Assembly (NCBI RefSeq): GCF_017068395.1
Contig: NZ_CP070615.1
Coordinates: 1-64,000, forward strand
DNA: 64,000 nucleotides
Direction of reading: 5' to 3'
From: Rhodococcus pseudokoreensis
Lineage (GTDB): Bacteria > Actinomycetota > Actinomycetes > Mycobacteriales > Mycobacteriaceae
Shown here one piece after another: positions 1-64,000 of this stretch. The notes under the pieces were generated by a model, which saw nothing but the letters and a program-made list of their open reading frames with translations, made no database searches and had not been told where the DNA came from. Position 1 is the first letter of the stretch. The number at the start of each line of letters is the position of its first letter. The translations under genes were made by a program, and so were the position numbers.

Positions 1-288
1 CGACGCGGCCGGCCTGACGCTCAATCCGATCGACCTCGACCTCGGCAGTTGGCCGCGCCGTGGCATCGATCTCAATCCGTACCTCGAACCCAGCAGCGCG
101 CAACGCCGCCGCAGTGCTCTCGATCAAGTGCAACTTCGGCGCCCGATCCCGGCTCCCGCGGATACCCCAGGTCCCGAGCGAACGAAACCACCGCCACCCC
201 ATTGCTTTCAACGCCTCGTTCGTACCATCGCCGCGCGACGTCCCCTCTATCAAGGTCCCTTCGCCGCACTATGTGAAATCGTCACCAT
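1..288 (-). pseudogene. DUF3560-type plasmid protein, 5' part, apparently frameshifted
   Basis: Read leftward from an ATG at 288, the frame gives MVTISHSAA and then stops. Shifting one base near 262-266 opens a second frame running to the left edge, with EGTLIEGTSRGDGTNEAL, WRWFRSLGTWGI, SRDRAPKLHLIESTAAALRA and GFEVRIEIDATARPTAEVEV in succession. From memory this order of motifs matches the N-terminus of DUF3560 proteins, which are common on actinobacterial plasmids and have no established function. The two frames together give one continuous family-like sequence, so a single-base indel (real or a sequencing error) is the simplest reading. The gene continues beyond the window. The ATG has only a weak ribosome-binding site. 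Confidence 0.6.
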
Positions 289-390
289 GCCAGAACAACT
301 CAAAACAAGGGGCAGATGTCAGTCCGCCCTTCAACAGGACAACACCGAATCTACCCCACGCACCGTCAAAAACAGTCCCTGAACAGTGAA

Positions 391-421
391 AACGTCCCCG
401 GCACCCGGTGCCGGGGACGTT
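391..421 (-). terminator. Strong palindromic terminator
   Basis: A 14-bp perfect stem (AACGTCCCCGGCAC against GTGCCGGGGACGTT) with a tiny loop. On the minus strand it follows the stop codon of the gene ending at 469 and is followed by a short T-run. It therefore closes the long leftward operon; the hairpin is symmetric and could also work rightward. Confidence 0.7.
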
Positions 422-468
422 TGTGTCTAGCTCTAGCGACTGACTGACGCTGTAACCGACTGACTATC

Positions 469-1065
469 TCAGCGTTGAGATCGGCGTTTCCGCGGTCCAG
501 ATCCGCCCAAGGACTGCTTCCGGACGCTGTCGAGTGTCGCCCACAGCGCTTCGTTGTCCAGATCGCTTCGGTGCTTCTCGATGGCCGACACGAGCTCGTC
601 AATCACTGCCCGAGCCGGCGGATTGAACGTCATTGCTGCCGCACCCGCCCAGGCGAGCGGTTCGTCCTCGCGCTTCAGGATCCGGTCGAGCGCACCCTCA
701 CACCGGTCGAAGAACTTCTCGGTGCGCTTAGTCTGATTGTCATCCTGATCGTTGGCTTCGAGCGCTCCCTCAGCGAGATCGAGAAATCCATTGATGATCC
801 CCGTCGCGCGGTCACGCAGCACCGGGTCGAACCCGAGCGATGACCAGAATCCGTTCCACCGCGTGCGGTAACTGTGGTCCGAACTGAGCGGCACAAGGTG
901 GTCGCGTATCAGCCGGCCGAGGCTGTTCTCGTCCAGCTCACGCAGCTGACGCGCCAAGAGTGCTGGCTTCGATGCCTCGGGCAACGGCTGCGGATCTTTC
1001 ACGCGCAACCATGGGCGCGGCCCCACCGAATCGATCACGGCAGTGAGCGGCCCGACGATGACCAC
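469..1065 (-). CDS. Hypothetical protein, last gene of the primase operon
   Basis: A 198-residue protein starting at GTG 1065 with an AAGG-type ribosome-binding site about 10 bases upstream. I do not recognise a family. It is largely alpha-helical, rich in charged residues, lacks a signal peptide or membrane segment, and ends in a basic tail (GPRKRRSQR), so a cytoplasmic nucleic-acid-associated role is possible but unproven. It overlaps the preceding 53-residue gene by 31 bases and is followed by the hairpin at 391-421. Genes of the operon all overlap or nearly touch, suggesting co-transcription with the replication genes upstream. Confidence 0.55.
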   Translation of the reverse strand: MVIVGPLTAVIDSVGPRPWLRVKDPQPLPEASKPALLARQLRELDENSLGRLIRDHLVPLSSDHSYRTRWNGFWSSLGFDPVLRDRATGIINGFLDLAEGALEANDQDDNQTKRTEKFFDRCEGALDRILKREDEPLAWAGAAAMTFNPPARAVIDELVSAIEKHRSDLDNEALWATLDSVRKQSLGGSGPRKRRSQR

Positions 1066-1196
1066 GAAAGATCGACCTTACGACGGTGCGAGCTCTCGGC
1101 GTGATCATCGAGCACGAACTCCGAAAGCAGCGCCTTGGCTCGTTGCTCGACGAAGCTGGCTTCGTTGTCCATGTTCATACCCTTCTCGTTTGTCAT
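1035..1196 (-). CDS. Small acidic hypothetical protein (53 aa)
   Basis: The ATG at 1196 overlaps the stop codon of the preceding gene in an ATGA arrangement, indicating translational coupling. The product (start MTNEKGMNMDNEASFVEQ) is short and polar with no recognised domain. Its 3' end overlaps the next gene by 31 bases. Support is positional: it fills the only gap between two genes of a tightly packed operon and has a coupled start. Its function is unknown. Confidence 0.45.
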   Translation of the reverse strand: MTNEKGMNMDNEASFVEQRAKALLSEFVLDDHAESSHRRKVDLSWSSSGRSLP

Positions 1197-1825
1197 CTCA
1201 ACTCCTTCGACACAGCTAACACCGACAGATCGACCGCCGGCGCGTCGTTCGACCACACATGTGTACGACCAACAGGAAGCAACTCCGGTAGCGGGTGCAA
1301 CCTCCACGGCTCGATCTCATCGAGCACTTCCTGAGCAAGCACCACACCATGGAAACGCGTCGGCACCGTCGTGACATCGACAATGGAGCCCCGGCGCCGG
1401 CACTCGTTCATCGAGCGGGCCGAACCGTTGCTGATCACAACCTGCTTCCAGGGCTTGCCAGTGATGTCAAGAATCGCCACGACGTGTGGCTCGAGCCAAC
1501 CCCGCTCACGCCAAACAGGCAAAACTCCTTTGTCCTTCGGGAGAGCGATCTGGGCGATCGCCTCGCGGGCGTAGTCGGCCTGCTGCCGGCCCCGCAACTC
1601 AGACTCGGCGGCCGGCAGACGCAGCTGCTCGAGTCGACGATGTGGGACGGCCGCCAACTGTCGGTTGGAGCCGGCCAACCATCGCCTAACGGTGCGCGAC
1701 GAGATATGCATAGCGTCCGCGACCGCCTGCGCGTCAACACTTCCACGCGCCGTTTCGCCGTAACAGGTCCGGAGCATCGCCTCGAGACGTTTGCGCGTCC
1801 AGCGAGGTCCTCGATGTACGACCAC
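1193..1825 (-). CDS. Helix-turn-helix protein of the primase/Tpg-like operon
   Basis: A 210-residue protein. Residues about 30-52 (VDAQAVADAMHISSRTVRRW) form a clear helix-turn-helix whose recognition helix resembles that of the Tpg-like protein encoded just upstream (VSRRTVERW), so the two may be distantly related. The C-terminal half (WLEPHVVAILDITGKPWKQV and onward) is not recognised. It lies 2 bases after the Tpg-like gene and its stop overlaps the next start. It is probably DNA-binding, either an operon regulator or an accessory replication protein; the sequence does not decide which. Confidence 0.6.
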   Translation of the reverse strand: MVVHRGPRWTRKRLEAMLRTCYGETARGSVDAQAVADAMHISSRTVRRWLAGSNRQLAAVPHRRLEQLRLPAAESELRGRQQADYAREAIAQIALPKDKGVLPVWRERGWLEPHVVAILDITGKPWKQVVISNGSARSMNECRRRGSIVDVTTVPTRFHGVVLAQEVLDEIEPWRLHPLPELLPVGRTHVWSNDAPAVDLSVLAVSKELR

Positions 1826-1827
1826 AA

Positions 1828-2562
1828 CTACCGTTCCAGGTCGAAGCTGTTAATTTGAAAGAACTCCCACCCACCGACGTAGTCCTGCGCTCGCGTGTTC
1901 ATCCAGTCGGTCATTCCCTTGTCGCCACCGCGTTCATACGCACTCCACATCGCCTCGACCTGGTCGGGCGTCAGCGTCAAGGTGATCAGCCGATCGCGGG
2001 CATACTCCCGCGGTCCCGGACCCTGAACAGCATCGATCCTGATCTTGCCGCCGTATTTGGCCAGCGCCTTACCTTGTTTGCTGCTTCGCATAGTCGACAT
2101 CGCCGCGCGACGTGCGCTCTGCGTAGATGGCGCGCGTTTGGCCTTGTGGGCTAGGGCTTTGAGGGTCTCGGCTCGTGGTTTGGCGATTCGCTGCCGACCT
2201 TCCGGGGCCAGCCAGCGTTCCACGGTGCGTCGAGAGACCCCAAGATCGCGTGCTGCGGCGGCAGTGTTGATCTCGCTCCGTTTGCCGGGCCCGTAAGCGG
2301 CAAGCAGCTGAGCCTTGAGGTTGGCGGATCCAGGTCGACCGGAAGTGTCGGCGCCTCGGCGTCCGGTCAGCTTGCCGAAGAATTCCGATTGTTGCTTTCC
2401 GCGCTCAGCGCGCAGCACTTCACGCACCGCTGTCTGGGTAACACGAAGTTCCTTGGCGGCTCTTGCGACATTGATCTGGTTGTCCACCACAGAGCCGTAG
2501 TCCGCCAGACTGTCGGCGATCCGCGAATAGGCAGTGCGGTTGAGGGGTTTCCGTGCCATCAC
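1828..2562 (-). CDS. Tpg-like terminal-protein homologue
   Basis: A 244-residue protein with two helix-turn-helix-like stretches (about residues 30-53 and 98-118, the second containing VSRRTVERW) and a C-terminal block with GKIRIDAV, ARDRLITLTLTPDQVEAM, AYERGG and WEFFQINSFDLE. The order of HTH, an ID-type strand, an LTVALPP-like segment and an acidic FTDIEYLE-like end recalls Tpg, the protein covalently attached to telomeres of linear Streptomyces replicons, as I remember that family. Tpg is about 185 residues, so this copy carries an N-terminal extension. The start overlaps the stop of the Tap-like gene, the order seen for tap-tpg in Streptomyces. The homology is remote; an ordinary HTH regulator is the alternative. 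Confidence 0.5.
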   Translation of the reverse strand: MMARKPLNRTAYSRIADSLADYGSVVDNQINVARAAKELRVTQTAVREVLRAERGKQQSEFFGKLTGRRGADTSGRPGSANLKAQLLAAYGPGKRSEINTAAAARDLGVSRRTVERWLAPEGRQRIAKPRAETLKALAHKAKRAPSTQSARRAAMSTMRSSKQGKALAKYGGKIRIDAVQGPGPREYARDRLITLTLTPDQVEAMWSAYERGGDKGMTDWMNTRAQDYVGGWEFFQINSFDLER

Positions 2563-5500
2563 GAGTCACTTCCAGCGCTGATGTTGGCGGACATCCACTC
2601 AGCCGGTGCGATCAGATCCGACTTGCCCCGGTAGCCCTTGCTGTCCAGGTACTGCTGATGTTCGGCGAGGAGTGCGGATCCTTCCGGCTTGTACTGGCCG
2701 AAACCACGTCCGAATTGCTTCGGTCCTCCAGGCCACGCCCGCTGGGGATCGGATTCATCCGACACGTAGAGCACGGTGTCCTTGGTGACTGCGACGGGCC
2801 ATTGTCCGGTGTCTTCGCCGATCTGAGCTATCCGGTACATGATGTTGGCCCGCGACTTGGCGACGATGTGGTGGTGACGCTCTGGTGAATATCCTGGGCG
2901 TCCTGCCAAGTGCAGATCGGAATTGAGAATGCCGATCGTGTGCGTATAGATGACTTTGTTCTGTTCGCGAGCCAACTGCGCGTCGAGATCGTCCTTGACG
3001 TCCAAGGCGGTGCGCGCATCCCGGATCCGTTCGTACCACGGGACGAGGACCCGTCCGTGGTCAGGCCACACGTAGGCCTCCAGAATCTCTGGTTCGTACC
3101 CGAGACTGCTGGCGCGTTCGAGGGTGGGTGTAGTCACCCACTTTGGCTCAGAAATTGACAAGCCCATCGGGTTGAGTGGATTCGGGAGCCGCCAGTCCGC
3201 GCAGTCGGGGATCTCCACGAGCCAGTACCCGGGGAGCTTGCGATCGAACGGTAGTCCGTTCGAATGATGCACAGGTTCGCCGATTGGAAGTTCGAGGCCG
3301 GCGATTCCTGCCGCGTACGACCCGCCGCGGTCGAAGGCATGGACGTAACGGCACTTCGCTTCGTCGTCAGACAAGGTCCGTGACCAGTCGATATCCGCTT
3401 CGAAGATCTGGAACTTCTTGGCGAACTCGGCATCGGAGGATGCGAATACGCGCTTCCACTCCTTCGGCCGAGCGGCGATCATCAGGTCGATGCCCGTCGA
3501 TGCCGGGCTCACAGCCCAGGGGAAACGCAGAGCACCTGCAAGCAGTGACAGGCGCCGCGCCAGAACGGCGGGTGCCGGCGAGTCACCAAGAATGGGCATC
3601 TCCTTGGGGTCTTGGCTCATGCCGGAGACCAGTGCCACCCAGACACCACGCGTCTCGCCCTTCCACACGCGGGTCCAAGTGCCGAGCCGGTCCCCCTCCT
3701 TGCCGCCGAGCTGCCAGCCCTCGGAGAGAGCCTCTGTGACGAACGGAGATTGTGCGGTCAGTTCCTTGATCCGGTCGTTTCGGTTGCGCTTGCCCAAACT
3801 GCTGGTGTCGATTCCCACGTGCTGCGCCATCGCGTCGGTGATCCAGATCTGCCCAGGCACCGACCATTTGTCTGACGTCCACGTGCCGAGGTTCAACGTC
3901 GCTACGAGTTCCGCGACATCGCCGACATGGGTGATCGGCGCGGCAAGGTCGTGACGGGTGCCATCGGGTAGCCATGCGCCATCGACGTCGAGTACTGCCG
4001 CGGGTGCGGTGAAGGTGGTCGGTGCTTCTCCTGCTGCAGGATTCGGCGCCGGGGTTGTCGTGGTCGGCTGCTGCGTGGTCTCCGCCGTCGCGACGATGGC
4101 CGGCGTTGCTGCAGCAGTGTCAGGAGACGTCGTTTCGACGGGAGCCGACTCCAGCTCGTCCACAACCATTGGCGAATCCTGTCCGACTGTGTCGCCGGTT
4201 GCTGCAGCTGCAGATCGGGTGGCGGCGGTGCTCTGCCACCAGCAGGGAAGGTGCATCACCAAGCCGTCGATCTGCCATCCGGCGTCCTCGCCGCCGCACA
4301 GGGCGCAGGTGGAAACCGGTGAAATCTGCACTCCATCAGCGAAATGCCCCTCGGCATCGGTCTCGATAGCCATCTCAGGCTCCTGTTCGGAATGAGAGCT
4401 GGTCAGGCTCATGATTTCGTTGGACGAATCACCCGAAGCTACGCCGGGCGCTGGACTGTTCAGATCGGCGAGCCAACCGTCGAACAGAGCCGGACCGCTG
4501 GGTACATCAGGCGTGGACGAGTCGCTGGAATCGCCGCCGGGTGTCGGGTCACTTGATCCTGCATCGCTGGTTACTTGGTCTTCCGGATCATCGCTACCGA
4601 GTAACTTGTGTAGCCGCAGTGCAACCATGCGCTGCCTGCGGTTTTCGCACTTGACCATCCGCTGCACCGTGTACCGCGGCATCCGGCCTTTCCGTTCCTC
4701 CGCGATCAGCACGCCCTCGTCATAGAGAGCCCTCAAGGCGGTACCACGATCGATCTGCAAGGTATCGGTCATCGTCTGACCAGTGGCCTTCAACACCTGT
4801 TCGAGGGCCATCGGGTCCAACAAGACTTGTGGTTGACCATCGCACGGCCGCGGGTTAGCGACGACATATCCCAACCGAACGCCTCGACCTTCCGCACGCC
4901 ATCGAGGGGTGCCGTCGGATGTTTCACCCACCACACTGCGCCGCCATCCAAGACATGCAGCCATCGACCAATCCGCTGGAGCTTGCCCCGTGTCGACGTC
5001 TTCCACGTAGGCGTGACCATTTCTCAGTGCGTGTACCAACAACTCCCGTACTCGCGCACCGGTCCGCATGGGCAGATCTGGGTCAGTCGCCGCAGCAGCG
5101 GCATCAGACAAGCCCATCGTGACCAGGTCCCCGACCTGCGCGACTTCGTTCTCTGTTAACGCTCCGACATCAACAAGGAAACGTGACATCGCATGCCAGC
5201 CCGCCCACAGAGACCCCAAAGCGTCTGCCTGACGAACACTTTCACCACTCGTGCGCAAACGCTCGCTATACCGCTCACCTTCGGCAAACGCCTCAGCGCG
5301 GACACTATCCAACCGAGGACATAACCACTGCAGGTACGTGGCCATCAACAAGGCACGGCCATGACGGGAATGCGCAGTATCGAGTTCCTTCAAAACATCC
5401 AGTTCGATTTCCCGCGCCTGCAACGGCACCACGAGCATCCGCTGAGCTGCAGATCCTGGCCGCGGCATGATCTCGGAGGTAACCAACGCAGACGCGCGTG

Positions 5501-7937
5501 GCGGGGTTCCGTCCAGAACACCGAGACCATCACGTGTGCTTCTCGAGCGTTGCTCACCGTTGTGCACCATGCGAGCGAACTCTTCGAGCGCCTTCTGCGC
5601 AGTCCCGAAATCTCGAGTTGGTGCGACATCGTCCGCCCAGTACAGAGCGTCTTTTGCGGCGTTAAGCTTGATACGCAATGCATTCAATGTGTCGCCGTTG
5701 CCCGACATCGATGTCGCCGGTCGCCGGCGATCCCATTTCTCTCCCCAGTGGTGCATCGCCAATGACGCGAGTGATGTCTTGTAGCTGTTAGGCGATCCGA
5801 CCAACGTAAGAACCCACGGGGTCGGACCCAATGCGGACCTAAATACCTGCCCAAGTAGAGCGGCCGAAACCCGCGTCGGGGTGCGTTCGAGCATCGAGCC
5901 GGAATGAAGAAGGAATGCTTCTCGGATCCTTACTGGGTCGGGCGTCGGTGCGGGAAGGTCATACATCTTCAGGGGGCCGGTCAGCAGAACGGGGGCTACC
6001 CGTCCGCCGTTCTCGTCGATGGCTCCCCCAGCATGAACGAAGAACCACTTTCCCTGATCATCGCGGCGCCACCCGGTGGAGCGGTAACGCACCACCCGTT
6101 GGATTTCGCGCCCACCTGCGCCCTTGAGTGCATCTCGCAGCTTCGCCACACCGCTGGGGCGAGAGTCGTACGCAGGCGGACCTGGCAAGGTATCGACCCA
6201 GCCGCAATCCCGGTACTCCTTCGCCGGGATCCGAATCCGCAGAAACTCTCGGCTCTCCGGATGGGTGTAGCCGATAACCACTGCGGTGAGTTCTTGAGGT
6301 GCGGCGGGGTTGACTTCACTCTGACCGGCCATCGCCGCTCGGCCCATCAACTCCGGCTCGTCGACGTCAATACCCGCCTCGGCAATTTCGAGATACTCCA
6401 TCTCAACGATCCGGGCATCGAGGTCCAGTACGAGTTTCGCCTGTTGATCACCGCTCTTGGTCGTGACGATTTCGACCAAGTTCCCGTCAATGATCCGATA
6501 CACCGGAGCGATAACATTTCGCCCCCGGATCGTGTTCAGCGGCGTAACGAGGCTTTCCGAGCCAGACCGGACCGACTGTGAATCAACTGGGCTGAGCGAC
6601 TCCTGAACCGCACCCGGTACGGGCTCAAGCTCGGGATCTTGCAGAATCGGCGGAATGGGAACTCGCGCGACATCGTGTGCCGCTCGCGCTGCAACACGCG
6701 CAGCACGCCATGCGGTCATGGCATTCTCGACCGCTTCTCCCGCCCAATCGGTGCCTTCAGCCGCGGCCTGCTGTCGAACTTTGTCCAGAAGTTCAGTCAG
6801 ATCTTCGAAACGTCGCTCCGATTCGAGCGCCCAACGTTGTGCGCGTCGGAACTCTTCGTCTCCGTCCCGCCCATCTGCACGATCAGCTCTGGCGGTCGCC
6901 TCTGCCAGCGCAAGTTCGATTAGTGCTTGCTTCTCGATTACGTCGGCAGCAAAGCCGTGGGCAGCGACCTCCCCAGGCCGAACAGGGATCAGACCACCCC
7001 ACCTCGAGTCGGTCAACCATTGACCGCCATCGACGTGGTCAGTGAAATCAGATTTAGGTGCCGCCGGTGCGGACAGCAAGAGCTGGACCTGGGCACCACT
7101 GCCACCCAATAGAGATGCGAGTTCGATACCCCGCTTCCATCCGACGGAGTCGCGATCAAGCACTACGCGAACCTCAGCGCCTTCGAAAAGGTCAGCACAC
7201 GAGAGAGGGAAGTTCAGTCCGCCTTGAGCATTGGTCGTGGCAACCAGTCCAAGCGACTCGGCTGTCTCGACATCCTTCTCCCCCTCGAGTAACCACACAG
7301 GCGAATGGCTCGAGATTGCCGACAGCAGTTCCGGCAGTCGATACAAGACCGGTTCAAAACCCTCCGGCTTACGCTTGCGCCGGGTCCCTGCGGCATCCAC
7401 GAAAACCTGTCGGAACTGCTTGTGCCGGCCAGCTTCACAGCTCGTGCATTCCTCTCGGATCACCTCCTGCACCAAGGCACCGTCGGCTGATACGTACGGG
7501 TAGACCTTGACCCGATCCCACCGGTGTTGCGCGTCCGGTGTTACGTCTGGGAACGCGATTCGGGCGGGCAGTCGTCCTCCCTTCGGCCTACGCCGCCCAG
7601 CACCACGTTGGTGCGGAGATCGGCCTACGCGTGTGAGCGCGTCGCGACCAAACAGCGGTTCGTCGAAGAGATCGGTCATCGACAACCCAAGGCCGTCGGC
7701 GATCTCCGAGACGGGAGCTTCACAGCCGTGGCAGTGAAGCAGCACCATTCCTCCCCGATGCCCATCGACCCAGGTCACTGACATCGACGCGTGACGGTCG
7801 CCATGTATTGGGCACCGTGCCATCAGTTGGGTAGAGCCGCGTTCGGTCACCCCGCCATTGCGTTCGGCAGCAGCACGAACCCGGTCGAATGACGACATCC
7901 GGCCGTTCTCAATAGCTCCAGCAGTGATAGCAGTCAC
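2559..7937 (-). CDS. Primase-helicase with a C-terminal Tap-like domain
   Basis: 1792 residues, the largest gene here. A CHC2-type zinc finger lies at about 42-72 (CPIH ... CHGC). A TOPRIM domain at about 213-290 has the acidic motifs LLEGEKD and VVLDRDS. A DUF927-like ATPase/helicase at about 540-930 has Walker A GSPNSYKT near 714-721 and a Walker B-like LYWADD. An acidic Ser/Pro/Thr linker contains another CxxC...HxxC motif (CALCGG ... HLPC). The last 450 or so residues (WVTTPTL, YVWPDHGRVLVPWYERIRDA, YTHTIGIL, WPVAVTKDTVLYVSDESDP) resemble Tap, which with Tpg maintains linear replicon ends in Streptomyces. It is probably the replicon's primase-helicase. The Tap similarity is from memory and is the less certain part. 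Confidence 0.75.
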   Translation of the reverse strand: MTAITAGAIENGRMSSFDRVRAAAERNGGVTERGSTQLMARCPIHGDRHASMSVTWVDGHRGGMVLLHCHGCEAPVSEIADGLGLSMTDLFDEPLFGRDALTRVGRSPHQRGAGRRRPKGGRLPARIAFPDVTPDAQHRWDRVKVYPYVSADGALVQEVIREECTSCEAGRHKQFRQVFVDAAGTRRKRKPEGFEPVLYRLPELLSAISSHSPVWLLEGEKDVETAESLGLVATTNAQGGLNFPLSCADLFEGAEVRVVLDRDSVGWKRGIELASLLGGSGAQVQLLLSAPAAPKSDFTDHVDGGQWLTDSRWGGLIPVRPGEVAAHGFAADVIEKQALIELALAEATARADRADGRDGDEEFRRAQRWALESERRFEDLTELLDKVRQQAAAEGTDWAGEAVENAMTAWRAARVAARAAHDVARVPIPPILQDPELEPVPGAVQESLSPVDSQSVRSGSESLVTPLNTIRGRNVIAPVYRIIDGNLVEIVTTKSGDQQAKLVLDLDARIVEMEYLEIAEAGIDVDEPELMGRAAMAGQSEVNPAAPQELTAVVIGYTHPESREFLRIRIPAKEYRDCGWVDTLPGPPAYDSRPSGVAKLRDALKGAGGREIQRVVRYRSTGWRRDDQGKWFFVHAGGAIDENGGRVAPVLLTGPLKMYDLPAPTPDPVRIREAFLLHSGSMLERTPTRVSAALLGQVFRSALGPTPWVLTLVGSPNSYKTSLASLAMHHWGEKWDRRRPATSMSGNGDTLNALRIKLNAAKDALYWADDVAPTRDFGTAQKALEEFARMVHNGEQRSRSTRDGLGVLDGTPPRASALVTSEIMPRPGSAAQRMLVVPLQAREIELDVLKELDTAHSRHGRALLMATYLQWLCPRLDSVRAEAFAEGERYSERLRTSGESVRQADALGSLWAGWHAMSRFLVDVGALTENEVAQVGDLVTMGLSDAAAAATDPDLPMRTGARVRELLVHALRNGHAYVEDVDTGQAPADWSMAACLGWRRSVVGETSDGTPRWRAEGRGVRLGYVVANPRPCDGQPQVLLDPMALEQVLKATGQTMTDTLQIDRGTALRALYDEGVLIAEERKGRMPRYTVQRMVKCENRRQRMVALRLHKLLGSDDPEDQVTSDAGSSDPTPGGDSSDSSTPDVPSGPALFDGWLADLNSPAPGVASGDSSNEIMSLTSSHSEQEPEMAIETDAEGHFADGVQISPVSTCALCGGEDAGWQIDGLVMHLPCWWQSTAATRSAAAATGDTVGQDSPMVVDELESAPVETTSPDTAAATPAIVATAETTQQPTTTTPAPNPAAGEAPTTFTAPAAVLDVDGAWLPDGTRHDLAAPITHVGDVAELVATLNLGTWTSDKWSVPGQIWITDAMAQHVGIDTSSLGKRNRNDRIKELTAQSPFVTEALSEGWQLGGKEGDRLGTWTRVWKGETRGVWVALVSGMSQDPKEMPILGDSPAPAVLARRLSLLAGALRFPWAVSPASTGIDLMIAARPKEWKRVFASSDAEFAKKFQIFEADIDWSRTLSDDEAKCRYVHAFDRGGSYAAGIAGLELPIGEPVHHSNGLPFDRKLPGYWLVEIPDCADWRLPNPLNPMGLSISEPKWVTTPTLERASSLGYEPEILEAYVWPDHGRVLVPWYERIRDARTALDVKDDLDAQLAREQNKVIYTHTIGILNSDLHLAGRPGYSPERHHHIVAKSRANIMYRIAQIGEDTGQWPVAVTKDTVLYVSDESDPQRAWPGGPKQFGRGFGQYKPEGSALLAEHQQYLDSKGYRGKSDLIAPAEWMSANISAGSDS

Positions 7938-8005
7938 GAAGCCGCCTCAGACACACGCGCCAGGAGATCTGGCAAGCGCGGTGCGGCCCGGGTTAGTATG
8001 GGCAC

Positions 8006-8054
8006 AGGTCCCCTCCAGGACTCGTATTTATGAACAAGGTCCCCTCCAGGACTC
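8006..8054. promoter_or_regulatory. Two 18-bp direct repeats upstream of the primase operon
   Basis: AGGTCCCCTCCAGGACTC occurs at 8006-8023 and again, identical, at 8037-8054, 31 bp apart start to start. The pair sits in the only gap between the primase operon (start 7937) and the small DNA-binding protein gene ending at 8129. Each copy carries an internal GTCC/GGAC dyad. Identical, three-helical-turn-spaced copies suggest operator sites or replication-protein sites. Confidence 0.5.
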
Positions 8055-8077
8055 AGTTCGTAATCAACGGATCGAAG

Positions 8078-8108
8078 GACCCCCGCAGGCCGCCAAGCAG
8101 TGGGGGTC
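8078..8108 (-). terminator. Hairpin terminator after the small RHH-like gene
   Basis: GACCCCC at 8078-8084 pairs with GGGGGTC at 8102-8108 across a 17-base loop. It lies 20 bases after the stop of the gene ending at 8129. The T-run (TTTCG) is on the plus-strand side, so termination could be bidirectional. Confidence 0.45.
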
Positions 8109-8128
8109 TTTCGCTATTTATGGCCAGG

Positions 8129-8386
8129 TCATGCCGAGATTGAAAGTTCATTGTCGGACGAATCGCAGACCGCGTAGCGCTCGTCGTGGGCCCGTAGTTT
8201 TTCCGGGTCCAACTTCTTAAGGATGTAGTCGGGGACATCCAGGTTGTACGCACGGGCCATGACGAGCAGGGCGTAGTCGCCCAGCTCAAGTCCGAGCTCT
8301 TCGGCGCGTGCTTCGTAGAAGCTGTGCTGTTGAAGGGGTGCACGAACTGATATGCACTTGCGCGTTCCCTTGTGTGGCCGTCCCAT
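8129..8386 (-). CDS. Small ribbon-helix-helix-like DNA-binding protein (85 aa)
   Basis: Starts at ATG 8386 (MGRPHKGTRK). A strand-like segment KCISVRAP is followed by two predicted helices (FYEARAEELG and LELGDYALLVMARAY), the layout of Arc/MetJ-type ribbon-helix-helix repressors and of small copy-control or accessory proteins of actinobacterial plasmids. It stands alone between the replication and partition operons, preceded by a 21-codon reading frame and by the conserved promoter-like element at 8486-8527. The duplicated 18-bp sites at 8006-8054, just beyond its 3' end and before the primase operon, would be natural targets. Regulation of replication is an inference. Confidence 0.6.
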   Translation of the reverse strand: MGRPHKGTRKCISVRAPLQQHSFYEARAEELGLELGDYALLVMARAYNLDVPDYILKKLDPEKLRAHDERYAVCDSSDNELSISA

Positions 8387-8395
8387 GCGATGAGC

Positions 8396-8461
8396 CTAAA
8401 CAGAAACTGCTTCGGAAACGTCGAAGGTCGTGTTGTCGGTGTGTCGCCGTTCATCGTGCAT
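8396..8461 (-). CDS. Possible 21-codon leader peptide
   Basis: ATG at 8461 follows a purine-rich GAAGGTGAGGGG ribosome-binding site; the product is MHDERRHTDNTTFDVSEAVSV. It ends 9 bases before the start of the 85-residue DNA-binding protein. Its first codons, ATG CAC, match the first genes behind two other copies of the conserved element (28421 and 48272). Expression is unproven. Confidence 0.3.
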   Translation of the reverse strand: MHDERRHTDNTTFDVSEAVSV

Positions 8462-8485
8462 CCCCTCACCTTCACCAAAAATCCG

Positions 8486-8527
8486 CTTCTGGTTAGAGGA
8501 AGATCCTTCGGCCCAACGCTGTGTGAC
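8486..8527 (-). promoter_or_regulatory. Conserved element copy D: GTCAC-N16-GGATCTTCCTCT
   Basis: On the minus strand GTCAC (8527-8523) is followed after exactly 16 bases by GGATCTTCCTCT and then AGAAG. The same arrangement with the same 16-base gap recurs at 28327, 42048 and 48210. The element points at the 21-codon frame and the 85-residue DNA-binding protein. Spacing and orientation fit a -35/-10 promoter. Confidence 0.6.
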
Positions 8528-8856
8528 AGATGGGAAACAAGATCTTCGTCGCCGCATCATGCCGCGGAGCATGGACTGTTTCACCAAACTCGCCCGACCG
8601 CGGTTTCAGATGAACAACTACCCCTACGTGTGACCTGCGGGGCCAATCGGTGGGGAGTGGGGGGAGTGGGAAGAAATGCCTGATCAAACGGTAAAACCCA
8701 CTCCCCACGGCGGTGGGGAGTGGGGTGGGGAGTGGGGTGGGGAGCGGGTTCAAAGACACCCGAAGTGCCTTCGCGTGCACCACCGATGAGCTGTCGGGAA
8801 TCGACTGAGAGGTAGGCGGCGAGGTTCTACTCCCCCGTCGCCCTACCCCATCGTCA
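8528..8856. other. Gene-free gap with G-rich 12-bp tandem repeats
   Basis: No convincing gene is present. The region holds the parAB terminator with its tandem arms (8697-8748) and a partial extra copy of the same unit, GTGGGGAGTGGG, near 8651-8670. The rest (8528-8640 and 8750-8856) shows no further structure I can support. Confidence 0.5.
8697..8748 (-). terminator. parAB terminator with three tandem copies of its arm
   Basis: CCCACTCCCCAC (8697-8708) and GTGGGGAGTGGG (8713-8724) form a perfect 12-bp stem around GGCG; on the minus strand the hairpin is followed by TTTTACC, a standard intrinsic terminator for the parA operon. The right arm is repeated head-to-tail at 8725-8736 (identical) and 8737-8748 (one change), so the nascent RNA could form alternative hairpins. 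Confidence 0.65.
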
Positions 8857-9597
8857 CTAGCGAGACACCGTCCGAAGATGTAGCGACAAGACACCAGCAA
8901 GAAGCCGGCTCCGGGACTTCGACCCGACCACCTTCACCTGAGCATCAAGCCAGTCCCGCTGAGCCGTCGTGAACCGGAACCACGTCTCAACGGGACCCTT
9001 GACCGCAAATGGCTCCTGATGCACGGGGATCCCGGCCGCGGATCGCCCGGCCACCGGCTGGAACAGGCTACGAAGGCCCGCGATCCCCACAGAATCGAAG
9101 GCCTCGATAACGACATCAGCGTGATCACATCTACGCTCGGCCGCGCGGCTCTGCAGTGCATCACGCGTGGCGCGATCCAGGTAAGCCGTCACGGTCACCT
9201 TCCCAATTTCCGTCGGAGGTTCGACATCATCGTCGGTGACCGGGGTCGGGTCCGGGGCCGGCTCATAAATGGGAGCCTGCTTCTCGGTCGGTGTGGGTGT
9301 GGGTGGTGGGGTTGGTTCTGGCTTACTGACCGGCTCGGAGCGAACGGGCACGGGCACCGTAGAAGTAGGCGCGGGTGATTCGGCCAGAGCTTGTGGCGGC
9401 TCCTGCGCTGCAGGCGCCTTCTCGACAGGCCGCGACTCCTCCGCGGCTGGTTCTACCTCGGTGACCGGGGTAGAGCGCCGCGGCTGGGTGGGGCTGCCAG
9501 CAGTCGGAAGGAGGCCGGCCAAACCCTCCGCTCGGTTACCTTTCGGAGCGAAAGCACTGGCAAGGCTCTTGCGGCGAGGAGTGCTGGTTTCGGTCAT
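8857..9597 (-). CDS. ParB-like centromere-binding partner of ParA
   Basis: A 246-residue protein whose start overlaps the parA stop. The N-terminal half is a Pro/Glu/Thr-rich linker (about residues 30-125). The C-terminal half carries two ribbon-helix-helix-like units: IGKVTVTAYLDRATRDAL with the following helices, and VETWFRFTTAQRDWLDAQV ending in KSRSRLLAGVLSLHL. The protein encoded at 12645 has the same two-unit layout. It is not a classical HTH ParB. By position and fold it is the best candidate for the adaptor that binds the 12-bp repeat array upstream of parA. A hairpin terminator follows it. The function is inferred from context. Confidence 0.6.
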   Translation of the reverse strand: MTETSTPRRKSLASAFAPKGNRAEGLAGLLPTAGSPTQPRRSTPVTEVEPAAEESRPVEKAPAAQEPPQALAESPAPTSTVPVPVRSEPVSKPEPTPPPTPTPTEKQAPIYEPAPDPTPVTDDDVEPPTEIGKVTVTAYLDRATRDALQSRAAERRCDHADVVIEAFDSVGIAGLRSLFQPVAGRSAAGIPVHQEPFAVKGPVETWFRFTTAQRDWLDAQVKVVGSKSRSRLLAGVLSLHLRTVSR

Positions 9598-10562
9598 GCC
9601 GAAGCCACCTCCTCGCTGATGGTCGACAGGCGCACGAGGATTTCGCGTGTCAGTTCTGCGTAGTCCTCGGCCAACCCGGACGCATTGCGCGAAAGTATCT
9701 GATCCGTCGGTTTGGCGCCCTTCTTCAAAGCGGCGAAACGTGCGACTTTGGCGACTTCGGTCTGCTGTTCCAGCTCATGGACCAACAAGCCCTCCCGGCG
9801 GGCATCATAGGCAGTAGATTCCATCGTCCGGATCCGGGATTCGAAGATCGGGGCGGCATCCCCGATCATCTCGTTGACGGATTGACGGATCTTCGCCGTG
9901 AGCTTGGTTGAGCGCGAGCCCACACCGAACAAGCAAATACCTGCCAACTGCAGCCGCGGGTTGACAGCTGGCAGATTACGGTCTGGATCACCATCCCGTG
10001 TCGCCGAGAACTGGCCGGCAATAGTTTCCAACCCGTCGAGGCTTGCGTCGTCCGCCCTGACCGGGATGACCACAGCCTGGACGACCTCCATCAGTGCCTC
10101 CATGATGGTCAAATCACCGGGCGGAGTGTCGAAGATGATCACGTCATAGTTGTGCGCAACCTGCAGGAGCATGGCGCGAACGAGCTGTCCGAGCCGCTTA
10201 CCACCCTGACGCTGCTGCCGGGAAACCATGACGGCCGCCAGGTCGAACATCGCGGGACCACCCGGCACCACGTCGAGATTCTCGCGGCCCCCGACATTGT
10301 GGACGATCGGAGGCGCGGACCCTTGCAGGAGCGCGGTGAACAGTTCAGATCCGTCTCGCTTGTCGTAGCCCAGATCGCGGCACAGGTTCCCCTGGGGGTC
10401 GAAGTCACCGATCAGAACTCGGTATCCGGCGGCGGCAAGGAGTCCGCCGCAGTTGGCGGCACAGCTTGTCTTTCCCACTCCCCCCTTGCCGTTGAAGAAT
10501 CCGAACGACACCGGCAGTTCCTGCTGCTCCGCAGTTGAGGTCTCGACGACATGCATGGACAT
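9594..10562 (-). CDS. parA: ParA-type partition ATPase
   Basis: I start it at ATG 10562 because GGGAG lies 7-8 bases upstream; longer in-frame starts would run into the repeat array. The 322-residue product begins MSMHVVETST and carries the deviant Walker A FFNGKGGVGKTS, a switch I-like DFDPQGNLCRDLGY, and Walker B VIIFDTPPG. ParA ATPases use ATP-dependent nucleoid binding to move plasmid copies apart together with a centromere-binding partner, here probably the overlapping downstream gene. Upstream lies the 12-bp periodic array, which probably contains or adjoins its promoter and would allow autoregulation. Confidence 0.9.
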   Translation of the reverse strand: MSMHVVETSTAEQQELPVSFGFFNGKGGVGKTSCAANCGGLLAAAGYRVLIGDFDPQGNLCRDLGYDKRDGSELFTALLQGSAPPIVHNVGGRENLDVVPGGPAMFDLAAVMVSRQQRQGGKRLGQLVRAMLLQVAHNYDVIIFDTPPGDLTIMEALMEVVQAVVIPVRADDASLDGLETIAGQFSATRDGDPDRNLPAVNPRLQLAGICLFGVGSRSTKLTAKIRQSVNEMIGDAAPIFESRIRTMESTAYDARREGLLVHELEQQTEVAKVARFAALKKGAKPTDQILSRNASGLAEDYAELTREILVRLSTISEEVASA

Positions 10563-10646
10563 GGCAGTTCTCCCATTGGACTTTGGTTGTGACGAGTGGT
10601 TCCCAGTGAAGCTAGCAGGATTCCTGGACAACTTGCTGTATGCCAC

Positions 10647-11407
10647 GCGGGGTGAACCGTAGGTAGATCTGCGTGAGCAAACGCGTGAGATGCGACGGGG
10701 TCAACCGTATGAGGTAAGGCGGGTGGTCAAGCGTGGACTAAAGCGTGATGTCTGACGTGCTTATAGGCATGGCAGACAGCGTGAGAACAAGCGTGAGAAC
10801 AGGCGTGTAGGCCAGTGGGAAAACACGCGGATCTAGCTGCAGGTAGCAACGCGGGTATTCATGCGTGTGAATTCGCCTGGCGACAAGCGGCAACTGCGAC
10901 GGGACATAATGCGGTGGTTAACGCGTGTAATGCGGCATGGATAGCTACGTGACATCATGCGTGAAGATTTGCGTGAAGCCACGCATGGTGTCATGCAGGA
11001 TGCTGAGCGGGACAACCTACGTGGACGTAGGCGTGATTAACCGCGATGGATTGCACGTGATTGCATGCCGGTAACCACACGTGTTGGAGTAAGTGATCAG
11101 ACACGGGAGGCGATGCCGGTACGCGCGCGTGAACTTGACCCTGTCGTCAATGCGGGCAACACCACTGGTTGTAATACGTGAGCAGTTCCGTGCGCCGCTG
11201 CTGGTTCGAGCACGAGGGGGTGAACTGAATCAGATGCGTGATGGGGTGCCGTAATTCGGTGCTAGGCACAGTGCGTGAGAGCACACTGGCGCCCGAGCGG
11301 AAAACTCTGCGGATCGAACGTCGAGTGCGGCACAGGGCAAATGCCTCGTTGGGATGGGTCTACGCGCGTGAACGTATGGGGAAGCCGTTGCGTGAACACA
11401 TGCGTGA
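10647..11407. repeat. 12-bp periodic RCGKG array: candidate centromere or iteron region
   Basis: From 10671 to 11138, cutting the plus strand every 12 bases gives 39 consecutive units that all begin with G or A. 36 of 39 have C second and 35 of 39 have G fifth. The exact core GCGTGA occurs in units 1, 2, 7, 10, 11, 25, 26, 31 and 39. The other six bases of each unit vary freely. The pattern continues to 11407 with one-base slips near 11151 and 11260 and another phase change near 11320-11366, and a weaker unit lies at 10647. There is no gene. Same-orientation, fixed-spacing half-sites beside parA suit cooperative loading of a ribbon-helix-helix protein. Confidence 0.85.
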
Positions 11408-11426
11408 AGAGGTACAGACTTGCGCT

Positions 11427-12134
11427 CTACCTGTACTGATGCGGTGTTCTGCGGGGATCGCCGACGCCGCCGCGCTGGCTTCGTTGGAGGTCTACCCGAT
11501 GACTGAGGCCCGCCACAGTGAAGACGCCGATCGCATCGGCAATGTCCTGAGCTCGACGATGTCCGTCGAGCTCGACAACGAGGTCGATCAAGGTGTCCTC
11601 GAGAATGTTCTCGGCGGCCGTGTACAGGTCCCAGAGTTGCTTGAGCTCCCAGGCCCGGATCAAAGGGTTCGAGAAGTAGAGGCCGTCGACAATCCGTTGA
11701 ACCCGATCCACCTGGGTGTTTGTTCTATCTGCAGGGCTCGACCAGGTCGCGAAGTGAGAGCTGGCCGAACAGTCGTCGACTGTCGAGTCCAGTTCGATGG
11801 CGACAGCGACCCAGGAAGTTGGGCAGATGGACCGACGCGCCTGCCTTGCAGCCTCTCCGAACGCGCGTTGGCAGACTGCGGCGTACTCAGTGGCAGCACG
11901 CCGGCCCAGATTCAGCTCGCGCAGATCCATCAGTGAGGTGAAGTCCTGGCGCCCGTGCGTGAATTCTGTAGCCGCGAGGAGCGCCTCACTGCCACTCCAT
12001 TGAAAGCGAGACTGTCTGTATTGATCGCGGTGCCAGCGCAGATCTTCGATCCACGGACGGCCAAGCTCGAGGCCCTCACCGTTTGGCACCGTCATACGAA
12101 CATGATGACATCGGGCGATAGGTGTGTCATCCAT
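11427..12134 (-). CDS. Hypothetical protein beside the array
   Basis: About 235 residues if started at ATG 12134 (MDDTPIARCHH); other in-frame starts exist at 12209 and 12095, and none has a good ribosome-binding site. I recognise no family. The C-terminal half is helical (RVQRIVDGLYFSNPLIRAWELKQLWDLYTAAENIL), suggesting a soluble all-alpha protein. It ends 20 bases before the 12-bp array, toward parA. A TGGGAC box on its own strand lies just upstream of the start, matching boxes upstream of the divergent gene at 12645, so the two may share regulation. Confidence 0.5.
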   Translation of the reverse strand: MDDTPIARCHHVRMTVPNGEGLELGRPWIEDLRWHRDQYRQSRFQWSGSEALLAATEFTHGRQDFTSLMDLRELNLGRRAATEYAAVCQRAFGEAARQARRSICPTSWVAVAIELDSTVDDCSASSHFATWSSPADRTNTQVDRVQRIVDGLYFSNPLIRAWELKQLWDLYTAAENILEDTLIDLVVELDGHRRAQDIADAIGVFTVAGLSHRVDLQRSQRGGVGDPRRTPHQYR

Positions 12135-12644
12135 AGTTATGCAATCGTCCCAAACGTTTCTAAGGCGTAGCTCTAGCGCACAACACATAGATACCGAGCA
12201 TGAAATCAAAGCATCTAGAAAAACGCGCAGCTAGTGCAACATGTGCCTCCCTGAAGCGTCCAAATAGCATACCAACAGCGTCCCACACTCGATTATTAGT
12301 ACAAGCCGACGTGACTGTCAGTCATCCCATAGCTCTAACAAAACCAATTAAATACAAAACTGGGACGGTTATGGGACGCGTCTGGGATGAGTTTGAGGCC
12401 GATTGCGCTGCGCTAGTCGATACCGCTCATGCGAAGTTGCGCTACTCTCTTCGGCGTATGTCAGTGTTGGTCTATGTTCTTCTTACAACGTCACGTTTAA
12501 CGTTGAAAGCGCGCCCTTCATGCACTGTTGGTCGTATGCACTGTTGGTCGAAGTAGTCCAGGGCGGGCTGTATAAAGCACATCAAGATCATTTGGGTTCG
12601 AGCGAGCGCGCCTCGCTCCCTGTTCAGCATCGGAGTACATCGTC
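12135..12644. promoter_or_regulatory. AT-richer divergent intergenic region with six TGGGAY boxes
   Basis: This gap is visibly richer in A and T than its surroundings, especially 12190-12360. Three direct TGGGAC/T boxes at 12361, 12372 and 12383 have an exact 11-bp period. Three boxes in the opposite direction (GTCCCA at 12147 and 12280, ATCCCA at 12324) face the leftward gene. The arrangement looks like operators for a self-regulating DNA-binding protein, probably the product of 12645, or iterons beside an AT-rich unwinding region. I see no gene in it. Confidence 0.45.
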
Positions 12645-13211
12645 GTGACGCAGGAACATGGTCAACCTCAAGCCACCGGGGGACACCGTCCGTTAGCTTC
12701 GACCTTTCGGTCACCGGCTGCTCGATCGGTCGAACACATCGCATCCCAGTTCATTGAGGGTGGGGAGGATTCGGGAGTTGACGAGCCGTCTCGAGAAGCG
12801 CCACCCGAACGAGGGCCCGTGGTGACGGATCCGGACAGCGGAGGGAAGTCGTCCAGCGTTCGAGTGCCGGCAAAGTGCCACGCGAAACTCGAGCAACTTC
12901 GCGAGCAGACAGGAATGACCAACGGTCAGATCTTCATTGTCGCGATCGAGGCGACGCACGACCGTCTGCCCGAGTTGTTGTATCCCGGCGGCCGAATCGG
13001 GGGAGGGCTATTCGCACCCCGAGGTATTCGCGCCAAAACGTCACGTGACGATTCCGAGACGCAAGTGACATACCGCCTGTTCAAAGCGGACTTCGATGTC
13101 ATCGATCAACTTGTCATCGATCTTGCCGCGAAGTCGCGGTCGCATCTGATCACAGCGGCCCTGACGGGGTACTTCTTCGGGGACGACGAACGCACACAGG
13201 CGGCAGAGTAG
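12645..13211 (+). CDS. Double ribbon-helix-helix-like DNA-binding protein
   Basis: 188 residues from GTG 12645, with GGAG 9 bases upstream. After a disordered N-terminus (about 60 residues), SSSVRVPAKCHAKLEQLREQ begins one RHH-like unit and TQVTYRLFKADFDVIDQLV with AAKSRSHLITAALTGYFF forms a second. This two-unit layout, including the KSRS-L motif, matches the C-terminal half of the ParB-like protein at 8857, so the two look like paralogues. It probably binds the TGGGAY boxes upstream (autoregulation) or another plasmid site. Whether it acts in partition, copy control or transcription is open. Confidence 0.55.
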   Translation: MTQEHGQPQATGGHRPLASTFRSPAARSVEHIASQFIEGGEDSGVDEPSREAPPERGPVVTDPDSGGKSSSVRVPAKCHAKLEQLREQTGMTNGQIFIVAIEATHDRLPELLYPGGRIGGGLFAPRGIRAKTSRDDSETQVTYRLFKADFDVIDQLVIDLAAKSRSHLITAALTGYFFGDDERTQAAE

Positions 13212-13223
13212 CGCCGACGAGCC

Positions 13224-13442
13224 CTACTTCTTGTTCGCGACTACCCAGAGCGCAAGGACAATCATCGGCGCAACAGCGACGGGGACGGCCAGAAGTGAGT
13301 GGACGGTCGTCCCGGGTGCGGCGACACCATCGATCGCACTGACTAGAAGGGCCGCAAGAACCCACAACCCTGCAATATGACGGCCGCGAAGGCGCCGGAA
13401 GATTCCGAGGATTCGCGGTGGGATCTGGAGATCGCGTAGCAT
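13224..13442 (-). CDS. Small two-helix membrane protein (72 aa)
   Basis: An N-terminal basic amphipathic segment (MLRDLQIPPRILGIFRRLRG) precedes two hydrophobic helices, about residues 23-41 (HIAGLWVLAALLVSAI) and 48-68 (HSLLAVPVAVAPMIVLALWVV), ending in NKK. No family is recognised. The start lies 8 bases after the stop of the gene at 13450, so the two are probably one transcript. Its 3' end faces the gene ending at 13211. Confidence 0.5.
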   Translation of the reverse strand: MLRDLQIPPRILGIFRRLRGRHIAGLWVLAALLVSAIDGVAAPGTTVHSLLAVPVAVAPMIVLALWVVANKK

Positions 13443-13449
13443 CTGGCTC

Positions 13450-13962
13450 TCAGTTCGTCATCGGGTCGACACTGGCACTCCGACCCCCAGCTGCGAAATG
13501 TTCGAGCGCGTCGAAGCAAGCGGCGGCCGCCTTTGCCATCTGAGCGGCGCTGTGGCGGGCGTTCCTGACCGAAACGCCCCAGAGGTTGCACGTCTGTTCG
13601 GCAGTGGGTGTGTGAGTCGGTGGTATCCCTAGAGCGCCAGCTGTCAATTGCCTGATATCAGCGCTCTGATACCAGGTGGGGGAGAGGTTGACCTCGGCGA
13701 ACAGTAGCGCATGCTCGTCGGGGTGGAATCCGCCGGCGATGTGCCCCTCCATGCTCCTCGCGAGAGTCCGGAGACCGAGTACCGCAGTTGCGTCCTCTGT
13801 GAGCTCGCTGTGACTCGGAGAGGTGATGTTCCAGTACCTTCCGGTGCTCGTGTCGATGGCAGCGATGTCCCTTACCTGGGGAATACCGTCACCGACTGAC
13901 GTCGTCACGTGTACGACGAACAGATCGCGACCATGGTATTCAAACGGTGAAGGGGGAGCCAT
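13450..13962 (-). CDS. Hypothetical protein (170 aa)
   Basis: I place the start at ATG 13962 (MAPPSPFEYHGRDLFVVHV); the longer upstream reading lacks protein-like composition and overlaps the opposite-strand DUF2510 gene. The product alternates strands and helices (VRDIAAIDTSTGRYWNITS; HALLFAEVNL) and ends in a helix containing AAQMAKAAAACFDALEHF. It has no signal peptide or membrane segment and no recognised family. It is followed closely by the small membrane protein gene at 13442. No clear ribosome-binding site supports the start. Confidence 0.45.
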   Translation of the reverse strand: MAPPSPFEYHGRDLFVVHVTTSVGDGIPQVRDIAAIDTSTGRYWNITSPSHSELTEDATAVLGLRTLARSMEGHIAGGFHPDEHALLFAEVNLSPTWYQSADIRQLTAGALGIPPTHTPTAEQTCNLWGVSVRNARHSAAQMAKAAAACFDALEHFAAGGRSASVDPMTN

Positions 13963-14191
13963 GGCGTGCAGGGTAAGTGCGGTCCTGGACTGCTTCGCGT
14001 AAGAAGTGCATCGCCCGGGAGCCGCACCAAATATTGCTGGGCTCCCGCGCCTCAGCTGCGCCCTGTGCACACTGAGAAGTCCGTTGGCGGCTCGATGATA
14101 AACCGAGCGCAGCTCAAACGAGTTCTTCGCACCGGCGAATACATTCGCGCAATGGATACCGCACAACCATTTCGTCTGATGTGATGCGCGG

Positions 14192-14710
14192 GTGACGACT
14201 CCAACTTCGCCAGGCTGGTATCCGGATCCGGCGAACCCACGCCTCGCCCGCTGGTACAGCGGCACCGAGTGGACGGAGCAAACTCGTACCATCCCGCCGG
14301 CCCACCAGATTGCGAGTCCGGAAGCGGCGCCCAGCATCGGCGGACCCAGACGGCACACCATGACCGATGCACAAGGCAGACGCATGCGCGGGATTCTATG
14401 GTTCCTCGGCAGCATTGCAGCCATCATCCTCTTGGCATCCGGAGTCGGCGTTGACCTCTCGGGAATTCAGGTCATCTTCTGGGTCTTCGTGCTCGGCATC
14501 GCCGCACTCGCAGTTCTCGTGGTCCGCGCTCTCGTCAGACTCGGCGACAGACGTCCTACCCCCGTGCACGTTGTCGTCGCGCCGGCGCCGGGTCTCACTG
14601 CTGGTTGGTACCCGGACCAGCAAGACGCGAGCCTTGTCCGGTGGCACGACGGCACACAATGGACGTTGCACACCCAACCAGCGAACACCATGCCGCCACG
14701 TGGTAGCTGA
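14192..14710 (+). CDS. DUF2510 membrane protein with a domain at each end
   Basis: 172 residues from GTG 14192. DUF2510 is a short Trp-rich motif; here it occurs twice, at residues 7-30 (GWYPDPANPRLARWYSGTEW) and about 138-160 (AGWYPDQQDASLVRWHDGTQ). Between them are two membrane helices (about 68-86 and 91-111). The ends are therefore predicted on the same side of the membrane, probably cytoplasmic. The function of DUF2510 is unknown. The 25 bases before the start (TCTGATGTGATGCGCGG) resemble those before the next gene and leave no room for a ribosome-binding site, so both may be leaderless. Confidence 0.65.
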   Translation: MTTPTSPGWYPDPANPRLARWYSGTEWTEQTRTIPPAHQIASPEAAPSIGGPRRHTMTDAQGRRMRGILWFLGSIAAIILLASGVGVDLSGIQVIFWVFVLGIAALAVLVVRALVRLGDRRPTPVHVVVAPAPGLTAGWYPDQQDASLVRWHDGTQWTLHTQPANTMPPRGS

Positions 14711-14848
14711 GATCACCGTCGACATGGGGCGGAAACCCTCGGAATGGGGCGTACGACGTGTACCGGCATTTGAAGCCGCTTTGCGGTACCTGCCGATACA
14801 TTCAAACGACCTATACCGTACGTCCGGTTCGTCTGGTTTGATGCGGAC

Positions 14849-15640
14849 GTGACGACACCGACACCCTCAGCAGGCTGGCATCCCGACCCGGAGGGTCGAC
14901 CTCAGCTTCGCTGGTGGGATGGCAAGCAGTGGACATCTGCTACGAAGGCAATTCCAAACCGCCCAGGCCCCGGCGGTGGGCCGACGACTCCAACTGTCGA
15001 CCCCGCGGCGCGTAAGCGCGGCAACAAGATTGCCGCAGGCGTGCTTGGCGTGATCGTCCTCGCCTTCGTTGCGTTCGGCATTTTCGGCGGCGACTCGGAG
15101 GACGACACGGCCAGCGCGGCCGAGGTGACCACCACGAAGACGCCGGCTGCCGCGGAGACAACCACTAAGTCCGCTGCCGAGGTGTCTGCATCGCAGGCCG
15201 CCTCGTCATCCCGTACGGCCGCAGCCGCGGCCGCGGCCGCGGCAGAGGCGGAGAAGAGACGTCAGGCAGAGGCGGCACGGCTTGACCCGAACACCTATGA
15301 AACTCTCGGCGAGCGCGATTTCGCACTCCTCGCCAAGAACCCCGACAGCTTTGTTGGCCGGAAGATCACCGTGTACGGCGTCGTGATGCAGGCCGACGCC
15401 GCGACCGGCAACAAGCAGTTCCTTGCGCGGACCGCCGCGGAGCCCATGGGCGCGTCGTACAACTACGACCAAACCACCCTGATCACTACTCAAGACCCGA
15501 GCATTATCGCGAACATCGTCGAGGACGACTTTGTGACCATGCACGTCGAGGTGTCGGGTTCGTACACCTATGACACCAAGATCGGTGGCAGCAACACCGT
15601 TCCGGAATTTAAGATCAACATCATCAACGTCACCGGTTAG
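14849..15640 (+). CDS. DUF2510 membrane-anchored protein with extracellular domain
   Basis: 263 residues from GTG 14849. An N-terminal DUF2510 motif (AGWHPDPEGRPQLRWWDGKQ) is followed by one membrane helix (about 61-78), a Thr/Ala/Ser-rich linker with an alanine run, and a C-terminal domain of about 110 residues (YETLGERDFALLAKNPDSFV; ITVYGVVMQAD; FVTMHVEVSGSYTYDT), whose strands suggest an OB-like beta fold. It would sit outside the cell with the DUF2510 inside. It follows the other DUF2510 gene in the same direction and shares its upstream sequence, consistent with duplication. An intrinsic terminator follows. Confidence 0.65.
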   Translation: MTTPTPSAGWHPDPEGRPQLRWWDGKQWTSATKAIPNRPGPGGGPTTPTVDPAARKRGNKIAAGVLGVIVLAFVAFGIFGGDSEDDTASAAEVTTTKTPAAAETTTKSAAEVSASQAASSSRTAAAAAAAAAEAEKRRQAEAARLDPNTYETLGERDFALLAKNPDSFVGRKITVYGVVMQADAATGNKQFLARTAAEPMGASYNYDQTTLITTQDPSIIANIVEDDFVTMHVEVSGSYTYDTKIGGSNTVPEFKINIINVTG

Positions 15641-15675
15641 ACGCGACAGGAGTCCTCCCGCCCGCCTGCGACAGG

Positions 15676-15705
15676 AACGCCCCCGCCCCGCTGGGTGGGG
15701 GCGTT
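15676..15705 (+). terminator. Intrinsic terminator after the DUF2510 gene
   Basis: AACGCCCCC at 15676-15684 pairs with GGGGGCGTT at 15697-15705. On the plus strand the stem is followed by AAAAAG rather than T, so it may serve both directions. Confidence 0.55.
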
Positions 15706-15915
15706 AAAAAGTGGGTCAGTGCCAGGAGTTCCACCAGAGAACTATGGGCACTAGCCAGGGTTGCCATCCAGCTGGTTCCCAACCCGTACCTGTGGAATGA
15801 ACTCTCGGTCGGGTGTGACCTGCCGCTTGGGAGACGATACATATCCGACCATCGATGAAACTCGTTGTGGGCCACTCCGTACCTAATTCTCGTCCCGCCG
15901 GGGGAAACTACATCC

Positions 15916-17290
15916 ATGACGTCACCCGATCCTGTGAGCCGGCCTAGACCTCGGTTCAAAAAGAGACAAGAGCCGGCGGCCGCCTCAGCTGATCCGGAGA
16001 GCCTATTCGGTGATCTGCCACGCACACCGCATGGTGTTGGCGCACTTTGGTCCCACCAAGCAGACCAACTCCGGACCTACTCCAAGAAGCACCAGAAATC
16101 CCCCGACGTTGCACTTGAGCTCCCAACGGGATCTGGCAAGACGTTGGTCGGATTGCTCATCGCTGAGTGGCGACGCCGTGCGTTGCGCGAAAGAGTGGTC
16201 TACGCGTGCCCGACAAAGCAACTGGCAAGACAGGTGCTGGAAAAGGCAAAGCAACAAGGCATCCAGCCTGTTCTGCTAATTGGTTCTCATTGGAATTGGC
16301 CGCGGAGCGACGTAGCTCGTTACACCAGTGGTGCCGCGATCGCAATCACTACCTACAGCTCAATCTTCAACAGCAACTCACATCTAGGAGATGCTCAGAC
16401 GCTTTTGTTCGACGATGCGCATGCAGCAGAGGGCTATGTTGCTGAAGCGTGGTCGGTGAGCGTTAAACGTGACGATCCGCAGTACACAGCATTGCTCGAC
16501 GCATTTCGTCCAGTCGTTGATTCCAGCTTCCTCAACAGGATGGCCGCCGATACCGCAGCGGATAGCGCGGAGGTACGCCTCCTGCCCATAGGAGCCATCG
16601 CCAGCAACCTCGAAAGCATTGACGACGTCTTGAGGACGATCAGCGACAACAGAAAGTACGCATTCGGTATGTTGCAGCCGAACCTTGCGTCATGTCTGTT
16701 CTACGTGGCTCGCAGTGGTGTCTACATCCGTCCCCTGATCCCGCCGACGTTCGCGCATGATGCCTTTACCGGTCCGACGCAGCGCGTCTATCTGTCAGCC
16801 AGCCTCGGTGATGCCGGCGAGCTCGAGCGGGCGTTCGGACGTGTCCCAATCGACCGCGTGCCTGTCCCTCCGGCATGGGATCGGACCGGCAGTGGCCGCA
16901 GGTTCTTCGTCTTCCCGGAACTTGCAGAGGCGCCGACTGACCCGAAGGGAATGGTTGTTTCACCGGCGCCCGCCGCCACAGAGCCCGCCAACTCCGAGCA
17001 GTCGGCCATCTCTGACGATTCCGTCACGCTAGAGGGCGTTACTGCAGCGTTGCTCAATCTCGCGAAGAAGAGGCTGATCCTCACTCCCGACGACAAGAGT
17101 GCCGACGAAATCGCTAATCGTCTCCAAGTACCGCAGGCAGAACGCTTCACCGCCAAGACCGACTCTGGACTCGCCCCGTTCCTCAAGGCCGAGAGTGGAA
17201 CGCTTCTGGCACCGAACCGCTACGACGGGATGGATCTCTCCGCGGAGACGTGTCGATTGATGCTGATGGCAGGCCTTCCGATCGCCTCGC
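15916..17290 (+). pseudogene. DEAD/DEAH helicase-nuclease, N-terminal half (cut by IS21)
   Basis: Start at ATG 15916 (MTSPDPVSRPRPRF) with a GGGGGAAA site upstream. Helicase motif I is ELPTGSGKTLVG, motif Ia-like YACPTKQLARQV, motif II LLFDDAHAAE, and a motif III-like VYLSASLGDAGEL follows. The reading frame is interrupted at codon S (PIAS) by the insertion sequence; the intact frame resumes at 23345. Removing the element and one CCTCGC copy restores GLPIAS-HLQDRFLESKL with no frame change. The ancestral protein would be roughly 890-900 residues, a superfamily 2 helicase with DinG/XPD-like flavour. It stands alone after a terminator, as mobile defence genes often do. Confidence 0.8.
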
Positions 17291-17483
17291 TGTCAGCGGT
17301 CATGTAATTCCCCAGATTGAGGGGTTTGTCCGTCACATAATTCCCCACCCCGCCGTCACGTAATTCCCCACCCCTGGGGCGTGTCGGCCGGGGGTTCGGG
17401 TGCTGCTGCAGGTTCGCTCCTGACTGGGTCACCGACAACGGGGCCCGGGAAGGGGCCTGACGGTGGCGAGGAGAACGTGGACG

Positions 17484-17924
17484 ATGATCGATCTGATGGA
17501 GTTGTTCCGGCATTGGCATGCCGGCCGGTCCCAGGTGCAGATCGCGGAGGCCTTGGATATCGACCGAAAAACCATCCGGAAATACCTGGCTCCCGCCGTG
17601 GCGGCGGGGTTGACACCGGGCGAGGGAGGGACGTTCGACGAGCCGCTCTGGTGGGAGCTGATCACCGGATGGTTCCCGGAGGTCGGCGACCCGGCGGCGC
17701 GGGCGGTGACATGGCCGGCGATCGCCGCGCACCACGACTGGATCGACGGGCAGCTGACGGCGTCGGTGACGGTAGCGACGATTGCGCAACGCCTGCGCGA
17801 CGACCACGGCGTCGCGGTGTCGGAATCGACCGTACGACGGTATGTGGCAGCACAATTCGCCGAGAAGGTGGCGGAGTCGAAGGTGACTGTGGCCCGTGGC
17901 GCGGTCCCGCCTGGCGACGAGGCC
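17484..17924 (+). pseudogene. istA: IstA transposase, N-terminal part (split by RIT)
   Basis: Starts at ATG 17484 (MIDLMELFRHWHAGRS) with GAGGAGA upstream; a GTG 21 bases earlier is possible. It encodes the helix-turn-helix SQVQIAEALDIDRKTIRKYL and a second HTH-like part (TIAQRLRDDHGVAVSESTVR) that in IS21 transposases bind the terminal repeats. The coding sequence stops at GDEA, immediately before the QVDYG motif with the first catalytic aspartate, which lies beyond the RIT element at 21320. Removing that element and one GAGGCC copy rejoins DEA to QVDYGKLG in frame. Confidence 0.85.
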
Positions 17925-17949
17925 TTATGTGGAGTTCCACATAAAGTTT

Positions 17950-18008
17950 CCTATGAGGAGCCCGACAATATGCGGCGTCCGCCCGGTCGCGTCGACGCGG
18001 GCCTGGTC
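17950..18008. repeat. RIT left inverted repeat
   Basis: A 59-bp sequence starting CCTATGAGGAGCCCGA, repeated inverted at 21256-21314 with one mismatch (CAATATG here, GAATATG there). Such repeats are the presumed recombinase sites. Confidence 0.85.
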
Positions 18009-18100
18009 AGGCGTCAGCATTGAGCGGATCGATCCGCATAGTCACGGCGCGCTGCGGCGGGCAGGCTTCGCCTCTCAGGAAGTTTCGAGAGGAGTTAACG

Positions 18101-19282
18101 ATGGCTATGACAGGTCCGCTGGCGCCGTGGGCGCCGGGGATGGCGGAGTGGTTGACGAGGCTGGGTTACACGCCCCGATTGGTTGAGCGGCATCTGCAGC
18201 TGGCCGGCGGGTTGAGCAAGTTCCTGCACCGGCGCGGCCTGACCGCGAGCGACCTGAGTCAGGAGTTGATCGAGCAATTCGCTGCCGCGCGTCGAGCGAA
18301 GAACCGCTCGCGGCGGCCCACAGCGAGATCGTTGTCCTGGCTCGTTGACTACCTGAGCGACATCGGCGTGGCTACCGCGCCGGCTGCTCTGCCGGTGCGG
18401 TCTGAGCAGCAGGTGTTGATCGAGCGTTACCGGGACTACCTCACGGTGGAGCGCGGTCTGGTGCCGGACACGGCAGCCAACTACGTGCCGGTCGTGACGC
18501 TGTTCCTGGCAGCCCACCCGGTCCGCGAACTGCACGAGCTGAGCGCTGCCGACGTGAGCGAATTCATGACCTCGCAGTGCCGGCAGGTCAGCACCCGAGG
18601 AGCCGAACGCCTCGCTACCGGGCTGCGGTCGTTCCTTGGCTTCGCCCTGGTCGAGGGGTTGATCAGCGTGTCGCTGGTTGGCGCGGTCCCATCGGTGGCG
18701 CGGTGGAGCGGCGCCACGCTGCCCCGCGGCCTGACCTCGACGCAGGTCGCGGCGTTGCTGTCCAGCTGCGACCGGCGGCGCCCGCTCGGGCGGCGCGACT
18801 ACGCGATCTTGCTGCTGCTCGTGCGGCTCGGGCTACGCGCCGCCGAGGTGTCCGCGCTTCGCCTGGACGACATCGACTGGCGGACCGGCGAGATCGTCGT
18901 GCGCGGCAAGGGCCGCACCGAGGAACGCCTGCCGCTGCCGCCGGACGTGGGAGCGGCCATCGCCGCATACCTGCGCCGGGGGCGCCCACGCCGGCCCGAG
19001 CGAGAAGTGTTCCTCCGCGCGTGCGCCCCGCTCCGTGGGCTGACCCCGGACGGGGTGAGCGAGGTAGCGCGGGCCGCGAGCGAACGTGCCGGGCTGGGCA
19101 GCTTCGGCTCCCACCGCCTTCGCCACACGGCCGGGACGCAGCTGCTGCAGGCGGGCGCCTCGCTTCCCGAGGTGGCGGAAGTGTTGCGCCACCACACCAT
19201 CGCGACCACGGCGATCTACGCCAAGGTCGATCATCTGGCTCTGCGCGACCTCGCCACACCCTGGCCGGGTGGTGCCCGATGA
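18101..19282 (+). CDS. ritA: RIT tyrosine recombinase A
   Basis: 393 residues from ATG 18101, with AGGAG 7 bases upstream. The N-terminal half is the SAM-like DNA-binding domain; the C-terminal catalytic domain shows the first arginine region (LRAAEVSALRLDDID), HRLRHTAGTQLLQAG with the conserved His and Arg, and LRHHTIATTAIYAKVD with the nucleophile tyrosine. In RIT elements three different recombinases are always found together in this order; each one's separate role is not established. The stop overlaps the next start (ATGA), so the three genes are translationally coupled. Confidence 0.85.
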   Translation: MAMTGPLAPWAPGMAEWLTRLGYTPRLVERHLQLAGGLSKFLHRRGLTASDLSQELIEQFAAARRAKNRSRRPTARSLSWLVDYLSDIGVATAPAALPVRSEQQVLIERYRDYLTVERGLVPDTAANYVPVVTLFLAAHPVRELHELSAADVSEFMTSQCRQVSTRGAERLATGLRSFLGFALVEGLISVSLVGAVPSVARWSGATLPRGLTSTQVAALLSSCDRRRPLGRRDYAILLLLVRLGLRAAEVSALRLDDIDWRTGEIVVRGKGRTEERLPLPPDVGAAIAAYLRRGRPRRPEREVFLRACAPLRGLTPDGVSEVARAASERAGLGSFGSHRLRHTAGTQLLQAGASLPEVAEVLRHHTIATTAIYAKVDHLALRDLATPWPGGAR

Positions 19283-20229
19283 CCGACTATCGCAGCGCGG
19301 CGGCGGACTACCTGGCCACCCGCCGCGCCATGGGCTACAAACTCGTCTACCAAGGCCAGATGCTCGCACAGTTCGTGGCCTACCTGGACACCGTCGGCGC
19401 CGAGCACCTGACGATCAACCATGCCGTGGACTGGGCCAAGCAACCATCGAGTGCGAAGCGCACGTGGTGGGCGGTCAGGCTGAGCACCGTCCGAGCCTTC
19501 GCCCGCTACCTCAGCGCGTTTGATCCGGCCACCGAGATTCCCCCTGCTGGTCTGATCCCCGCGCCCAGTCACCGGATCGTGCCCTACATCTACACCGACG
19601 ACGACATCGCCGAGCTCCTCACGGCGGCAGGTCGCCTGCCCACCGTGCATCGCGCGGACACCTATCAGACCTTGATCGGGCTCGTCGCCGTCACCGGCAT
19701 CAGAGAGGGGGAGGCGGTCCGCCTCGATCGCGACGATGTGGACCTCCAGCAGGGGCTGCTGACCATCCGCAACAGCAAGTACGGCAAGTCCCGCCAAATC
19801 CCCGTGCACCCGAGCACCGTCGAGGCGCTCGCCGGCTACGCCCACCGCCGCGACGCACGACGATACCGCCACGACGGAAGACAGCATCACCACCCACCAA
19901 GCAGCACAAGCTTTTTCACCTCCACAACAGGAACAAGGCTGCTGCGCGACAACGTCAGCACCGTGTTCCCGCGCCTGGTGCGCGAGTCAGGGCTGGCCGG
20001 TTCTGGCCATCATCGCCCTCCCCGGTTGCACGACCTGCGACACAGCTTCGCCGTGAACACCTTGATCCGCTGGTACCGGCAAGGCCTGGACGTCGAGCAA
20101 CGGCTGCCGCTGCTGTCCACCTACCTGGGCCACGTCGCACCGAAATCCACCTACTGGTACATGACGGCGGTCCCCGAGTTGCTCGAACTCATCGCCGACC
20201 GGCTCGACGCGATCGAGGTGCAGCCATGA
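19279..20229 (+). CDS. ritB: RIT tyrosine recombinase B
   Basis: 316 residues from ATG 19279, which overlaps the preceding stop. It starts MTDYRSAAADYLATRRAMGY. Catalytic motifs are GIREGEAVRL (Arg), HDLRHSFAVNTL (His-x-x-Arg) and LGHVAPKSTYWYM (His and Tyr). A His/Arg/Ser-rich insert (RRDARRYRHDGRQHHHPPSS) between the catalytic motifs is unusual but in frame. The stop overlaps the start of the third recombinase. The frame is also open upstream, but there it is only the antiphase of the first recombinase gene. Confidence 0.85.
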   Translation: MTDYRSAAADYLATRRAMGYKLVYQGQMLAQFVAYLDTVGAEHLTINHAVDWAKQPSSAKRTWWAVRLSTVRAFARYLSAFDPATEIPPAGLIPAPSHRIVPYIYTDDDIAELLTAAGRLPTVHRADTYQTLIGLVAVTGIREGEAVRLDRDDVDLQQGLLTIRNSKYGKSRQIPVHPSTVEALAGYAHRRDARRYRHDGRQHHHPPSSTSFFTSTTGTRLLRDNVSTVFPRLVRESGLAGSGHHRPPRLHDLRHSFAVNTLIRWYRQGLDVEQRLPLLSTYLGHVAPKSTYWYMTAVPELLELIADRLDAIEVQP

Positions 20230-21221
20230 GCACGCTCGCCCCACTGCTGCAGGCGTTCTTCACCGAACACTTGATCGGTCAGCGCGATGCCAGCCCGCAT
20301 ACCGTGGCCTCCTATCGCGACGCGATCTGCCTCCTGTTGCGGTTCGCGCAGCGCCGCACCGGCAAAGCACCACACCAGTTGGACATCGACGACCTCGACG
20401 CACCGCTGATCGGCGCGTTCCTGAGCCACCTGCAGACCGAACGCGGCGCCAGCGTCCGCACCCGCAATGCCAGACTCACCGCCGTTCGGTCGCTGTTCCG
20501 TTTCGCCGCCTACCGCCACCCCGAATCCGCCGCGGTGATCCAACGCGTGCTTGCGATCCCGCCCAAGCGCACCAACCGGGCCCTGATCACCTACCTCACC
20601 GACGCCGAGATGCAAGCGCTACTCGCGGCGCCGGACCGCTTGACCAGGATCGGGCGACGTGATCACGCACTGTTGCTGCTCGCCCTCGAAACCGGGCTGC
20701 GGGTCAGCGAACTCACCGCCCTGACCTGCGGCGCCGTCCATCTCGGCGCAGGCGCACACGTGCGCTGCCTCGGCAAAGGCCGCAAGGAGCGGATCACGCC
20801 ACTGCGCCGGCAGACCCGACTGCTACTGCAAGCCTGGCTAATCGAGCGAGCCGGGGCGCCCGACGATCCACTGTTCCCAGGCCCCTCCGGCAGACCGCTC
20901 AGCCGCGACGCAATCCGGCGCCTCGTCGACCGTCACGTCGCGGCCGCTGCAGCGTCCTCCTGCCCATCGCTGACAGGAAAGACAGTCAGCCCCCACACCC
21001 TGCGACACAGCTGCGCCATGACCCTCCGACGGCACGGCGTCGATGCCGCCACTATCGCCCTCTGGCTCGGACACGAAGACATCCGCACCACCTACAGCGT
21101 CTATATGCACGCCGACCTCGACCTCAAAGAGAAGGCGCTCGCCCGGACCGCCCCGCCAGGCACGCCAACAGGGCGCTACCACCCACCCGATGCGCTCCTC
21201 GCCTTCCTCGAAAGCCTCTGA
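20226..21221 (+). CDS. ritC: RIT tyrosine recombinase C
   Basis: 331 residues from ATG 20226, coupled to the preceding gene. It is an XerC/D-like integrase with N-terminal phage_int_SAM-like region (FFTEHLIGQRDASPHTVASY) and catalytic motifs TGLRVSELTAL, SPHTLRHSCAMTLRRHG and LGHEDIRTTYSVYMHAD. All catalytic residues (Arg, His-x-x-Arg, His, Tyr) are present. It ends 34 bases before the right inverted repeat. Of the three it is closest to ordinary integrases. Confidence 0.85.
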   Translation: MSTLAPLLQAFFTEHLIGQRDASPHTVASYRDAICLLLRFAQRRTGKAPHQLDIDDLDAPLIGAFLSHLQTERGASVRTRNARLTAVRSLFRFAAYRHPESAAVIQRVLAIPPKRTNRALITYLTDAEMQALLAAPDRLTRIGRRDHALLLLALETGLRVSELTALTCGAVHLGAGAHVRCLGKGRKERITPLRRQTRLLLQAWLIERAGAPDDPLFPGPSGRPLSRDAIRRLVDRHVAAAAASSCPSLTGKTVSPHTLRHSCAMTLRRHGVDAATIALWLGHEDIRTTYSVYMHADLDLKEKALARTAPPGTPTGRYHPPDALLAFLESL

Positions 21222-21255
21222 ATATGCGGACTCAAACCAATATCAGATCCCCGCC

Positions 21256-21314
21256 GACCAGGCCCGCGTCGACGCGACCGGGCGGACGCCGCATATTCTC
21301 GGGCTCCTCATAGG
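21256..21314. repeat. RIT right inverted repeat
   Basis: The inverted partner of 17950-18008, ending CTCCTCATAGG. The last G can be assigned to the element or to the GAGGCC target copy, so the boundary is uncertain by one base. Confidence 0.85.
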
Positions 21315-21319
21315 AGGCC

Positions 21320-22416
21320 CAGGTCGACTACGGCAAGCTCGGCATGTGGCGCAACCCGGCCACCGACCGGCGGGTGGCGGTGTGGGCGTTCGCGATTATC
21401 CTGTCCTGCTCACGGATGCTGTTCGTGCAGCCGGTGCTGCGGATGGATCAGTCTTCGTGGTGCGCCTCGCACGTGGCGGCGTTCGAGTTCTTCGGCGGCA
21501 CGCCAGCCCGGATCGTGTGCGACAACCTCAAAACCGGGGTCGACCGGCCTGACCTGTATGACCCGAAGATCAACCGCGCCTACGCCGAACTCGCCGCCTA
21601 CTACCGGGTGTTGATCGACCCCGCCCGCGCCGGAAAACCCAAGGATAAACCCAGGATCGAGCGCCCGATGCCCTATATCCGCGACTCGTACTTCAAGGGC
21701 CGCGAGTTCACCTCACTGGCGCAGATGCAGGACGCCGCCCTGGCCTGGTGCACCGACGTCTACGGGCTCCACAATCACCGTGGTCTCGACGGTGCGCAAC
21801 CCGCGGCGGTGTTCGACGCCATCGAAAGGCGCACTCTCACAGCACTTCCTCCGAAACCGTTCGAGCTGGTCCTCTATCAGGTCGGGAAGGTCGCCCCGGA
21901 CTGTCACGTCAAGGCCGGCAAGGCCCTGTATTCGGTGCCCTGGCGGCTGATCGGCCAGCAGGTGCTGGTCCGCACCTGCGGCGACGTGGTGCAGATCTTC
22001 CACACCGAGCAGGTGCCGCCACGCATGTGCTGCACCTGTCGGGGCGGTCGACGAACCCCGAGCACTACCCGCCGCACAAGATCGCCTACACGCTGCAGAC
22101 CGTGGTCTGGTGTCGGGCGCAGGCCGAGCAGATCGGTCCCGGCGCCGTCGCGGTCGTTGCCGAGTTGTCGCAGGTCAACGCGCTGCACCGGCTGCGGGCG
22201 ATCCAGGGCATCGTCCGGCTGCGGGACCGCTACGACGACGCCCGCCTGGACGCGGCCTGCGCCCGCGCCCTCGAGGTCGGTGACCCCAGCTACCGCACCG
22301 TCAAGGGCATCCTCGCCGCCGGCACCGAACACGACGGACAGCCCGCACCGGCCCCTACGCCGGCGCCGGCGTTCCTGCGCGGACCCGACGCCTTCGACAC
22401 CGAACGCACCGCCTGA
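21320..22416 (+). pseudogene. istA: IstA transposase, catalytic part, frameshifted
   Basis: Resumes with QVDYGKLGMWRNPATDRRVA and carries the rve integrase core (second Asp in CDNLKTGV; IERPMPYIRDSYF region for the Glu) and the C-terminal beta domain. Near 22010-22018 the frame shifts: HTEQV continues in another frame as ATHVLHLSGRSTNPEHYPPH and reads to a stop at 22416. Separately from the RIT insertion, this makes the transposase defective, so the IS21 copy was probably dead or dying on its own. Confidence 0.8.
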
Positions 22417-22482
22417 AGTGTTGAACGCTGCACCGACGCATGCTGCACACCAATTACTTTCATCAGACCACTAGGAATCGTC

Positions 22483-23247
22483 ATGACCATTCACGACCCC
22501 AGCCTGCGGGCTGCGCTGAAGACGTTGAAGTTGACCGGGATGCTCGACACGCTCGACGCCCGGCTCGCTCAGACCCGGGACGGGCAGCTCGGACACCTCG
22601 AGTTCCTGCAAGTGCTGTGCGAGGATGAGATCGCCCGCCGGGAAACCGCGGCGCTGGCCCGTCGGCTGCGACGAGCGCGGTTCGAGCAACCGGCCACGTT
22701 CGAGGACTTCGATTTCACCGCGAATCCGAAACTTCCGGCGGCGATGCTGCGGGACCTGGCCGCCCTGCGCTGGCTCGATGCCGGCGAGTCGGTGATCCTC
22801 TACGGTCCCGTTGGAGTAGGCAAAACCCATGTGGCACAAGCGCTTGGGCATCACGTCGCCCGCCGCGGCGGGGACGTGCGGTTCGTCAAGTGCTCCCGCA
22901 TGCTCGCCGACCTCGCCGGCGGCCATGCCGACCGCACCATCGGTCAGCGGATGCGCGAATACACCCGGCCGCTGGTGTTGATTATCGATGATTTTGCGAT
23001 GCGTGAGCACACCACCACCCAGTCCGATGACCTCTACGATCTGGTTTCCGATCGCGCCATCGCCGGCAAACCGCTGATTCTGACGAGCAACCGCGCCCCG
23101 AAGGACTGGTACCCGCTGTTCCCGAACCCGGTCGTCGCCGAGTCGCTCCTCGACCGGCTCATCAACACCAGCCATCAAACCCTGATGGACGGACCGTCCT
23201 ACCGACCCCGCAAACGACCCGGACACCGCACCGCCGGCGCAACCTGA
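22483..23247 (+). CDS. istB: IstB, IS21-family transposition ATPase
   Basis: 254 residues from ATG 22483, 66 bases after istA. It is a AAA+ protein of the DnaC/IstB type: Walker A GPVGVGKTH (near 108-116), Walker B LVLIIDDFAM, sensor I ILTSNRAPKDW. IstB assists IstA in target choice. The frame is intact although its partner istA is broken twice. Confidence 0.9.
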   Translation: MTIHDPSLRAALKTLKLTGMLDTLDARLAQTRDGQLGHLEFLQVLCEDEIARRETAALARRLRRARFEQPATFEDFDFTANPKLPAAMLRDLAALRWLDAGESVILYGPVGVGKTHVAQALGHHVARRGGDVRFVKCSRMLADLAGGHADRTIGQRMREYTRPLVLIIDDFAMREHTTTQSDDLYDLVSDRAIAGKPLILTSNRAPKDWYPLFPNPVVAESLLDRLINTSHQTLMDGPSYRPRKRPGHRTAGAT

Positions 23248-23344
23248 CCCGCACCCCGCCCGCTCGGGTTACCCTCGACTCAGCACGCCCGAGCATGGGG
23301 AATTACGTGACGGACACCCCTGGGGAATTACGTGACGGTCGACA

Positions 23345-24657
23345 CCTCGCATCTTCAAGACCGATTTCTTGAAAGCAAGCTTCGAGCCGGTGAGGTTCTC
23401 CATGAGCGCATTCGAACGCGCGTACTCCAAGGAGCTGGCCGGTGTACCCGCGGACCGAATGACTGGGCCGTCGTAGTCGTCCAAGGTCAAGATCTTCTCA
23501 ATTTTCTGTCGCGGCGAGAAGTCGTGGAATCCCTGCCCGTGGAACTACAAGCGGAAATTGCCTTCGGAATCGAAGTCAGCGAAGTACCCGCCGACGACCT
23601 GGTCCTTCTAGCTGAGAGCGCACTGGAGCAGGATGACATTTGGCAAACGGATGCAGAGCCCGATCTTGCCCAGCGACGGAAGGATGCAACCAGAAAACCC
23701 GCAGAGAACATCGAAGTGTTAGCTGCCAGCGCACGCCGCGAGGTACGGGCATGGACACTTGTATGGAAGCAGGAATGGGAGGCCGCTGCTCGGGCTGCTG
23801 TCGACGTCTTGGACAACCTTCCACCCGTCAAGATGCGCCCGTACAGGGCCTTCTGGGCCTACTTGGGTAGCGCGTGGTCAGCTCTTGCTGCCGCAGAGAA
23901 CGGGGACGACGCCGCCTCCGTTGACAGAGCCTCTCAGCTCCTTCGAACGGCCCACAAGGAGGCAGAGGGAACGACCTGGCTCAAAGAAGTTCAGCCCCTC
24001 CCATCGGCGCCGATCGATGACGACCCGGTGGACGCCGAAGGTATCGAAAACATCATGAGCAAGTTGACCAGTGGTTCGCTTGCCTCGCCCACCAAGTTCA
24101 GCAAGCGATCCTCCACAATGCTTGCGGATCTCTCTCAAAAGAAGGCACCACCATACGAGCAGGCGTTGGTGGAGCTCGGCGTCTTCCTTGGTGCGTCCGA
24201 ATCCTTCAAACCGGCGGGCCAGGGTCGTGCAGACGCCGTGTGGATCTGGGAATCAGCCTGGATGACGGTGGAGGCAAAGAGCGAATCCGACGAAGAGGGT
24301 TTGCTCAGCATGGAGTATGTGCGGAAAGCCGACACTCAAATGGATTCGGTTATCGCGGACCGCGGTGAAGACGGGGCACCACCGGGCAGCGTTTCTCTAA
24401 TCGTTTCGCCTCGCCGAGTGGTAGATCCGGATGCTGTCAATATCGCCCGGCCACATCTGTATTTGGTGAGCTCGGAATTGGTACTCAGCCTCGCCCATGA
24501 CGTTGTCCGTGCGTGGAAGGAACTGCGGGGGGTCGCTCCCGGGGTGGAAGGCGAGACACTGCGGGAGGCCGCCGCGAAGGTGTTCTGGGAGCACCGGGTC
24601 CTACCGACGCAGATCAAGGAGAGACTGACGCGAGAACCAATCAGAGGAACTACCTGA
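23345..24657 (+). pseudogene. Helicase-nuclease, C-terminal half (after IS21)
   Basis: Continues the frame of the gene begun at 15916. It opens with the end of the second helicase domain, motif VI being VLQGAGRCTRGPNDWAVVVV. The C-terminal 200 residues contain ELGVFLGASESFKPAGQGRA, then DAVWIWESAWMTVEAKSE: a D ... E-x-K arrangement after a GxxD context, which looks like the core of a PD-(D/E)XK nuclease. A helicase fused to such a nuclease fits a restriction-like anti-mobile-element enzyme, but no named defence family is recognised. A GTG in IS sequence at 23332 could start a fragment, but it would lack ATPase motifs. A hairpin terminator follows. Confidence 0.75.
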
Positions 24658-24668
24658 GAGGCAGACAG

Positions 24669-24704
24669 AGGTGTCGCAGACATGAACGCCAGTCTGCGAC
24701 ACCT
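24669..24704 (+). terminator. Hairpin terminator after the helicase gene
   Basis: AGGTGTCGCAGAC (24669-24681) pairs perfectly with GTCTGCGACACCT (24692-24704), a 13-bp stem with a 10-base loop, followed by TGCCTTCT. The remaining 247 bases to 24951 show no gene. Confidence 0.65.
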
Positions 24705-24951
24705 TGCCTTCTCATCGCTCGTGTCCCTGGTCGTGTGCTCTCCCTCGAGACGAGGTTTCGGCGCGGGTTCTAGATTTCGGAGGCATCGCCGGGCGTATCA
24801 AGTCCTGCCAGCCGACGGCCTCGCAAGCGTCCGCGAGGGATGAATCGTTAGCGCGTTCGGTGGAGTTGGTCGACGCGTCCAGTGCAGTGTGTTCGGCTAC
24901 CGATACACCAGCTTTAACCCTCCTCTGGCCATTCGGATTCGGTACGACTGA

Positions 24952-26964
24952 TTACGCCACCGCCTTGGCGATCGGATCGCGGAAGTGGTTGGTCATGTCC
25001 TGCAGGGCCGTAGTGCCTGATGCATCGACGACGAGCTCCCCGTAGTTCTGATGAGTTCCGGACCCGATGAATGAGGCGAACTTGAGCCCTTCAGCACCGA
25101 TCTGGGACAGGGCGTCTGCACCGTCAGAGCCTGCCAACGCGGTGAGGCTCGAGGCGAGCCCTCCAAGGTCCCTAGCCTGTGACTGCTGAGTGATCTGCTG
25201 TCCGGTCGTCGTGGACGCAGACACCGAACCGAGCTTGGACGCCTCGGTCTTCTGGCCACCGCTGAGTGTGCCCACCGCGATCTTCGCGAAGTCGAGGATA
25301 TGGGGGAGTGCGCCGAGACCGGCTCCGATGATGTCGCCGGTCTCGATGGCGTGCCAGAGCTGCTTTTGGAGTTCGCCGGCGGTGTTCGCCAGACCGATGA
25401 TGTCGAGATTCCCGACGAGTCCGATGATCATCGAGATGGTCTGCGCGGCACCGGATGGGTCGGGAATCATCGCGATCAGGGCCGCAGCCGTCTTGTAGTC
25501 GAGCCCGGCGGCGAGCTTGATGAGTGGCTCGAACAGGACGTTGATGCGGTCGAATTCGGCGTGGACAGCCTTAACTTTGGCCATTGGGTCGAGACCGGGA
25601 TCGAGAACAATGTGCGGGATCCGGTTGAACAAGATGTCGAGGACTGCAGGGATGTTGTTGGCGAGGTCGAATGCGTTCGTCCCGATGTGCGTGACCTGGT
25701 TGATGAGCACGCTCGGCTTGATGATCGAGAGTGCGTCCGCCGCGAGTGACAGACCATCCGCCGGAGTGGCGGCCAAGGGGGAGACCTGAGTGGCCAAGGT
25801 GTCCACCGATGTCTGCAGCTGCTGCACCTGGTCCGGCGTGGAGGCATTCTGAACCGTCCGGGCGATGGTGTCCGCGGCCTGAAATGCACTCCTCAAGTCG
25901 ATGCCTTTGACCTTGTCGACGATCTGGCTGGCGGCGTATTCGGGAGTCGAAGCGTCCGCGGTCTTGAGCGTCTGTTCCACTGCCGGATTCTGGGTAACCC
26001 AGCTGGTCGTATCGGCCACCGGAACAAGGGTGTTGGCAACGTCTGTCGCCGCCGATTCCATGCTCTCCAGGTCCGGAGCGCCGGACTGCAGCTGCTGCTG
26101 CAGGGTCTCGATGTTGCCGGCCAATCCCGGAAGATTGACCTTCGAGTAGTCGGAGATCAAGGCGTTCTGCAGACCCGCGGTGGTGGTTTGAGATCCATCG
26201 CTCTGCTGCGGACCGGAAGCAGTCGGAGGCTGGGCAAGCACTCGCCCAAGTCCTGCGAGCAATCCATCCTTGCCGGCGTTGGTCGAGCAGTAGAGGTCGT
26301 CGGGGGCGCAGTACGAACGCGTGACTGCAGCGGTCTTTCCGAAGCCGCCCGGCCTGGCCCCCGCGATTCCAATGCCGTCGACGGGCGGACCGACGAGAGT
26401 GTTGTCGCCATTCGAACTCTGCCGTGGGTCGGCAACAAGACCGACAGCGATCAACTTCTCTGCCGGGATCGGTCCCTTGTCGTGTCCGATCAACCATGCC
26501 AAGTCGCCGGCCACGTCCGCACCTTGGCTGTAGCCGCCGAGTGCGAACAGAGTGTTCGGGCATTGCGTTGCACGGGTCTGCATCACGCGCGCGCCGGCCG
26601 CGATGCCAGAGGCCTTACTGGTGCCATAGGTCTTGCCCTTGTTGAAGGCGGACGCTTCGTACGCCGGATAGGTGATCTTGATGGAGCTGCCGAACAGCTG
26701 GGAAAGAGGATCGGTGACCTGCTTGAGCAGACCCTTTGCGACGTCAGGATTAGCGGTTGAGTCCGTTTCGAACGTTCCCGGCATCATCACCACTTCCACT
26801 GCCGGGCAGCCCGATGATGCCGGCGCCGCCTCGGCCTGAATTGGCGACACAACCGCGATGAGGGAGGCGAGGAGTGCAGCGAGCAGGGAGGCGACGAGTA
26901 GGGGCACCCGGGCGCTGTAGTTGGCGCGACCGTCCGCGGAAGTTGGGGCGTGAAGGTTCGTCAT
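24952..26964 (-). CDS. Secreted cutinase-family hydrolase with a large insertion
   Basis: 670 residues. The N-terminus has basic residues then a hydrophobic stretch (RVPLLVASLLAALLASLIAV) ending in AEA, a Sec signal peptide. The cutinase fold follows: GGYSQGAD with nucleophile Ser146, and YCAPDDLYC with the acidic residue near 222-223 and a probable disulfide. In ordinary cutinases the catalytic His comes soon after; here about 400 residues, mostly amphipathic helices, intervene before GTHQNYGE (His638) at the C-terminus. It would act outside the cell or at the mycolate envelope, possibly on esters or lipids. Two genes upstream encode a small membrane protein and a sigma-like factor, so envelope remodelling for mating is a plausible role. 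Confidence 0.7.
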   Translation of the reverse strand: MTNLHAPTSADGRANYSARVPLLVASLLAALLASLIAVVSPIQAEAAPASSGCPAVEVVMMPGTFETDSTANPDVAKGLLKQVTDPLSQLFGSSIKITYPAYEASAFNKGKTYGTSKASGIAAGARVMQTRATQCPNTLFALGGYSQGADVAGDLAWLIGHDKGPIPAEKLIAVGLVADPRQSSNGDNTLVGPPVDGIGIAGARPGGFGKTAAVTRSYCAPDDLYCSTNAGKDGLLAGLGRVLAQPPTASGPQQSDGSQTTTAGLQNALISDYSKVNLPGLAGNIETLQQQLQSGAPDLESMESAATDVANTLVPVADTTSWVTQNPAVEQTLKTADASTPEYAASQIVDKVKGIDLRSAFQAADTIARTVQNASTPDQVQQLQTSVDTLATQVSPLAATPADGLSLAADALSIIKPSVLINQVTHIGTNAFDLANNIPAVLDILFNRIPHIVLDPGLDPMAKVKAVHAEFDRINVLFEPLIKLAAGLDYKTAAALIAMIPDPSGAAQTISMIIGLVGNLDIIGLANTAGELQKQLWHAIETGDIIGAGLGALPHILDFAKIAVGTLSGGQKTEASKLGSVSASTTTGQQITQQSQARDLGGLASSLTALAGSDGADALSQIGAEGLKFASFIGSGTHQNYGELVVDASGTTALQDMTNHFRDPIAKAVA

Positions 26965-26980
26965 GATTGTTCTCTCTTCG

Positions 26981-27244
26981 TCAGCGATACAGCGCCGGCA
27001 CGATGACCCGACCGCTGTCGATATGAGTGGTGATTTCGCGGGGGAGAAAGTCAGCGACAGTGAGAGCGACTCTGCTCATCACATGCGAGGACTCGGAGAG
27101 CAGTCCGGGACGAGCGATTGTGGGGTGGGTGAGTGCAGCATCGAATCCACGCGTCGCTTCGAGGAGCAAGGACGTTTCGGTCAGAAGAAACACCGCCGCG
27201 ATGAAGACCATGACGGTGAACAGAGGCGCGAGATTGCGGGTCAT
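26981..27244 (-). CDS. Small membrane-anchored protein (87 aa)
   Basis: ATG 27244 overlaps the stop of the sigma-like gene (ATGA). The product has one N-terminal hydrophobic helix (LAPLFTVMVFIAAVFLL), possibly an uncleaved signal anchor, and a polar remainder with no known domain (SSHVMSRVALTVADFLPREI). The cutinase gene starts 17 bases downstream, so the three genes form an operon: sigma-like, membrane anchor, secreted hydrolase. Confidence 0.55.
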   Translation of the reverse strand: MTRNLAPLFTVMVFIAAVFLLTETSLLLEATRGFDAALTHPTIARPGLLSESSHVMSRVALTVADFLPREITTHIDSGRVIVPALYR

Positions 27245-28086
27245 CAGATCGCCGCAGTAGTCGTTGCAGTCCGACGACGACCACGTGCAAACCGGGGTCG
27301 AGGAGTCGGCTGGTTGGAGGCGACGACACTTTTACGAATGCGTGTGACCGCGCGGTAGAGCCGCTGGCGAAGCGCTGCCGGAGTCATCCCAACCTCCGCG
27401 GCAATCACGGCCAGGTCGCAATCGGTCTGCTCGAGGTATGCCCGCTGAATCAGGGTGCGATCGAGGTCGTTGATGACCTTCTTTTCGACCGCCCAGGAGA
27501 GCAGAGCCGGAGCAGAGATATCCGCTTCCGGCTCGTTCTCTGCACTGTCGGACTCGTCCATGACATCGGAGGCGGGGATCTCCTGGGCGAAGGTTTCCTC
27601 GCGCGTGATCTTCTTCAGCGTGTGCAGGAAGAGTGCCGCGTAGACGTTCTCACCGGACGGCCTGTAGGTGGCGATCAGTGACATGAACGTGGCCACAGTG
27701 GAGGCCGCTCTCTCATCGCACGCGTGATACCGATCGTGCCCACTGACCCGTGCGTGGCGCGTCAGGGAGATGAGCTTGCCGAGCATCAGCTGCAGTAGCG
27801 CTCGCCCGGCAAGGGAGCTTCCTTCCTGATGCAGTGTCAGCAGCGCCAGAAGCACACCATCACGATCTCGGCGGTGCGCCGCGGCGAGATCGTTGAGATC
27901 CGCGACCTCACTGAGAGCGTCCTGGCTCACCGACCACGTCAAGACTTCGGCGGCGGCTGCGGGGCGAGCGCAGAGGTACATCCACTCGGTGTTCAAGCGG
28001 CTGTACAGATTGCTTTGCGCGGTGCTGCGAACCGGCGTTGCCGATGAAGCTGTGGTGGCGGTGGGTGCGTGGGTGGACGTTTCCAC
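27244..28086 (-). CDS. Sigma-70-like factor
   Basis: I choose GTG 28086 (METSTHAPTATTA; 280 residues) because AGAGGAGA lies 6 bases upstream; a longer frame to 28197 exists without one. The C-terminal region has a sigma region 4-like helix-turn-helix (CDLAVIAAEVGMTPAALRQR then LYRAVTRIRKS). The centre (residues about 70-190) is helical and could be a diverged region 2, but I cannot align its -10 recognition helix. Divergent from the conjugation operon across a 334-bp gap, it is a candidate activator of the GTCAC-N16-GGATCTTCC elements. It could instead be a sigma-like regulator without promoter-melting function. Confidence 0.55.
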   Translation of the reverse strand: METSTHAPTATTASSATPVRSTAQSNLYSRLNTEWMYLCARPAAAAEVLTWSVSQDALSEVADLNDLAAAHRRDRDGVLLALLTLHQEGSSLAGRALLQLMLGKLISLTRHARVSGHDRYHACDERAASTVATFMSLIATYRPSGENVYAALFLHTLKKITREETFAQEIPASDVMDESDSAENEPEADISAPALLSWAVEKKVINDLDRTLIQRAYLEQTDCDLAVIAAEVGMTPAALRQRLYRAVTRIRKSVVASNQPTPRPRFARGRRRTATTTAAI

Positions 28087-28141
28087 GATCGGTCTCCTCT
28101 GGGCGCGGGCGAGGTGGTCTCGCGCCCAGTACAGCAACCGG

Positions 28142-28285
28142 ATATTGCCTCTGACCTGCGTGTTTGTTGTTGCCGAAGGCGGTGTTGTTATTGCCAAGGC
28201 TTGTTGCCGTGAAGGTTCCGGCTATGCGGCGGTGGGCAGGGAGTGCCCCTCACGTGCGCTCTTTCGGCTGAGGCAATAACCCCTT
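28142..28285. promoter_or_regulatory. TTRTTGCC boxes between the sigma-like gene and the conjugation operon
   Basis: ATATTGCC at 28142, TTGTTGCCGAAGG at 28167, TTATTGCCAAGG at 28188 and TTGTTGCCGTGAAGG at 28201 lie in one direction; GGCAATAACCCCTTGG near 28273 is in the other. Similar boxes recur after the operon (TTATTGCC at 37470; CCTTGGCAATAA at 37585, the exact inverse of the one at 28188). They may be operators for a repressor of the divergent promoters. No gene lies between 28087 and 28420. Confidence 0.45.
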
Positions 28286-28326
28286 GGTGACTGCAGAAAA
28301 GACTTCAAGAAAGTTTCGCGAGCGAT

Positions 28327-28368
28327 GTCACTCAAGCCCCCGGACCCGGATCTTCCTCCAAGTAGAAG
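28327..28368 (+). promoter_or_regulatory. Conserved element copy A, before the conjugation operon
   Basis: GTCAC (28327-28331), 16 bases, GGATCTTCCTCC (28348-28359), then AAGTAGAAGCCCA. It lies 62 bases before the first gene of the operon (28421). Identical spacing in four copies and orientation toward the gene each time support a promoter. Confidence 0.65.
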
Positions 28369-28420
28369 CCCACTTTTTCTGTGTGGCGCTCTTCCACACC
28401 CCAGTCGCCAGGAGGACCGG

Positions 28421-28684
28421 ATGCACGAGCTCGACAACTCGCTGCAAGCCCAGCTGCACGATCTCGGCTACGTGCACGCCGTCACCGAGGAGATCCGCCG
28501 AGTCGCGGCAGCCCTGGCGGTGAACCCTCTCGATGAAGAGGCGAGCACTTCGCTGTGGCTGTTGGTGTTCGTCGAAACGCCAGCCGCGCGCGCCGCGCTG
28601 TCGCGGGCGTCCGCATTCGACATCGCGGATTCCGTCCCCGATTGCAGAACGTCCGACCCGACGACAGAAGCCGGCATCCTATGA
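28421..28684 (+). CDS. First gene of the conjugation operon, unknown (87 aa)
   Basis: ATG 28421 follows AGGAGGA by 5 bases, an excellent ribosome-binding site. The product (MHELDNSLQAQLHDLGYVHA) is acidic and helical, without membrane segments or a recognised family. Its stop overlaps the start of the TcpC-like gene, so it is translated as part of that operon. Its place right after the conserved promoter element suggests a cytoplasmic accessory or regulatory role in transfer. Confidence 0.65.
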   Translation: MHELDNSLQAQLHDLGYVHAVTEEIRRVAAALAVNPLDEEASTSLWLLVFVETPAARAALSRASAFDIADSVPDCRTSDPTTEAGIL

Positions 28685-29889
28685 AAATCGACCTCGCGAA
28701 AATCAACAACTTCGGCCGCAGCCCCAAGAGCAAGACCGACCCTGCGACTGGAACTAGCGTCGACTCCGCTGTCGACGAAGCCGAGGAGTTGGCCCGCGCG
28801 GAGCGTGCACAGTGGGGCCTTCGGCAGGTGTGGACCACCCGACTTCTCAAGGCAGGAATCCTCGCCGCACTCGGCGCCGGAATAGTTGCCCTGATCCTCG
28901 TCGTCTTCGGATCCTCGCCCACCCCGAACCTCACCGACAACGCCACCGAAGACACCGCGGACGGCGACACAATCGGTCAAGCGAAAGCCGAAGATCTTGC
29001 TCGCCAGTTCGTCGTTGCCTGGCTCCAGGCATCGCGTGGGAATGAACAAGAACTCGATCATTTCGTCTCGGGAAACCCCAGCCTTCCGACCGCGCCGTTG
29101 TTTGCCGCGACTGATCCGGCCGTCGCGTCGATCGACTACGAGCAGAAGTCACGGACATACGCGGTGACGGTCTCGGTGTCAGTTCGAGCCGCCTCGGACG
29201 CGAATGCGGCCACAGTTCGTCGCTACTTTCAGGTGCCGGTTGTGGTCACCGAAGCAGGCGTGAGGGCCGCCGCACTCCCCGCCGAAGTAGCTGAACCGTC
29301 GACCTCGATCGACGTCAGACTCGGCTACAAGTACCGGGTCGCCAACCATCCCATCGCCACGTCCGCGCACGAGTTCCTGTCCGCGATGTTGACCGGCAAC
29401 GGGGAAGTAGCCCGCTATCTCACGCCGGGGGTTTCGATCGCCCCGATTGTCCCGGCGCCGTATCGCAGCGTGGCAATCACCGATGTCTATTCGTCGGAAG
29501 ACCTGAGTGCTGCCAGTGCATCGGCACCGCTGCCTGACGGTGATGTGGTGCGCCTCCTGGTGACGGCAGCGCAGAAAGTCACCGAGGTCGATTCGGTTAG
29601 TGGGCAGTACGCGCTGACGATGACCTCCCGCGGCGGCCGGTGGGAGGTCAGCGCAATTGACGCAACGCCGTTGTACCCGCCGGCGGCACCCCGAACACCA
29701 TCCTCGTCAACGACCGCACCGAGCTCGACCACACCAAGTGCGGGTGCCCCGGAGTCTGCATCGTCTGATTCAGGTCCGGTTCCCGCATCGTCTGAATCAG
29801 GGCAGACCCCCGCACTTTCAGTGCCGACTGCCGGCGACGTGCCGTTGTTTTCCCCGTCAGGAACCGATCCTCATTCATCCGGAAGGTAA
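28681..29889 (+). CDS. TcpC/VirB8-like conjugation protein
   Basis: 402 residues from ATG 28681, overlapping the previous stop. A cytoplasmic N-terminus of about 60 residues precedes one membrane helix (LLKAGILAALGAGIVALILV, about 58-77). Outside it are two NTF2-like domains in tandem: about 100-205 (AEDLARQFVVAWLQASRGNE ... VTVSVSVRAA) and about 225-330 (IATSAHEFLSAMLTGNGEVA ... ALTMTSRGGRWEVSAID), then a Ser/Pro/Thr-rich tail. This is the layout of TcpC of Gram-positive conjugation systems, a structural relative of VirB8 that helps build the channel. Membrane and small-protein partners follow. Confidence 0.75.
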   Translation: MKIDLAKINNFGRSPKSKTDPATGTSVDSAVDEAEELARAERAQWGLRQVWTTRLLKAGILAALGAGIVALILVVFGSSPTPNLTDNATEDTADGDTIGQAKAEDLARQFVVAWLQASRGNEQELDHFVSGNPSLPTAPLFAATDPAVASIDYEQKSRTYAVTVSVSVRAASDANAATVRRYFQVPVVVTEAGVRAAALPAEVAEPSTSIDVRLGYKYRVANHPIATSAHEFLSAMLTGNGEVARYLTPGVSIAPIVPAPYRSVAITDVYSSEDLSAASASAPLPDGDVVRLLVTAAQKVTEVDSVSGQYALTMTSRGGRWEVSAIDATPLYPPAAPRTPSSSTTAPSSTTPSAGAPESASSDSGPVPASSESGQTPALSVPTAGDVPLFSPSGTDPHSSGR

Positions 29890-29895
29890 CCCATC

Positions 29896-30222
29896 ATGTC
29901 CATTGCGCTCGCAGCCACCGATCCCAACAACGCGGTCCTCGCCGTAGGGCTTTTCGACAAGGCGCAGGAGTTCACCAGCGACGGCAAGATGCTCCTCCAG
30001 TCGGCCGCCGGCTGCCTCGTTTTGTTCTTCCTTCTCAAGAATCTGATGGCCTCTTTCACAGTTGCCCGACTCATCATTTCCGCGCTCATCGGCGGTGCAG
30101 CACTGTGGGTCGTCTTCAACATGGACGTCCTCAAGGACTCGACAGGTGAGGAGTTGGAGAGCGCTCCCGCCGCGGTGCACCTCGTGGCCGAGCCGAGTTC
30201 CGGCTTAGACCTTCCCGTGTGA
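29896..30222 (+). CDS. Two-helix membrane protein of the conjugation operon (108 aa)
   Basis: Starts at ATG 29896, 6 bases after the TcpC-like gene. Hydrophobic segments lie at about 36-52 (SAAGCLVLFFLLKNLM) and 55-74 (TVARLIISALIGGAALWVVF). The size, topology and position between TcpC-like and TcpE-like genes fit TcpD/VirB2-type subunits of actinobacterial conjugation systems. The protein has no catalytic motif. Assignment rests on topology and synteny only. Confidence 0.6.
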   Translation: MSIALAATDPNNAVLAVGLFDKAQEFTSDGKMLLQSAAGCLVLFFLLKNLMASFTVARLIISALIGGAALWVVFNMDVLKDSTGEELESAPAAVHLVAEPSSGLDLPV

Positions 30223-30304
30223 TCTCCGCTCGTTCGCACCGGCTGAAAGACGCCTTGTCGGCAATGACCTCATTGCGCGACGGACCTCTACAAGGAGGGC
30301 TCCA

Positions 30305-30385
30305 ATGTTCGATGTAGCTAGCACTGCGGAAGCGGGTTCGCGGCTTCGCCGGCATGAAGTCATGAGTGGGCCGGTGCTGCGATGA
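30305..30385 (+). CDS. 26-codon frame with strong ribosome-binding site
   Basis: AAGGAGGGCTCCA precedes ATG 30305, the strongest ribosome-binding site in the operon. The product is MFDVASTAEAGSRLRRHEV followed by MSGPVLR, and its TGA overlaps the ATG of the next gene (ATGA). The following gene has no good site of its own, so this short frame probably feeds it ribosomes by translational coupling. A structural role for the peptide is not evident. Confidence 0.45.
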   Translation: MFDVASTAEAGSRLRRHEVMSGPVLR

Positions 30386-31002
30386 GCGACGAGCGCACCA
30401 CCGGGGAAGTCATCAAGAACTTCACCCGCGCTCGCAAGGTGCCGCAGCTGATCGGGCGTACACCTGACGGACAGAAACTGCCGTTCGGTCCCTATACCGT
30501 TCCGCAGGCCGTCAGCGGCGCAATCGTCGGTGGGCTCCTGTGGCTCCTGCATCCACTGTGGCTTCGGGACAGCATTTCCTGGAACGTCGGATTCTTCGCC
30601 TTCTGGTCACTGGGCACCGTCTTTGTCGTCGGCAAACTCCGGTTTGCCGGCCGGAGCCCCGCCTCAGTGGCACAGGGGATCTGCGCCGCAGCCTTCGCGC
30701 CGGCCGGTGCCAAGATTCAGATCAACGGCCGCCGGGTGACCATCCGGCCACCCCACCTCGTGCGTCCGAGTGGCTACATCACTGCCGACCCCACGGCCGC
30801 CGAACTCAGAGCCACGGTCGTCCCGCAGGCCGCGCACATCGCCACCGCCGAGGTCACTGAAACCGCATCGGTGGAACCTGTCGCACCACGACCGCAGACC
30901 TCCGCTCCGATGCCCACACCGGCAAGCGGACCCACCCATCGCGCCGGCCGATCGAGCGTCAAGGAACTCCTCGCTCTGGCTGCTGCAGGCACCTCCGAGT
31001 AG
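30382..31002 (+). CDS. TcpE-like membrane protein
   Basis: 206 residues, coupled to the short frame upstream. It begins with a cytoplasmic segment (RTTGEVIKNFTRARKVPQLI), then two membrane helices close together (about 43-58 VSGAIVGGLLWLLHPL and 69-84 VGFFAFWSLGTVFVVG), then a basic stretch (INGRRVTIRPP) and a Pro/Thr/Ala-rich tail. This hairpin-in-membrane topology, and the position directly before the VirB4 gene, match TcpE and PrgI-like proteins of Gram-positive conjugation. The C-terminal tail is longer than usual. Confidence 0.65.
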   Translation: MSDERTTGEVIKNFTRARKVPQLIGRTPDGQKLPFGPYTVPQAVSGAIVGGLLWLLHPLWLRDSISWNVGFFAFWSLGTVFVVGKLRFAGRSPASVAQGICAAAFAPAGAKIQINGRRVTIRPPHLVRPSGYITADPTAAELRATVVPQAAHIATAEVTETASVEPVAPRPQTSAPMPTPASGPTHRAGRSSVKELLALAAAGTSE

Positions 31003-31016
31003 AAAGCACCGCCACT

Positions 31017-33527
31017 ATGGAACAGCCAACACTGTCAATGGCCGCGAACATCCGGTGGACGAAGTCCGGCGTTGTCTGGGCGGACTACGTGCTCACCGGT
31101 ATCGACTACGGTTACCGCCCCGACGTGGACAAGCGCACTGCTCGTACCCTGCACACGATGCTCGTCCGCGCCCTTCCGGGCGAGTCACTGTTGATGGGCA
31201 TCGCAGCATCGTTGAGCGCCGAAGCCATCGTTTCCCGAATGACCGAAGGCGTCGATCTCGATGCACACCCGGACTGGGCAACCGAATGCGAAGCGACTCT
31301 CGACTCGATCGAGCTATACCGCCCGGGGCAGAGGATCTACTGGCTGAGCATTCCGCTGACCACACCCAAGGTCGTCGATCAGGTCAAGGCCGCGGCTCAT
31401 TCGGCCTGGACCACACTCTCCGACTACATCGGGCTGCCGCGGACCGCAATTAACGATGACGAGATCCGGGCCCGTGTCCGGCAGGCCAACCGGATCATGG
31501 CCGACATCCCCGGTGTCTTCGATGCGCAACCGGCCACTCCGGCTCAGATGATGTGGCTGTGGCAGCACGCGATGACGCGCGGACTGCATATCGACCCTGA
31601 CCTGCCCGACGCAGCCGTGACGCCAGGAGCAAAGTCAGGTGCCGCACTGTCCGCATGCCGGATCGACGAGGGCGCCCAATCGGATCGAGAGAAGGCGCCG
31701 GGTTGGCGAGGCAAGGTCCCGACGTTCAGTCGGGTCCTGAAAGTGGACCAGCCATACGAATTCGTCGACCACCCTGCCTCCTACCAAGTGCTCCTCGCGC
31801 TCGCTGACACCCCCGCCGGTGGCGTCTATTTCCCCGGCTCGGAGTTCTTCACCCTCGCTGACGACTTCGGCGATATCGATGTCGATTTTGCCGTACGGCT
31901 CAAGGTCACCGCCGGTGCCGATGTCATGCGAGCGAACAAGCGCGCGCTCGAGAACCTGAAGGAGCAGTACGAACAGCGGGAAGGAGAGTTGGCCGGCGGC
32001 CAAGGTGTTCTCGACCTCGCTGCCGCCGCGTTGACCGAATACACCTCGTTGCTCGAGACGAACCGCGATGAGGTCGAGGTTGCCTGGACGGCGTTGTTCG
32101 CGGTAGGAGCTGATTCCGAGGAGCGTGCACTCGCTGATGCGAAGGCATTGGTGAAAGCGTTCGAACAGCAGGAATACAAGGTGGTCGCGCCGGTCGGCTA
32201 CCAGGAAGACCTGTGGTGGGCGATGTTGCCTGGCGTTTCCACCTCGAAGATCGTCCGCGAGTTCGCGCAGATCACCACGTCGACGCATTTCGCGGCGTAC
32301 ATGCCGTTCATTCGCAACGATCTCGGCGATGGCAGTGGTCCGCTGTTGGCACTGAACATCACCACCTCTCGGATCGGTGTGGTTCACCACGACGTCGCCG
32401 GAAAGTCCCTGCGCGACCAGTCCGGATCCTTTGCGGTCACCGGTGAGCTCGGATCGGGCAAGTCGGTCACCATGAAGGTGATCGCCGGCCAGGTCGTCGA
32501 CTGCGGGGGGCAGGTCATCGGTATCGACCAAAGCGATCTCGGCGAGTACGCCAATTGGGCCAGGGCCGTCACCGAGGCAGTCGTGGTCGACCTCGTCGAA
32601 CCCGAATACAGCATGGATCCACTGAGGATCTTCGAGGCCGGGGTCGCAGCAGAAATGGCCCAGTCCGTGTTGTTGACACTGCTCCGGATCCAGCCTTCCT
32701 CAGACCTGGGCATCGCATTGGCGAAGGTGCTCGCGCCCGAGTACCGCGCAGAGCACCCCTACCAGGGTTTGGGCGAGCTGACCGAACACCTCCTGTCCGG
32801 TGCTTGCCCGATCGCCCACGCCCAAGATCTCGGCGAAGCGATGAACGTCTACGCCCGCCGCACCTACGCGGCGGCACTGTTCGGCAAAGATCTACCCCCG
32901 CTGCCCATTACTGCTCCCGGCATCATTTTCCGCACCCACAAGGTCGACTTGCCGACCCAGCTGCAGACCGAGAAGCAGCACCTCTACGAGAACCTGCCGC
33001 TGGAGAAGCGGTTCGGTCACGCGGTGTACACCCTGATAGCGAAGGTCGCCCGCGGACAGTGCTTCGCCGACCCCGACCAGATGGCGTTGTTCCTCGTCGA
33101 CGAGGCCCACCACCTCCTGGGCGCCGACGACGGAGTCGACATCGTCGAGGACTTCGTGCTGCAGGGCCGCAAGTCCTCGGCCGCGGTGGGACTCGGCGAC
33201 CAGGACTGCGCGTTCGGCACCCCGAAGCTGCGCGGTCTGATCAAGACCCGCATCGCGCACCGGCATACAGACGAAACCCTCGCCAAGCGCGCCGTTGAAT
33301 GGCTCGGCCTCGACCCGGACGACTACGGACTGGTCAAGCAATACATGGAGCAGACAGCTCCGGTAACCGGAAAAGACAAGTACGTCGAACCGCACCGCCG
33401 CGGTGAAGGTTACATGCGCGATGGCAGCGGAAACGTCGGTCGTATCAAGACGCTGCTGCCGGCAACCGAGTCTCGCCGAATTGCAGTGTCGACCACTCCG
33501 AAGGACAACAAGCTGGTGAAAGCATGA
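31017..33527 (+). CDS. VirB4-family conjugation ATPase
   Basis: 836 residues. The N-terminal half is the diverged VirB4 domain. The C-terminal half is the motor: Walker A TGELGSGKS at about 475-483 and Walker B ALFLVDEAHHLL near 690, followed by GLGDQD. VirB4 proteins energise assembly of the conjugation channel at the cytoplasmic membrane; in Gram-positive systems the equivalent is TcpF. Length is normal. The stop overlaps the start of the VirB6-like gene. A coiled-coil-like stretch (NKRALENLKEQYEQREGELA) interrupts the N-terminal domain. Confidence 0.85.
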   Translation: MEQPTLSMAANIRWTKSGVVWADYVLTGIDYGYRPDVDKRTARTLHTMLVRALPGESLLMGIAASLSAEAIVSRMTEGVDLDAHPDWATECEATLDSIELYRPGQRIYWLSIPLTTPKVVDQVKAAAHSAWTTLSDYIGLPRTAINDDEIRARVRQANRIMADIPGVFDAQPATPAQMMWLWQHAMTRGLHIDPDLPDAAVTPGAKSGAALSACRIDEGAQSDREKAPGWRGKVPTFSRVLKVDQPYEFVDHPASYQVLLALADTPAGGVYFPGSEFFTLADDFGDIDVDFAVRLKVTAGADVMRANKRALENLKEQYEQREGELAGGQGVLDLAAAALTEYTSLLETNRDEVEVAWTALFAVGADSEERALADAKALVKAFEQQEYKVVAPVGYQEDLWWAMLPGVSTSKIVREFAQITTSTHFAAYMPFIRNDLGDGSGPLLALNITTSRIGVVHHDVAGKSLRDQSGSFAVTGELGSGKSVTMKVIAGQVVDCGGQVIGIDQSDLGEYANWARAVTEAVVVDLVEPEYSMDPLRIFEAGVAAEMAQSVLLTLLRIQPSSDLGIALAKVLAPEYRAEHPYQGLGELTEHLLSGACPIAHAQDLGEAMNVYARRTYAAALFGKDLPPLPITAPGIIFRTHKVDLPTQLQTEKQHLYENLPLEKRFGHAVYTLIAKVARGQCFADPDQMALFLVDEAHHLLGADDGVDIVEDFVLQGRKSSAAVGLGDQDCAFGTPKLRGLIKTRIAHRHTDETLAKRAVEWLGLDPDDYGLVKQYMEQTAPVTGKDKYVEPHRRGEGYMRDGSGNVGRIKTLLPATESRRIAVSTTPKDNKLVKA

Positions 33528-35803
33528 CCGCGGCCGCGGCGTCCTCCCGTGAACGGGAGGTGGTCGGCGCCCCCGAACCCCGGGAGTATTTCAGTGTCCG
33601 CGCCGCGGCCAAATACTCACTGCTGTGGCTTGTCACCGCATGGATTCCGCAATCCTGGCTGACCGCACTGATACACCTGACCCGTCCAGTAACCCACTGG
33701 CTGTGGGCACGCTGGTGGAGCCGGCTACTCATCCGCCTCATCGCCGGCTGGCACGCGGTCGGCGCCATCTTGATGGTCGTGGCCACCCCGGCTCTCGCCG
33801 ATCCCGCCGGCGGCGGCGGTGCGAGCCCGTTCTTCGCCTGGATGAACCTGAAAGATTCGCACGGCATCGACGCGTGGGGCTACTTCCTGTCCATCGACAA
33901 AGGCAACGCCTCGGTGGGCGGCGGCTGGCGCATGATCTGGGCGTACATCATCACCCTCGAGTACGAGGTCTTCCGCTTCCTGATGGCAACGGCCATCTGG
34001 TTCATCACCTGGGTGCTCTCGTTCGAATGGCTCGAGCTGATCCTCACACCCGTGCGCACCATCGCCGACTCGGTCACCTCCATCACCGACCAGTTCGCGC
34101 TGACCCCGCTGATGCTCACAGTCGCCGGACTCAGCGTCGCCATCTGGATTATCCGCGGCCGATTCTCCACCGGAATCTACGAGCTCCTCATGTCCTGCGT
34201 CATCGCGGCCGCGGCCGTGGGCGTTCTCTCGAACCCGGTCGATCGGGTCCTCGGGGACGACGGGCTGGTGCTGTCGGCGCGAGATGCGGGCCTGGAAGTT
34301 GCCTCAGGGCTGGCGAACGGTGGTGATACCAGCGGAAACCCGCAGACCGAGATCGAGACGATCGAATCGAAACTCATCGATACGTTCATCCGCCAACCGA
34401 CCCAACTGATCAACTTCGGAGTCGTTCTCGATGCCCCGGAAAACAACGGGAAATGCGTCAAAGAGTTCGACGCCGCGTACCTCGCGAAACCCAAGGAGCC
34501 TGGACTCGCGGACAAAGCGCAGGACGTCGTCTCCGAGATCGCCCCTGGGGCAGGCGTAGCCCTTGACCTGATCAATCCCGACGCGAAACCGGAAGACCGC
34601 GTCAAAGATGCCATCGCCAAATGTGAGGGGGAGGACGGGCCGATGAAGGCCTATGCCGACAACCCCGGTCCCGGACAAGCAATGGGCCTGTTTTTCCTGA
34701 TCTTCGCCGGCGCACTCCTCATGGCCTTCGCGATCTACCTCGCTGGCCGATTGATCATCGCCGCAGGTGTCTCGATCGGCAATGCCATCAAATCGATACC
34801 AGGAGTCGTCCTCGCCATCGCACCCTCGATGCGCGGGCAGTTCTGGCGGACCATTGCCAACGTCGCAATGGCGTTGCTGCAGATGATCTTCGCCATCGTC
34901 TTCCTCGTGGGATACGTCATGGTCGTCGAGGATCTCTTCGCTGCAGACGAATCGAACCTGATCCGCACGGTGTTCTTCGTCGACATCTTCCTGGTCACCG
35001 CACTTCTCCTCTTCCGCCGAGCGGTCAAGGGAATGAAGCGAATGTCGGACAACCTGGCAACAATTCTGGCTAAACGGCCCAACGCCGCACCGACCGCCAT
35101 CAGTCGCTCAACGCCCACCACAGCGCGCGACATCGCTGCGATGGCCGCCAACGGACGCCACATGTACCAGGGTGGAAAGGCCGTGGTGAAGGGGGCAGGA
35201 GCACTAGCGAAGAAGTCCGGCACTGCCGCGGCAACGACCGGAAAAGTCGCCGCCGGAGCCACGTCGACCGCCGCAACCGGCGGGGCAGCTGCAGTGCTGG
35301 TTGCCGGACGGGTCCTCTCCTCGACGGCGAAGCGAGCGAAGAACAAGGTCGACTCGATCGCCGATCCCGACAGCTACCCGAAGTCCACCTCAGGCACGGT
35401 CGGTGCCCAGACCGGTCGTGGAACCGCCGGTACGAACGCTGCTGCCGACGCTGTCCGGAGTCGACTGTCGAAAACGGCCGTGTCGGACAAGGCCGGCATC
35501 AAGCACCCCATCGGGGTCGCCCCGTCATTGCCGGTCCCCGACCCTGGCCAGGTCCGCGCCTCGGCCACGACGACCAGTAGCCCTGACGGTCGCCGATTCC
35601 GCGAATTCACCACCACATCTGGGGCGCCGGTGATGTTGCCGACTACACCGAGCCGCATCCCGCGACCAGCCAGACCCGCCTCTGCTGAAACAGGGATCCC
35701 CAACGGTTCAGGGTCGAAGACTGCTCAGCTGCTCGCTGCCGCAGCGCAGTCCGGATCCGCGCCGGTAGTCAAGCCAAGCGCACTGGCCCACCGAGCTCGC
35801 TGA
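33524..35803 (+). CDS. VirB6/TcpH-like polytopic membrane protein
   Basis: 759 residues, start overlapping the VirB4 stop. The first 50 residues are polar; hydrophobic segments at about 70-90 (LIAGWHAVGAILMVVATPAL), 142-170, 190-206, 222-240, then about 387-415, 425-440, 445-475 and 490-500 predict a multi-span protein with a large extracellular loop (about 250-385) containing paired cysteines. The C-terminal 250 residues are low-complexity Ala/Thr/Ser/Gly, cytoplasmic or disordered. This resembles VirB6 and TcpH, the central channel protein that contacts the cell-wall hydrolase. The next gene encodes exactly such a hydrolase and overlaps the stop by one base. Confidence 0.75.
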   Translation: MTAAAASSREREVVGAPEPREYFSVRAAAKYSLLWLVTAWIPQSWLTALIHLTRPVTHWLWARWWSRLLIRLIAGWHAVGAILMVVATPALADPAGGGGASPFFAWMNLKDSHGIDAWGYFLSIDKGNASVGGGWRMIWAYIITLEYEVFRFLMATAIWFITWVLSFEWLELILTPVRTIADSVTSITDQFALTPLMLTVAGLSVAIWIIRGRFSTGIYELLMSCVIAAAAVGVLSNPVDRVLGDDGLVLSARDAGLEVASGLANGGDTSGNPQTEIETIESKLIDTFIRQPTQLINFGVVLDAPENNGKCVKEFDAAYLAKPKEPGLADKAQDVVSEIAPGAGVALDLINPDAKPEDRVKDAIAKCEGEDGPMKAYADNPGPGQAMGLFFLIFAGALLMAFAIYLAGRLIIAAGVSIGNAIKSIPGVVLAIAPSMRGQFWRTIANVAMALLQMIFAIVFLVGYVMVVEDLFAADESNLIRTVFFVDIFLVTALLLFRRAVKGMKRMSDNLATILAKRPNAAPTAISRSTPTTARDIAAMAANGRHMYQGGKAVVKGAGALAKKSGTAAATTGKVAAGATSTAATGGAAAVLVAGRVLSSTAKRAKNKVDSIADPDSYPKSTSGTVGAQTGRGTAGTNAAADAVRSRLSKTAVSDKAGIKHPIGVAPSLPVPDPGQVRASATTTSSPDGRRFREFTTTSGAPVMLPTTPSRIPRPARPASAETGIPNGSGSKTAQLLAAAAQSGSAPVVKPSALAHRAR

Positions 35804-37455
35804 TGACGCTCCTCGACACACCACCGTCGACCCCGGACACACAGGAAGGCAACTCGAAAATGTGGTGGTGGCTGCCCGCCGGAATATCCGCCTTCGCCAT
35901 GGTCATCATGATGGCTCCGATACTGGTCATCCTCGCGACGACCGGCAGTGACACGAACTGCGGTCGACCTGTGCCAGACGCCGGGGGCGGCAGCCTCATG
36001 GGAATCAAACCCGGATCCCTCGCGGTCCCGATGGCCGAAGGCACCTACACAATCAGCTCACCCTTCGGTATGCGCGAGACAGGCATGCACGACGGCCAGG
36101 ACTACGCAGCACCACTGGACACCCCGTTCTACGCCGCCGGTGACGGCGAAGTCATCGCCGCCGAGCCCGCCGCCGGCTACGGACACTGGATCCGGATCCG
36201 GCACACCATCGAGGGCCAGATCGTCGAATCCCTATACGGGCACATGCAGGCGTCCGGGGTCCTCGTCCACACCGGAGACAAGGTCACAGCGGGCCAACTG
36301 ATCGGCAAGGTGGGCAGCGAAGGACAGTCGAGCGGACCGCATCTTCACTTCGGCATCTACCCCGGAGGCTGGTCACTGGGCGGCGGAGTAGATCCCATTG
36401 CGTGGCTCACACAACACGGAACCATCTCGCCCAATGGAGGACCAGCAGAGCTGGTCGCACATCCCGATTCCACCGGTGGAGACCTACCACCGCTGCCCGC
36501 CGACGAAGGCAGCGAAGCGCACATGCAGGTCGACTCCATCCGCGTCATGCGCACAATCGCGGCGGCCTTCCCCGAGATCACCACCATCGGCGGATGGCGC
36601 CCCACGGACGACGTCGCCCAGGATCACCCCGACGGCCGCGCGGTCGACATCATGATTCCCGACTCCGCGAGCGCCCAAGGGAAGGCGCTCGGCGACAAGA
36701 TCGCCCTGTACCTCCAACAGAACAAGGTGGCACTCGACGTCGAGTACTTGATCTGGCAACAGCGTTACTGGGATGGCACCGGTGACTGGTCACTGATGGA
36801 GGACCGTCACGGCTACACGGCAAACCACTTCGACCACGTACACGTGACACTCGAGGGCGGTGGGATGCCGACCGCCGACTCCCGCTACGGCAGCGCTCCG
36901 GGCGGTACGACCACCATGGAGCCGTGCCCGCCAGAGGGCGGTGATCATACCAAGTTCGCCCCTGGCAGCATCCCGCCGCAATACACCAACGCAGTCTCGG
37001 CCGCTGGGTCTCTGTGCCCAGAGGTGAGCCCGGTTCTGGTTGCCGGCATCGTTCAACAAGAGTCCGGGTTCAACGAAAAGGCCGTCAGCAAGGGCGATGG
37101 CGTAAACCAGGGCGGCGCCGAAGGAATGAGTCAGTTCATGCCGGAGACCTGGAAGGCATTCGGTACGGATTCCGGTCTAGATCGAAACGGAAAAGCGGAA
37201 CCACCGAACGCTGCCGACCCGTTCAATCCGTACGACGCGATCGCCTCGGAAGGGCGCTATCTCTGCCACATCGCCGACTACCTTCGACCGCATCACGACA
37301 GTGGAGCCGTCAAGGGCGACTTCACCGATCTGATCATCGCCGCCTACAACGGCGGGGAGGGTGCCGTCGTCACCTACGGCGGGATTCCGCCATTCGGCCA
37401 GACCCAGGCATACGTGCCGGCCGTGCGTGAGCACATGAAGAAGTTGGCGGCCTGA
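35803..37455 (+). CDS. Conjugation-associated cell-wall hydrolase, three domains
   Basis: 550 residues with one membrane anchor (about 22-46). Domain 1 (about 78-200) is an M23 metallopeptidase with HDGQD (H96, D100), YGH and HLHFG zinc and catalytic motifs. Domain 2 (about 235-360) has GGWRPTDD, HPDGRAVDIM and FDHVHVTL, resembling a VanY-like carboxypeptidase fold. Domain 3 (about 405-550) is an SLT-type lytic transglycosylase with QQESGF and AAYNGGEGAV. Together they could cut both peptide and glycan strands so that the channel passes the wall, like TcpG/VirB1 proteins. It ends the first conjugation operon. Three wall-acting domains in one chain is richer than the usual one or two. Confidence 0.85.
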   Translation: MTLLDTPPSTPDTQEGNSKMWWWLPAGISAFAMVIMMAPILVILATTGSDTNCGRPVPDAGGGSLMGIKPGSLAVPMAEGTYTISSPFGMRETGMHDGQDYAAPLDTPFYAAGDGEVIAAEPAAGYGHWIRIRHTIEGQIVESLYGHMQASGVLVHTGDKVTAGQLIGKVGSEGQSSGPHLHFGIYPGGWSLGGGVDPIAWLTQHGTISPNGGPAELVAHPDSTGGDLPPLPADEGSEAHMQVDSIRVMRTIAAAFPEITTIGGWRPTDDVAQDHPDGRAVDIMIPDSASAQGKALGDKIALYLQQNKVALDVEYLIWQQRYWDGTGDWSLMEDRHGYTANHFDHVHVTLEGGGMPTADSRYGSAPGGTTTMEPCPPEGGDHTKFAPGSIPPQYTNAVSAAGSLCPEVSPVLVAGIVQQESGFNEKAVSKGDGVNQGGAEGMSQFMPETWKAFGTDSGLDRNGKAEPPNAADPFNPYDAIASEGRYLCHIADYLRPHHDSGAVKGDFTDLIIAAYNGGEGAVVTYGGIPPFGQTQAYVPAVREHMKKLAA

Positions 37456-38171
37456 CACTCGCTCGGACGTTATTGCCCGGCGCCCGGCACAGGGCCGGCC
37501 ACCCACCCACCGCTCGGTAGTAGTGGAAGTGCGCACTCGGGCAGGGTGAGGCGAATTCATGCCCGTCCCGGGTGAAGTCCGACCCCTTGGCAATAAGGGG
37601 TAAGTGGTCCCGACTCGGGATCAGCGCAGACGTTCAGAGACACGAAAAACCCCCTAGCGGGTGTGTTTTCGCGAGGAGGACTTGGCAGGTCCTCCGCTTA
37701 TGGCCTTGGCCGGGCCGTCACTTTTCTCTGAGGTGAGTGTCGAAAGTTGGCGCTTTCTGAAACTCATGAAACTCGTACTGCATCCCAGGCCCAGGGTAAC
37801 TGACTGGTGCCGGGCCAGCAGTGTTACTCGGACTGGAGGAGCAACCATTTCTTCCGCCCCTGCCGCGAGCGAGCGGCAACGCCGAGCTGTTCGTTCAGAG
37901 GAGCACTGTCGGCTGAACCCGTACCGGATGCCGACGGTGGCGGGACGGCGTTGGGACGGGTTCGCGATCGGTGTGCGAGACCAGCGAGATCAGTGGCATG
38001 GCGCCAAGGACAGGTACGCAAGCGAGGCTCAAGGAACGATCAACACGCGTGAGATGGGTTGTTGCCTGAGCGGGAATATACCCTTACGCGGGGGCTTCGC
38101 TCCGATCCATGCTCTCTTCGTTGCGCTGATCGGAGCGTAACCCACGTGTCAAGGGGGTGGTGGGTGTAAAC
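37456..38171. other. Gene-poor gap after the conjugation operon
   Basis: Two TTATTGCC-type boxes (37470 forward; 37585-37596 inverted within CCCCTTGGCAATAAGGGG, itself a dyad) lie near its left end. A weak hairpin (AAAAACCCCCTAGCGGGTGT near 37645-37665) followed by TTTT may terminate the operon. From 37661 an open frame reaches 38140, but its composition is not protein-like and I do not call it. A GGAGGAGC site at 37835 precedes only an ATT codon. Confidence 0.4.
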
Positions 38172-38385
38172 CGGGGTGTCCTGACTCAGTGAAGTTGGCG
38201 ACGACTCAGTGAATCTGGCGAGTGCTGCGGTCTATCTGGCGGACGGCTCAGCTGTCAACGGACATTCGTTCCCGCCCACTGGCGGACACGAAACCTGCCC
38301 ATAGGCGGACACGTTTCTGCCCACTGGCGGACATCCGTTTCTGCCCACTGGCGGACACGAAACTGCCCACGGTGTTGTGTTGTGG

Positions 38386-39165
38386 TCAGGTGAGTGGGTC
38401 GACGCCGGTGCCGGCGAGGGCTTGGCTCATCCGGATCGATTTACCGCTGGTCTGACACAGGTGGGCGTGGTGCATGAGCCGATCGACGGTGGCGGTGGCC
38501 AGGGTCTTGGGCATCAGCTCGTCGAATCCAGCCGGATGAAGATTCGACGACAGCGCCAGGGCGCGTTTCTCATATGCGGCGTCGACCAGCCGGTAGAGGC
38601 CCTCGGCGGCGTCGGCGGCCACCGGCAACAGGCCGATGTCATCAATGACCACGAGATCGGCGCGCAGCAGCTTGGTCAGAGCCCCCGAGACCGAGTCGTC
38701 GGCGCGGTGCCGGCGGATCAGGGCGCCGAGGTCTTCGAGGGTGAACCACAACACCTTCCGTCCCTGTTCGACGGCGTGCTGGCCGAGGGCCTCGAGGAAG
38801 AATGTCTTGCCCGTGCCGGACGGGCCGCAGACCACCAGGTTCTCGCGCCGCTCGATCCATTCCAGGGTGCGCAGCGCCTGCTGCGTCGGCGCCGGGATGG
38901 ACGACAGTTCCGGTTTCCAGGCGTCGAAGGTCTTGCCGGTGGGAAACGCGGCGGCGGCGCGGCGGGTGGCCAGTGCCGAGCGTTCCCGCCCGGCGGCCTC
39001 CTCGGTGAGCAGCGCCTTGAGGACCTCGGCGGGTTCCCACCGTTGGGCGCGGGCGGTGGCCAGCACGTCGGGGGCGGCGCGGCGGATGTGCGGCAGCCGC
39101 AGCCGGTGCAGCAGGGTTTCCAGGTCGGTCGGCAGCGGCGGCGCCGCCGGTGGTGCGGTGGTCAC
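38386..39165 (-). CDS. istB: IstB ATPase of the second IS21-family element
   Basis: 259 residues. AAA+ ATPase with Walker A CGPSGTGKTFF, Walker B LVVIDDIGLL, and sensor ALSSNLHPAGFDEL. It pairs with the istA gene 90 bases upstream and promotes transposition. The sequence is clearly different from the istB at 22483 (different spacing and N-terminus), so the two IS elements are separate lineages. The frame is intact. Confidence 0.9.
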   Translation of the reverse strand: MTTAPPAAPPLPTDLETLLHRLRLPHIRRAAPDVLATARAQRWEPAEVLKALLTEEAAGRERSALATRRAAAAFPTGKTFDAWKPELSSIPAPTQQALRTLEWIERRENLVVCGPSGTGKTFFLEALGQHAVEQGRKVLWFTLEDLGALIRRHRADDSVSGALTKLLRADLVVIDDIGLLPVAADAAEGLYRLVDAAYEKRALALSSNLHPAGFDELMPKTLATATVDRLMHHAHLCQTSGKSIRMSQALAGTGVDPLT

Positions 39166-39254
39166 GAGGGTCTCCTTCGGGTGCCGGTTGAATCGGACTG
39201 TGAACTCGATTAGTTGGTGGTGCAGAGCTTTTCGTGTTCATGCGGGTGGTGTCT

Positions 39255-40790
39255 CTAGAGTTCGGTGGCCTCGTCGGCGGGAACCCCGTCACCCAGGGCG
39301 GCCCAGCCGCTGGTGCCCTGGGCCAGGGACCGGGATTCGTCGGCCCGGTGGGTGCGATCCGAGGCGACGCCGGCGGGGTGGGCATCGAGGATCGCCATGA
39401 GGTCGCCCTCGGCGAAGCGCCCGTACGCGGCGGCGTGCCCGAGCGCCCAGTCGACCCGTTCGGCGCCGAGCAGCTTCGCCAGGGTGACCGCGTGGTCCAT
39501 CTTCACGCGGATCTTCCCGGTGCCGGCCTCGGCGGCCTCACACAACCACAGCCGGGCACCGGCACCGATGTCGCAGAACGCGTGTTCGGCGTCGGTCCGC
39601 GGGATCGGCTGCCGGCCCAGCACCCCGGCCGGGGGCGGCGGGAAGTGCTCGTCGCAGATCTGCGGGGAGCCGGGGCGGGCCCGCCGGTGCCGGGCGACCT
39701 CGACCGGACCGGTGTCGCCGTGGTGGACGAAGACGACCCGTTCGGAGGCTCCGGCGCCGTGTGCGCGGACGAACACCGTCTGCCCGCGCAGGGTGTGCGG
39801 CACCGAGTACTGGCCGTTCTCGAACGCGACCATCGGTGTGTTGTCGGGCACGATGCGCGTCACTCCCCAGGTGACGGTGTGTGCGGCGGCGGGGACCGGA
39901 TGCAGGTGGAGGCGTTCTTCGGCGAGCATCTCGGCCGGGACGCGGCGGGTGGTGCGGTGGATGCGGGTGTTGACCTGCTCGCAGAAGGCGGTGCAGGCGG
40001 CCTCGAGGTCATCGAAACTGTCGTACTCGGCGGCGAGGTTGTGGTCGGTGGGCACCAGGTCGGCCTTGGCGAGCTTGACGGTGTTCTCCACCCCGCCCTT
40101 GGTGGCCGGGTCCGCGGGCAGGCAGGTCTTGACGACCAGGCCGTAGAACCGGGCGAAGGAGACCACGCCGGGGTTGCGGACGGCGACTGAGGCGACGTGT
40201 TCGGTGGTGACCATCTTCTCGTTGTCGGTGAGCAGATACGTCGGGACACCGCCGATCCGGCGGAAGGTCCGGTCCAGGCCCGCATAGACGGACGGGGCGG
40301 TGCGGTCGCGCAACGGGATCACCACCCGGTGCCGGCACCAGGCCAGCCACGCGCACAGCAGCACCGTCTTGGTGCCGTCGACGACCGGGCCGTCGCCGAA
40401 GTCGTACTGCAACCAGAGGCCGGGTTCGGTGATCCACGGCCTGTGCACCCTGGTGTGGCCGAGCCGGTAGGCGCGTTTGATCCGGGCGACGGCGCGGCGG
40501 GTGGTGCGTTCGGTGCCGGTGAATCCGAGGGCGAGCAGTTTGTCGTGGGCGATGTCGGCGCGGACCCGGCCCTTCGAATGTTCGACCCATTCTTCGATTT
40601 TCGGTAGGTACTCGTCGATCAGCATCGGTCTCTTCTCCCGCGGTGGGGTCGGCGCATCGGCGGTGTCGCGTTCGGCGACGAGGCGGGCGACGGTGTGATG
40701 TGAGCATCCCGCCAGTGCGGCGGCGGCACGGTAGGACTTCGTCAGGTCGTAGGCAGCAAGAATTTCCATGACTTCCTTGGCAGACTTCAC
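39255..40790 (-). CDS. istA: IstA transposase of the second IS21-family element
   Basis: 511 residues. The N-terminal HTH (SYRAAAALAGCSHHTVARLV) binds the terminal repeats; the DDE integrase core has LQYDFGDGP (first Asp), YLLTDNEK (second Asp) and KGGVENTVKLAK (Glu). The C-terminal part (FENGQYSVPHTLRGQTVFV) is the beta-rich domain. All three catalytic residues and full length are present, so this element may be active. Confidence 0.9.
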   Translation of the reverse strand: MKSAKEVMEILAAYDLTKSYRAAAALAGCSHHTVARLVAERDTADAPTPPREKRPMLIDEYLPKIEEWVEHSKGRVRADIAHDKLLALGFTGTERTTRRAVARIKRAYRLGHTRVHRPWITEPGLWLQYDFGDGPVVDGTKTVLLCAWLAWCRHRVVIPLRDRTAPSVYAGLDRTFRRIGGVPTYLLTDNEKMVTTEHVASVAVRNPGVVSFARFYGLVVKTCLPADPATKGGVENTVKLAKADLVPTDHNLAAEYDSFDDLEAACTAFCEQVNTRIHRTTRRVPAEMLAEERLHLHPVPAAAHTVTWGVTRIVPDNTPMVAFENGQYSVPHTLRGQTVFVRAHGAGASERVVFVHHGDTGPVEVARHRRARPGSPQICDEHFPPPPAGVLGRQPIPRTDAEHAFCDIGAGARLWLCEAAEAGTGKIRVKMDHAVTLAKLLGAERVDWALGHAAAYGRFAEGDLMAILDAHPAGVASDRTHRADESRSLAQGTSGWAALGDGVPADEATEL

Positions 40791-41213
40791 GGTGGCCTCT
40801 CCTCGGTGGCTCGCATTCTCGGCGTGGTAGCACCGTCGAGCGAACCCGAGGAGAGGCCCCGATCCGGGGAGGCGATCGGGAAGAAAATCGAACGTGCCGT
40901 ATCAGGCGGACAGACCCGGGTGGGCAGTTTCGTGTCCGCCAGTGGGCAGAAACCCGTGTCCGCCAGTGGGCAGTTTCATGTCCGCCTGTGGGCGTTTTCG
41001 TGTCCGCCTATGGGCAGTTTTTCATGTCCGCCGACACTCAGCGAACCTGGCGAATCCGAGGTGGTCACCCGCGATCGGGAATGAATCGAGGCACCGAGTT
41101 CCATGCTCGCCACGTTCTTTAACTCCGAAGTCGCCGCGGCGACTCAATAGACCTGGCGAACAGCAGGTACGGCCGCTGCGATCTCGCCAGATCCACTGAG
41201 CCAGGACACGGGG

Positions 41214-41910
41214 TGTCCAGGCTCGGTATGTCTGATGCCGACTCAGCAGATGTCCTGTGTCAGCGAATCGTCCTCTTTGTCACTGAATCTTGCTCATGCG
41301 GCTCGTTCTGCCACTCTGGTTTGCTCGACCCGACCTCGATCAGAGCCATCCCTCCGCTGTTCAGCCGCATCGGCCGCCATCCCATTCCACTGGAGACACC
41401 GACTGCTCACACTGCAGACCACCAACCACCACTGCGGTGGCGGCCGAACCGACCACAACATCTACACGCACGCAGCCATCTACCCCAACGCCGTCGTCCG
41501 CGCTGCGCAGATCCTCAACCGCAGCACTCACCCGAAATCAAGCAAGATCCAGTGGCGAAATCCTCCGGATCTCCGGTCCACCAGCAGCCTTGCCCAGTGC
41601 CAGTTCGCCACTCAAGATTCCTCACCCCAGGTCCAGGCGCCGGCCTCAAGGACGATTCGCTGGCACAGGACAGCAGATCTGATGCGCCCGACGGTCGATC
41701 TGATGCCTGGCTCAGCGAATCTGATTCGAGGTCACCCAGGTCACGGCCCGACGCCCTCGTGCGTCGGACCTGCCGACCGAGTGGCATTGGACGGGCGGCA
41801 CGCCAGCAGATTCCACGCGCATCAGATTCAATGAGTCGAAGTCCAACATTGCGACTCAGACAATCTGATGCACCGCAGGTCGCCGGCATCAGATTCATTG
41901 AGCCAGGACA
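41214..41910. mobile_element. Short non-coding IS21-like remnant (MITE-like)
   Basis: 697 bp between TGTCCAGGCTCGGTATGTCT at 41214 and inverted TGTCCTGGCTCAATGAATCT at 41910, each continuing GATGCCG. ATCTGATGC boxes repeat inside the right part (about 41680-41830 and 41850-41900), as in IS21 ends. CGGGG lies on both sides (41209-41213, 41911-41915) and is shared with the neighbouring element. No transposase is readable, so it is an internally deleted derivative that a related IstA/IstB could move in trans. Several long open frames here have repeat-driven composition and are not called genes. Confidence 0.65.
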
Positions 41911-42047
41911 CGGGGATTGCCGTACCGGCATGGCGGTGTCGCAAGGTCGGGTCAATGGGATGAGGATGGGACGCCTCCCAGAGGACTCCAACATGAGGCG
42001 ATGAGCGCTGTGGAGCGAGCACGGACCAGAAAACTTGGCCAGCGCGT

Positions 42048-42089
42048 GTCACACAAGCTCCCTTACCGGGATCTTCCTCCGAGTAGGAG
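42048..42089 (+). promoter_or_regulatory. Conserved element copy B, before the coupling-protein gene
   Basis: GTCAC (42048-42052), 16 bases, GGATCTTCCTCC (42069-42080), then GAGTAGGAG. It lies 66 bases before the small coupled frame at 42146 and about 210 before the FtsK-like gene. Between the IS remnant (ending 41910) and this element no gene is apparent. Confidence 0.65.
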
Positions 42090-42145
42090 AGATCAATCAG
42101 CGGCGAGGTGGTGTGCTCGCTCGCGCGGGAGGGAGCAGCGTGGAA

Positions 42146-42295
42146 ATGCGAACTGCGAACGCAAGGTGGCCGCGGCACGGATCGGAAGTTGGATACGCGG
42201 AGTCAGGAAGTACGAATCGGCGAGAGGAAGGCAATCGCGGTGCCGGCACGCCCGTGCTCTCCTCGGCGACTGGTGAAGGCGAGGCCTGGCGATGA
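42146..42295 (+). CDS. Small coupled frame before the coupling protein (49 aa)
   Basis: ATG 42146 follows a GGGAGGGAGC stretch by about 11 bases. The frame (MRTANARWPRHGSEVGYAES) ends in TGA overlapping the ATG of the FtsK-like gene at 42292. That coupling, and the same layout (element, small gene, large gene) at 28327-28684, are the only support; the composition is unremarkable and no family is known. Confidence 0.35.
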   Translation: MRTANARWPRHGSEVGYAESGSTNRREEGNRGAGTPVLSSATGEGEAWR

Positions 42296-44640
42296 CAACC
42301 ACACCTCCGCAGCAAAGTGGTGCGCGGTTCGCACGCTCTCCCCGAATCAGTTCCTTGCCCCCGCGGCCGCACACCTGGCTTCGCGACAGCTTCTGTTTGG
42401 GTACCACCGCGGTCGGTGCCAGCGCCGCCGCTCCGCTGTTCGGATACAGCGCCCTCGCGATGCCCGCCGCGGCGGGCTTGTCGATCGCTGCCGTCTACGC
42501 CGGAGTAGCCGGCAAACGTAAGCAGCTTCGCGATGTCGACGTCGACGAGGTGATCGAAAGGCTGTGCCCGATCGTGGGACTGCCGGAGGCCACCCGGGCG
42601 GTGCTGTCGACGTCGAAATGGAGTCGTGGATGGCCGGGACTTCCGGGGAAACTCACCGTGCACTACGACTCGACACAGGCACTGAATGACGAGACGTGGC
42701 TCGCTGATATCTGCGGGGTCTTCGAAGATCAAGGGTGGGGTTTCTTCGAACTCGACAAGCACGACCCCGCCCGCCGGCGCCTGATCTTCACGCCCGCTGC
42801 CGAGCCGGAACGAGAAGTCTCCGACAGCGACCAGGTTGTGCGCGCGAAGCGGATCATCGCCCAACTGTTGGGCCCGACCGCGACCGTAACCGCAATCGAC
42901 GTCGCCGCCGAAACCGGCGAAGTGACCTCAATGGAAGTACGTCACGAACTTGGTCCGAAACTGGAATCGGATGGCTACCGGACCCGCGTCGAACGAGGAA
43001 TGAGCGCGACGTTGCCCGGTCGCTGGCGAGCACGGTGGAACCTTGAAACGGATTGGGTTCGATTCGAGCAACGCACAGCGTTCCCGGACAGTGTCTGGTT
43101 GCCGGCACCGGACCTCGACCCCGGTGCCGATCTCCTGGCCAGTTACGACTCGGTGGAAATTCCGTACGGAATCGACGAAGACGGCAACGAGGTTGTATGG
43201 CGGCCGGCGATCGACCCGAACCTGATGCTGATCGGCCCACCCGGAAGCGGAAAGACCGTGACCGCACACAATCTGTTGGTCAACTTCTCGCGACGTGGAT
43301 GGCCGATCTGGGTCCTCGACGGCAAGTACGTCGAATTCCTGGGATTCCAGGACTGGCCCAACGTACAAGTCGTCGCTACAACCATCGAGCAGCAAGTGGC
43401 GTTGGTCCACCGCGCCCGCGATCTCATGGAGTTCCGCTACCAGAAGATCGTTACCGGCGAGGCGACAGAAGCGGACTTCGAACCAGTACTCGTCTTTCTC
43501 GACGAATGGGCCGAGTTCCGCGGCAACGTCGAAGACTGGTACTCCAGGGTCAAACCGAAAGGCGGCGCCCGACAGCCACCGGTGCTCAACATGCTCGCGT
43601 CGATGGCACGCAAAGCCCGAACCTCGCGAGTACATCTAGTCTTCGGAACCCAGCGTCCCGACGCGCAGTACTTCCTCGGCGACATGCGTGACAACTTCGC
43701 GATGCGCATCTCCATGGGCCGGCTCTCCCCACAAGGGGCGCTCATGATGTGGCAATCACCGACGATCGGAACCAGCGTGCCCCGCAAGTGCCGCGGCCGC
43801 GGCACCACCGTCACTGACAACTATCAGCCCATCGAGATCCAGTGCTACCGCGTACCCGACCCACGCAAGACGCGCGCCGGCACCTTCGAGTACGACCTGC
43901 TCGACACCCTCCGACCCCAAATAACACGCCATCCACGATTGCTGATCGTCCCGCCGGACGAACTTCCGGACATCGACGCCGACGACACGTCAGAACCGGC
44001 GCCGCTGACGTACTTCGACTACATCGAGGCCGAATGGGTACTGGCCAGCGACCGACCCGACCTCGATCCGGTACTCAGAAGAGCGAAGATGACCCACGAA
44101 ACCGATCGGCGTCTCGCGTCACCGACGGCGCTCCTCGGGCTACTCGGGGGCCGCGCCGAGCCCACCAACGAAGCAGCGGTAGAGCTCGACGACTACCGCA
44201 CCCCGACGGCCGCCGGCGCAACCGATGCCGCCTCGTTCCTCGATCAGCTCTCTGCTCCACAACTCGGTGAATCCTCCGCCGCTCGGGCGGAGTCCTCACG
44301 CGCTCGACTAGCCCTGGTCAAAGAACCGGCAGCAACCGAACCAGAGATACCGGCGGGTGGAGCCGAGGTCTTCGACCTACCGGACGATTCACCTGACACC
44401 TACGACGACCAGTACGGGCCAGTCCGCGATGTTCGCGCGGCCGATGTCGCACTCGGGGACCTGTTGCTGATGGAGGACACCGACGAATGGGTCGTCGTAG
44501 ACACCGATCCCGAACCGGACATCATCGAAGACTCATTGCTGTCACTGACCTGGCGCAGCGACACCGACGAGTTCGGCGACTTCGCCTTACCTGATAGTTC
44601 CTACGTATCGATTCGCAAACCCATCCAGGTATCGGGCTGA
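42292..44640 (+). CDS. FtsK/TcpA-type conjugation coupling ATPase
   Basis: 782 residues. Two hydrophobic segments near the N-terminus (about 35-75: LGTTAVGASAAAPLFGYSAL and PAAAGLSIAAVYAGV) anchor it. The motor domain has Walker A IGPPGSGKTVTA (about 314-321), Walker B VLVFLDEWAEF (near 400) and VFGTQRPDAQYF, typical of FtsK/SpoIIIE-like translocases. In Gram-positive conjugation this protein (TcpA) brings substrate DNA to the channel. The C-terminal 200 residues are acidic and disordered, probably for partner contacts. It is separated from the rest of the transfer genes by two IS-type elements and has its own copy of the conserved promoter element. Confidence 0.8.
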   Translation: MTTTPPQQSGARFARSPRISSLPPRPHTWLRDSFCLGTTAVGASAAAPLFGYSALAMPAAAGLSIAAVYAGVAGKRKQLRDVDVDEVIERLCPIVGLPEATRAVLSTSKWSRGWPGLPGKLTVHYDSTQALNDETWLADICGVFEDQGWGFFELDKHDPARRRLIFTPAAEPEREVSDSDQVVRAKRIIAQLLGPTATVTAIDVAAETGEVTSMEVRHELGPKLESDGYRTRVERGMSATLPGRWRARWNLETDWVRFEQRTAFPDSVWLPAPDLDPGADLLASYDSVEIPYGIDEDGNEVVWRPAIDPNLMLIGPPGSGKTVTAHNLLVNFSRRGWPIWVLDGKYVEFLGFQDWPNVQVVATTIEQQVALVHRARDLMEFRYQKIVTGEATEADFEPVLVFLDEWAEFRGNVEDWYSRVKPKGGARQPPVLNMLASMARKARTSRVHLVFGTQRPDAQYFLGDMRDNFAMRISMGRLSPQGALMMWQSPTIGTSVPRKCRGRGTTVTDNYQPIEIQCYRVPDPRKTRAGTFEYDLLDTLRPQITRHPRLLIVPPDELPDIDADDTSEPAPLTYFDYIEAEWVLASDRPDLDPVLRRAKMTHETDRRLASPTALLGLLGGRAEPTNEAAVELDDYRTPTAAGATDAASFLDQLSAPQLGESSAARAESSRARLALVKEPAATEPEIPAGGAEVFDLPDDSPDTYDDQYGPVRDVRAADVALGDLLLMEDTDEWVVVDTDPEPDIIEDSLLSLTWRSDTDEFGDFALPDSSYVSIRKPIQVSG

Positions 44641-44737
44641 GCTGGCAACGAGGACGGCTGCGTGTACCGCACTCGGGTCAGGCTGGACACTCTCTCAGCC
44701 TCCACGTGTAAGGCGAAGCGCCAGGCGAGAATGAACT

Positions 44738-46309
44738 GTGCCGCCCATTCTGCTCACCCAGTTGCAGCCGACCGAACCTCCAGCTCCGCTGGAGATTCCG
44801 GCTGAACCTCTGCCACCTGCTGAGATTCCATCGTCCCCGGCGATCCCCGTCACACTCGAAGACTTGAAGAGCTTCCTGGAAGCGGCATCTTCGACACCCG
44901 GATGGCTGACTCAACCATGGGCGACCCTGTTCGCGAGCCTTGCTGTCCTCGGATCCGGATATCTCGTATATCGGAACGGAAATAAAACACGAAAACAAGC
45001 CGAGACACACTTCGGAACTTCTCATGACCTCGAAGTCACCCGCAGTCTGCGTGACAGATTTACCACCATCGCCGGCCAACTCGCGGACCCGGCCTCTGCC
45101 GTTCGTACTGCTGGCGTCTACGCAATGGAAGCTCTTGCCAACGACTGGCTGGCACGCGGGGATAAGTCCGAGGCGCAAGCTTGCATCAACGTCCTGTGCA
45201 GCTACGTTCGCACGCCCTACGCACCACCGCAGGGGCGCGGTCAGAATCAGACGAACAGAATAATCCGCACCAGTCTTACAGACCGCGTTGTCGAAGAGCA
45301 CTACGAATATCGTCAGGACGACCGAGAAGTACGTCAGAGTATCATTCGTACGATCGCTGCTCACTTAAAAGTTGATGGTAAGGGCAACTGGAGCGATCTC
45401 GACTTCGACTTCACCGGCGCGCACCTCGACAACGCGGATTTTTCGCACGCAATTTTTAACAAACCTGCTCGCTTCGAACGCGCACAGTTCTTTGGATCAT
45501 CTGCCCGATTTGTGCAGGCAACTTTCACGGCTTCAGCAGATTTCAGTGAAGCTCGATTCTATAGTGTCCTCACAATATTTGAAGACGTTAAGTTTCACGG
45601 TCCCAATAACAAATTCTATCGAGCAAAGTTCGGAAGCAGGTACAACAGATTCGATCGAGTCAAGTTCACGGGCGGCATCACAAACTTCACGGATTGCGAG
45701 TTCGAGGGTGAGGATACAGCCTTCGATAGCGCTCGGTTCGAGAGTGGAAACACGCTGTTCACCGGCGCTAAGCTGCGCAGCATTCGGACATGGTTCAACG
45801 AAGCCACCTTCGAGAGCGCGACGTCGTTCGATCGATCAACGTTCCATGGAGAAGCGGTCTCCTTTGACCAGGCTCAATTTCGAGGACAGAATACGACGTT
45901 CCATCGTGCAGAATTTTCCGGCGGCCTCACTTCTTTCAATGCCGCCGAGTTTCGTGCAGAAATTACGCGCTTCGGGCCTGCGAAGTTCAATGGAGATCAA
46001 ACTTCGTTTGATAAGTCGACGTTCGGTGACACAAGGGCAAAGTTTGGTGGTACGGAGTTCAATAGCGTGAGGGGAACCACGTTTCATGAGGCGAGATTCA
46101 TTGGCGGACGAATAGATTTCGGGTGGGCCATCTTCAACGGACCCGCATCGTTTGAACGACCGGAAGTGTGGGCGAACGTAGAATTTGACTGGAGTGCCCA
46201 AATTCCATACGAGATGAGAAAAAGAAAGCCGCAGAATGTTTTGCCGGATATCTGGCCCCCCGCTTTGATGGACTCACATGGTGCGGAGGCGGAAGAAGAG
46301 CAGGACTAG
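44738..46309 (+). CDS. Membrane-anchored 12-residue-repeat (pentapeptide-like) protein
   Basis: 523 residues from GTG 44738. After a Pro-rich start come one membrane helix (PWATLFASLAVLGSGYLVY, about 64-82) and a helical region (100-205: SLRDRFTTIAGQLADPASAV). From about 215 to 490 the chain is roughly 20 repeats of the form xF-xx-A-xF-x-G-xxT with a 12-residue period (TAFDSARFESGN, TTFHRAEFSGGL, TSFNAAEFRAEI). Related proteins are annotated as pentapeptide-repeat proteins, which fold as right-handed beta-helices; the 5+7 spacing of Phe here is unusual. The repeats would face the cytoplasm. Codon and base use is less GC-rich than in the neighbours, suggesting recent acquisition. The role is unknown. 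Confidence 0.65.
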   Translation: MPPILLTQLQPTEPPAPLEIPAEPLPPAEIPSSPAIPVTLEDLKSFLEAASSTPGWLTQPWATLFASLAVLGSGYLVYRNGNKTRKQAETHFGTSHDLEVTRSLRDRFTTIAGQLADPASAVRTAGVYAMEALANDWLARGDKSEAQACINVLCSYVRTPYAPPQGRGQNQTNRIIRTSLTDRVVEEHYEYRQDDREVRQSIIRTIAAHLKVDGKGNWSDLDFDFTGAHLDNADFSHAIFNKPARFERAQFFGSSARFVQATFTASADFSEARFYSVLTIFEDVKFHGPNNKFYRAKFGSRYNRFDRVKFTGGITNFTDCEFEGEDTAFDSARFESGNTLFTGAKLRSIRTWFNEATFESATSFDRSTFHGEAVSFDQAQFRGQNTTFHRAEFSGGLTSFNAAEFRAEITRFGPAKFNGDQTSFDKSTFGDTRAKFGGTEFNSVRGTTFHEARFIGGRIDFGWAIFNGPASFERPEVWANVEFDWSAQIPYEMRKRKPQNVLPDIWPPALMDSHGAEAEEEQD

Positions 46310-46665
46310 CGTCATCCTCGCGCGGTATATGTGGCCCCGTCCAACCTTGTTGTGGAGGTCGATGCACTTTACGCCAAGGGGGCGGCTGGGGTGAGGATGC
46401 CTCGCGCAGAATCAAACGTACTGCTTGCAGGATGATCTGCTTGGACAAACTGCTTGCAGCTCTGCAGCGAGGGGACGATCGCGGCTTCGGGATACCGCGT
46501 GACCTGGCCGCTGACCTTTAGCTCGCGCAGCGGGCGGTTGCAGCTTCGAACGGTAGAGGTGCTGCGAGGAATCGATTAGACGTGCGACGACGTGGACTCC
46601 GGCGTGCTCCGATATCGTGACTCCACTAATGGCTTTTTGAGGCAGGGCAGAGGCGGTAAGGAATC
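46310..46665. other. Gene-free gap
   Basis: No supported gene. ACTGCTTGCAG occurs at about 46420 and CTGCTTGCAG again at about 46449, a short direct repeat. No terminator with a T-run or conserved promoter element is visible. Confidence 0.35.
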
Positions 46666-47835
46666 TTGGGAAAGTCCCGGCGCAGTCGAAAGAATGGCGC
46701 TGCACAACAACCACGCGCAGGGCTGGCCTCTGAACAGTTCTCTGAGCTGAACGCAACCTTCTATACCGGGGATCCCGCTGAGTACTTGCGCATGCGTATC
46801 GAGTCGTTGTCACTGATGGTGTGTGACGACTCGGCCCTAGCGCCTGCGTTCGGCTCTGCCCGCCGTGTGGGCATTGCGGAATTCGGCGCGATGCCGCCGC
46901 CGGACGAGGAGGCGCGAGTCCGCTACGTCAGGTCCGAAGCTGTTGTGATCCTGCATCACTCCGCGGAAACACTCCTGAGGATGTACTTCGCGCACGTCGA
47001 TTACCCTCATTGTCCCTGGTTGGGTATCGCGTCGTCTCGGACGCCGGGTGAGTTCAAGGACAAGTGCCTCGAGGTCGCACATCACGGTGTGAATCGGGAC
47101 ACGGTCGCTACAGTCTTCATGGGCGGCACCGATCCGAGGGATGCCGCAGTACGCCTTACCGACGACCAGTTCGAGGCGTCGGTGGGGGCGCTGACCAGCC
47201 TTATTCTCTTTTGCGCTGAGCGATTCTTGTCGGAGTCCTTCATCTACAACGCTGCGAAGCACGGCTTGAGCACGGTCCACCTCGACCCGAGCACCCGCTT
47301 CGAGGTTGAACCTCCGGGTGGTGGAGATCGTATTCCGATTTCGTCGGGATCGATGCTGACGTATCTGCACAAACCCGAGCGGCCCGGGTCACGGTCGGGC
47401 CCAGAATGGTTTGTCAGCGCCACCGGCACTCTCCCGGATCAGGACTTGGGTGTGGCTCTGTTGATCCAACGCGCGGTGTCCTCCCTATGGGATGTCGCGC
47501 GCCGTCGGTACACCGGACAGTCGGGCAGCATCAGCGTGTTCTCCCCGGCGATGATTCTAGATTCGGTCTACGGGCCAGTGCAGAACTCTCTCAACATAGT
47601 CCGGACGATTTCATTTGAGCTGCCGAAGAAGGGCAGCGATGGATCCATCTCGGAAGTGAGAGTGAACTTCACCCGTCAGGCTTTGGATGAAGGCTGGGAT
47701 TCCGCCACCCCTGGCTTTCGGCCAGTCAACCTCGTACGCGTTGATCTACCCCGTCGACAGAGGGATCTTCAGCCGATCACGGTCAGCAGGCAGAATTTGC
47801 TTCCGTTCTCACCGAAAGGCAGTACTCGAGTCTGA
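46666..47835 (+). CDS. Hypothetical protein (389 aa)
   Basis: Starts at TTG 46666 (MGKSRRSRKNGAAQQ) with AAGGA 6 bases upstream; the next in-frame ATG would lose a protein-like N-terminus. It has no signal peptide or membrane helix. The region about 85-230 is helical (EAVVILHHSAETLLRMYFAH; CAERFLSESFIYNAAKHGL) and the C-terminal third is strand-rich. I recognise no family; an HEPN-like helical fold is conceivable but I see no R-x4-6-H motif. It stands alone between a gap and an inverted repeat (CCGGGAG/CTCCCGG, 47846-47866). Confidence 0.55.
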   Translation: MGKSRRSRKNGAAQQPRAGLASEQFSELNATFYTGDPAEYLRMRIESLSLMVCDDSALAPAFGSARRVGIAEFGAMPPPDEEARVRYVRSEAVVILHHSAETLLRMYFAHVDYPHCPWLGIASSRTPGEFKDKCLEVAHHGVNRDTVATVFMGGTDPRDAAVRLTDDQFEASVGALTSLILFCAERFLSESFIYNAAKHGLSTVHLDPSTRFEVEPPGGGDRIPISSGSMLTYLHKPERPGSRSGPEWFVSATGTLPDQDLGVALLIQRAVSSLWDVARRRYTGQSGSISVFSPAMILDSVYGPVQNSLNIVRTISFELPKKGSDGSISEVRVNFTRQALDEGWDSATPGFRPVNLVRVDLPRRQRDLQPITVSRQNLLPFSPKGSTRV

Positions 47836-47964
47836 CTTCCCTCCGCCGGGAGCGAGACACTCCCGGTGCGCGAACGCTCGCGTACAGACTCCCTCTTACG
47901 TGAGGTAAGTGTTTTGCTTCGCGGCGCCGAGCACGATCTGCGCTGCCAGCCAGCCGCCATTTAG

Positions 47965-48141
47965 TTAGGTATTGACGGGCAGGCTAAACGTGGCAGTGAC
48001 GTTCCCCGAGTGGTCGACGGCGTCCATACCGGAATCGACTCGGCCGACGACCTGGATGTCGGCGAACTGTTGGTGCACCGGTTCACCGAACCGCTTCCAG
48101 TCTCCGGGCTGACGGGCCTGCACTCCGCGGCGCGGCGACAT
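47965..48141 (-). CDS. Possible small protein (58 aa)
   Basis: Reads MSPRRGVQARQPGDWKRFGE then a strand-rich acidic part (DIQVVGRVDSGMDAVDHSGN) to a stop at 47965. The frame is open to a TTG at 48192. Composition is protein-like and the opposite-strand readings are not. No ribosome-binding site is clear and no family is recognised. It is divergent from the element-C gene at 48272. Confidence 0.35.
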   Translation of the reverse strand: MSPRRGVQARQPGDWKRFGEPVHQQFADIQVVGRVDSGMDAVDHSGNVTATFSLPVNT

Positions 48142-48209
48142 CGTGGCAGCGCCCGGCGCCGTGTCGGATGAGTGGGCACAGGACTTGTTCAAAAGGAACG
48201 CCGCAGTCT

Positions 48210-48250
48210 GTCACACAAGCCTCTTCGAACGGATCTTCCTCCAGATAGAA
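48210..48250 (+). promoter_or_regulatory. Conserved element copy C
   Basis: GTCAC (48210-48214), 16 bases, GGATCTTCCTCC (48231-48242), then AGATAGAAGCCCA. It is only 30 bases from the start codon at 48272, the shortest distance of the four copies, which restricts where transcription can begin. Confidence 0.65.
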
Positions 48251-48271
48251 GCCCAATCAGGAGGAGATCCC

Positions 48272-48628
48272 ATGCACCCCAACCAACCTCAGCGGCCCAT
48301 CCAACCCGCAGAGAGTGGAGGCCTGTCCGACGAGGACCAACTGTCGCTGTTGATGGCGGCCCCATTGATTCTGGGCCTCCTTGTTGCGGCTCTTCCAGCG
48401 ATGTCGACCAAGGCAACTGCGTGGCTGCTCGCTCACGATCTCATCGTTGCGGCGTCGGCATCACCGTTGGTGACTATCCCTGGCACGGAATGTGCCGGCC
48501 TCGATCTTCGGCGGCTGATCATCGTCGTGGCAGTTCTCGCGCTCGCTGCGACTCTGGCTCTCAGCGGAGCGCGGCGCTCCATCGATCGTCGCCGCCAGCA
48601 GCGGTTGCGCCGCGGGGACAGTGTATGA
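48272..48628 (+). CDS. Two-helix membrane protein behind conserved element C (118 aa)
   Basis: ATG 48272 follows AGGAGGAG by 6 bases. The product (MHPNQPQRPIQPAESGGLSD) has hydrophobic segments at about 28-43 (MAAPLILGLLVAALPA) and 82-97 (LIIVVAVLALAATLAL), a short extracellular loop with one Cys, and a basic C-terminus (RRSIDRRRQQRLRRG). It is unrecognised. The start MH and the promoter element match the first gene of the conjugation operon, so it may be a transfer-associated membrane protein. It converges with the double-HTH regulator gene ending at 48652. Confidence 0.6.
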   Translation: MHPNQPQRPIQPAESGGLSDEDQLSLLMAAPLILGLLVAALPAMSTKATAWLLAHDLIVAASASPLVTIPGTECAGLDLRRLIIVVAVLALAATLALSGARRSIDRRRQQRLRRGDSV

Positions 48629-48651
48629 GCACGGCGGTGATTGTTGCAGAG

Positions 48652-49119
48652 CTATCGAGTAGGAAGCGGTCGATTTCGTGCGCGGATGAATGCGTCACGG
48701 ATTGTGCGTTCTTCCAGGTGCAGAGCCTCAGCGAGTGCTGTGGCGTGTCGATCGGACAGGCTTCCTTCACCCCGTTCGATTCGGCCGATGGTGGTGGTGC
48801 TGAGTCCGGTTCGGTTTGCGACGTGCTTCTGCGTCAATCCCGCGAGATTCCGCAGGTCGGCGATGGTCCGACTGTCCTCCGGGACGACGACGAGACGGTC
48901 GAGGGGTATTCCCAGCTTCTCGGCGGCCCGGGCGAGATGGTCGGGCTGAGGGTGCGTTCGCGAGGTTTCCCAGTTGTGGACGGTGGTCGGGTCGACACCT
49001 ATTGCGCGGGACAGGTCGCCGCGCGAGATTCCGGCAGTAGTGCGCGCGTCTTCGAGGGCCTGGGGCTTGAAGCCGTTCAGGGGCGCTCTCACTGCGATTT
49101 TCCGTTCATCGCTGGACAT
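48652..49119 (-). CDS. Double-HTH XRE-family regulator
   Basis: I start it at ATG 49119 (MSSDERKIAVRAPLNGFKPQ), since the sequence further upstream is not protein-like. Two Cro/CI-type HTH domains lie in tandem: about 19-75 (ALEDARTTAGISRGDLSRAI, DPTTVHNWETSRTHPQPDHL) and about 90-140 (IADLRNLAGLTQKHVANRTG, LSTTTIGRIERGEG). Tandem XRE domains in one chain can act as a built-in dimer. It is divergent from the gene at 49292 with 170 bases between, so it may repress both that gene and itself. Ligand-binding or protease domains are absent. Confidence 0.75.
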   Translation of the reverse strand: MSSDERKIAVRAPLNGFKPQALEDARTTAGISRGDLSRAIGVDPTTVHNWETSRTHPQPDHLARAAEKLGIPLDRLVVVPEDSRTIADLRNLAGLTQKHVANRTGLSTTTIGRIERGEGSLSDRHATALAEALHLEERTIRDAFIRARNRPLPTR

Positions 49120-49291
49120 CCTATTGAAGATGTAGATACCATCGTTGCATACCGGGTTTAAATGCCAGTGGTAAATGCGATGCGGTGCAGCGCCGACGAT
49201 CACTCGCTGTACTCGAACCCGGTGCGCTCGAGTACGAACAGTTCCCACGTACATGCGGCCTGACCAGCCGCTAAACGGAAAAGAGCATCCG

Positions 49292-50755
49292 ATGACGATT
49301 ACCGTTTCAGCTGCCCCACCCTTGTCCCAGACTTCTGCGCATCGACGCGACGCACGCTCGTCCGTATGCGCCACTCAGCTAGCTAGACTGAATGCAGCCG
49401 GATTCCCCGCCCGGTCTGCTTTGCCCAGTCGCGACGACGGGTGGTTCCAGACATCGCGACAGTCGGGTTTAGGGGGACGTGACGGGCAGGCTTGGACACC
49501 TGCCCGTCACGTCGATACATCTGTCGACACGGTTGATGTGCGCTACCACATCAACGCCCTGATGTGCGCCGGCATGACGACCGCTCTGATCGCTGACCTG
49601 GCCTCTGTGCCGGTCGCGACAATCCGGTCGCTGAGGAGCACTTCGACGCGCACGACCACCTCCGCCATCGCGGACGCGATCCTCTCGATAACTTTTCACC
49701 CGAGCCGTGGGCGTGATCTGACCCCAGCAGTGGGGGCTCGCCGCCGACTGCGCGCACTCAACGCCATGGGCTACGGCGATCCGAGCCTCGCTCACCGGTT
49801 GAACGTCGAGGTTGACGTCGTCACCTCGATGCCGGAAAAAGGTCTCATCCCGAGCGAGCTGTGGGAAGCGGTCGACGAGATCTACGACGAGCTTTCCATG
49901 CGCCCCGGACCCGACGCCGACCTCCGTGAACAAGCACGCGCAGAAGGGCTGGTGCCGCCCCTGGGATGGGACGACGACGAGATCGACAATCCTAAGGCGC
50001 GTAGTCACGAGCGCGAGCGGGCCACGGGAGCGGTCGCGGCCGACGAGGTCGTCATCGTTCGTCGCTTGAGCGGCGAACAAGTCCCCATGCGCAACTGCGA
50101 ACGACGAGAAATCATTCGGATGGCCTACGAGCAGCGCTGGTCACCGAGCCTCCTCGCGGACAAGCTCGCAATCAAGTACGACTCGGCCGTGACGGAGCTG
50201 AGCCGGTACCGCCGAGCTCTCGTCCAGAGGGACGTCGCCGGTTCCGATTCCACGGCGAAGACGTCGACCCCGACCGACGCGCCTACGGGGGAGCGTGGAA
50301 AGGGCGAGACTGCCGCAGTCGCTGCCGCGGCCGATCTGACAGACGCACCCGATTCTGACTCTCCGCGAGAAACAGCAGCTACGTCGGATGCCGCCGAGTC
50401 ACAGTCGCCCGCCGGCTCCAGGGTGAACGCGCCTGCGCGGGCTTCCGCCAACCGAGTGAGTGCGATCAGGCGCCGCTGGACCGGCGCCTTCACGGCAAGC
50501 GCACAGTTCCACGAGGCAACGATCGACTGTGCTCGTTCAGCGCCGGAAGGTGGGGTGCCAGGGAGCTGGCCGCTATCCCAGCGCTCGAAGCTATGGCGGC
50601 CGGCCTGCCGGTCGGGTTCAACGAGAGCCGTAGGTGCCGAGCAGAACTGGCCTGACTCAGATGAGCGATGGCGGCTGTCGTCGGGGTGGCACCCCTTCGC
50701 GTCAACGATGGCATCGCCTCGCCGAACAGGCATCGGCACCCCGACTAGGAACTAG
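49292..50755 (+). CDS. Actinobacterial phage/plasmid-type HTH protein, possibly frameshifted at the end
   Basis: 487 residues from ATG 49292 (MTITVSAAPPLSQTS). Residues about 80-170 have HTH-like segments (VRYHINALMCAGMTTALIAD, VPVATIRSL; RRLRALNAMGYGDPSLAHRL), and about 275-310 another (EIIRMAYEQRWSPSLLADKL, DSAVTELSRYRRAL). This repeating layout is frequent in unnamed DNA-binding proteins of actinophages and plasmids. The called frame becomes Arg/Ser/Trp-rich after about 50520, whereas an alternative frame there gives RWGARELAAIPALEAMAAGL and a stop near 50656, which looks like the true C-terminus; a single-base change near 50500-50540 would explain it. Function unknown. Confidence 0.5.
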   Translation: MTITVSAAPPLSQTSAHRRDARSSVCATQLARLNAAGFPARSALPSRDDGWFQTSRQSGLGGRDGQAWTPARHVDTSVDTVDVRYHINALMCAGMTTALIADLASVPVATIRSLRSTSTRTTTSAIADAILSITFHPSRGRDLTPAVGARRRLRALNAMGYGDPSLAHRLNVEVDVVTSMPEKGLIPSELWEAVDEIYDELSMRPGPDADLREQARAEGLVPPLGWDDDEIDNPKARSHERERATGAVAADEVVIVRRLSGEQVPMRNCERREIIRMAYEQRWSPSLLADKLAIKYDSAVTELSRYRRALVQRDVAGSDSTAKTSTPTDAPTGERGKGETAAVAAAADLTDAPDSDSPRETAATSDAAESQSPAGSRVNAPARASANRVSAIRRRWTGAFTASAQFHEATIDCARSAPEGGVPGSWPLSQRSKLWRPACRSGSTRAVGAEQNWPDSDERWRLSSGWHPFASTMASPRRTGIGTPTRN

Positions 50756-50857
50756 GCAGGCTTTGTTCCAGTTCGCTGATACCTGTTGACGCCGGCGACC
50801 GTGTGAGGCATTGCTCTGCACCCCCGATCTCGACCCTTTTGAAGGAGACCAGACCCA

Positions 50858-51190
50858 ATGGCCCTGATAGAAATCCCCGAGGACTTCCACACGGCGTTCA
50901 TTGCGGCCGCTCACGACGCGAACGATCACCACGACCTCGACCTCGCCATTGACGAGGACCGCACATACATCGCCCTCAGCAACCTCTGCCCTGGATTTTC
51001 CCCAGCTCTTCGGCTCATCACCCGCGGTGAGCATGGAGCCACGGTCGAAATCTGGTCCATCGTCGACCACCAACGAGACGACGGCAGCTGGGAGCGCACC
51101 GAGGGGGTCGATGCCACCACTGTGGTCGACCTCGCCGATCCAACCGACGCTGCCAGGCGCGCCGTCGAGTGCTGGTTGACAACGCTCTGA
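50858..51190 (+). CDS. Small acidic hypothetical protein (110 aa)
   Basis: ATG 50858 with AAGGAGACC upstream. The product is rich in Asp and His at the N-terminus (HDANDHHDLDLAIDED) and has alternating strands (TYIALSNLC, LRLITRG, GATVEIWSIVDHQRDD), with a terminal helix (DAARRAVECWLTTL). No family is recognised. It is cytoplasmic by composition. It lies between two other short unknown genes transcribed in the same direction. Confidence 0.6.
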   Translation: MALIEIPEDFHTAFIAAAHDANDHHDLDLAIDEDRTYIALSNLCPGFSPALRLITRGEHGATVEIWSIVDHQRDDGSWERTEGVDATTVVDLADPTDAARRAVECWLTTL

Positions 51191-51304
51191 CCTTGGTCGG
51201 GCTCGGTTGTGCACAGCGCGGCGTTTGGCAATTACCACAACAGGTTTCAACCCTGCGCTTGACCCTCACGTCCCACTCGCGGGACACGGAGACGGGAAAC
51301 GATC

Positions 51305-51931
51305 ATGCATGAGTTATTTTCTTCCGCTCTCAACGAGATGTCGGTCGCCGATGCAGTGATGCAGCTGGCGTCCGGAACCGTTGAACTCGCGCTCGAAGAC
51401 GCGCCCGAGTTCGCTCGCTGGTGCTGGTTCGCCGACGTGCTCGACTCAAACTGGGGCTTGACCGGCAGGCTCCCGGCCGCCGGCGACGATGTACTCCACG
51501 CACTTGAGCGCGTCGCCGGTATGTGCCGAACATCGGAAACGAAGGCGCTCAGCCCCGACGCGTGGCGGGCGGCGTACGAGGCCACGGAGAGATTGGCCCA
51601 CAGCTCGGCCGTAACCAGTTCAGAGGCAACCTATCTGGCACTTTCGGCGGCGAACGACATCGCACTCGAATGCATCGACGAAACGCACCCCGAGTTCACA
51701 GTCGCGATAGCGCTGGCATTCGAGTCCCTCGCCGCCTGTGCGGCGGACTCCGCGGTAGCGCGATGCTGGATCGCCCGCGCTCTGACCGAGTGGACGAACC
51801 GAACGCACCCAGTCGCGGGCGGCCCTCGAACGGGAGAAGCCCCACCGATCACGGACACTCGGCAGAACGCGTCGATAGTCTCCGCAGGTTGTGGCGAGAG
51901 GGTCTTGTTGAGAGTGAGCGGCAACCTCTGA
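51305..51931 (+). CDS. Hypothetical helical protein (208 aa)
   Basis: ATG 51305 with GGAGACGGG about 9 bases upstream. The product is predominantly helical (NEMSVADAVMQLASGTVELA; SSEATYLALSAANDIALECI) with several cysteines; it has no membrane helix or signal. The last 30 residues (RQNASIVSAGCGERVLLRVS) differ in style, and another frame here also looks coding, so a late frameshift is possible. No family is recognised. Confidence 0.5.
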   Translation: MHELFSSALNEMSVADAVMQLASGTVELALEDAPEFARWCWFADVLDSNWGLTGRLPAAGDDVLHALERVAGMCRTSETKALSPDAWRAAYEATERLAHSSAVTSSEATYLALSAANDIALECIDETHPEFTVAIALAFESLAACAADSAVARCWIARALTEWTNRTHPVAGGPRTGEAPPITDTRQNASIVSAGCGERVLLRVSGNL

Positions 51932-52005
51932 AAGGGGCACTGGCAACAGCGCTCCTTGAGACTCGCCTGGACCGGGGATAGTCACCTCACCCTAGGATCG
52001 GCTAC

Positions 52006-52794
52006 GTGCCGACAGTGACAACGCCCGACGCCGACATTTTTTACACCGACAGTGGGGGAGAGGGGCCCGTACTTCTACTCGGGCACGGGTTCTTCATGGA
52101 CTCATCCATGTTCACGCCCCAGGTGCGCGATCTATCCCCGGACCTCCGGGTTGTGACCTGGGATGCGCGCCGCCACGGAAAGACTACCGATGCGGGTATG
52201 CCGTTCACATACTGGGACCTCGCACGCGACGCCCTCGCCGTCCTCGACGACCTCGGCGTCGAGAAGGCAATCATCGGGGGCATGTCCCAGGGCGGCTATA
52301 CCGCGCTGCGCACAGCACTCCTCGCACCGGAGCGCACGACGGCTCTGATCTTGCTCGACACGGAAGCCTCAGCCTGTACGCCCGAGCAGAAGTCCGGATA
52401 CCGCGTCCTGTTCGATCAATGGTGCAGCACAGAGCCACTCGAACCGCTCACCAGCGCACTTGCCCCCCAACTGATCGGTGGAGAACCTGCGGATTGGACG
52501 TCGTGGATCAGCAAATGGAACAGCAGCGATCGCATGGCTGTCCGGCCAGCCGCGGAGTGCCTTATCGAACGCGACGACGTCGTGGACCGACTCTCCGACA
52601 TTGATGTTCCGGCGTTGATCATCCGTGGGGAAAATGACCTGTCAGCGCCCGCAGAGAAGGCGGACGAGCTCAAAGCAGGTCTTCCTGGTGCTGCGCCAGT
52701 TGTCACGATCCCGGTCGCCGGCCATGCCGCAAACTGGACACACCCCGAGCCGGTCAACGCGGCGATCACTGCGTTCGTCAAGGCGCTCCGCTAG
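52006..52794 (+). CDS. Alpha/beta hydrolase
   Basis: 262 residues from GTG 52006. Oxyanion region LLGHGFFMD, nucleophile elbow GGMSQGG (Ser), acid RGENDLSAP (Asp) and VAGHAANWTHPE (His) give a complete catalytic triad. Length and layout match small-molecule esterases, lactonases or epoxide-hydrolase relatives; the substrate cannot be read from the sequence. A TAGGAT hexamer ends 7 bases before the GTG and there is no ribosome-binding site, so the mRNA is probably leaderless. It converges with a MmyB-like regulator gene 2 bases away. Confidence 0.85.
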   Translation: MPTVTTPDADIFYTDSGGEGPVLLLGHGFFMDSSMFTPQVRDLSPDLRVVTWDARRHGKTTDAGMPFTYWDLARDALAVLDDLGVEKAIIGGMSQGGYTALRTALLAPERTTALILLDTEASACTPEQKSGYRVLFDQWCSTEPLEPLTSALAPQLIGGEPADWTSWISKWNSSDRMAVRPAAECLIERDDVVDRLSDIDVPALIIRGENDLSAPAEKADELKAGLPGAAPVVTIPVAGHAANWTHPEPVNAAITAFVKALR

Positions 52795-52795
52795 T

Positions 52796-53578
52796 TCAGG
52801 AGGCGGGGAGGCGCACTCCGAGGTACATCTGCAGCGGATACTTGCCCCGCATCTCCGCGTGGACCTGCACGTGCACGCTGTAATGCTCACCAGTCTCGGC
52901 GTCGCGGAGGTGCATGAACGGCTGGTGCCGGCCGAACCGGATTTCTTCGCGTGACCACAGTTCGCGGAAGAGAGGGAACGCGCTCAACTCTTCGAGGGTT
53001 TCCACCGCCCAGTCGGGGTTGTAGTAGCGACCCATCAGCGCGCGGAACCAGCTGACGGTCAAGGCGGCTTCCGCCTCCCACTCCACCATGACCTTCATTG
53101 ATGCCGGAGTCGAGAAGAACCAGCGCAACACGTTTCCCTCGTCGACCAGTCCAGGGAACGCCTTGTCGTACGCCGAGTTACAGTCGATGACGTTCCAGCG
53201 TTCGTCGAGGTACGCCACCAGGTGCGGGTTCAGCGCCGCGATGGCGGTCTTCATGTCCGGGGTAATCAGTGTCCGATAGTCGGCGATCGTCCAGGGTGTC
53301 GTGGTGTCCTCACGCTCGGTCTGTGTTCGCCGTGCCAGATTGAAAAGGTGCCGACGTTCTGCATCATCGAGACAGAGTGCGTTGGCGGTGGCGTCGAGAA
53401 CCTGTGGAGAAGGACTCGCGTCCTTAACGTTTCCTTCCAGCCGCGCGATGTAGCTGACACTCAAATAGATTTCTTCGCCCAGTTGGGCCCGAGTCATACC
53501 ATCCGGGTGCTTCGGCGTTGCCCGGGTGCGCCGAGCACGAATGAAATCACCGAGACTCGGCGGACTGATCGAGTCCAT
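52796..53578 (-). CDS. MmyB-like XRE transcriptional regulator
   Basis: 260 residues. The N-terminal XRE HTH (RAQLGEEIYLSVSYIARLEG) occupies about 10-75. The rest is the MmyB-like ligand-binding domain (HLVAYLDERWNVIDCNSAYD, GNVLRWFFSTPASMKVMVEW, FRELWSREEIRFGR), a PAS-like fold reported to bind fatty-acid-like ligands. Family members often regulate a neighbouring oxidoreductase or hydrolase gene; here the hydrolase lies tail-to-tail rather than divergent, so the link is looser. A perfect 22-bp palindrome at 53645-53666 upstream of its start is a likely operator. Confidence 0.85.
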   Translation of the reverse strand: MDSISPPSLGDFIRARRTRATPKHPDGMTRAQLGEEIYLSVSYIARLEGNVKDASPSPQVLDATANALCLDDAERRHLFNLARRTQTEREDTTTPWTIADYRTLITPDMKTAIAALNPHLVAYLDERWNVIDCNSAYDKAFPGLVDEGNVLRWFFSTPASMKVMVEWEAEAALTVSWFRALMGRYYNPDWAVETLEELSAFPLFRELWSREEIRFGRHQPFMHLRDAETGEHYSVHVQVHAEMRGKYPLQMYLGVRLPAS

Positions 53579-53644
53579 TGCTTGGCCTTTCCGATAGCGA
53601 ATACAGCGGCCTTACCCTACTCCCGGGGAATGTCAAGCCTTGTA

Positions 53645-53666
53645 GGTAACACTCTTGAGTGTTACC
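53645..53666. promoter_or_regulatory. Perfect palindrome upstream of the MmyB-like regulator
   Basis: GGTAACACTC-TT-GAGTGTTACC, 10-bp arms, 67 bases before the regulator's start codon. Its size and symmetry suit a dimeric HTH protein, so autoregulation is likely. It is also a possible operator for rightward transcription into the gap that follows. Confidence 0.6.
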
Positions 53667-54367
53667 CCCCTGCTGGACAACGCAGTTCCGGACCTGATGG
53701 AATGTTTTCCCAGAAGACTCACAGCTGCGTGGCAGGCAGACGAGTGCGGGTCGACAGTCGCGCCGAGGGGGAGGGCCCAGGCGGGTTGCGGAGGGGAAAG
53801 CGTTTATGCCACGTGCAGCACAATGGGGTTCACGTGTGCGATCGACGGGGACGGTGCTTGGCATTCGGCTACTCGTGCTCGACGTCGCGCGGCACGGATC
53901 GCTAGTCGTGCTGAGGCGATGGTCGGCCCAAACAGAGACTCCCGAAACGGACCGCAGGAATGTTTACAAAGACGATTTCGAACCTGACTGTCTATACGGG
54001 GCAATGGAAGTAGTCGGTCAACGGCATGCCGCGCAGTTTGCCCAACACCGGATGGTCGGAACCGTCGCTTCGGGCACCCTAGGTCGGGATATCGCTGGAC
54101 GCAAAGATTTCCATGTACATTCCGGCGAAAACGTAGCGGCGTGCACTACTGCCATGACAAGCAACACGGTCGCCGCCCCACCGAAATCCGCCACGCAACG
54201 CAGCTGGTTCACGCGCCCAGCGGCGCCCTCACACGCACCGGACCAGTCGCACCGGATGGCGTCACCAGTCCGTCGGAGCTTTGCGCGAACTTGTCCAGGT
54301 CGCTCTCTACTGTTCGCCGTACGAAAGTGTCCGATATCTCCACACGTCCACTGTGAAGGACCACCAC
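53667..54367. other. Gap before the Tad operon, no supported gene
   Basis: About 700 bases. An open frame from ATG 53806 (with GGAGGGGAAAG upstream) runs to 54420, but its composition drifts (MPRAAQWGSRVRS, later Ser/Pro/Arg-rich) and it overlaps the next gene by 53 bases, so I do not call it. Other frames are no better. The Tad promoter should lie near the right end; no conserved GTCAC-N16 element is present here. Confidence 0.35.
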
Positions 54368-55075
54368 ATGGCATCCCTGCTGACCAAGAAAATCGACAAG
54401 CTCCGCTCGTCCGGGGATGACCTGCCCCCGGCGCACAACGGCGCAGATCAGGACGACCCACCCGATCTGAATACCCGCGCGCGCGTCCGTCGACGCCCCA
54501 TTTACCTGGCGATCGGTGTCGCACTCGTCGTGGTGGCAGTGATCGGCATGCTCACCGCGGTCAACGCGATGCGCGCAACCACCGATGTGCTCGTCCTGAC
54601 GAACGAGGTGCAGCAAGGCGAGACCATCGAGTCCAAGGACTTGGCCGCCAAATCGGTCAACGTCGATGCCGATCTCGGGGCGCTGCCCGCCAGCGAACGC
54701 GGCCGCGTCGTAGGAATGAGTGCCAGCACCCGGTTGCCGGCCGGCACCGTCCTGCTCCCGTCCGCGATCACCGATCAGGTTGTTCCCGGGGAAGGCCTCA
54801 CGATGGTCGGCATCACGGTGAGCTACAGCCACCTCCCCTCCGAGCCGATCGTCCCCGGTGACATGGTCCGTGTCGTGGATACACCACGCGACCAGGACGA
54901 CCCGCCCGTACAGGGCCCGATCAACACGAAGGCGCAGGTGTACTCCACCAAGGAGATCCCCGAAGCCGGCGAGACAACGCTCAACCTGCTCGTGCCCGAG
55001 GCAGAGGCCAACTGGGTCGCCGCCCGCGGCGCAACCAAGCGTGTCGCGATCGTCCTCGACAACCGAGTGCGGTGA
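54368..55075 (+). CDS. SAF-domain (CpaB/RcpC-like) pilus assembly protein
   Basis: 235 residues from ATG 54368. One membrane helix (IYLAIGVALVVVAVIGMLTA, about 45-64) is followed by a SAF domain (about 72-140: VLVLTNEVQQGETIESKDLA, GRVVGMSASTRLPAGTVLLP) and a beta-rich end. CpaB/RcpC proteins of Flp/Tad systems have this layout and lie at the beginning of their operons. It is the first gene of the Tad operon here and is predicted to face the cell wall. Confidence 0.7.
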   Translation: MASLLTKKIDKLRSSGDDLPPAHNGADQDDPPDLNTRARVRRRPIYLAIGVALVVVAVIGMLTAVNAMRATTDVLVLTNEVQQGETIESKDLAAKSVNVDADLGALPASERGRVVGMSASTRLPAGTVLLPSAITDQVVPGEGLTMVGITVSYSHLPSEPIVPGDMVRVVDTPRDQDDPPVQGPINTKAQVYSTKEIPEAGETTLNLLVPEAEANWVAARGATKRVAIVLDNRVR

Positions 55076-55081
55076 TCGGCG

Positions 55082-55900
55082 ATGTTTCTCGCACTGACAT
55101 CCGCCTCACGCTCACCCGGTGTGAGCACTACGGCGCTCGCCCTGGCCCTGAACTCACCGACCGACCGGACTCTGCTCGTCGAAGCGGATGCCATCGGGTC
55201 CTCGCCGGTCCTGGCCGGATACATGCTCGGAAACCACTATCACGATCGTTCCTTGATCAATCTCGTCGACGCGAATCGTCACGGGCGCCTCAAGGCTGCT
55301 CTGACCGAGCAACTCATCCAGGTCCCGGAATCGTCGGTGTCATTGCTCCCGGGGCTGGTCCACTCCGCCCAGGCAGATGCGATGCGGCCCGTGTGGGGAC
55401 CGTTGGGTGTCCACCTGGCCGGATTGAGCGTCGACGACACCAACGTGATCGTCGACGCCGGCCGGATCGGGCAACGAGGCGCTCCGGTCGAACTGATCGT
55501 CAACGCGACAACGATCGCAATCGTCACCCGCACTGAGCGAACGGCAATCGCAGCGTTACGCGCCTCGCAGAACGCCCTGCGACAGCAGCTCTCCGCGGTG
55601 CAATCACGGGCAAGTCTGGGGTTGATCCTGATCGGTGAGTCCCCCTATAACGCAGAGGAAGTCACGAAAGTCACCGGTCTTGACGTGATCGCGGTCCTGC
55701 CCGACTCCGATGACGCCAAGGTCTTCTCGGATGGGTTGTCCATCAGCAAATGGCGCCGTCGCCGTTCGATCTACCTGCACACCCTCCACCGCAGTACCTG
55801 GCCGAAGATCACCAAATTCGCGGTGAGCCATCAGGCGGACTGGAAGTCCGGTCCTGCGCTCAATGCTGCGCTGCCGACACTGACAGGAGAACGTCGATGA
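55082..55900 (+). CDS. CpaE-like MinD/ParA-fold pilus protein
   Basis: 272 residues. It has the MinD fold order (ALTSASRSPGVSTTALALAL; RTLLVEADAIGSSPVLAGYM; VIVDAGRIG) but the P-loop is degenerate, SRSPGVSTT in place of KGGVGKTT, lacking both lysines, so ATP hydrolysis is doubtful. CpaE/TadZ proteins localise Tad machines at the pole, and many are likewise degenerate. It ends 4 bases into the TadA gene. It is the second gene of the operon. Confidence 0.7.
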   Translation: MFLALTSASRSPGVSTTALALALNSPTDRTLLVEADAIGSSPVLAGYMLGNHYHDRSLINLVDANRHGRLKAALTEQLIQVPESSVSLLPGLVHSAQADAMRPVWGPLGVHLAGLSVDDTNVIVDAGRIGQRGAPVELIVNATTIAIVTRTERTAIAALRASQNALRQQLSAVQSRASLGLILIGESPYNAEEVTKVTGLDVIAVLPDSDDAKVFSDGLSISKWRRRRSIYLHTLHRSTWPKITKFAVSHQADWKSGPALNAALPTLTGERR

Positions 55901-57543
55901 ACTCCGAAGACGCGACTCAGCCTCCGCAGAACAAGATCACGGAACTTCCCTTCTTCTCAGCCCCGATCCCGGACGCCGACCTCGCAGGTGGGGGCCGCAG
56001 TTCGGTATCGGAAATCACGCTCCCCGATACCGATCCGTTTCGATCGCTTCGCCTACACGAACTGCCACCGGCCAGCACCAATGGGCACAGCGGCACTGCG
56101 CGACGGTCCGTGCCGCCGGCCGCGAAGGCCAAGGTCGATCGCGCCCTGGTCCGCGCTCTGCAGAAAGAAGCTGCGGAACTGTTGCGTGACTACCGGTCAG
56201 CGCGTGACCGCGAGCGCCACGACCCGAAGAACGCCGGCAAATACTTCGCCCCGTTCACCGAGGAGGAAGAACGCGAGTTCGGCCGTGAGACGATCACCGG
56301 CCTGGTCAAGAACCACGTCCAGAAGACCATCAACTCCGGCGGCGAAGCCTTCACAATCGTCGAAGAAGAAGCCCTGATCAAGGCCATCTTCGACGCGCAG
56401 TTCAACCTGGGCCCGCTGCAGGAACTCGTCGAAGAGCCGCACGTCACCGACATCTTCCTCAACGGCGCGGCCGTCTACGTCAAGTTTCCCGACGGACACT
56501 ATGAACACCGCGACCCAGTGGTCGACACCCCCGAGGAACTCCTCGAGTGGATGGGACTGCTGGCCTCACGCGCCGACAACGGCGGCCGGCCATTCTCCCG
56601 GCTCAATCCGTCACTGCGTCTGACAATGCGCGGAGGCCACCGACTGTCGGTGATGGGCTACTCGGTCAAACGGCCCTCGGTGGCAATTCGCATCCACCGC
56701 CTCAAGAACATCGCCCTCGATCAGCTCGCCGTCGAACATCGGATGATGCCGATCGAGCTCGCGACCATCCTCTCGTGCGCAGTCCGTGGCGGTGCCTCGG
56801 TGGTCACCGGCGGCGGAATGGGCTTCGGAAAAACGACCTTCACGCGTGCACTGGCCAATGCGCTTCCTCTGCAGACGCGAATCGGAATCGCGGAAACCGA
56901 ACGGGAACTCTTCATCGACGAACTGCCAGGCCGCGAGGATTTCGTGGTCGACGCCGAGACAATCCTGGGCGGCGGAGAACGCGGTGTAGACGGTGAGCTC
57001 GCCGGCAGCTACACCCTCTCGGACATCCTGTACGAGTTCGTGCGACAGCAGCTCGACTACATGATCGTCGGTGAGGTCGCCGGTCACGAGATCCTCGCTC
57101 TTCTCAAGGCACTGCAGACGGCCAGAGGAGGGCTATCCACTACGCACGCGTACACCGCTCGCGGTGTAGTCGACCGTCTGGTGAACCTGGCCACCGAACC
57201 CCCGATGAACGCGACGGTGGACTACGTCGAACGCCAGCTCGCAGAGCACATCGACCTGATCGTCCAACTCGGCACGAAGGTCCGCGTCGATGGCGAAGGG
57301 TCGCGCACCTCGGTCCGCTACGTCGACGAAGTCGTCTACGTCGAGCCCGGCGACGACAAGAAGCCGTCCTTCTCCACGATCTACCGGGGATACTCGGACG
57401 GCACAGGAGAATTCGGATCCATTCCACAACCTCTGCTCCGCAAGCTGCTCGCCGGCGGATTCAAGCGAATCAACCTCCCCAGCGACAGCCTTCGCCACTT
57501 CGACGAAGAACGCGACCTCTACGACGATGAAGAGGTGGCGTGA
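55897..57543 (+). CDS. tadA: TadA/CpaF secretion ATPase
   Basis: 548 residues from ATG 55897 with AGGAGA upstream. After a disordered N-terminus of about 90 residues comes the T2SS-E/TadA fold: VEEPHVTDIFLNG, Walker A TGGGMGFGKTTFT (about 304-313), an Asp-box-like IGIAETERELFID, Walker B-like YMIVGEVAGHEIL, and a His box TTHAYTARGVVDRL. The Gly-Met-Gly-Phe loop and Val-Ala-Gly in place of Val-Arg-Gly are unusual. TadA powers assembly of Flp pili. The stop overlaps tadB. Confidence 0.85.
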   Translation: MNSEDATQPPQNKITELPFFSAPIPDADLAGGGRSSVSEITLPDTDPFRSLRLHELPPASTNGHSGTARRSVPPAAKAKVDRALVRALQKEAAELLRDYRSARDRERHDPKNAGKYFAPFTEEEEREFGRETITGLVKNHVQKTINSGGEAFTIVEEEALIKAIFDAQFNLGPLQELVEEPHVTDIFLNGAAVYVKFPDGHYEHRDPVVDTPEELLEWMGLLASRADNGGRPFSRLNPSLRLTMRGGHRLSVMGYSVKRPSVAIRIHRLKNIALDQLAVEHRMMPIELATILSCAVRGGASVVTGGGMGFGKTTFTRALANALPLQTRIGIAETERELFIDELPGREDFVVDAETILGGGERGVDGELAGSYTLSDILYEFVRQQLDYMIVGEVAGHEILALLKALQTARGGLSTTHAYTARGVVDRLVNLATEPPMNATVDYVERQLAEHIDLIVQLGTKVRVDGEGSRTSVRYVDEVVYVEPGDDKKPSFSTIYRGYSDGTGEFGSIPQPLLRKLLAGGFKRINLPSDSLRHFDEERDLYDDEEVA

Positions 57544-58418
57544 TGTATCAGCAAATCGGCATCTTCCTGGTACTGCTGCTGTGCGCCGGGGTCGCCTGCA
57601 TCGTCATGGGATGGAAAGACCGCCGCGATCCCACCGCGCCCACGCGTCAGCGCCGGCGCCGCAGCTCGTCGAAGATCCCGCGTAGCACCCAGATCCTGCT
57701 CGTCGTGGGCTTCGCCGCCGGCATCGTCGTGTCGTCCCTCTCGGGTTGGCTCTTCACCCTCTTTCTGGTCCCGGCGCTACTGGTCGGCTTGCCATACCTG
57801 CTCGGCCGCCCCGAAGCAGAACAGCAGATCAGTCGGCTGGCGGCCATGGACGAGTGGGCCCGCAACCTGTCCAGCAGCATGAAGGCTGGTTCGGGAATCG
57901 AGCACACCATCATCTCCACTCCGATCCCGGACGCACTACGGGAGGAGATCACGGCGTTCATCAGCCGCCTGCGCAACAACGTCCCTCCGGTGGATGCGAT
58001 CACACGTTTCGCATCGGACCTCAACGACAGCGTCGGCGACAAGATCTGCGGCGCCTTGCTACTGAGCATGCAACTGCGTGGCGTGGGACTTGCAGCCGTG
58101 CTCGAAGGCCTCGCCGAAGACGTCGGTGACATGGTCGCGCGCCGACGCCGCACCGAGGCCGACCGCAAATCCAGCCGTACACAGGCGAAATGGGTCACCA
58201 TCATCGCGATCACAACACTCGCGGCAGCGTTCCTGTTCACCAACTTCATGGAACCGTACAAGTCGGGCGGAATGCAGATCGTGCTACTGATCCTGCTGAC
58301 CCTGTTCGCGGCCGACCTGTACTGGATGAAGCAGGCCACCAAACCGCCGACCTACCCCCGCATTATCGGCACCAATGATCGCGTCAACCGCACCGACCTC
58401 GTAGGAGCGCAGCGATGA
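57543..58418 (+). CDS. tadB: TadB inner-membrane platform protein
   Basis: 291 residues from ATG 57543, overlapping the TadA stop. Membrane helices at about 4-21, 45-75 (two), 225-243 and 248-266 flank a cytoplasmic T2SSF domain (AMDEWARNLSSSMKAGSGIE, GALLLSMQLRGVGLAAVLEG). TadB and TadC form the platform on which TadA works. Its stop overlaps the tadC start. Confidence 0.8.
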   Translation: MYQQIGIFLVLLLCAGVACIVMGWKDRRDPTAPTRQRRRRSSSKIPRSTQILLVVGFAAGIVVSSLSGWLFTLFLVPALLVGLPYLLGRPEAEQQISRLAAMDEWARNLSSSMKAGSGIEHTIISTPIPDALREEITAFISRLRNNVPPVDAITRFASDLNDSVGDKICGALLLSMQLRGVGLAAVLEGLAEDVGDMVARRRRTEADRKSSRTQAKWVTIIAITTLAAAFLFTNFMEPYKSGGMQIVLLILLTLFAADLYWMKQATKPPTYPRIIGTNDRVNRTDLVGAQR

Positions 58419-59314
58419 GCATTCAGATGACGGTCATCCTCTACACGAGCGTTGGAACAATCGGCATCTACCTGGTCGCCCTCTACTTCATGCGCGCACA
58501 ACCCGCACTCAGCGATGCCATGTCGCGCCTGTCCGGACCGGCCCCGGAGCGCACGTCGACAGCCGGAACCTCCCTGATCGACGGGATGGCGAACAAACTC
58601 GGCATCCGGGTCCACCCCTACCTACAGGACAGTAAATTCTTCACGCTCCCCAACGCCGATCTCGCCCTGCTGCACCGAGATCCCGCCCACGTACTCGGGG
58701 AAAAGCTCGTCGCAGCACTGCTCGGACTGCTCATCTTCCCCTTCCTCAACCTCGTCCTGACTGCATTCGGGGTCGGCCTGGGATGGTCCATCCCGGCCAT
58801 CCTGTCGATTGCGACCGCCTTCCTGCTCTTCCTCATCCCCGACATCGAGATCCGACGCCGGGCAACCGCGGCACGAGCCGAATTCGCGCAGGCGCTGAGC
58901 TCCTACATCGATCTCGTCGCGCTGTGCCGACGCGGTGGCATCGGCACCACCCAGAGCCTCGAGCGCGCTGCGCAGGTGGGAGATTCATGGGTGTTCCTGC
59001 GCCTCGACGAGGAACTGTACGAAGCCGGGCGCTCCGGCGAAGCCCCGTGGAATGCCCTGACACGCGTCTCCCATGAGCTCGGCCTGACCGAGCTGGGCGA
59101 CCTGGCCGACATCATGAACATGACCGGAGACAAAGGCGCATCCGTCTACGCATCACTGCGGGCAAAGGCCGCGGGCCTGCGATCCGCTCAGGCCAGCGCA
59201 GAACAAGGTGCGGCAGCGGAGGCCACCGAAAAGCTGGCTATGCCGCTGGCCGGACTCGCCGGCTTGTTCATCATGCTGCTGCTCATCCCGGCACTGACCA
59301 TCATCACCGGCTAG
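58415..59314 (+). CDS. tadC: TadC inner-membrane platform protein
   Basis: 299 residues. T2SSF family, with helices near the N-terminus (MTVILYTSVGTIGIYLVALY), a pair at about 108-150, and one at the C-terminus (LAGLAGLFIMLLLIPALTII). The cytoplasmic domain has YIDLVALCRRGGIGTTQSLE and ELGLTELGDLADIMNMTGDK. It pairs with TadB. The pilin gene follows after 126 bases without a gene. Confidence 0.8.
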   Translation: MSIQMTVILYTSVGTIGIYLVALYFMRAQPALSDAMSRLSGPAPERTSTAGTSLIDGMANKLGIRVHPYLQDSKFFTLPNADLALLHRDPAHVLGEKLVAALLGLLIFPFLNLVLTAFGVGLGWSIPAILSIATAFLLFLIPDIEIRRRATAARAEFAQALSSYIDLVALCRRGGIGTTQSLERAAQVGDSWVFLRLDEELYEAGRSGEAPWNALTRVSHELGLTELGDLADIMNMTGDKGASVYASLRAKAAGLRSAQASAEQGAAAEATEKLAMPLAGLAGLFIMLLLIPALTIITG

Positions 59315-59440
59315 TCCGATTCGATGGTGCGCCGCCGCCGCCGCGAAAGGAGCGAGACGCCCAGACCGCCGAGCCTGGCCGGTCACGATCATCCAGTCCA
59401 GCTCACCTGCTACACATCGACCAAACACAAGGAGCCCACC

Positions 59441-59698
59441 ATGAGCATCACCACCGTCGCTACCGCCACCCGGCGCACCGCCCGCGAGGCCGTGACCTCC
59501 TACATCACCCTCACGATGATGTTCGTCGCCGCACTGGCCGGCACCCTCCTCCACCGCGCCGGCGGCAAAGACTCAGACCGCGGACCCTCCACCCTCGAGT
59601 ACGTCTTCCTGGCCGTCCTGGTTGTCGGCGCCGCCGCCGCAGCCGGTGCGATCGTCGTCCGCAAGATCATGTCCCGCGCAAACGCGATCCCCGACTGA
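59441..59698 (+). CDS. Flp-type pilin candidate (85 aa)
   Basis: ATG 59441 with AAGGAGCCC upstream. The pre-pilin-like motif DRG|PSTLEYVFLAVLVVGAAA has a Gly before the cleavage point, Glu at +5 and a Tyr next to it, then a hydrophobic helix, as in Flp pilins. The leader is long (about 50 residues, including a second hydrophobic segment TLMMMFVAALAGTLL-like), unlike the short leader of typical Flp. It lies between tadC and the TadE-like genes, where the major pilin belongs. No prepilin peptidase gene is in view. Confidence 0.65.
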   Translation: MSITTVATATRRTAREAVTSYITLTMMFVAALAGTLLHRAGGKDSDRGPSTLEYVFLAVLVVGAAAAAGAIVVRKIMSRANAIPD

Positions 59699-59738
59699 AA
59701 TCAGACAGCGCTGCATCGATTGGAGAGACGGTGAGTAC

Positions 59739-59852
59739 GTGACATACCTCGTGAGGGTCTTCCAGGCCGCTGCGATGGTGGCGGTCGCTGCGGTGCTTGT
59801 GCAGCTCGGAATCGATTCCTGGCCGTGGCCGTATATCCCTATTCCGTCCTGA
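59739..59852 (+). CDS. Very small membrane protein (37 aa)
   Basis: GTG 59739 encodes MTYLVRVFQAAAMVAVAAVL ending in a Trp/Pro-rich tail (IDSWPWPYIPIPS). GGAGAGACGG lies about 12 bases upstream. One hydrophobic helix is predicted. It sits in a short gap within the Tad operon. It may be a minor membrane component; evidence is composition and position only. Confidence 0.4.
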   Translation: MTYLVRVFQAAAMVAVAAVLVQLGIDSWPWPYIPIPS

Positions 59853-59888
59853 AAAGCCAGCCGTCCAACAACTATCGGAAAGCAGACC

Positions 59889-60305
59889 ATGGTCACACTG
59901 GAACAGTTGATCGACCGATGGCGCCGCGATGACCGAGGCCCGGCGACGCTCGTGACGGTCATCGCGATGGTCGCATTCCTTCTGATCTTTTCGGTCCTGC
60001 TGCAAACCGCTCTGTTCTTCCACGGCCGCGACGTCGCCAACAGCTGCGCCGAAAAGGCACTGAAGAACACGAGATCCCAGTACGGCAACCAAGCGCTCGG
60101 AACAGCTGCCGCTTACGCCTGCATCACCCAGGCAGGCACCGGTGACCTGCAGATCCCGGTTGTCCTCGTCAGCAAGAACATCCGCGAAACAACCGTCAAC
60201 ATCACCGGAAAGGCCCCTTCCCTCGTCCCGGGTCTCGAATTCCCCATCGTCGTCAACCACACCAAGCCGACTGAACGCGTCACCAACCCGGGAGGAATCG
60301 GATGA
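59889..60305 (+). CDS. TadE-like pseudopilin
   Basis: 138 residues from ATG 59889. A basic N-terminus with RRDDRGPATLVTVIAMVAFLLI places Gly then a hydrophobic helix, the pattern of TadE-type pseudopilins, though the usual Glu at +5 is absent (PATLV). The extracellular part has two Cys (NSCAEKA; YACITQ). The stop overlaps the next start. It is one of three consecutive pseudopilin-like genes. Confidence 0.65.
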   Translation: MVTLEQLIDRWRRDDRGPATLVTVIAMVAFLLIFSVLLQTALFFHGRDVANSCAEKALKNTRSQYGNQALGTAAAYACITQAGTGDLQIPVVLVSKNIRETTVNITGKAPSLVPGLEFPIVVNHTKPTERVTNPGGIG

Positions 60306-60754
60306 GACTCACCCGATGGATATCCCGCGCCCGCCGAGATGACCGGGGCGACGTCACGATCGAGCTGTGCCTCGCAGTCGTCATCCTGATCTTGCTCCTG
60401 GGCTGGATGTATGCGTACGGCGTCAACCGACAGGCGCACCAGAAGGTTGAACACGCCGCCACCGAGGGCGCCCGTGCAGCCTCACTCGCCCGCACCATCG
60501 CCACGGCCACTCCGCTGGCGTACCAAGCAGCGGCCGGCAGCATGGACGGACAAGGTCTCAAGTGCGCCACCATGAACGTCAACGCCGATACCAGCGGATT
60601 CCGCACCAGACCTGGTGTCCCCGCCACGGTCGAGGTCACCGTGACCTGCCAGGTCTCCTTCGACGCTCTTGGATGGCCCGGAGTCAATGGTGCCCGCACC
60701 GTCACCGCTACCGCAATCTCGCCGATCGATACCTACCGGGAGCGCACACGATGA
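60302..60754 (+). CDS. TadE-family pseudopilin
   Basis: 150 residues. RRDDRGDVTIELCLAVVILILLLG has the TadE signature with Glu at +5 after Gly and a long hydrophobic helix, followed by KVEHAATEGARAASLAR, the conserved region after the helix. An extracellular domain with two Cys follows (LKCATMN; VTVTCQV). It is the clearest TadE homologue in the window. Both ends overlap neighbouring genes. Confidence 0.75.
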   Translation: MRLTRWISRARRDDRGDVTIELCLAVVILILLLGWMYAYGVNRQAHQKVEHAATEGARAASLARTIATATPLAYQAAAGSMDGQGLKCATMNVNADTSGFRTRPGVPATVEVTVTCQVSFDALGWPGVNGARTVTATAISPIDTYRERTR

Positions 60755-61212
60755 CCAACGCCCTGCGTAAGCGACTCGCCTCCCGCCTGCCGGAGGAGCA
60801 CCGCGACAAGGGTGCCGTCACCCTGATGACGGTGGTCTTCGCCCCCGTCCTGATCTTTTTCGTCTGGGGACTGATCGTCGACGGTGGCGGCATGCTCACC
60901 GCCGACCAGCGAGCCGACAACGTCGCCGAGGACGCTGCCCGAGCAGCCGGTCAGCAGATCATCGGATCGGTGAGCGCCCGCGGCATCGACACGGTCGTCG
61001 ACCCGGTCCGCGCGACGGCAGCCGCCAAGAGATACCTGTTCGAGGCCGGCGTCGACGGCGACGTGATCCCCACCGGCCCGCGCACCCTCCTGATCACGAC
61101 CCGCATCGTCTACAACTCGAAACTTCTGCCATACCCCAGAACGAAACTGCTCGTCGGTACGGCCGCTGTGAATCTCAACCGCACCAACGCCGGGGAGGTG
61201 TACATTCCGTGA
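60751..61212 (+). CDS. TadG/TadE-like membrane protein
   Basis: 153 residues from ATG 60751, coupled to the gene before. HRDKGAVTLMTVVFAPVLIF gives the Gly-hydrophobic helix, followed by VDGGGMLTADQRADNVAEDA, the G-G-x-hydrophobic and Ala-rich helix typical of Rv3656-like and TadG pseudopilins of actinobacteria. The rest is a small beta-rich domain. Its stop overlaps the GTG of the LysM gene. Confidence 0.65.
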   Translation: MTNALRKRLASRLPEEHRDKGAVTLMTVVFAPVLIFFVWGLIVDGGGMLTADQRADNVAEDAARAAGQQIIGSVSARGIDTVVDPVRATAAAKRYLFEAGVDGDVIPTGPRTLLITTRIVYNSKLLPYPRTKLLVGTAAVNLNRTNAGEVYIP

Positions 61213-64000
61213 GCGCAAACGCCGCGAGGTCCCGCCTTGCCGGACTCGGCTACCTCCTGATCCTGGTGATGCTTGTCGCCGGGATCCCGGCCGCGCTCTG
61301 GGCGCTGCGCGGCAATCCGCTCGACATACCGTGGTCGGATTTCGAAGGTTTGCTCGCGAGTCCAGATGACGGCAGTCTTCTCATCGCCCTTCTTCCCCTT
61401 GTTGGCTGGGCTGCTTGGGCCACCTTCACCGTCCCGATTCTGCTCGAACTCGCGGCGACACTGCGTGGCGTCAAAGCGCCGAAGCTGCGCCTTCTTCGCT
61501 CACAACAGCGGACGGCGACGTTCCTCGTCAGCGGCGCCCTCTTGCTCCTGACCGCCGGAACCGCCACCGCCGCACCCGTCCTGACCCAGCCTGCGGACGT
61601 GGGAAGCACGTCTCCGTACGCGCCGCACTCGCAGCAGGACGATCCGAGCGCGTCACCGCAGACACAGGTGGATCCGCGGGCTACCCGGGTGGCGGTACAA
61701 CCGGCGGGGCCGACAGTGACGACCGTGCGGGGAGACACCCTGTGGGGATTAGCCCAGCAGCATCTCGGAGAGGGCCGCCGCTACGCCGAGATACTGGACC
61801 TCAACCGGACTGCTGTCCCCGAGCCAGGGTTTCTGGCCGAAGGGCTGACCCTACAGCTGCCCGCATCCCAGCCCGAGGTGGTACGCGGCGCCTATACGGT
61901 CAAGCAGGGCGACACCCTGTGGGATATCGCCGAGCGCGAGCTCGGCGATCCATTGCGTTTCATGGAGATCACGACTCCAGACGGCACCCCGGCTGGCGAG
62001 CTGATCACGGTCGGCCAGCAATTGATCATGCCCACCGCCGCCTCCGCGGCGGCTGACGCTACGCCGGCGCCGGCCTTGGTGCCGCCGGCTGATGCTGCTC
62101 CGGCTCCGGCTCCGGCTCCCGCTCCGGCTCCGGAAGCTGTTCCGGCTCCCGCTCCGGCGCCCGCGCCTGTGGATGTCGCCCCCAACTGGCAACTCGACCC
62201 CGTCGAGCCTCAAATGCCTGCCGACCTCGTCACCAATGACGCGCCGGCAGAGACCGATACCGAGGACGGCTCATCCGACGTCGTGTTCATCGGTCTCGGA
62301 ATCTCAGCGGTTGCTGCAGCTGGACTCACCGGGCATCTCGCTCTTCGTCGCCGCAAGCAACAACATCGCCGCCGCCGCGGCGAGCGCATCGCCCTTCCCG
62401 CCGAAACCGCGATCCAGGCAGAGCAAGCACTCACGGCCGCCGCTGATCCGCTCACCACCACCCACGTCGACATCGCATTGCGACACCTCGCGCACCACTG
62501 CAGGTCCACGGGAATCGCTCTGCCGGGCCTGCTGGCGGTCTTCGTCGGTGACAACGACATCGAGCTCGGACTCGTCGAACAGGTCTCACTCCCCGCGCCT
62601 TGGACACAGATCGACGACACCACCTGGTCAGTAGATCCGAGAGCGTTTCCGCGCAGCGTTCCCGAGGCCGAGATCAGTCCGTACCCGGCGCTGACGGCAG
62701 TCGGAACCAGCGACGACGGTCGCGACCTCTTGCTCAACTTCGAACAGATCGGCCACCTCGCCATCAGCGGCACCCCGACTGCAACAGCCGGGGTACTGCG
62801 TGCGCTCGCCGTCGAGCTCGCAGTCTCGCCCGTCGCCGACAGCCTCCACCTCAACCTCGTCGGATACTGCGCCGACCTGCCGGAGGCAATCGACAACGGC
62901 CGCATCACCCACTCCGAGGACGCCGACACGGTACTGACGACACTCGCCAATCACGTCGAACTCGACTCCGAAATCCTCGCGGACAACGACTTCGAGTCAA
63001 TCGCGCAGGCACGCACGGCGTACACCACCAGCGAGCTGACCGCACCCGAGATCGTTCTGATCGCCGATCCGGTGACCGAGGCACAGGCCGGGCTACTCGC
63101 CGACATCGCACGGCACGCACCCCGAATCGCGTTCGCCGCAGTGACCACCGAGAGCGCACATACCAACGCCAAATGGACCCTCGAGGTCGACGACAACGGC
63201 TCGGCCGTCCTTGCTCGTCCAGGAATCGCGTCGGCCGGCATCACAGTGACCACCCTCGATGAGGAGAGCTACGCGTCTGTCCTAGACCTACTGACCACCA
63301 CCTCACGCGAACCTCGCGTTGCCCACAAGGGCGATAACCCTGACATTCGATGGGAAGCAGCCCGTCTCGACAACGACATCTCGACCGACGAGTTCATAAC
63401 CAGCTCCGATCCCGCAACCTTCAGCGTGGTCGGGAACGAGGACCTCGACCATGCCGTCGACCGACCAGAGCCGTCCGATTCGGATGAGGTCACCGCAGAA
63501 GGCGAGCTGCCGGAGGCGGATCACATCTGGATCAGGCTGCTCGGCGAACCCGCCGTCACACCCCCGTCACCAGGGCCGGCCGAAGGCCGAGAGAAGAGCC
63601 TGACCGAAATCGCCGCGCTTCTCATCACCACTGATGGCGGAGTCCTCGCCGCGGACATCGACAGCAAAATCTGGCCCCATGACGTCGAAGCCGCCAGAAC
63701 CGGCACAGCCGAGCAGGAGAAAGAAGCGAAGGCCCGGCTCCGCCGGCGCCGCAACGAAGCGCTCTCTCGCCTGCGTAAGTGGCTCGGTGACACCGAGACC
63801 GGTGAACCCGCCCTCATCAAGTCCGGAGATCGAACCGGCCGGACCCCGCAACGGCTCCACGACGCCGTCACGACCGACTGGGACTACTGGCAGGAACTCG
63901 TCAATTCCCATCCCGCTGACGTCGACACCGCCCGGTTATCCGCCGCACTAGCTCTGGTCACCGGTCAACCTTTCAGTAGCGATGACCCCACCGCCTACGG
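61209..64000 (+). CDS. LysM membrane protein with C-terminal regulator-like domain (partial)
   Basis: GTG 61209 opens a frame with no stop to the right edge (over 930 residues). Two membrane helices (about 13-30 and 57-75), a third (about 105-125), then two LysM domains, about 175-222 (TVRGDTLWGLAQQHLG) and about 227-280 (YTVKQGDTLWDIAERELG), bind cell-wall glycan. After an Ala/Pro repeat linker (about 290-330) and another helix (VVFIGLGISAVAAAGLTGHL), a long cytoplasmic part follows; near its end KARLRRRRNEALSRLRKWLG and LLITTDGGVLAADIDSKIWP resemble the SARP/BTAD-type winged-helix and helical region. Such LysM-BTAD proteins accompany Tad clusters in actinomycetes. It probably anchors the pilus machine to the wall; a signalling role is possible. 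Confidence 0.7.
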   Translation, partial: MSANAARSRLAGLGYLLILVMLVAGIPAALWALRGNPLDIPWSDFEGLLASPDDGSLLIALLPLVGWAAWATFTVPILLELAATLRGVKAPKLRLLRSQQRTATFLVSGALLLLTAGTATAAPVLTQPADVGSTSPYAPHSQQDDPSASPQTQVDPRATRVAVQPAGPTVTTVRGDTLWGLAQQHLGEGRRYAEILDLNRTAVPEPGFLAEGLTLQLPASQPEVVRGAYTVKQGDTLWDIAERELGDPLRFMEITTPDGTPAGELITVGQQLIMPTAASAAADATPAPALVPPADAAPAPAPAPAPAPEAVPAPAPAPAPVDVAPNWQLDPVEPQMPADLVTNDAPAETDTEDGSSDVVFIGLGISAVAAAGLTGHLALRRRKQQHRRRRGERIALPAETAIQAEQALTAAADPLTTTHVDIALRHLAHHCRSTGIALPGLLAVFVGDNDIELGLVEQVSLPAPWTQIDDTTWSVDPRAFPRSVPEAEISPYPALTAVGTSDDGRDLLLNFEQIGHLAISGTPTATAGVLRALAVELAVSPVADSLHLNLVGYCADLPEAIDNGRITHSEDADTVLTTLANHVELDSEILADNDFESIAQARTAYTTSELTAPEIVLIADPVTEAQAGLLADIARHAPRIAFAAVTTESAHTNAKWTLEVDDNGSAVLARPGIASAGITVTTLDEESYASVLDLLTTTSREPRVAHKGDNPDIRWEAARLDNDISTDEFITSSDPATFSVVGNEDLDHAVDRPEPSDSDEVTAEGELPEADHIWIRLLGEPAVTPPSPGPAEGREKSLTEIAALLITTDGGVLAADIDSKIWPHDVEAARTGTAEQEKEAKARLRRRRNEALSRLRKWLGDTETGEPALIKSGDRTGRTPQRLHDAVTTDWDYWQELVNSHPADVDTARLSAALALVTGQPFSSDDPTAY

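Follow-up and report, generated by a model that had tools for sequence, protein, structure and literature searches.

What is the function of the degenerate 12-bp register that lies directly upstream of parA in this Rhodococcus pseudokoreensis contig, and which protein reads it? The window (the whole 64 kb stretch of DNA that we analyzed) is the start of a 320,146-base contig (C2) in a genome of 9.87 Mb. In a profile search, we found a weak Tpg-like match at 1828–2562 (E 5e-5) and a 1792-aa Tap-related fusion at 2559–7937 (E 3e-41), both under the curated cut-off, and these matches point to a linear actinobacterial plasmid. The ParA protein shares 99.7% identity with its counterparts on other rhodococcal plasmids, among them the linear plasmid pRHL2 of Rhodococcus jostii RHA1, and some ParA relative is present in 259 of 72,556 plasmid records.

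The first-pass annotation had reported about 60 sites with a few phase slips up to 11407, and its counts for 12-base cuts of the plus strand from 10671 are exact: all 39 units begin with a purine, the second base is C in 36 of them and the fifth is G in 35. When we trained a cyclic 12-state HMM by EM and decoded the units by Viterbi, the register grew to 62 units between 10635 and 11425, arranged as follows:

10635–11425, plus strand: centromere-like array of 62 degenerate units in a 12-bp register (Viterbi, PWM, autocorrelation, and HMM against shuffles and codon controls)
10635–11150, plus strand: 43 units in unbroken register, with no phase slip (Viterbi)
11152–11320, plus strand: a block of 9 units from 11152 and one of 5 from 11261, 14 in total, with a +1 slip before each block (Viterbi)
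11366–11425, plus strand: 5 distal units beyond a 57-bp step (Viterbi)

In the Viterbi path, 58 of the 61 unit spacings are 12 bp; the exceptions are two of 13 bp, following 11139 and 11248, and one of 57 bp, from 11309 to 11366. The unit consensus is rCGtGa followed by six nearly free bases, which reads tCaCGC on the parA strand, and the array spans the interval from the stop of the upstream ORF (11427) to the stretch just before the parA ATG (10562). There is no promoter or terminator consensus within 10450–11600 and no Rfam family at the gathering threshold within 8000–13500.

To quantify the periodicity, we measured the autocorrelation that had been proposed as a check and found that identity at lag 12 within 10647–11407 is 0.395 as compared to approximately 0.265 in 1000 dinucleotide shuffles (z 8.1). 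Identity is 0.396 at lag 24, 0.421 at lag 36 and 0.401 at lag 48, again with shuffles near 0.265; z ranges from 7.9 to 9.8 over the four lags, and 0 of 1000 shuffles is as high. The top four 300-bp windows at lag 12 in the entire 64 kb begin at 10601–10751. The HMM gain at period 12 is 200.9 log units; the highest of five shuffles gives 31.3, and periods 10, 11, 13 and 14 give 17.9 to 53.0. Because 12 is a multiple of 3, which is favored by coding DNA, we controlled for codon periodicity by fitting 60 random 900-bp windows from the same contig at periods 9, 11, 12, 13 and 15; LL12 minus the larger of LL9 and LL15 is 164.5 for the array and at most 9.0 for the control windows (n=60).

The signal is carried by approximately five conserved positions of the twelve (unit PWM 5.7 bits), and approximately 1 in 1000 contig positions scores like the median unit. 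When 15 units are summed in register, the array scores 107, the best position elsewhere scores –17 and the opposite strand of the array scores 57; this matrix scan, which the first-pass annotation had also suggested, covered 320,000 of the 320,146 contig bases and revealed no second array. An ordinary repeat search does miss the array, as had been claimed, with TRF at its lowest score setting giving one 2.5-copy row inside it. The description of the units as half-sites is an interpretation; the dyad symmetry of the core is partial here (self reverse-complement correlation 0.54).

We aligned ten relatives of the same plasmid type (L009, L012, L045, L046, L048, L049, L061, L062, L063 and L064) with the window, giving eight distinct sequences in all as judged by the middle 1 kb. 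Among these close relatives, array identity is 0.62–0.99 as compared to 0.97–1.0 for parA. There are two places in the array where relatives carry indels of whole units in register (+36 or +48 bases at one, +12 or +36 bases at the other). One-base indels occur once each in L046, L049, L061 and L009 and several times in L048 and L064; L012, L045 and L062 have one such indel plus a 10-base loss at the array end, and the L063 array aligns to the window without any. Variable sites number 19, 9, 22, 13 and 11 of 62 at unit columns 1 to 5 and 27 to 36 of 62 at columns 6 to 12, that is, 74 of 310 sites as compared to 222 of 434 (Fisher p 3.6e-14, which is nominal as the sequences are related). Because columns 1–5 vary less than columns 6–12 among relatives, this comparison indicates that the unit core is under selection.

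The genes that flank the array are:

9594–10562, minus strand: parA, encoding a deviant Walker ATPase (KGGVGKT; Pfam AAA_31, E 5.7e-25; PHROG ParA-like, E 2e-39)
8857–9597, minus strand: parB-like gene, 246 aa (ORF, alignment of 21, weak ribbon-helix-helix (RHH) matches, low-confidence AlphaFold2 secondary structure)
11427–12209, minus strand: conserved ORF of uncertain start whose stop abuts the array (41–99% identity in Rhodococcus plasmid loci)
12645–13211, plus strand: second ParB-like protein of similar layout, beyond the upstream ORF (alignment, tblastn)

The parA product also matches CbiA. We prefer the ATG at 10562 as the parA start, as annotated in the near-identical pRHL2; an alternative GTG at 10646 would put the start inside the array. 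Between the parA stop and the parB-like ATG there is a 4-bp overlap (9594–9597). In 18 further loci, an in-frame parB-like start is found between 7 bp ahead of and 13 bp beyond the parA stop, and the predicted protein is 181–268 aa long when the start nearest to the parA stop is picked (the annotated CDS begins 300–380 bp later in 6 of the 18). A script run on ten further loci found a ParB-like ORF in L051, L052, L054 (cut by the contig end), L056 and L057 and found none in L053, L055, L058, L059 and L060.

In an alignment that took in the window, the co-resident contig C1 and 18 plasmid loci, the ParB-like protein opens with a conserved N-terminal motif, followed by a Pro-rich linker whose length varies and, toward the C terminus, by two RHH-like beta-alpha-alpha stretches (residues ~131–168 and ~206–242 of the 246-aa protein). 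At a cut-off of E 1, Pfam RHH_1 matches 4 of the 21 aligned proteins (best E 0.0034). Matches to PDB profiles are weak (E 0.06 to 1.1) and include VapB26, a CopG-family protein, 56B and ParG in the first half and MazE9 twice in the second half; six of the seven best, all with E above 0.05, are to what we take to be RHH proteins. Two AlphaFold2 models (mean pLDDT 46 and 45) show strand-helix-helix twice, and the two RHH-like halves do not match each other (hhalign probability 0.4%). These weak matches and low-confidence models make the two RHH motifs of the protein a tentative, though probable, assignment. It has no Pfam or NCBIfam match at E 0.001, HTH-ParB profiles included, which is absence of evidence by profile. 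A protein that is 99.6% identical is encoded on pRWAY03 beside the same kind of array; the PLSDB gene table, which is incomplete, has no gene at the parB-like place in pRHL2, pRWAY03, pDK2 or the strain 9 plasmid. In pattern-limited scans of IMG/VR, no relative turned up for any of five ParB queries or for the one ParA query, and three phage records carry ParA fragments with approximately 27% identity.

The second ParB-like protein is closer to pAL1-type ParB (28% identity over 165 aa). Its relatives (41–100% identity) are found near parA in L009, L012–L015, L017, L024, L031 and L061–L064, all of which are Rhodococcus, and a tblastn search of stretches with 1.5–5 kb per side also matched L059 and L060. 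In L016, L018, L023, L025 and L051, tblastn finds the 8857–9597 protein and not the 12645–13211 protein; four of these loci have a period-12 array and L023 is without a clear one. In mycobacterial loci, tblastn missed both proteins and is non-discriminating. The ORF at 11427–12209 has no Pfam or NCBIfam match.

How widespread is the register? We fitted 40 loci with a ParA relative at periods 8–15 and counted a locus as passing when period 12 beat every other period by more than 9.0 (D), a control maximum that came from periods 9 and 15 only. Period 12 is present upstream of parA in 33 of the 40 loci, or 27 of 34 without near-duplicates (L012, L045, L046, L048 and L049, which are of the window type, and L050, a near-duplicate of L015). 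The passing loci include plasmids of Rhodococcus, Mycobacteriaceae, Gordonia and Arthrobacter relatives, with weaker signal in Streptomyces and Pseudonocardia, and their arrays are 165 to ~810 bp long; six modest passes with D of 14–23 (L018, L056, L058, L060, L067 and L070) are to be held loosely. We saw no period-12 excess over control in L057 (7.2), L023 (4.4), L020 (2.0), L029 (–1.3) and L055 (–6.2), and the long arrays that a first HMM table had given for L020, L023 and L029 were discounted after the codon control. L068 fails at period 12 and prefers 9 bp, and L027 (the linear plasmid pAL1 of Arthrobacter sp. Rue61a) has a period of 11 bp over 358 bp upstream of parA (~32 units, core GCGC). 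L054, which is outside the 40, has no period-12 excess (27 at 12; 51 at 10 and at 11), and with it included the proportions become 33 of 41 overall and 27 of 35 without near-duplicates. Also outside the 40 are L053 (upstream side too short), L047 (the plasmid of L012), L061–L064 (used in the alignment of relatives), L001, L002 and L009 (duplicates) and L010 and L011 (distant matches).

Arrays are found on plasmids from ~52 kb (pAKP20, with a modest signal) to 1.12 Mb (pRHL1), and in circular mycobacterial, Gordonia and Arthrobacter plasmids the period-12 array is again directly upstream of parA. Across plasmids with otherwise different neighbors in the fetched stretches, the array is linked to parA and not to a replication initiator gene. 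In the window's own genome, none of six remote parA homologues exceeds the control level at period 12 (highest 0.7). On contig C5 of this genome (L007), a 10-bp near-identical repeat array lies 210–468 bp before the start of the parA match, and the protein downstream of this third parA resembles a ParB with a single RHH.

On the parA strand, the core reads tCaCGC in the window type, CaCGC in pREL1, TTCcggCg in pBD2, CX-1, pR09L01 and contig C1, CGCG in mycobacterial plasmids, CGCgt in pFiD188 and TAacTAgttA in a Glutamicibacter plasmid; pRHL1 has another core. In 19 loci that were chosen for their period-12 signal, motif distance tracks how far the ParB-like proteins have diverged in their C-terminal part (Mantel r 0.649, 0 of 5000 permutations); the test was run on ParB alone, and this covariation may come partly from shared descent. 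Motif correlation is 0.83–0.99 in the 21 pairs whose ParB identity is 50% or more and ~0.5 on average in the 145 pairs with less than 35%. Each of five clade PWMs scores best on its own clade. The window PWM scores 44 on the C1 array and 100 on its own (controls –57 and –51), and over both directions the window and C1 arrays cross-score 44–47 as compared to 100 and 88 on themselves, with controls at –44 to –57. We had expected the C1 array and the co-resident C2 array to be cleanly orthogonal, and these cross-scores contradict this; by PWM score, the two are distinct without a clean separation.

Taken together, these sequence comparisons suggest that the array is very probably the cis-acting centromere (parS) of a type-I partition locus with the order array-parA-parB, read by the ParB-like protein encoded at 8857–9597. 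The first-pass annotation had proposed a parA-linked array of closely packed protein sites, and in the sequence tests this proposal is supported by the period, the selection on the core, the in-register turnover of units, the recurrence in 33 of 40 loci and a motif that tracks ParB. It had suggested a binding assay with the 8857–9597 protein and had also named the 12645 protein as a possible binder; with five loci matching only the first of the two by tblastn, the 8857–9597 protein is the better candidate.

Could the register instead be a product of chance, of coding sequence or of simple tandem duplication? The multiple of 3 would be in keeping with this, as would the short duplications and losses (36, 48 and 12 bp) that have occurred; however, no frame is open through the array (all six are closed, with 5–20 stops each), the codon controls lie far below the array, and the core columns are kept while the spacers vary, down to 62% array identity, and we give this explanation practically no credence. 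Iteron plasmids typically have direct-repeat arrays near rep genes, and the units could be replication-origin iterons for an initiator such as the primase/Tap fusion (2559–7937), with a role in copy-number control. This large Tap fusion is ~2.7 kb from the array, although a separate set of 12-bp-spaced GGTGGGGAGTGGG repeats is nearer to it. We find an iteron function very unlikely, as the array lies directly upstream of parA also in the circular plasmids, whose fetched stretches list no telomere-binding gene, and its motif tracks ParB.

It is also improbable, though a shade less so, that the array is bound mainly by the 12645–13211 protein or by both ParB-like proteins together: the layouts of the two proteins are similar and relatives of the second are near parA in Rhodococcus loci, but in the five loci named above tblastn found the first protein and no match to the second. 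Slightly more plausible, and still unlikely, is that the units are an operator array for parA-parB autoregulation only and that the true centromere is elsewhere. The array almost reaches the parA start, and RHH centromere-binding proteins double as repressors, according to a review (PMC5016525); however, 62 units over ~790 bp seems far beyond what an operator needs, and the matrix scan found no second such array on the contig.

If the array is a partition centromere, the 8857–9597 protein would insert an RHH beta-ribbon at the conserved 5–6 bp core of each unit. A single site would be weak (~5 bits), and the array would gain its specificity from dozens of sites being filled cooperatively in one register. 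By arithmetic from 10.5 bp per turn, each 12-bp step would place a site ~51 degrees further round the helix, and a ladder of bound protein would complete a turn every seven units (84 bp, ~eight turns of DNA). With their N-terminal tails, the bound ParB proteins would contact nucleoid-bound ParA-ATP, stimulate hydrolysis, and thereby drive the movement and separation of plasmid copies. Repression of parAB is probably a further effect of this binding, because the array ends 60–75 bp from the parA start codon. We infer binding and oligomer geometry, and also cooperativity, ParA activation by the tail and autoregulation, the last three by analogy with RHH-ParB systems in general (PMC5016525).

How does the locus compare to known partition systems? 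It is like type Ib systems in its deviant Walker-type ParA, its short repeats upstream of parA and its parB directly downstream, but it has many more and weaker sites, a fixed period with a switching core, and a larger ParB. Type Ib ParB proteins are small (about 46–130 aa), and the 246 aa here, like the range in the 18 further loci, exceeds this size. A 2026 survey states that the old Ia/Ib rules have numerous exceptions and that HTH versus RHH is preferred as the subtype (PMC13245405). In a review's description (PMC5016525), the type Ib system of pCXC100 from Leifsonia xyli subsp. cynodontis is likewise on an actinobacterial plasmid and has a direct-repeat-only centromere upstream of the par operon and an RHH centromere-binding protein. 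The delta-omega system of pSM19035 and the ParF-ParG-parH system of TP228 share a Walker ParA, an RHH binder and short sites packed together ahead of the operon (PMC5016525). In contrast to pSM19035, with its heptad repeats (same source), and to TP228, the units here are 12 bp long, ~62 in one orientation and of low information each, and the ParB has 246 aa with probably two RHH motifs.

The parABS system of mycobacteriophage RedRock shares an actinobacterial host and a ParB that recognizes direct repeats (as predicted here), but has two loci with eight copies of an 8-bp motif each (PMC7157519), whereas here there is one locus of ~62 degenerate 12-bp units. The HTH-ParB CTPase system of SCP1 is likewise a ParA-type partition system on a large linear actinobacterial plasmid. 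SCP1 has inverted-repeat parS sites and ParB spreading over ~15–20 kb (PMC13245405), whereas the window has one long array and its parA neighbor has no HTH-ParB profile match.

We tentatively propose a broader design, a grid centromere, as a possibility that we hold with less than even confidence: many actinobacterial plasmids would carry dozens of very weak sites whose identity comes largely from the fixed 12-bp register, with each two-RHH ParB chain perhaps supplying one beta-ribbon to one site, and with core letters that switch on a constant grid. If so, core switching would be a modular route to new incompatibility groups, and very large linear replicons would be served by the ~60 ParB tails on each copy, set at a superhelical pitch of 84 bp, with no need for ParB to spread.

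In the open-access literature covered by our searches, we found no account of such arrays beside these parA genes. A paper on Antarctic Arthrobacter plasmids mentions predicted parS sites in a supplementary table (PMC6305408). For Rhodococcus sp. WAY2, parB is said in PMC7276702 to be only on the chromosome and pRWAY01, with the other replicons inferred to depend on these for maintenance; this statement is at odds with the ParB-like ORF on pRWAY03. The 2026 survey reports that RHH-ParB systems are enriched on plasmids smaller than 50 kb and that only HTH-ParB is found on plasmids larger than 1 Mb, and its RHH queries were pB171 and pSM19035 (PMC13245405), which may miss the ParB of these arrays. 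The WAY2 paper implies that pRHL1 may have a classical parB as well (PMC7276702). The array offers a ready test of how fixed spacing and weak sites make a specific partition complex, and the analysis gives a sequence-only route to centromeres that repeat finders miss.

The window also holds other repeat sets. Four copies of GGTGGGGAGTGGG lie in 8649–8748 (those at 8712, 8724 and 8736 at 12-bp spacing), together with an inverted copy at 8697–8708; this set sits between parB and an 85-aa ORF, is closely similar in pRHL2 and pREL1, and possibly represents iterons or an operator. At 12360–12387, approximately 260 bp upstream of the 12645 ORF, there are two and a half 11-bp repeats of CTGGGACGCGT, a possible operator of the 12645–13211 protein. 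Finally, two arrays of 22/46-bp repeats lie in opposite orientation at 38259–38370 and 40920–41032 and are perhaps part of a mobile element.
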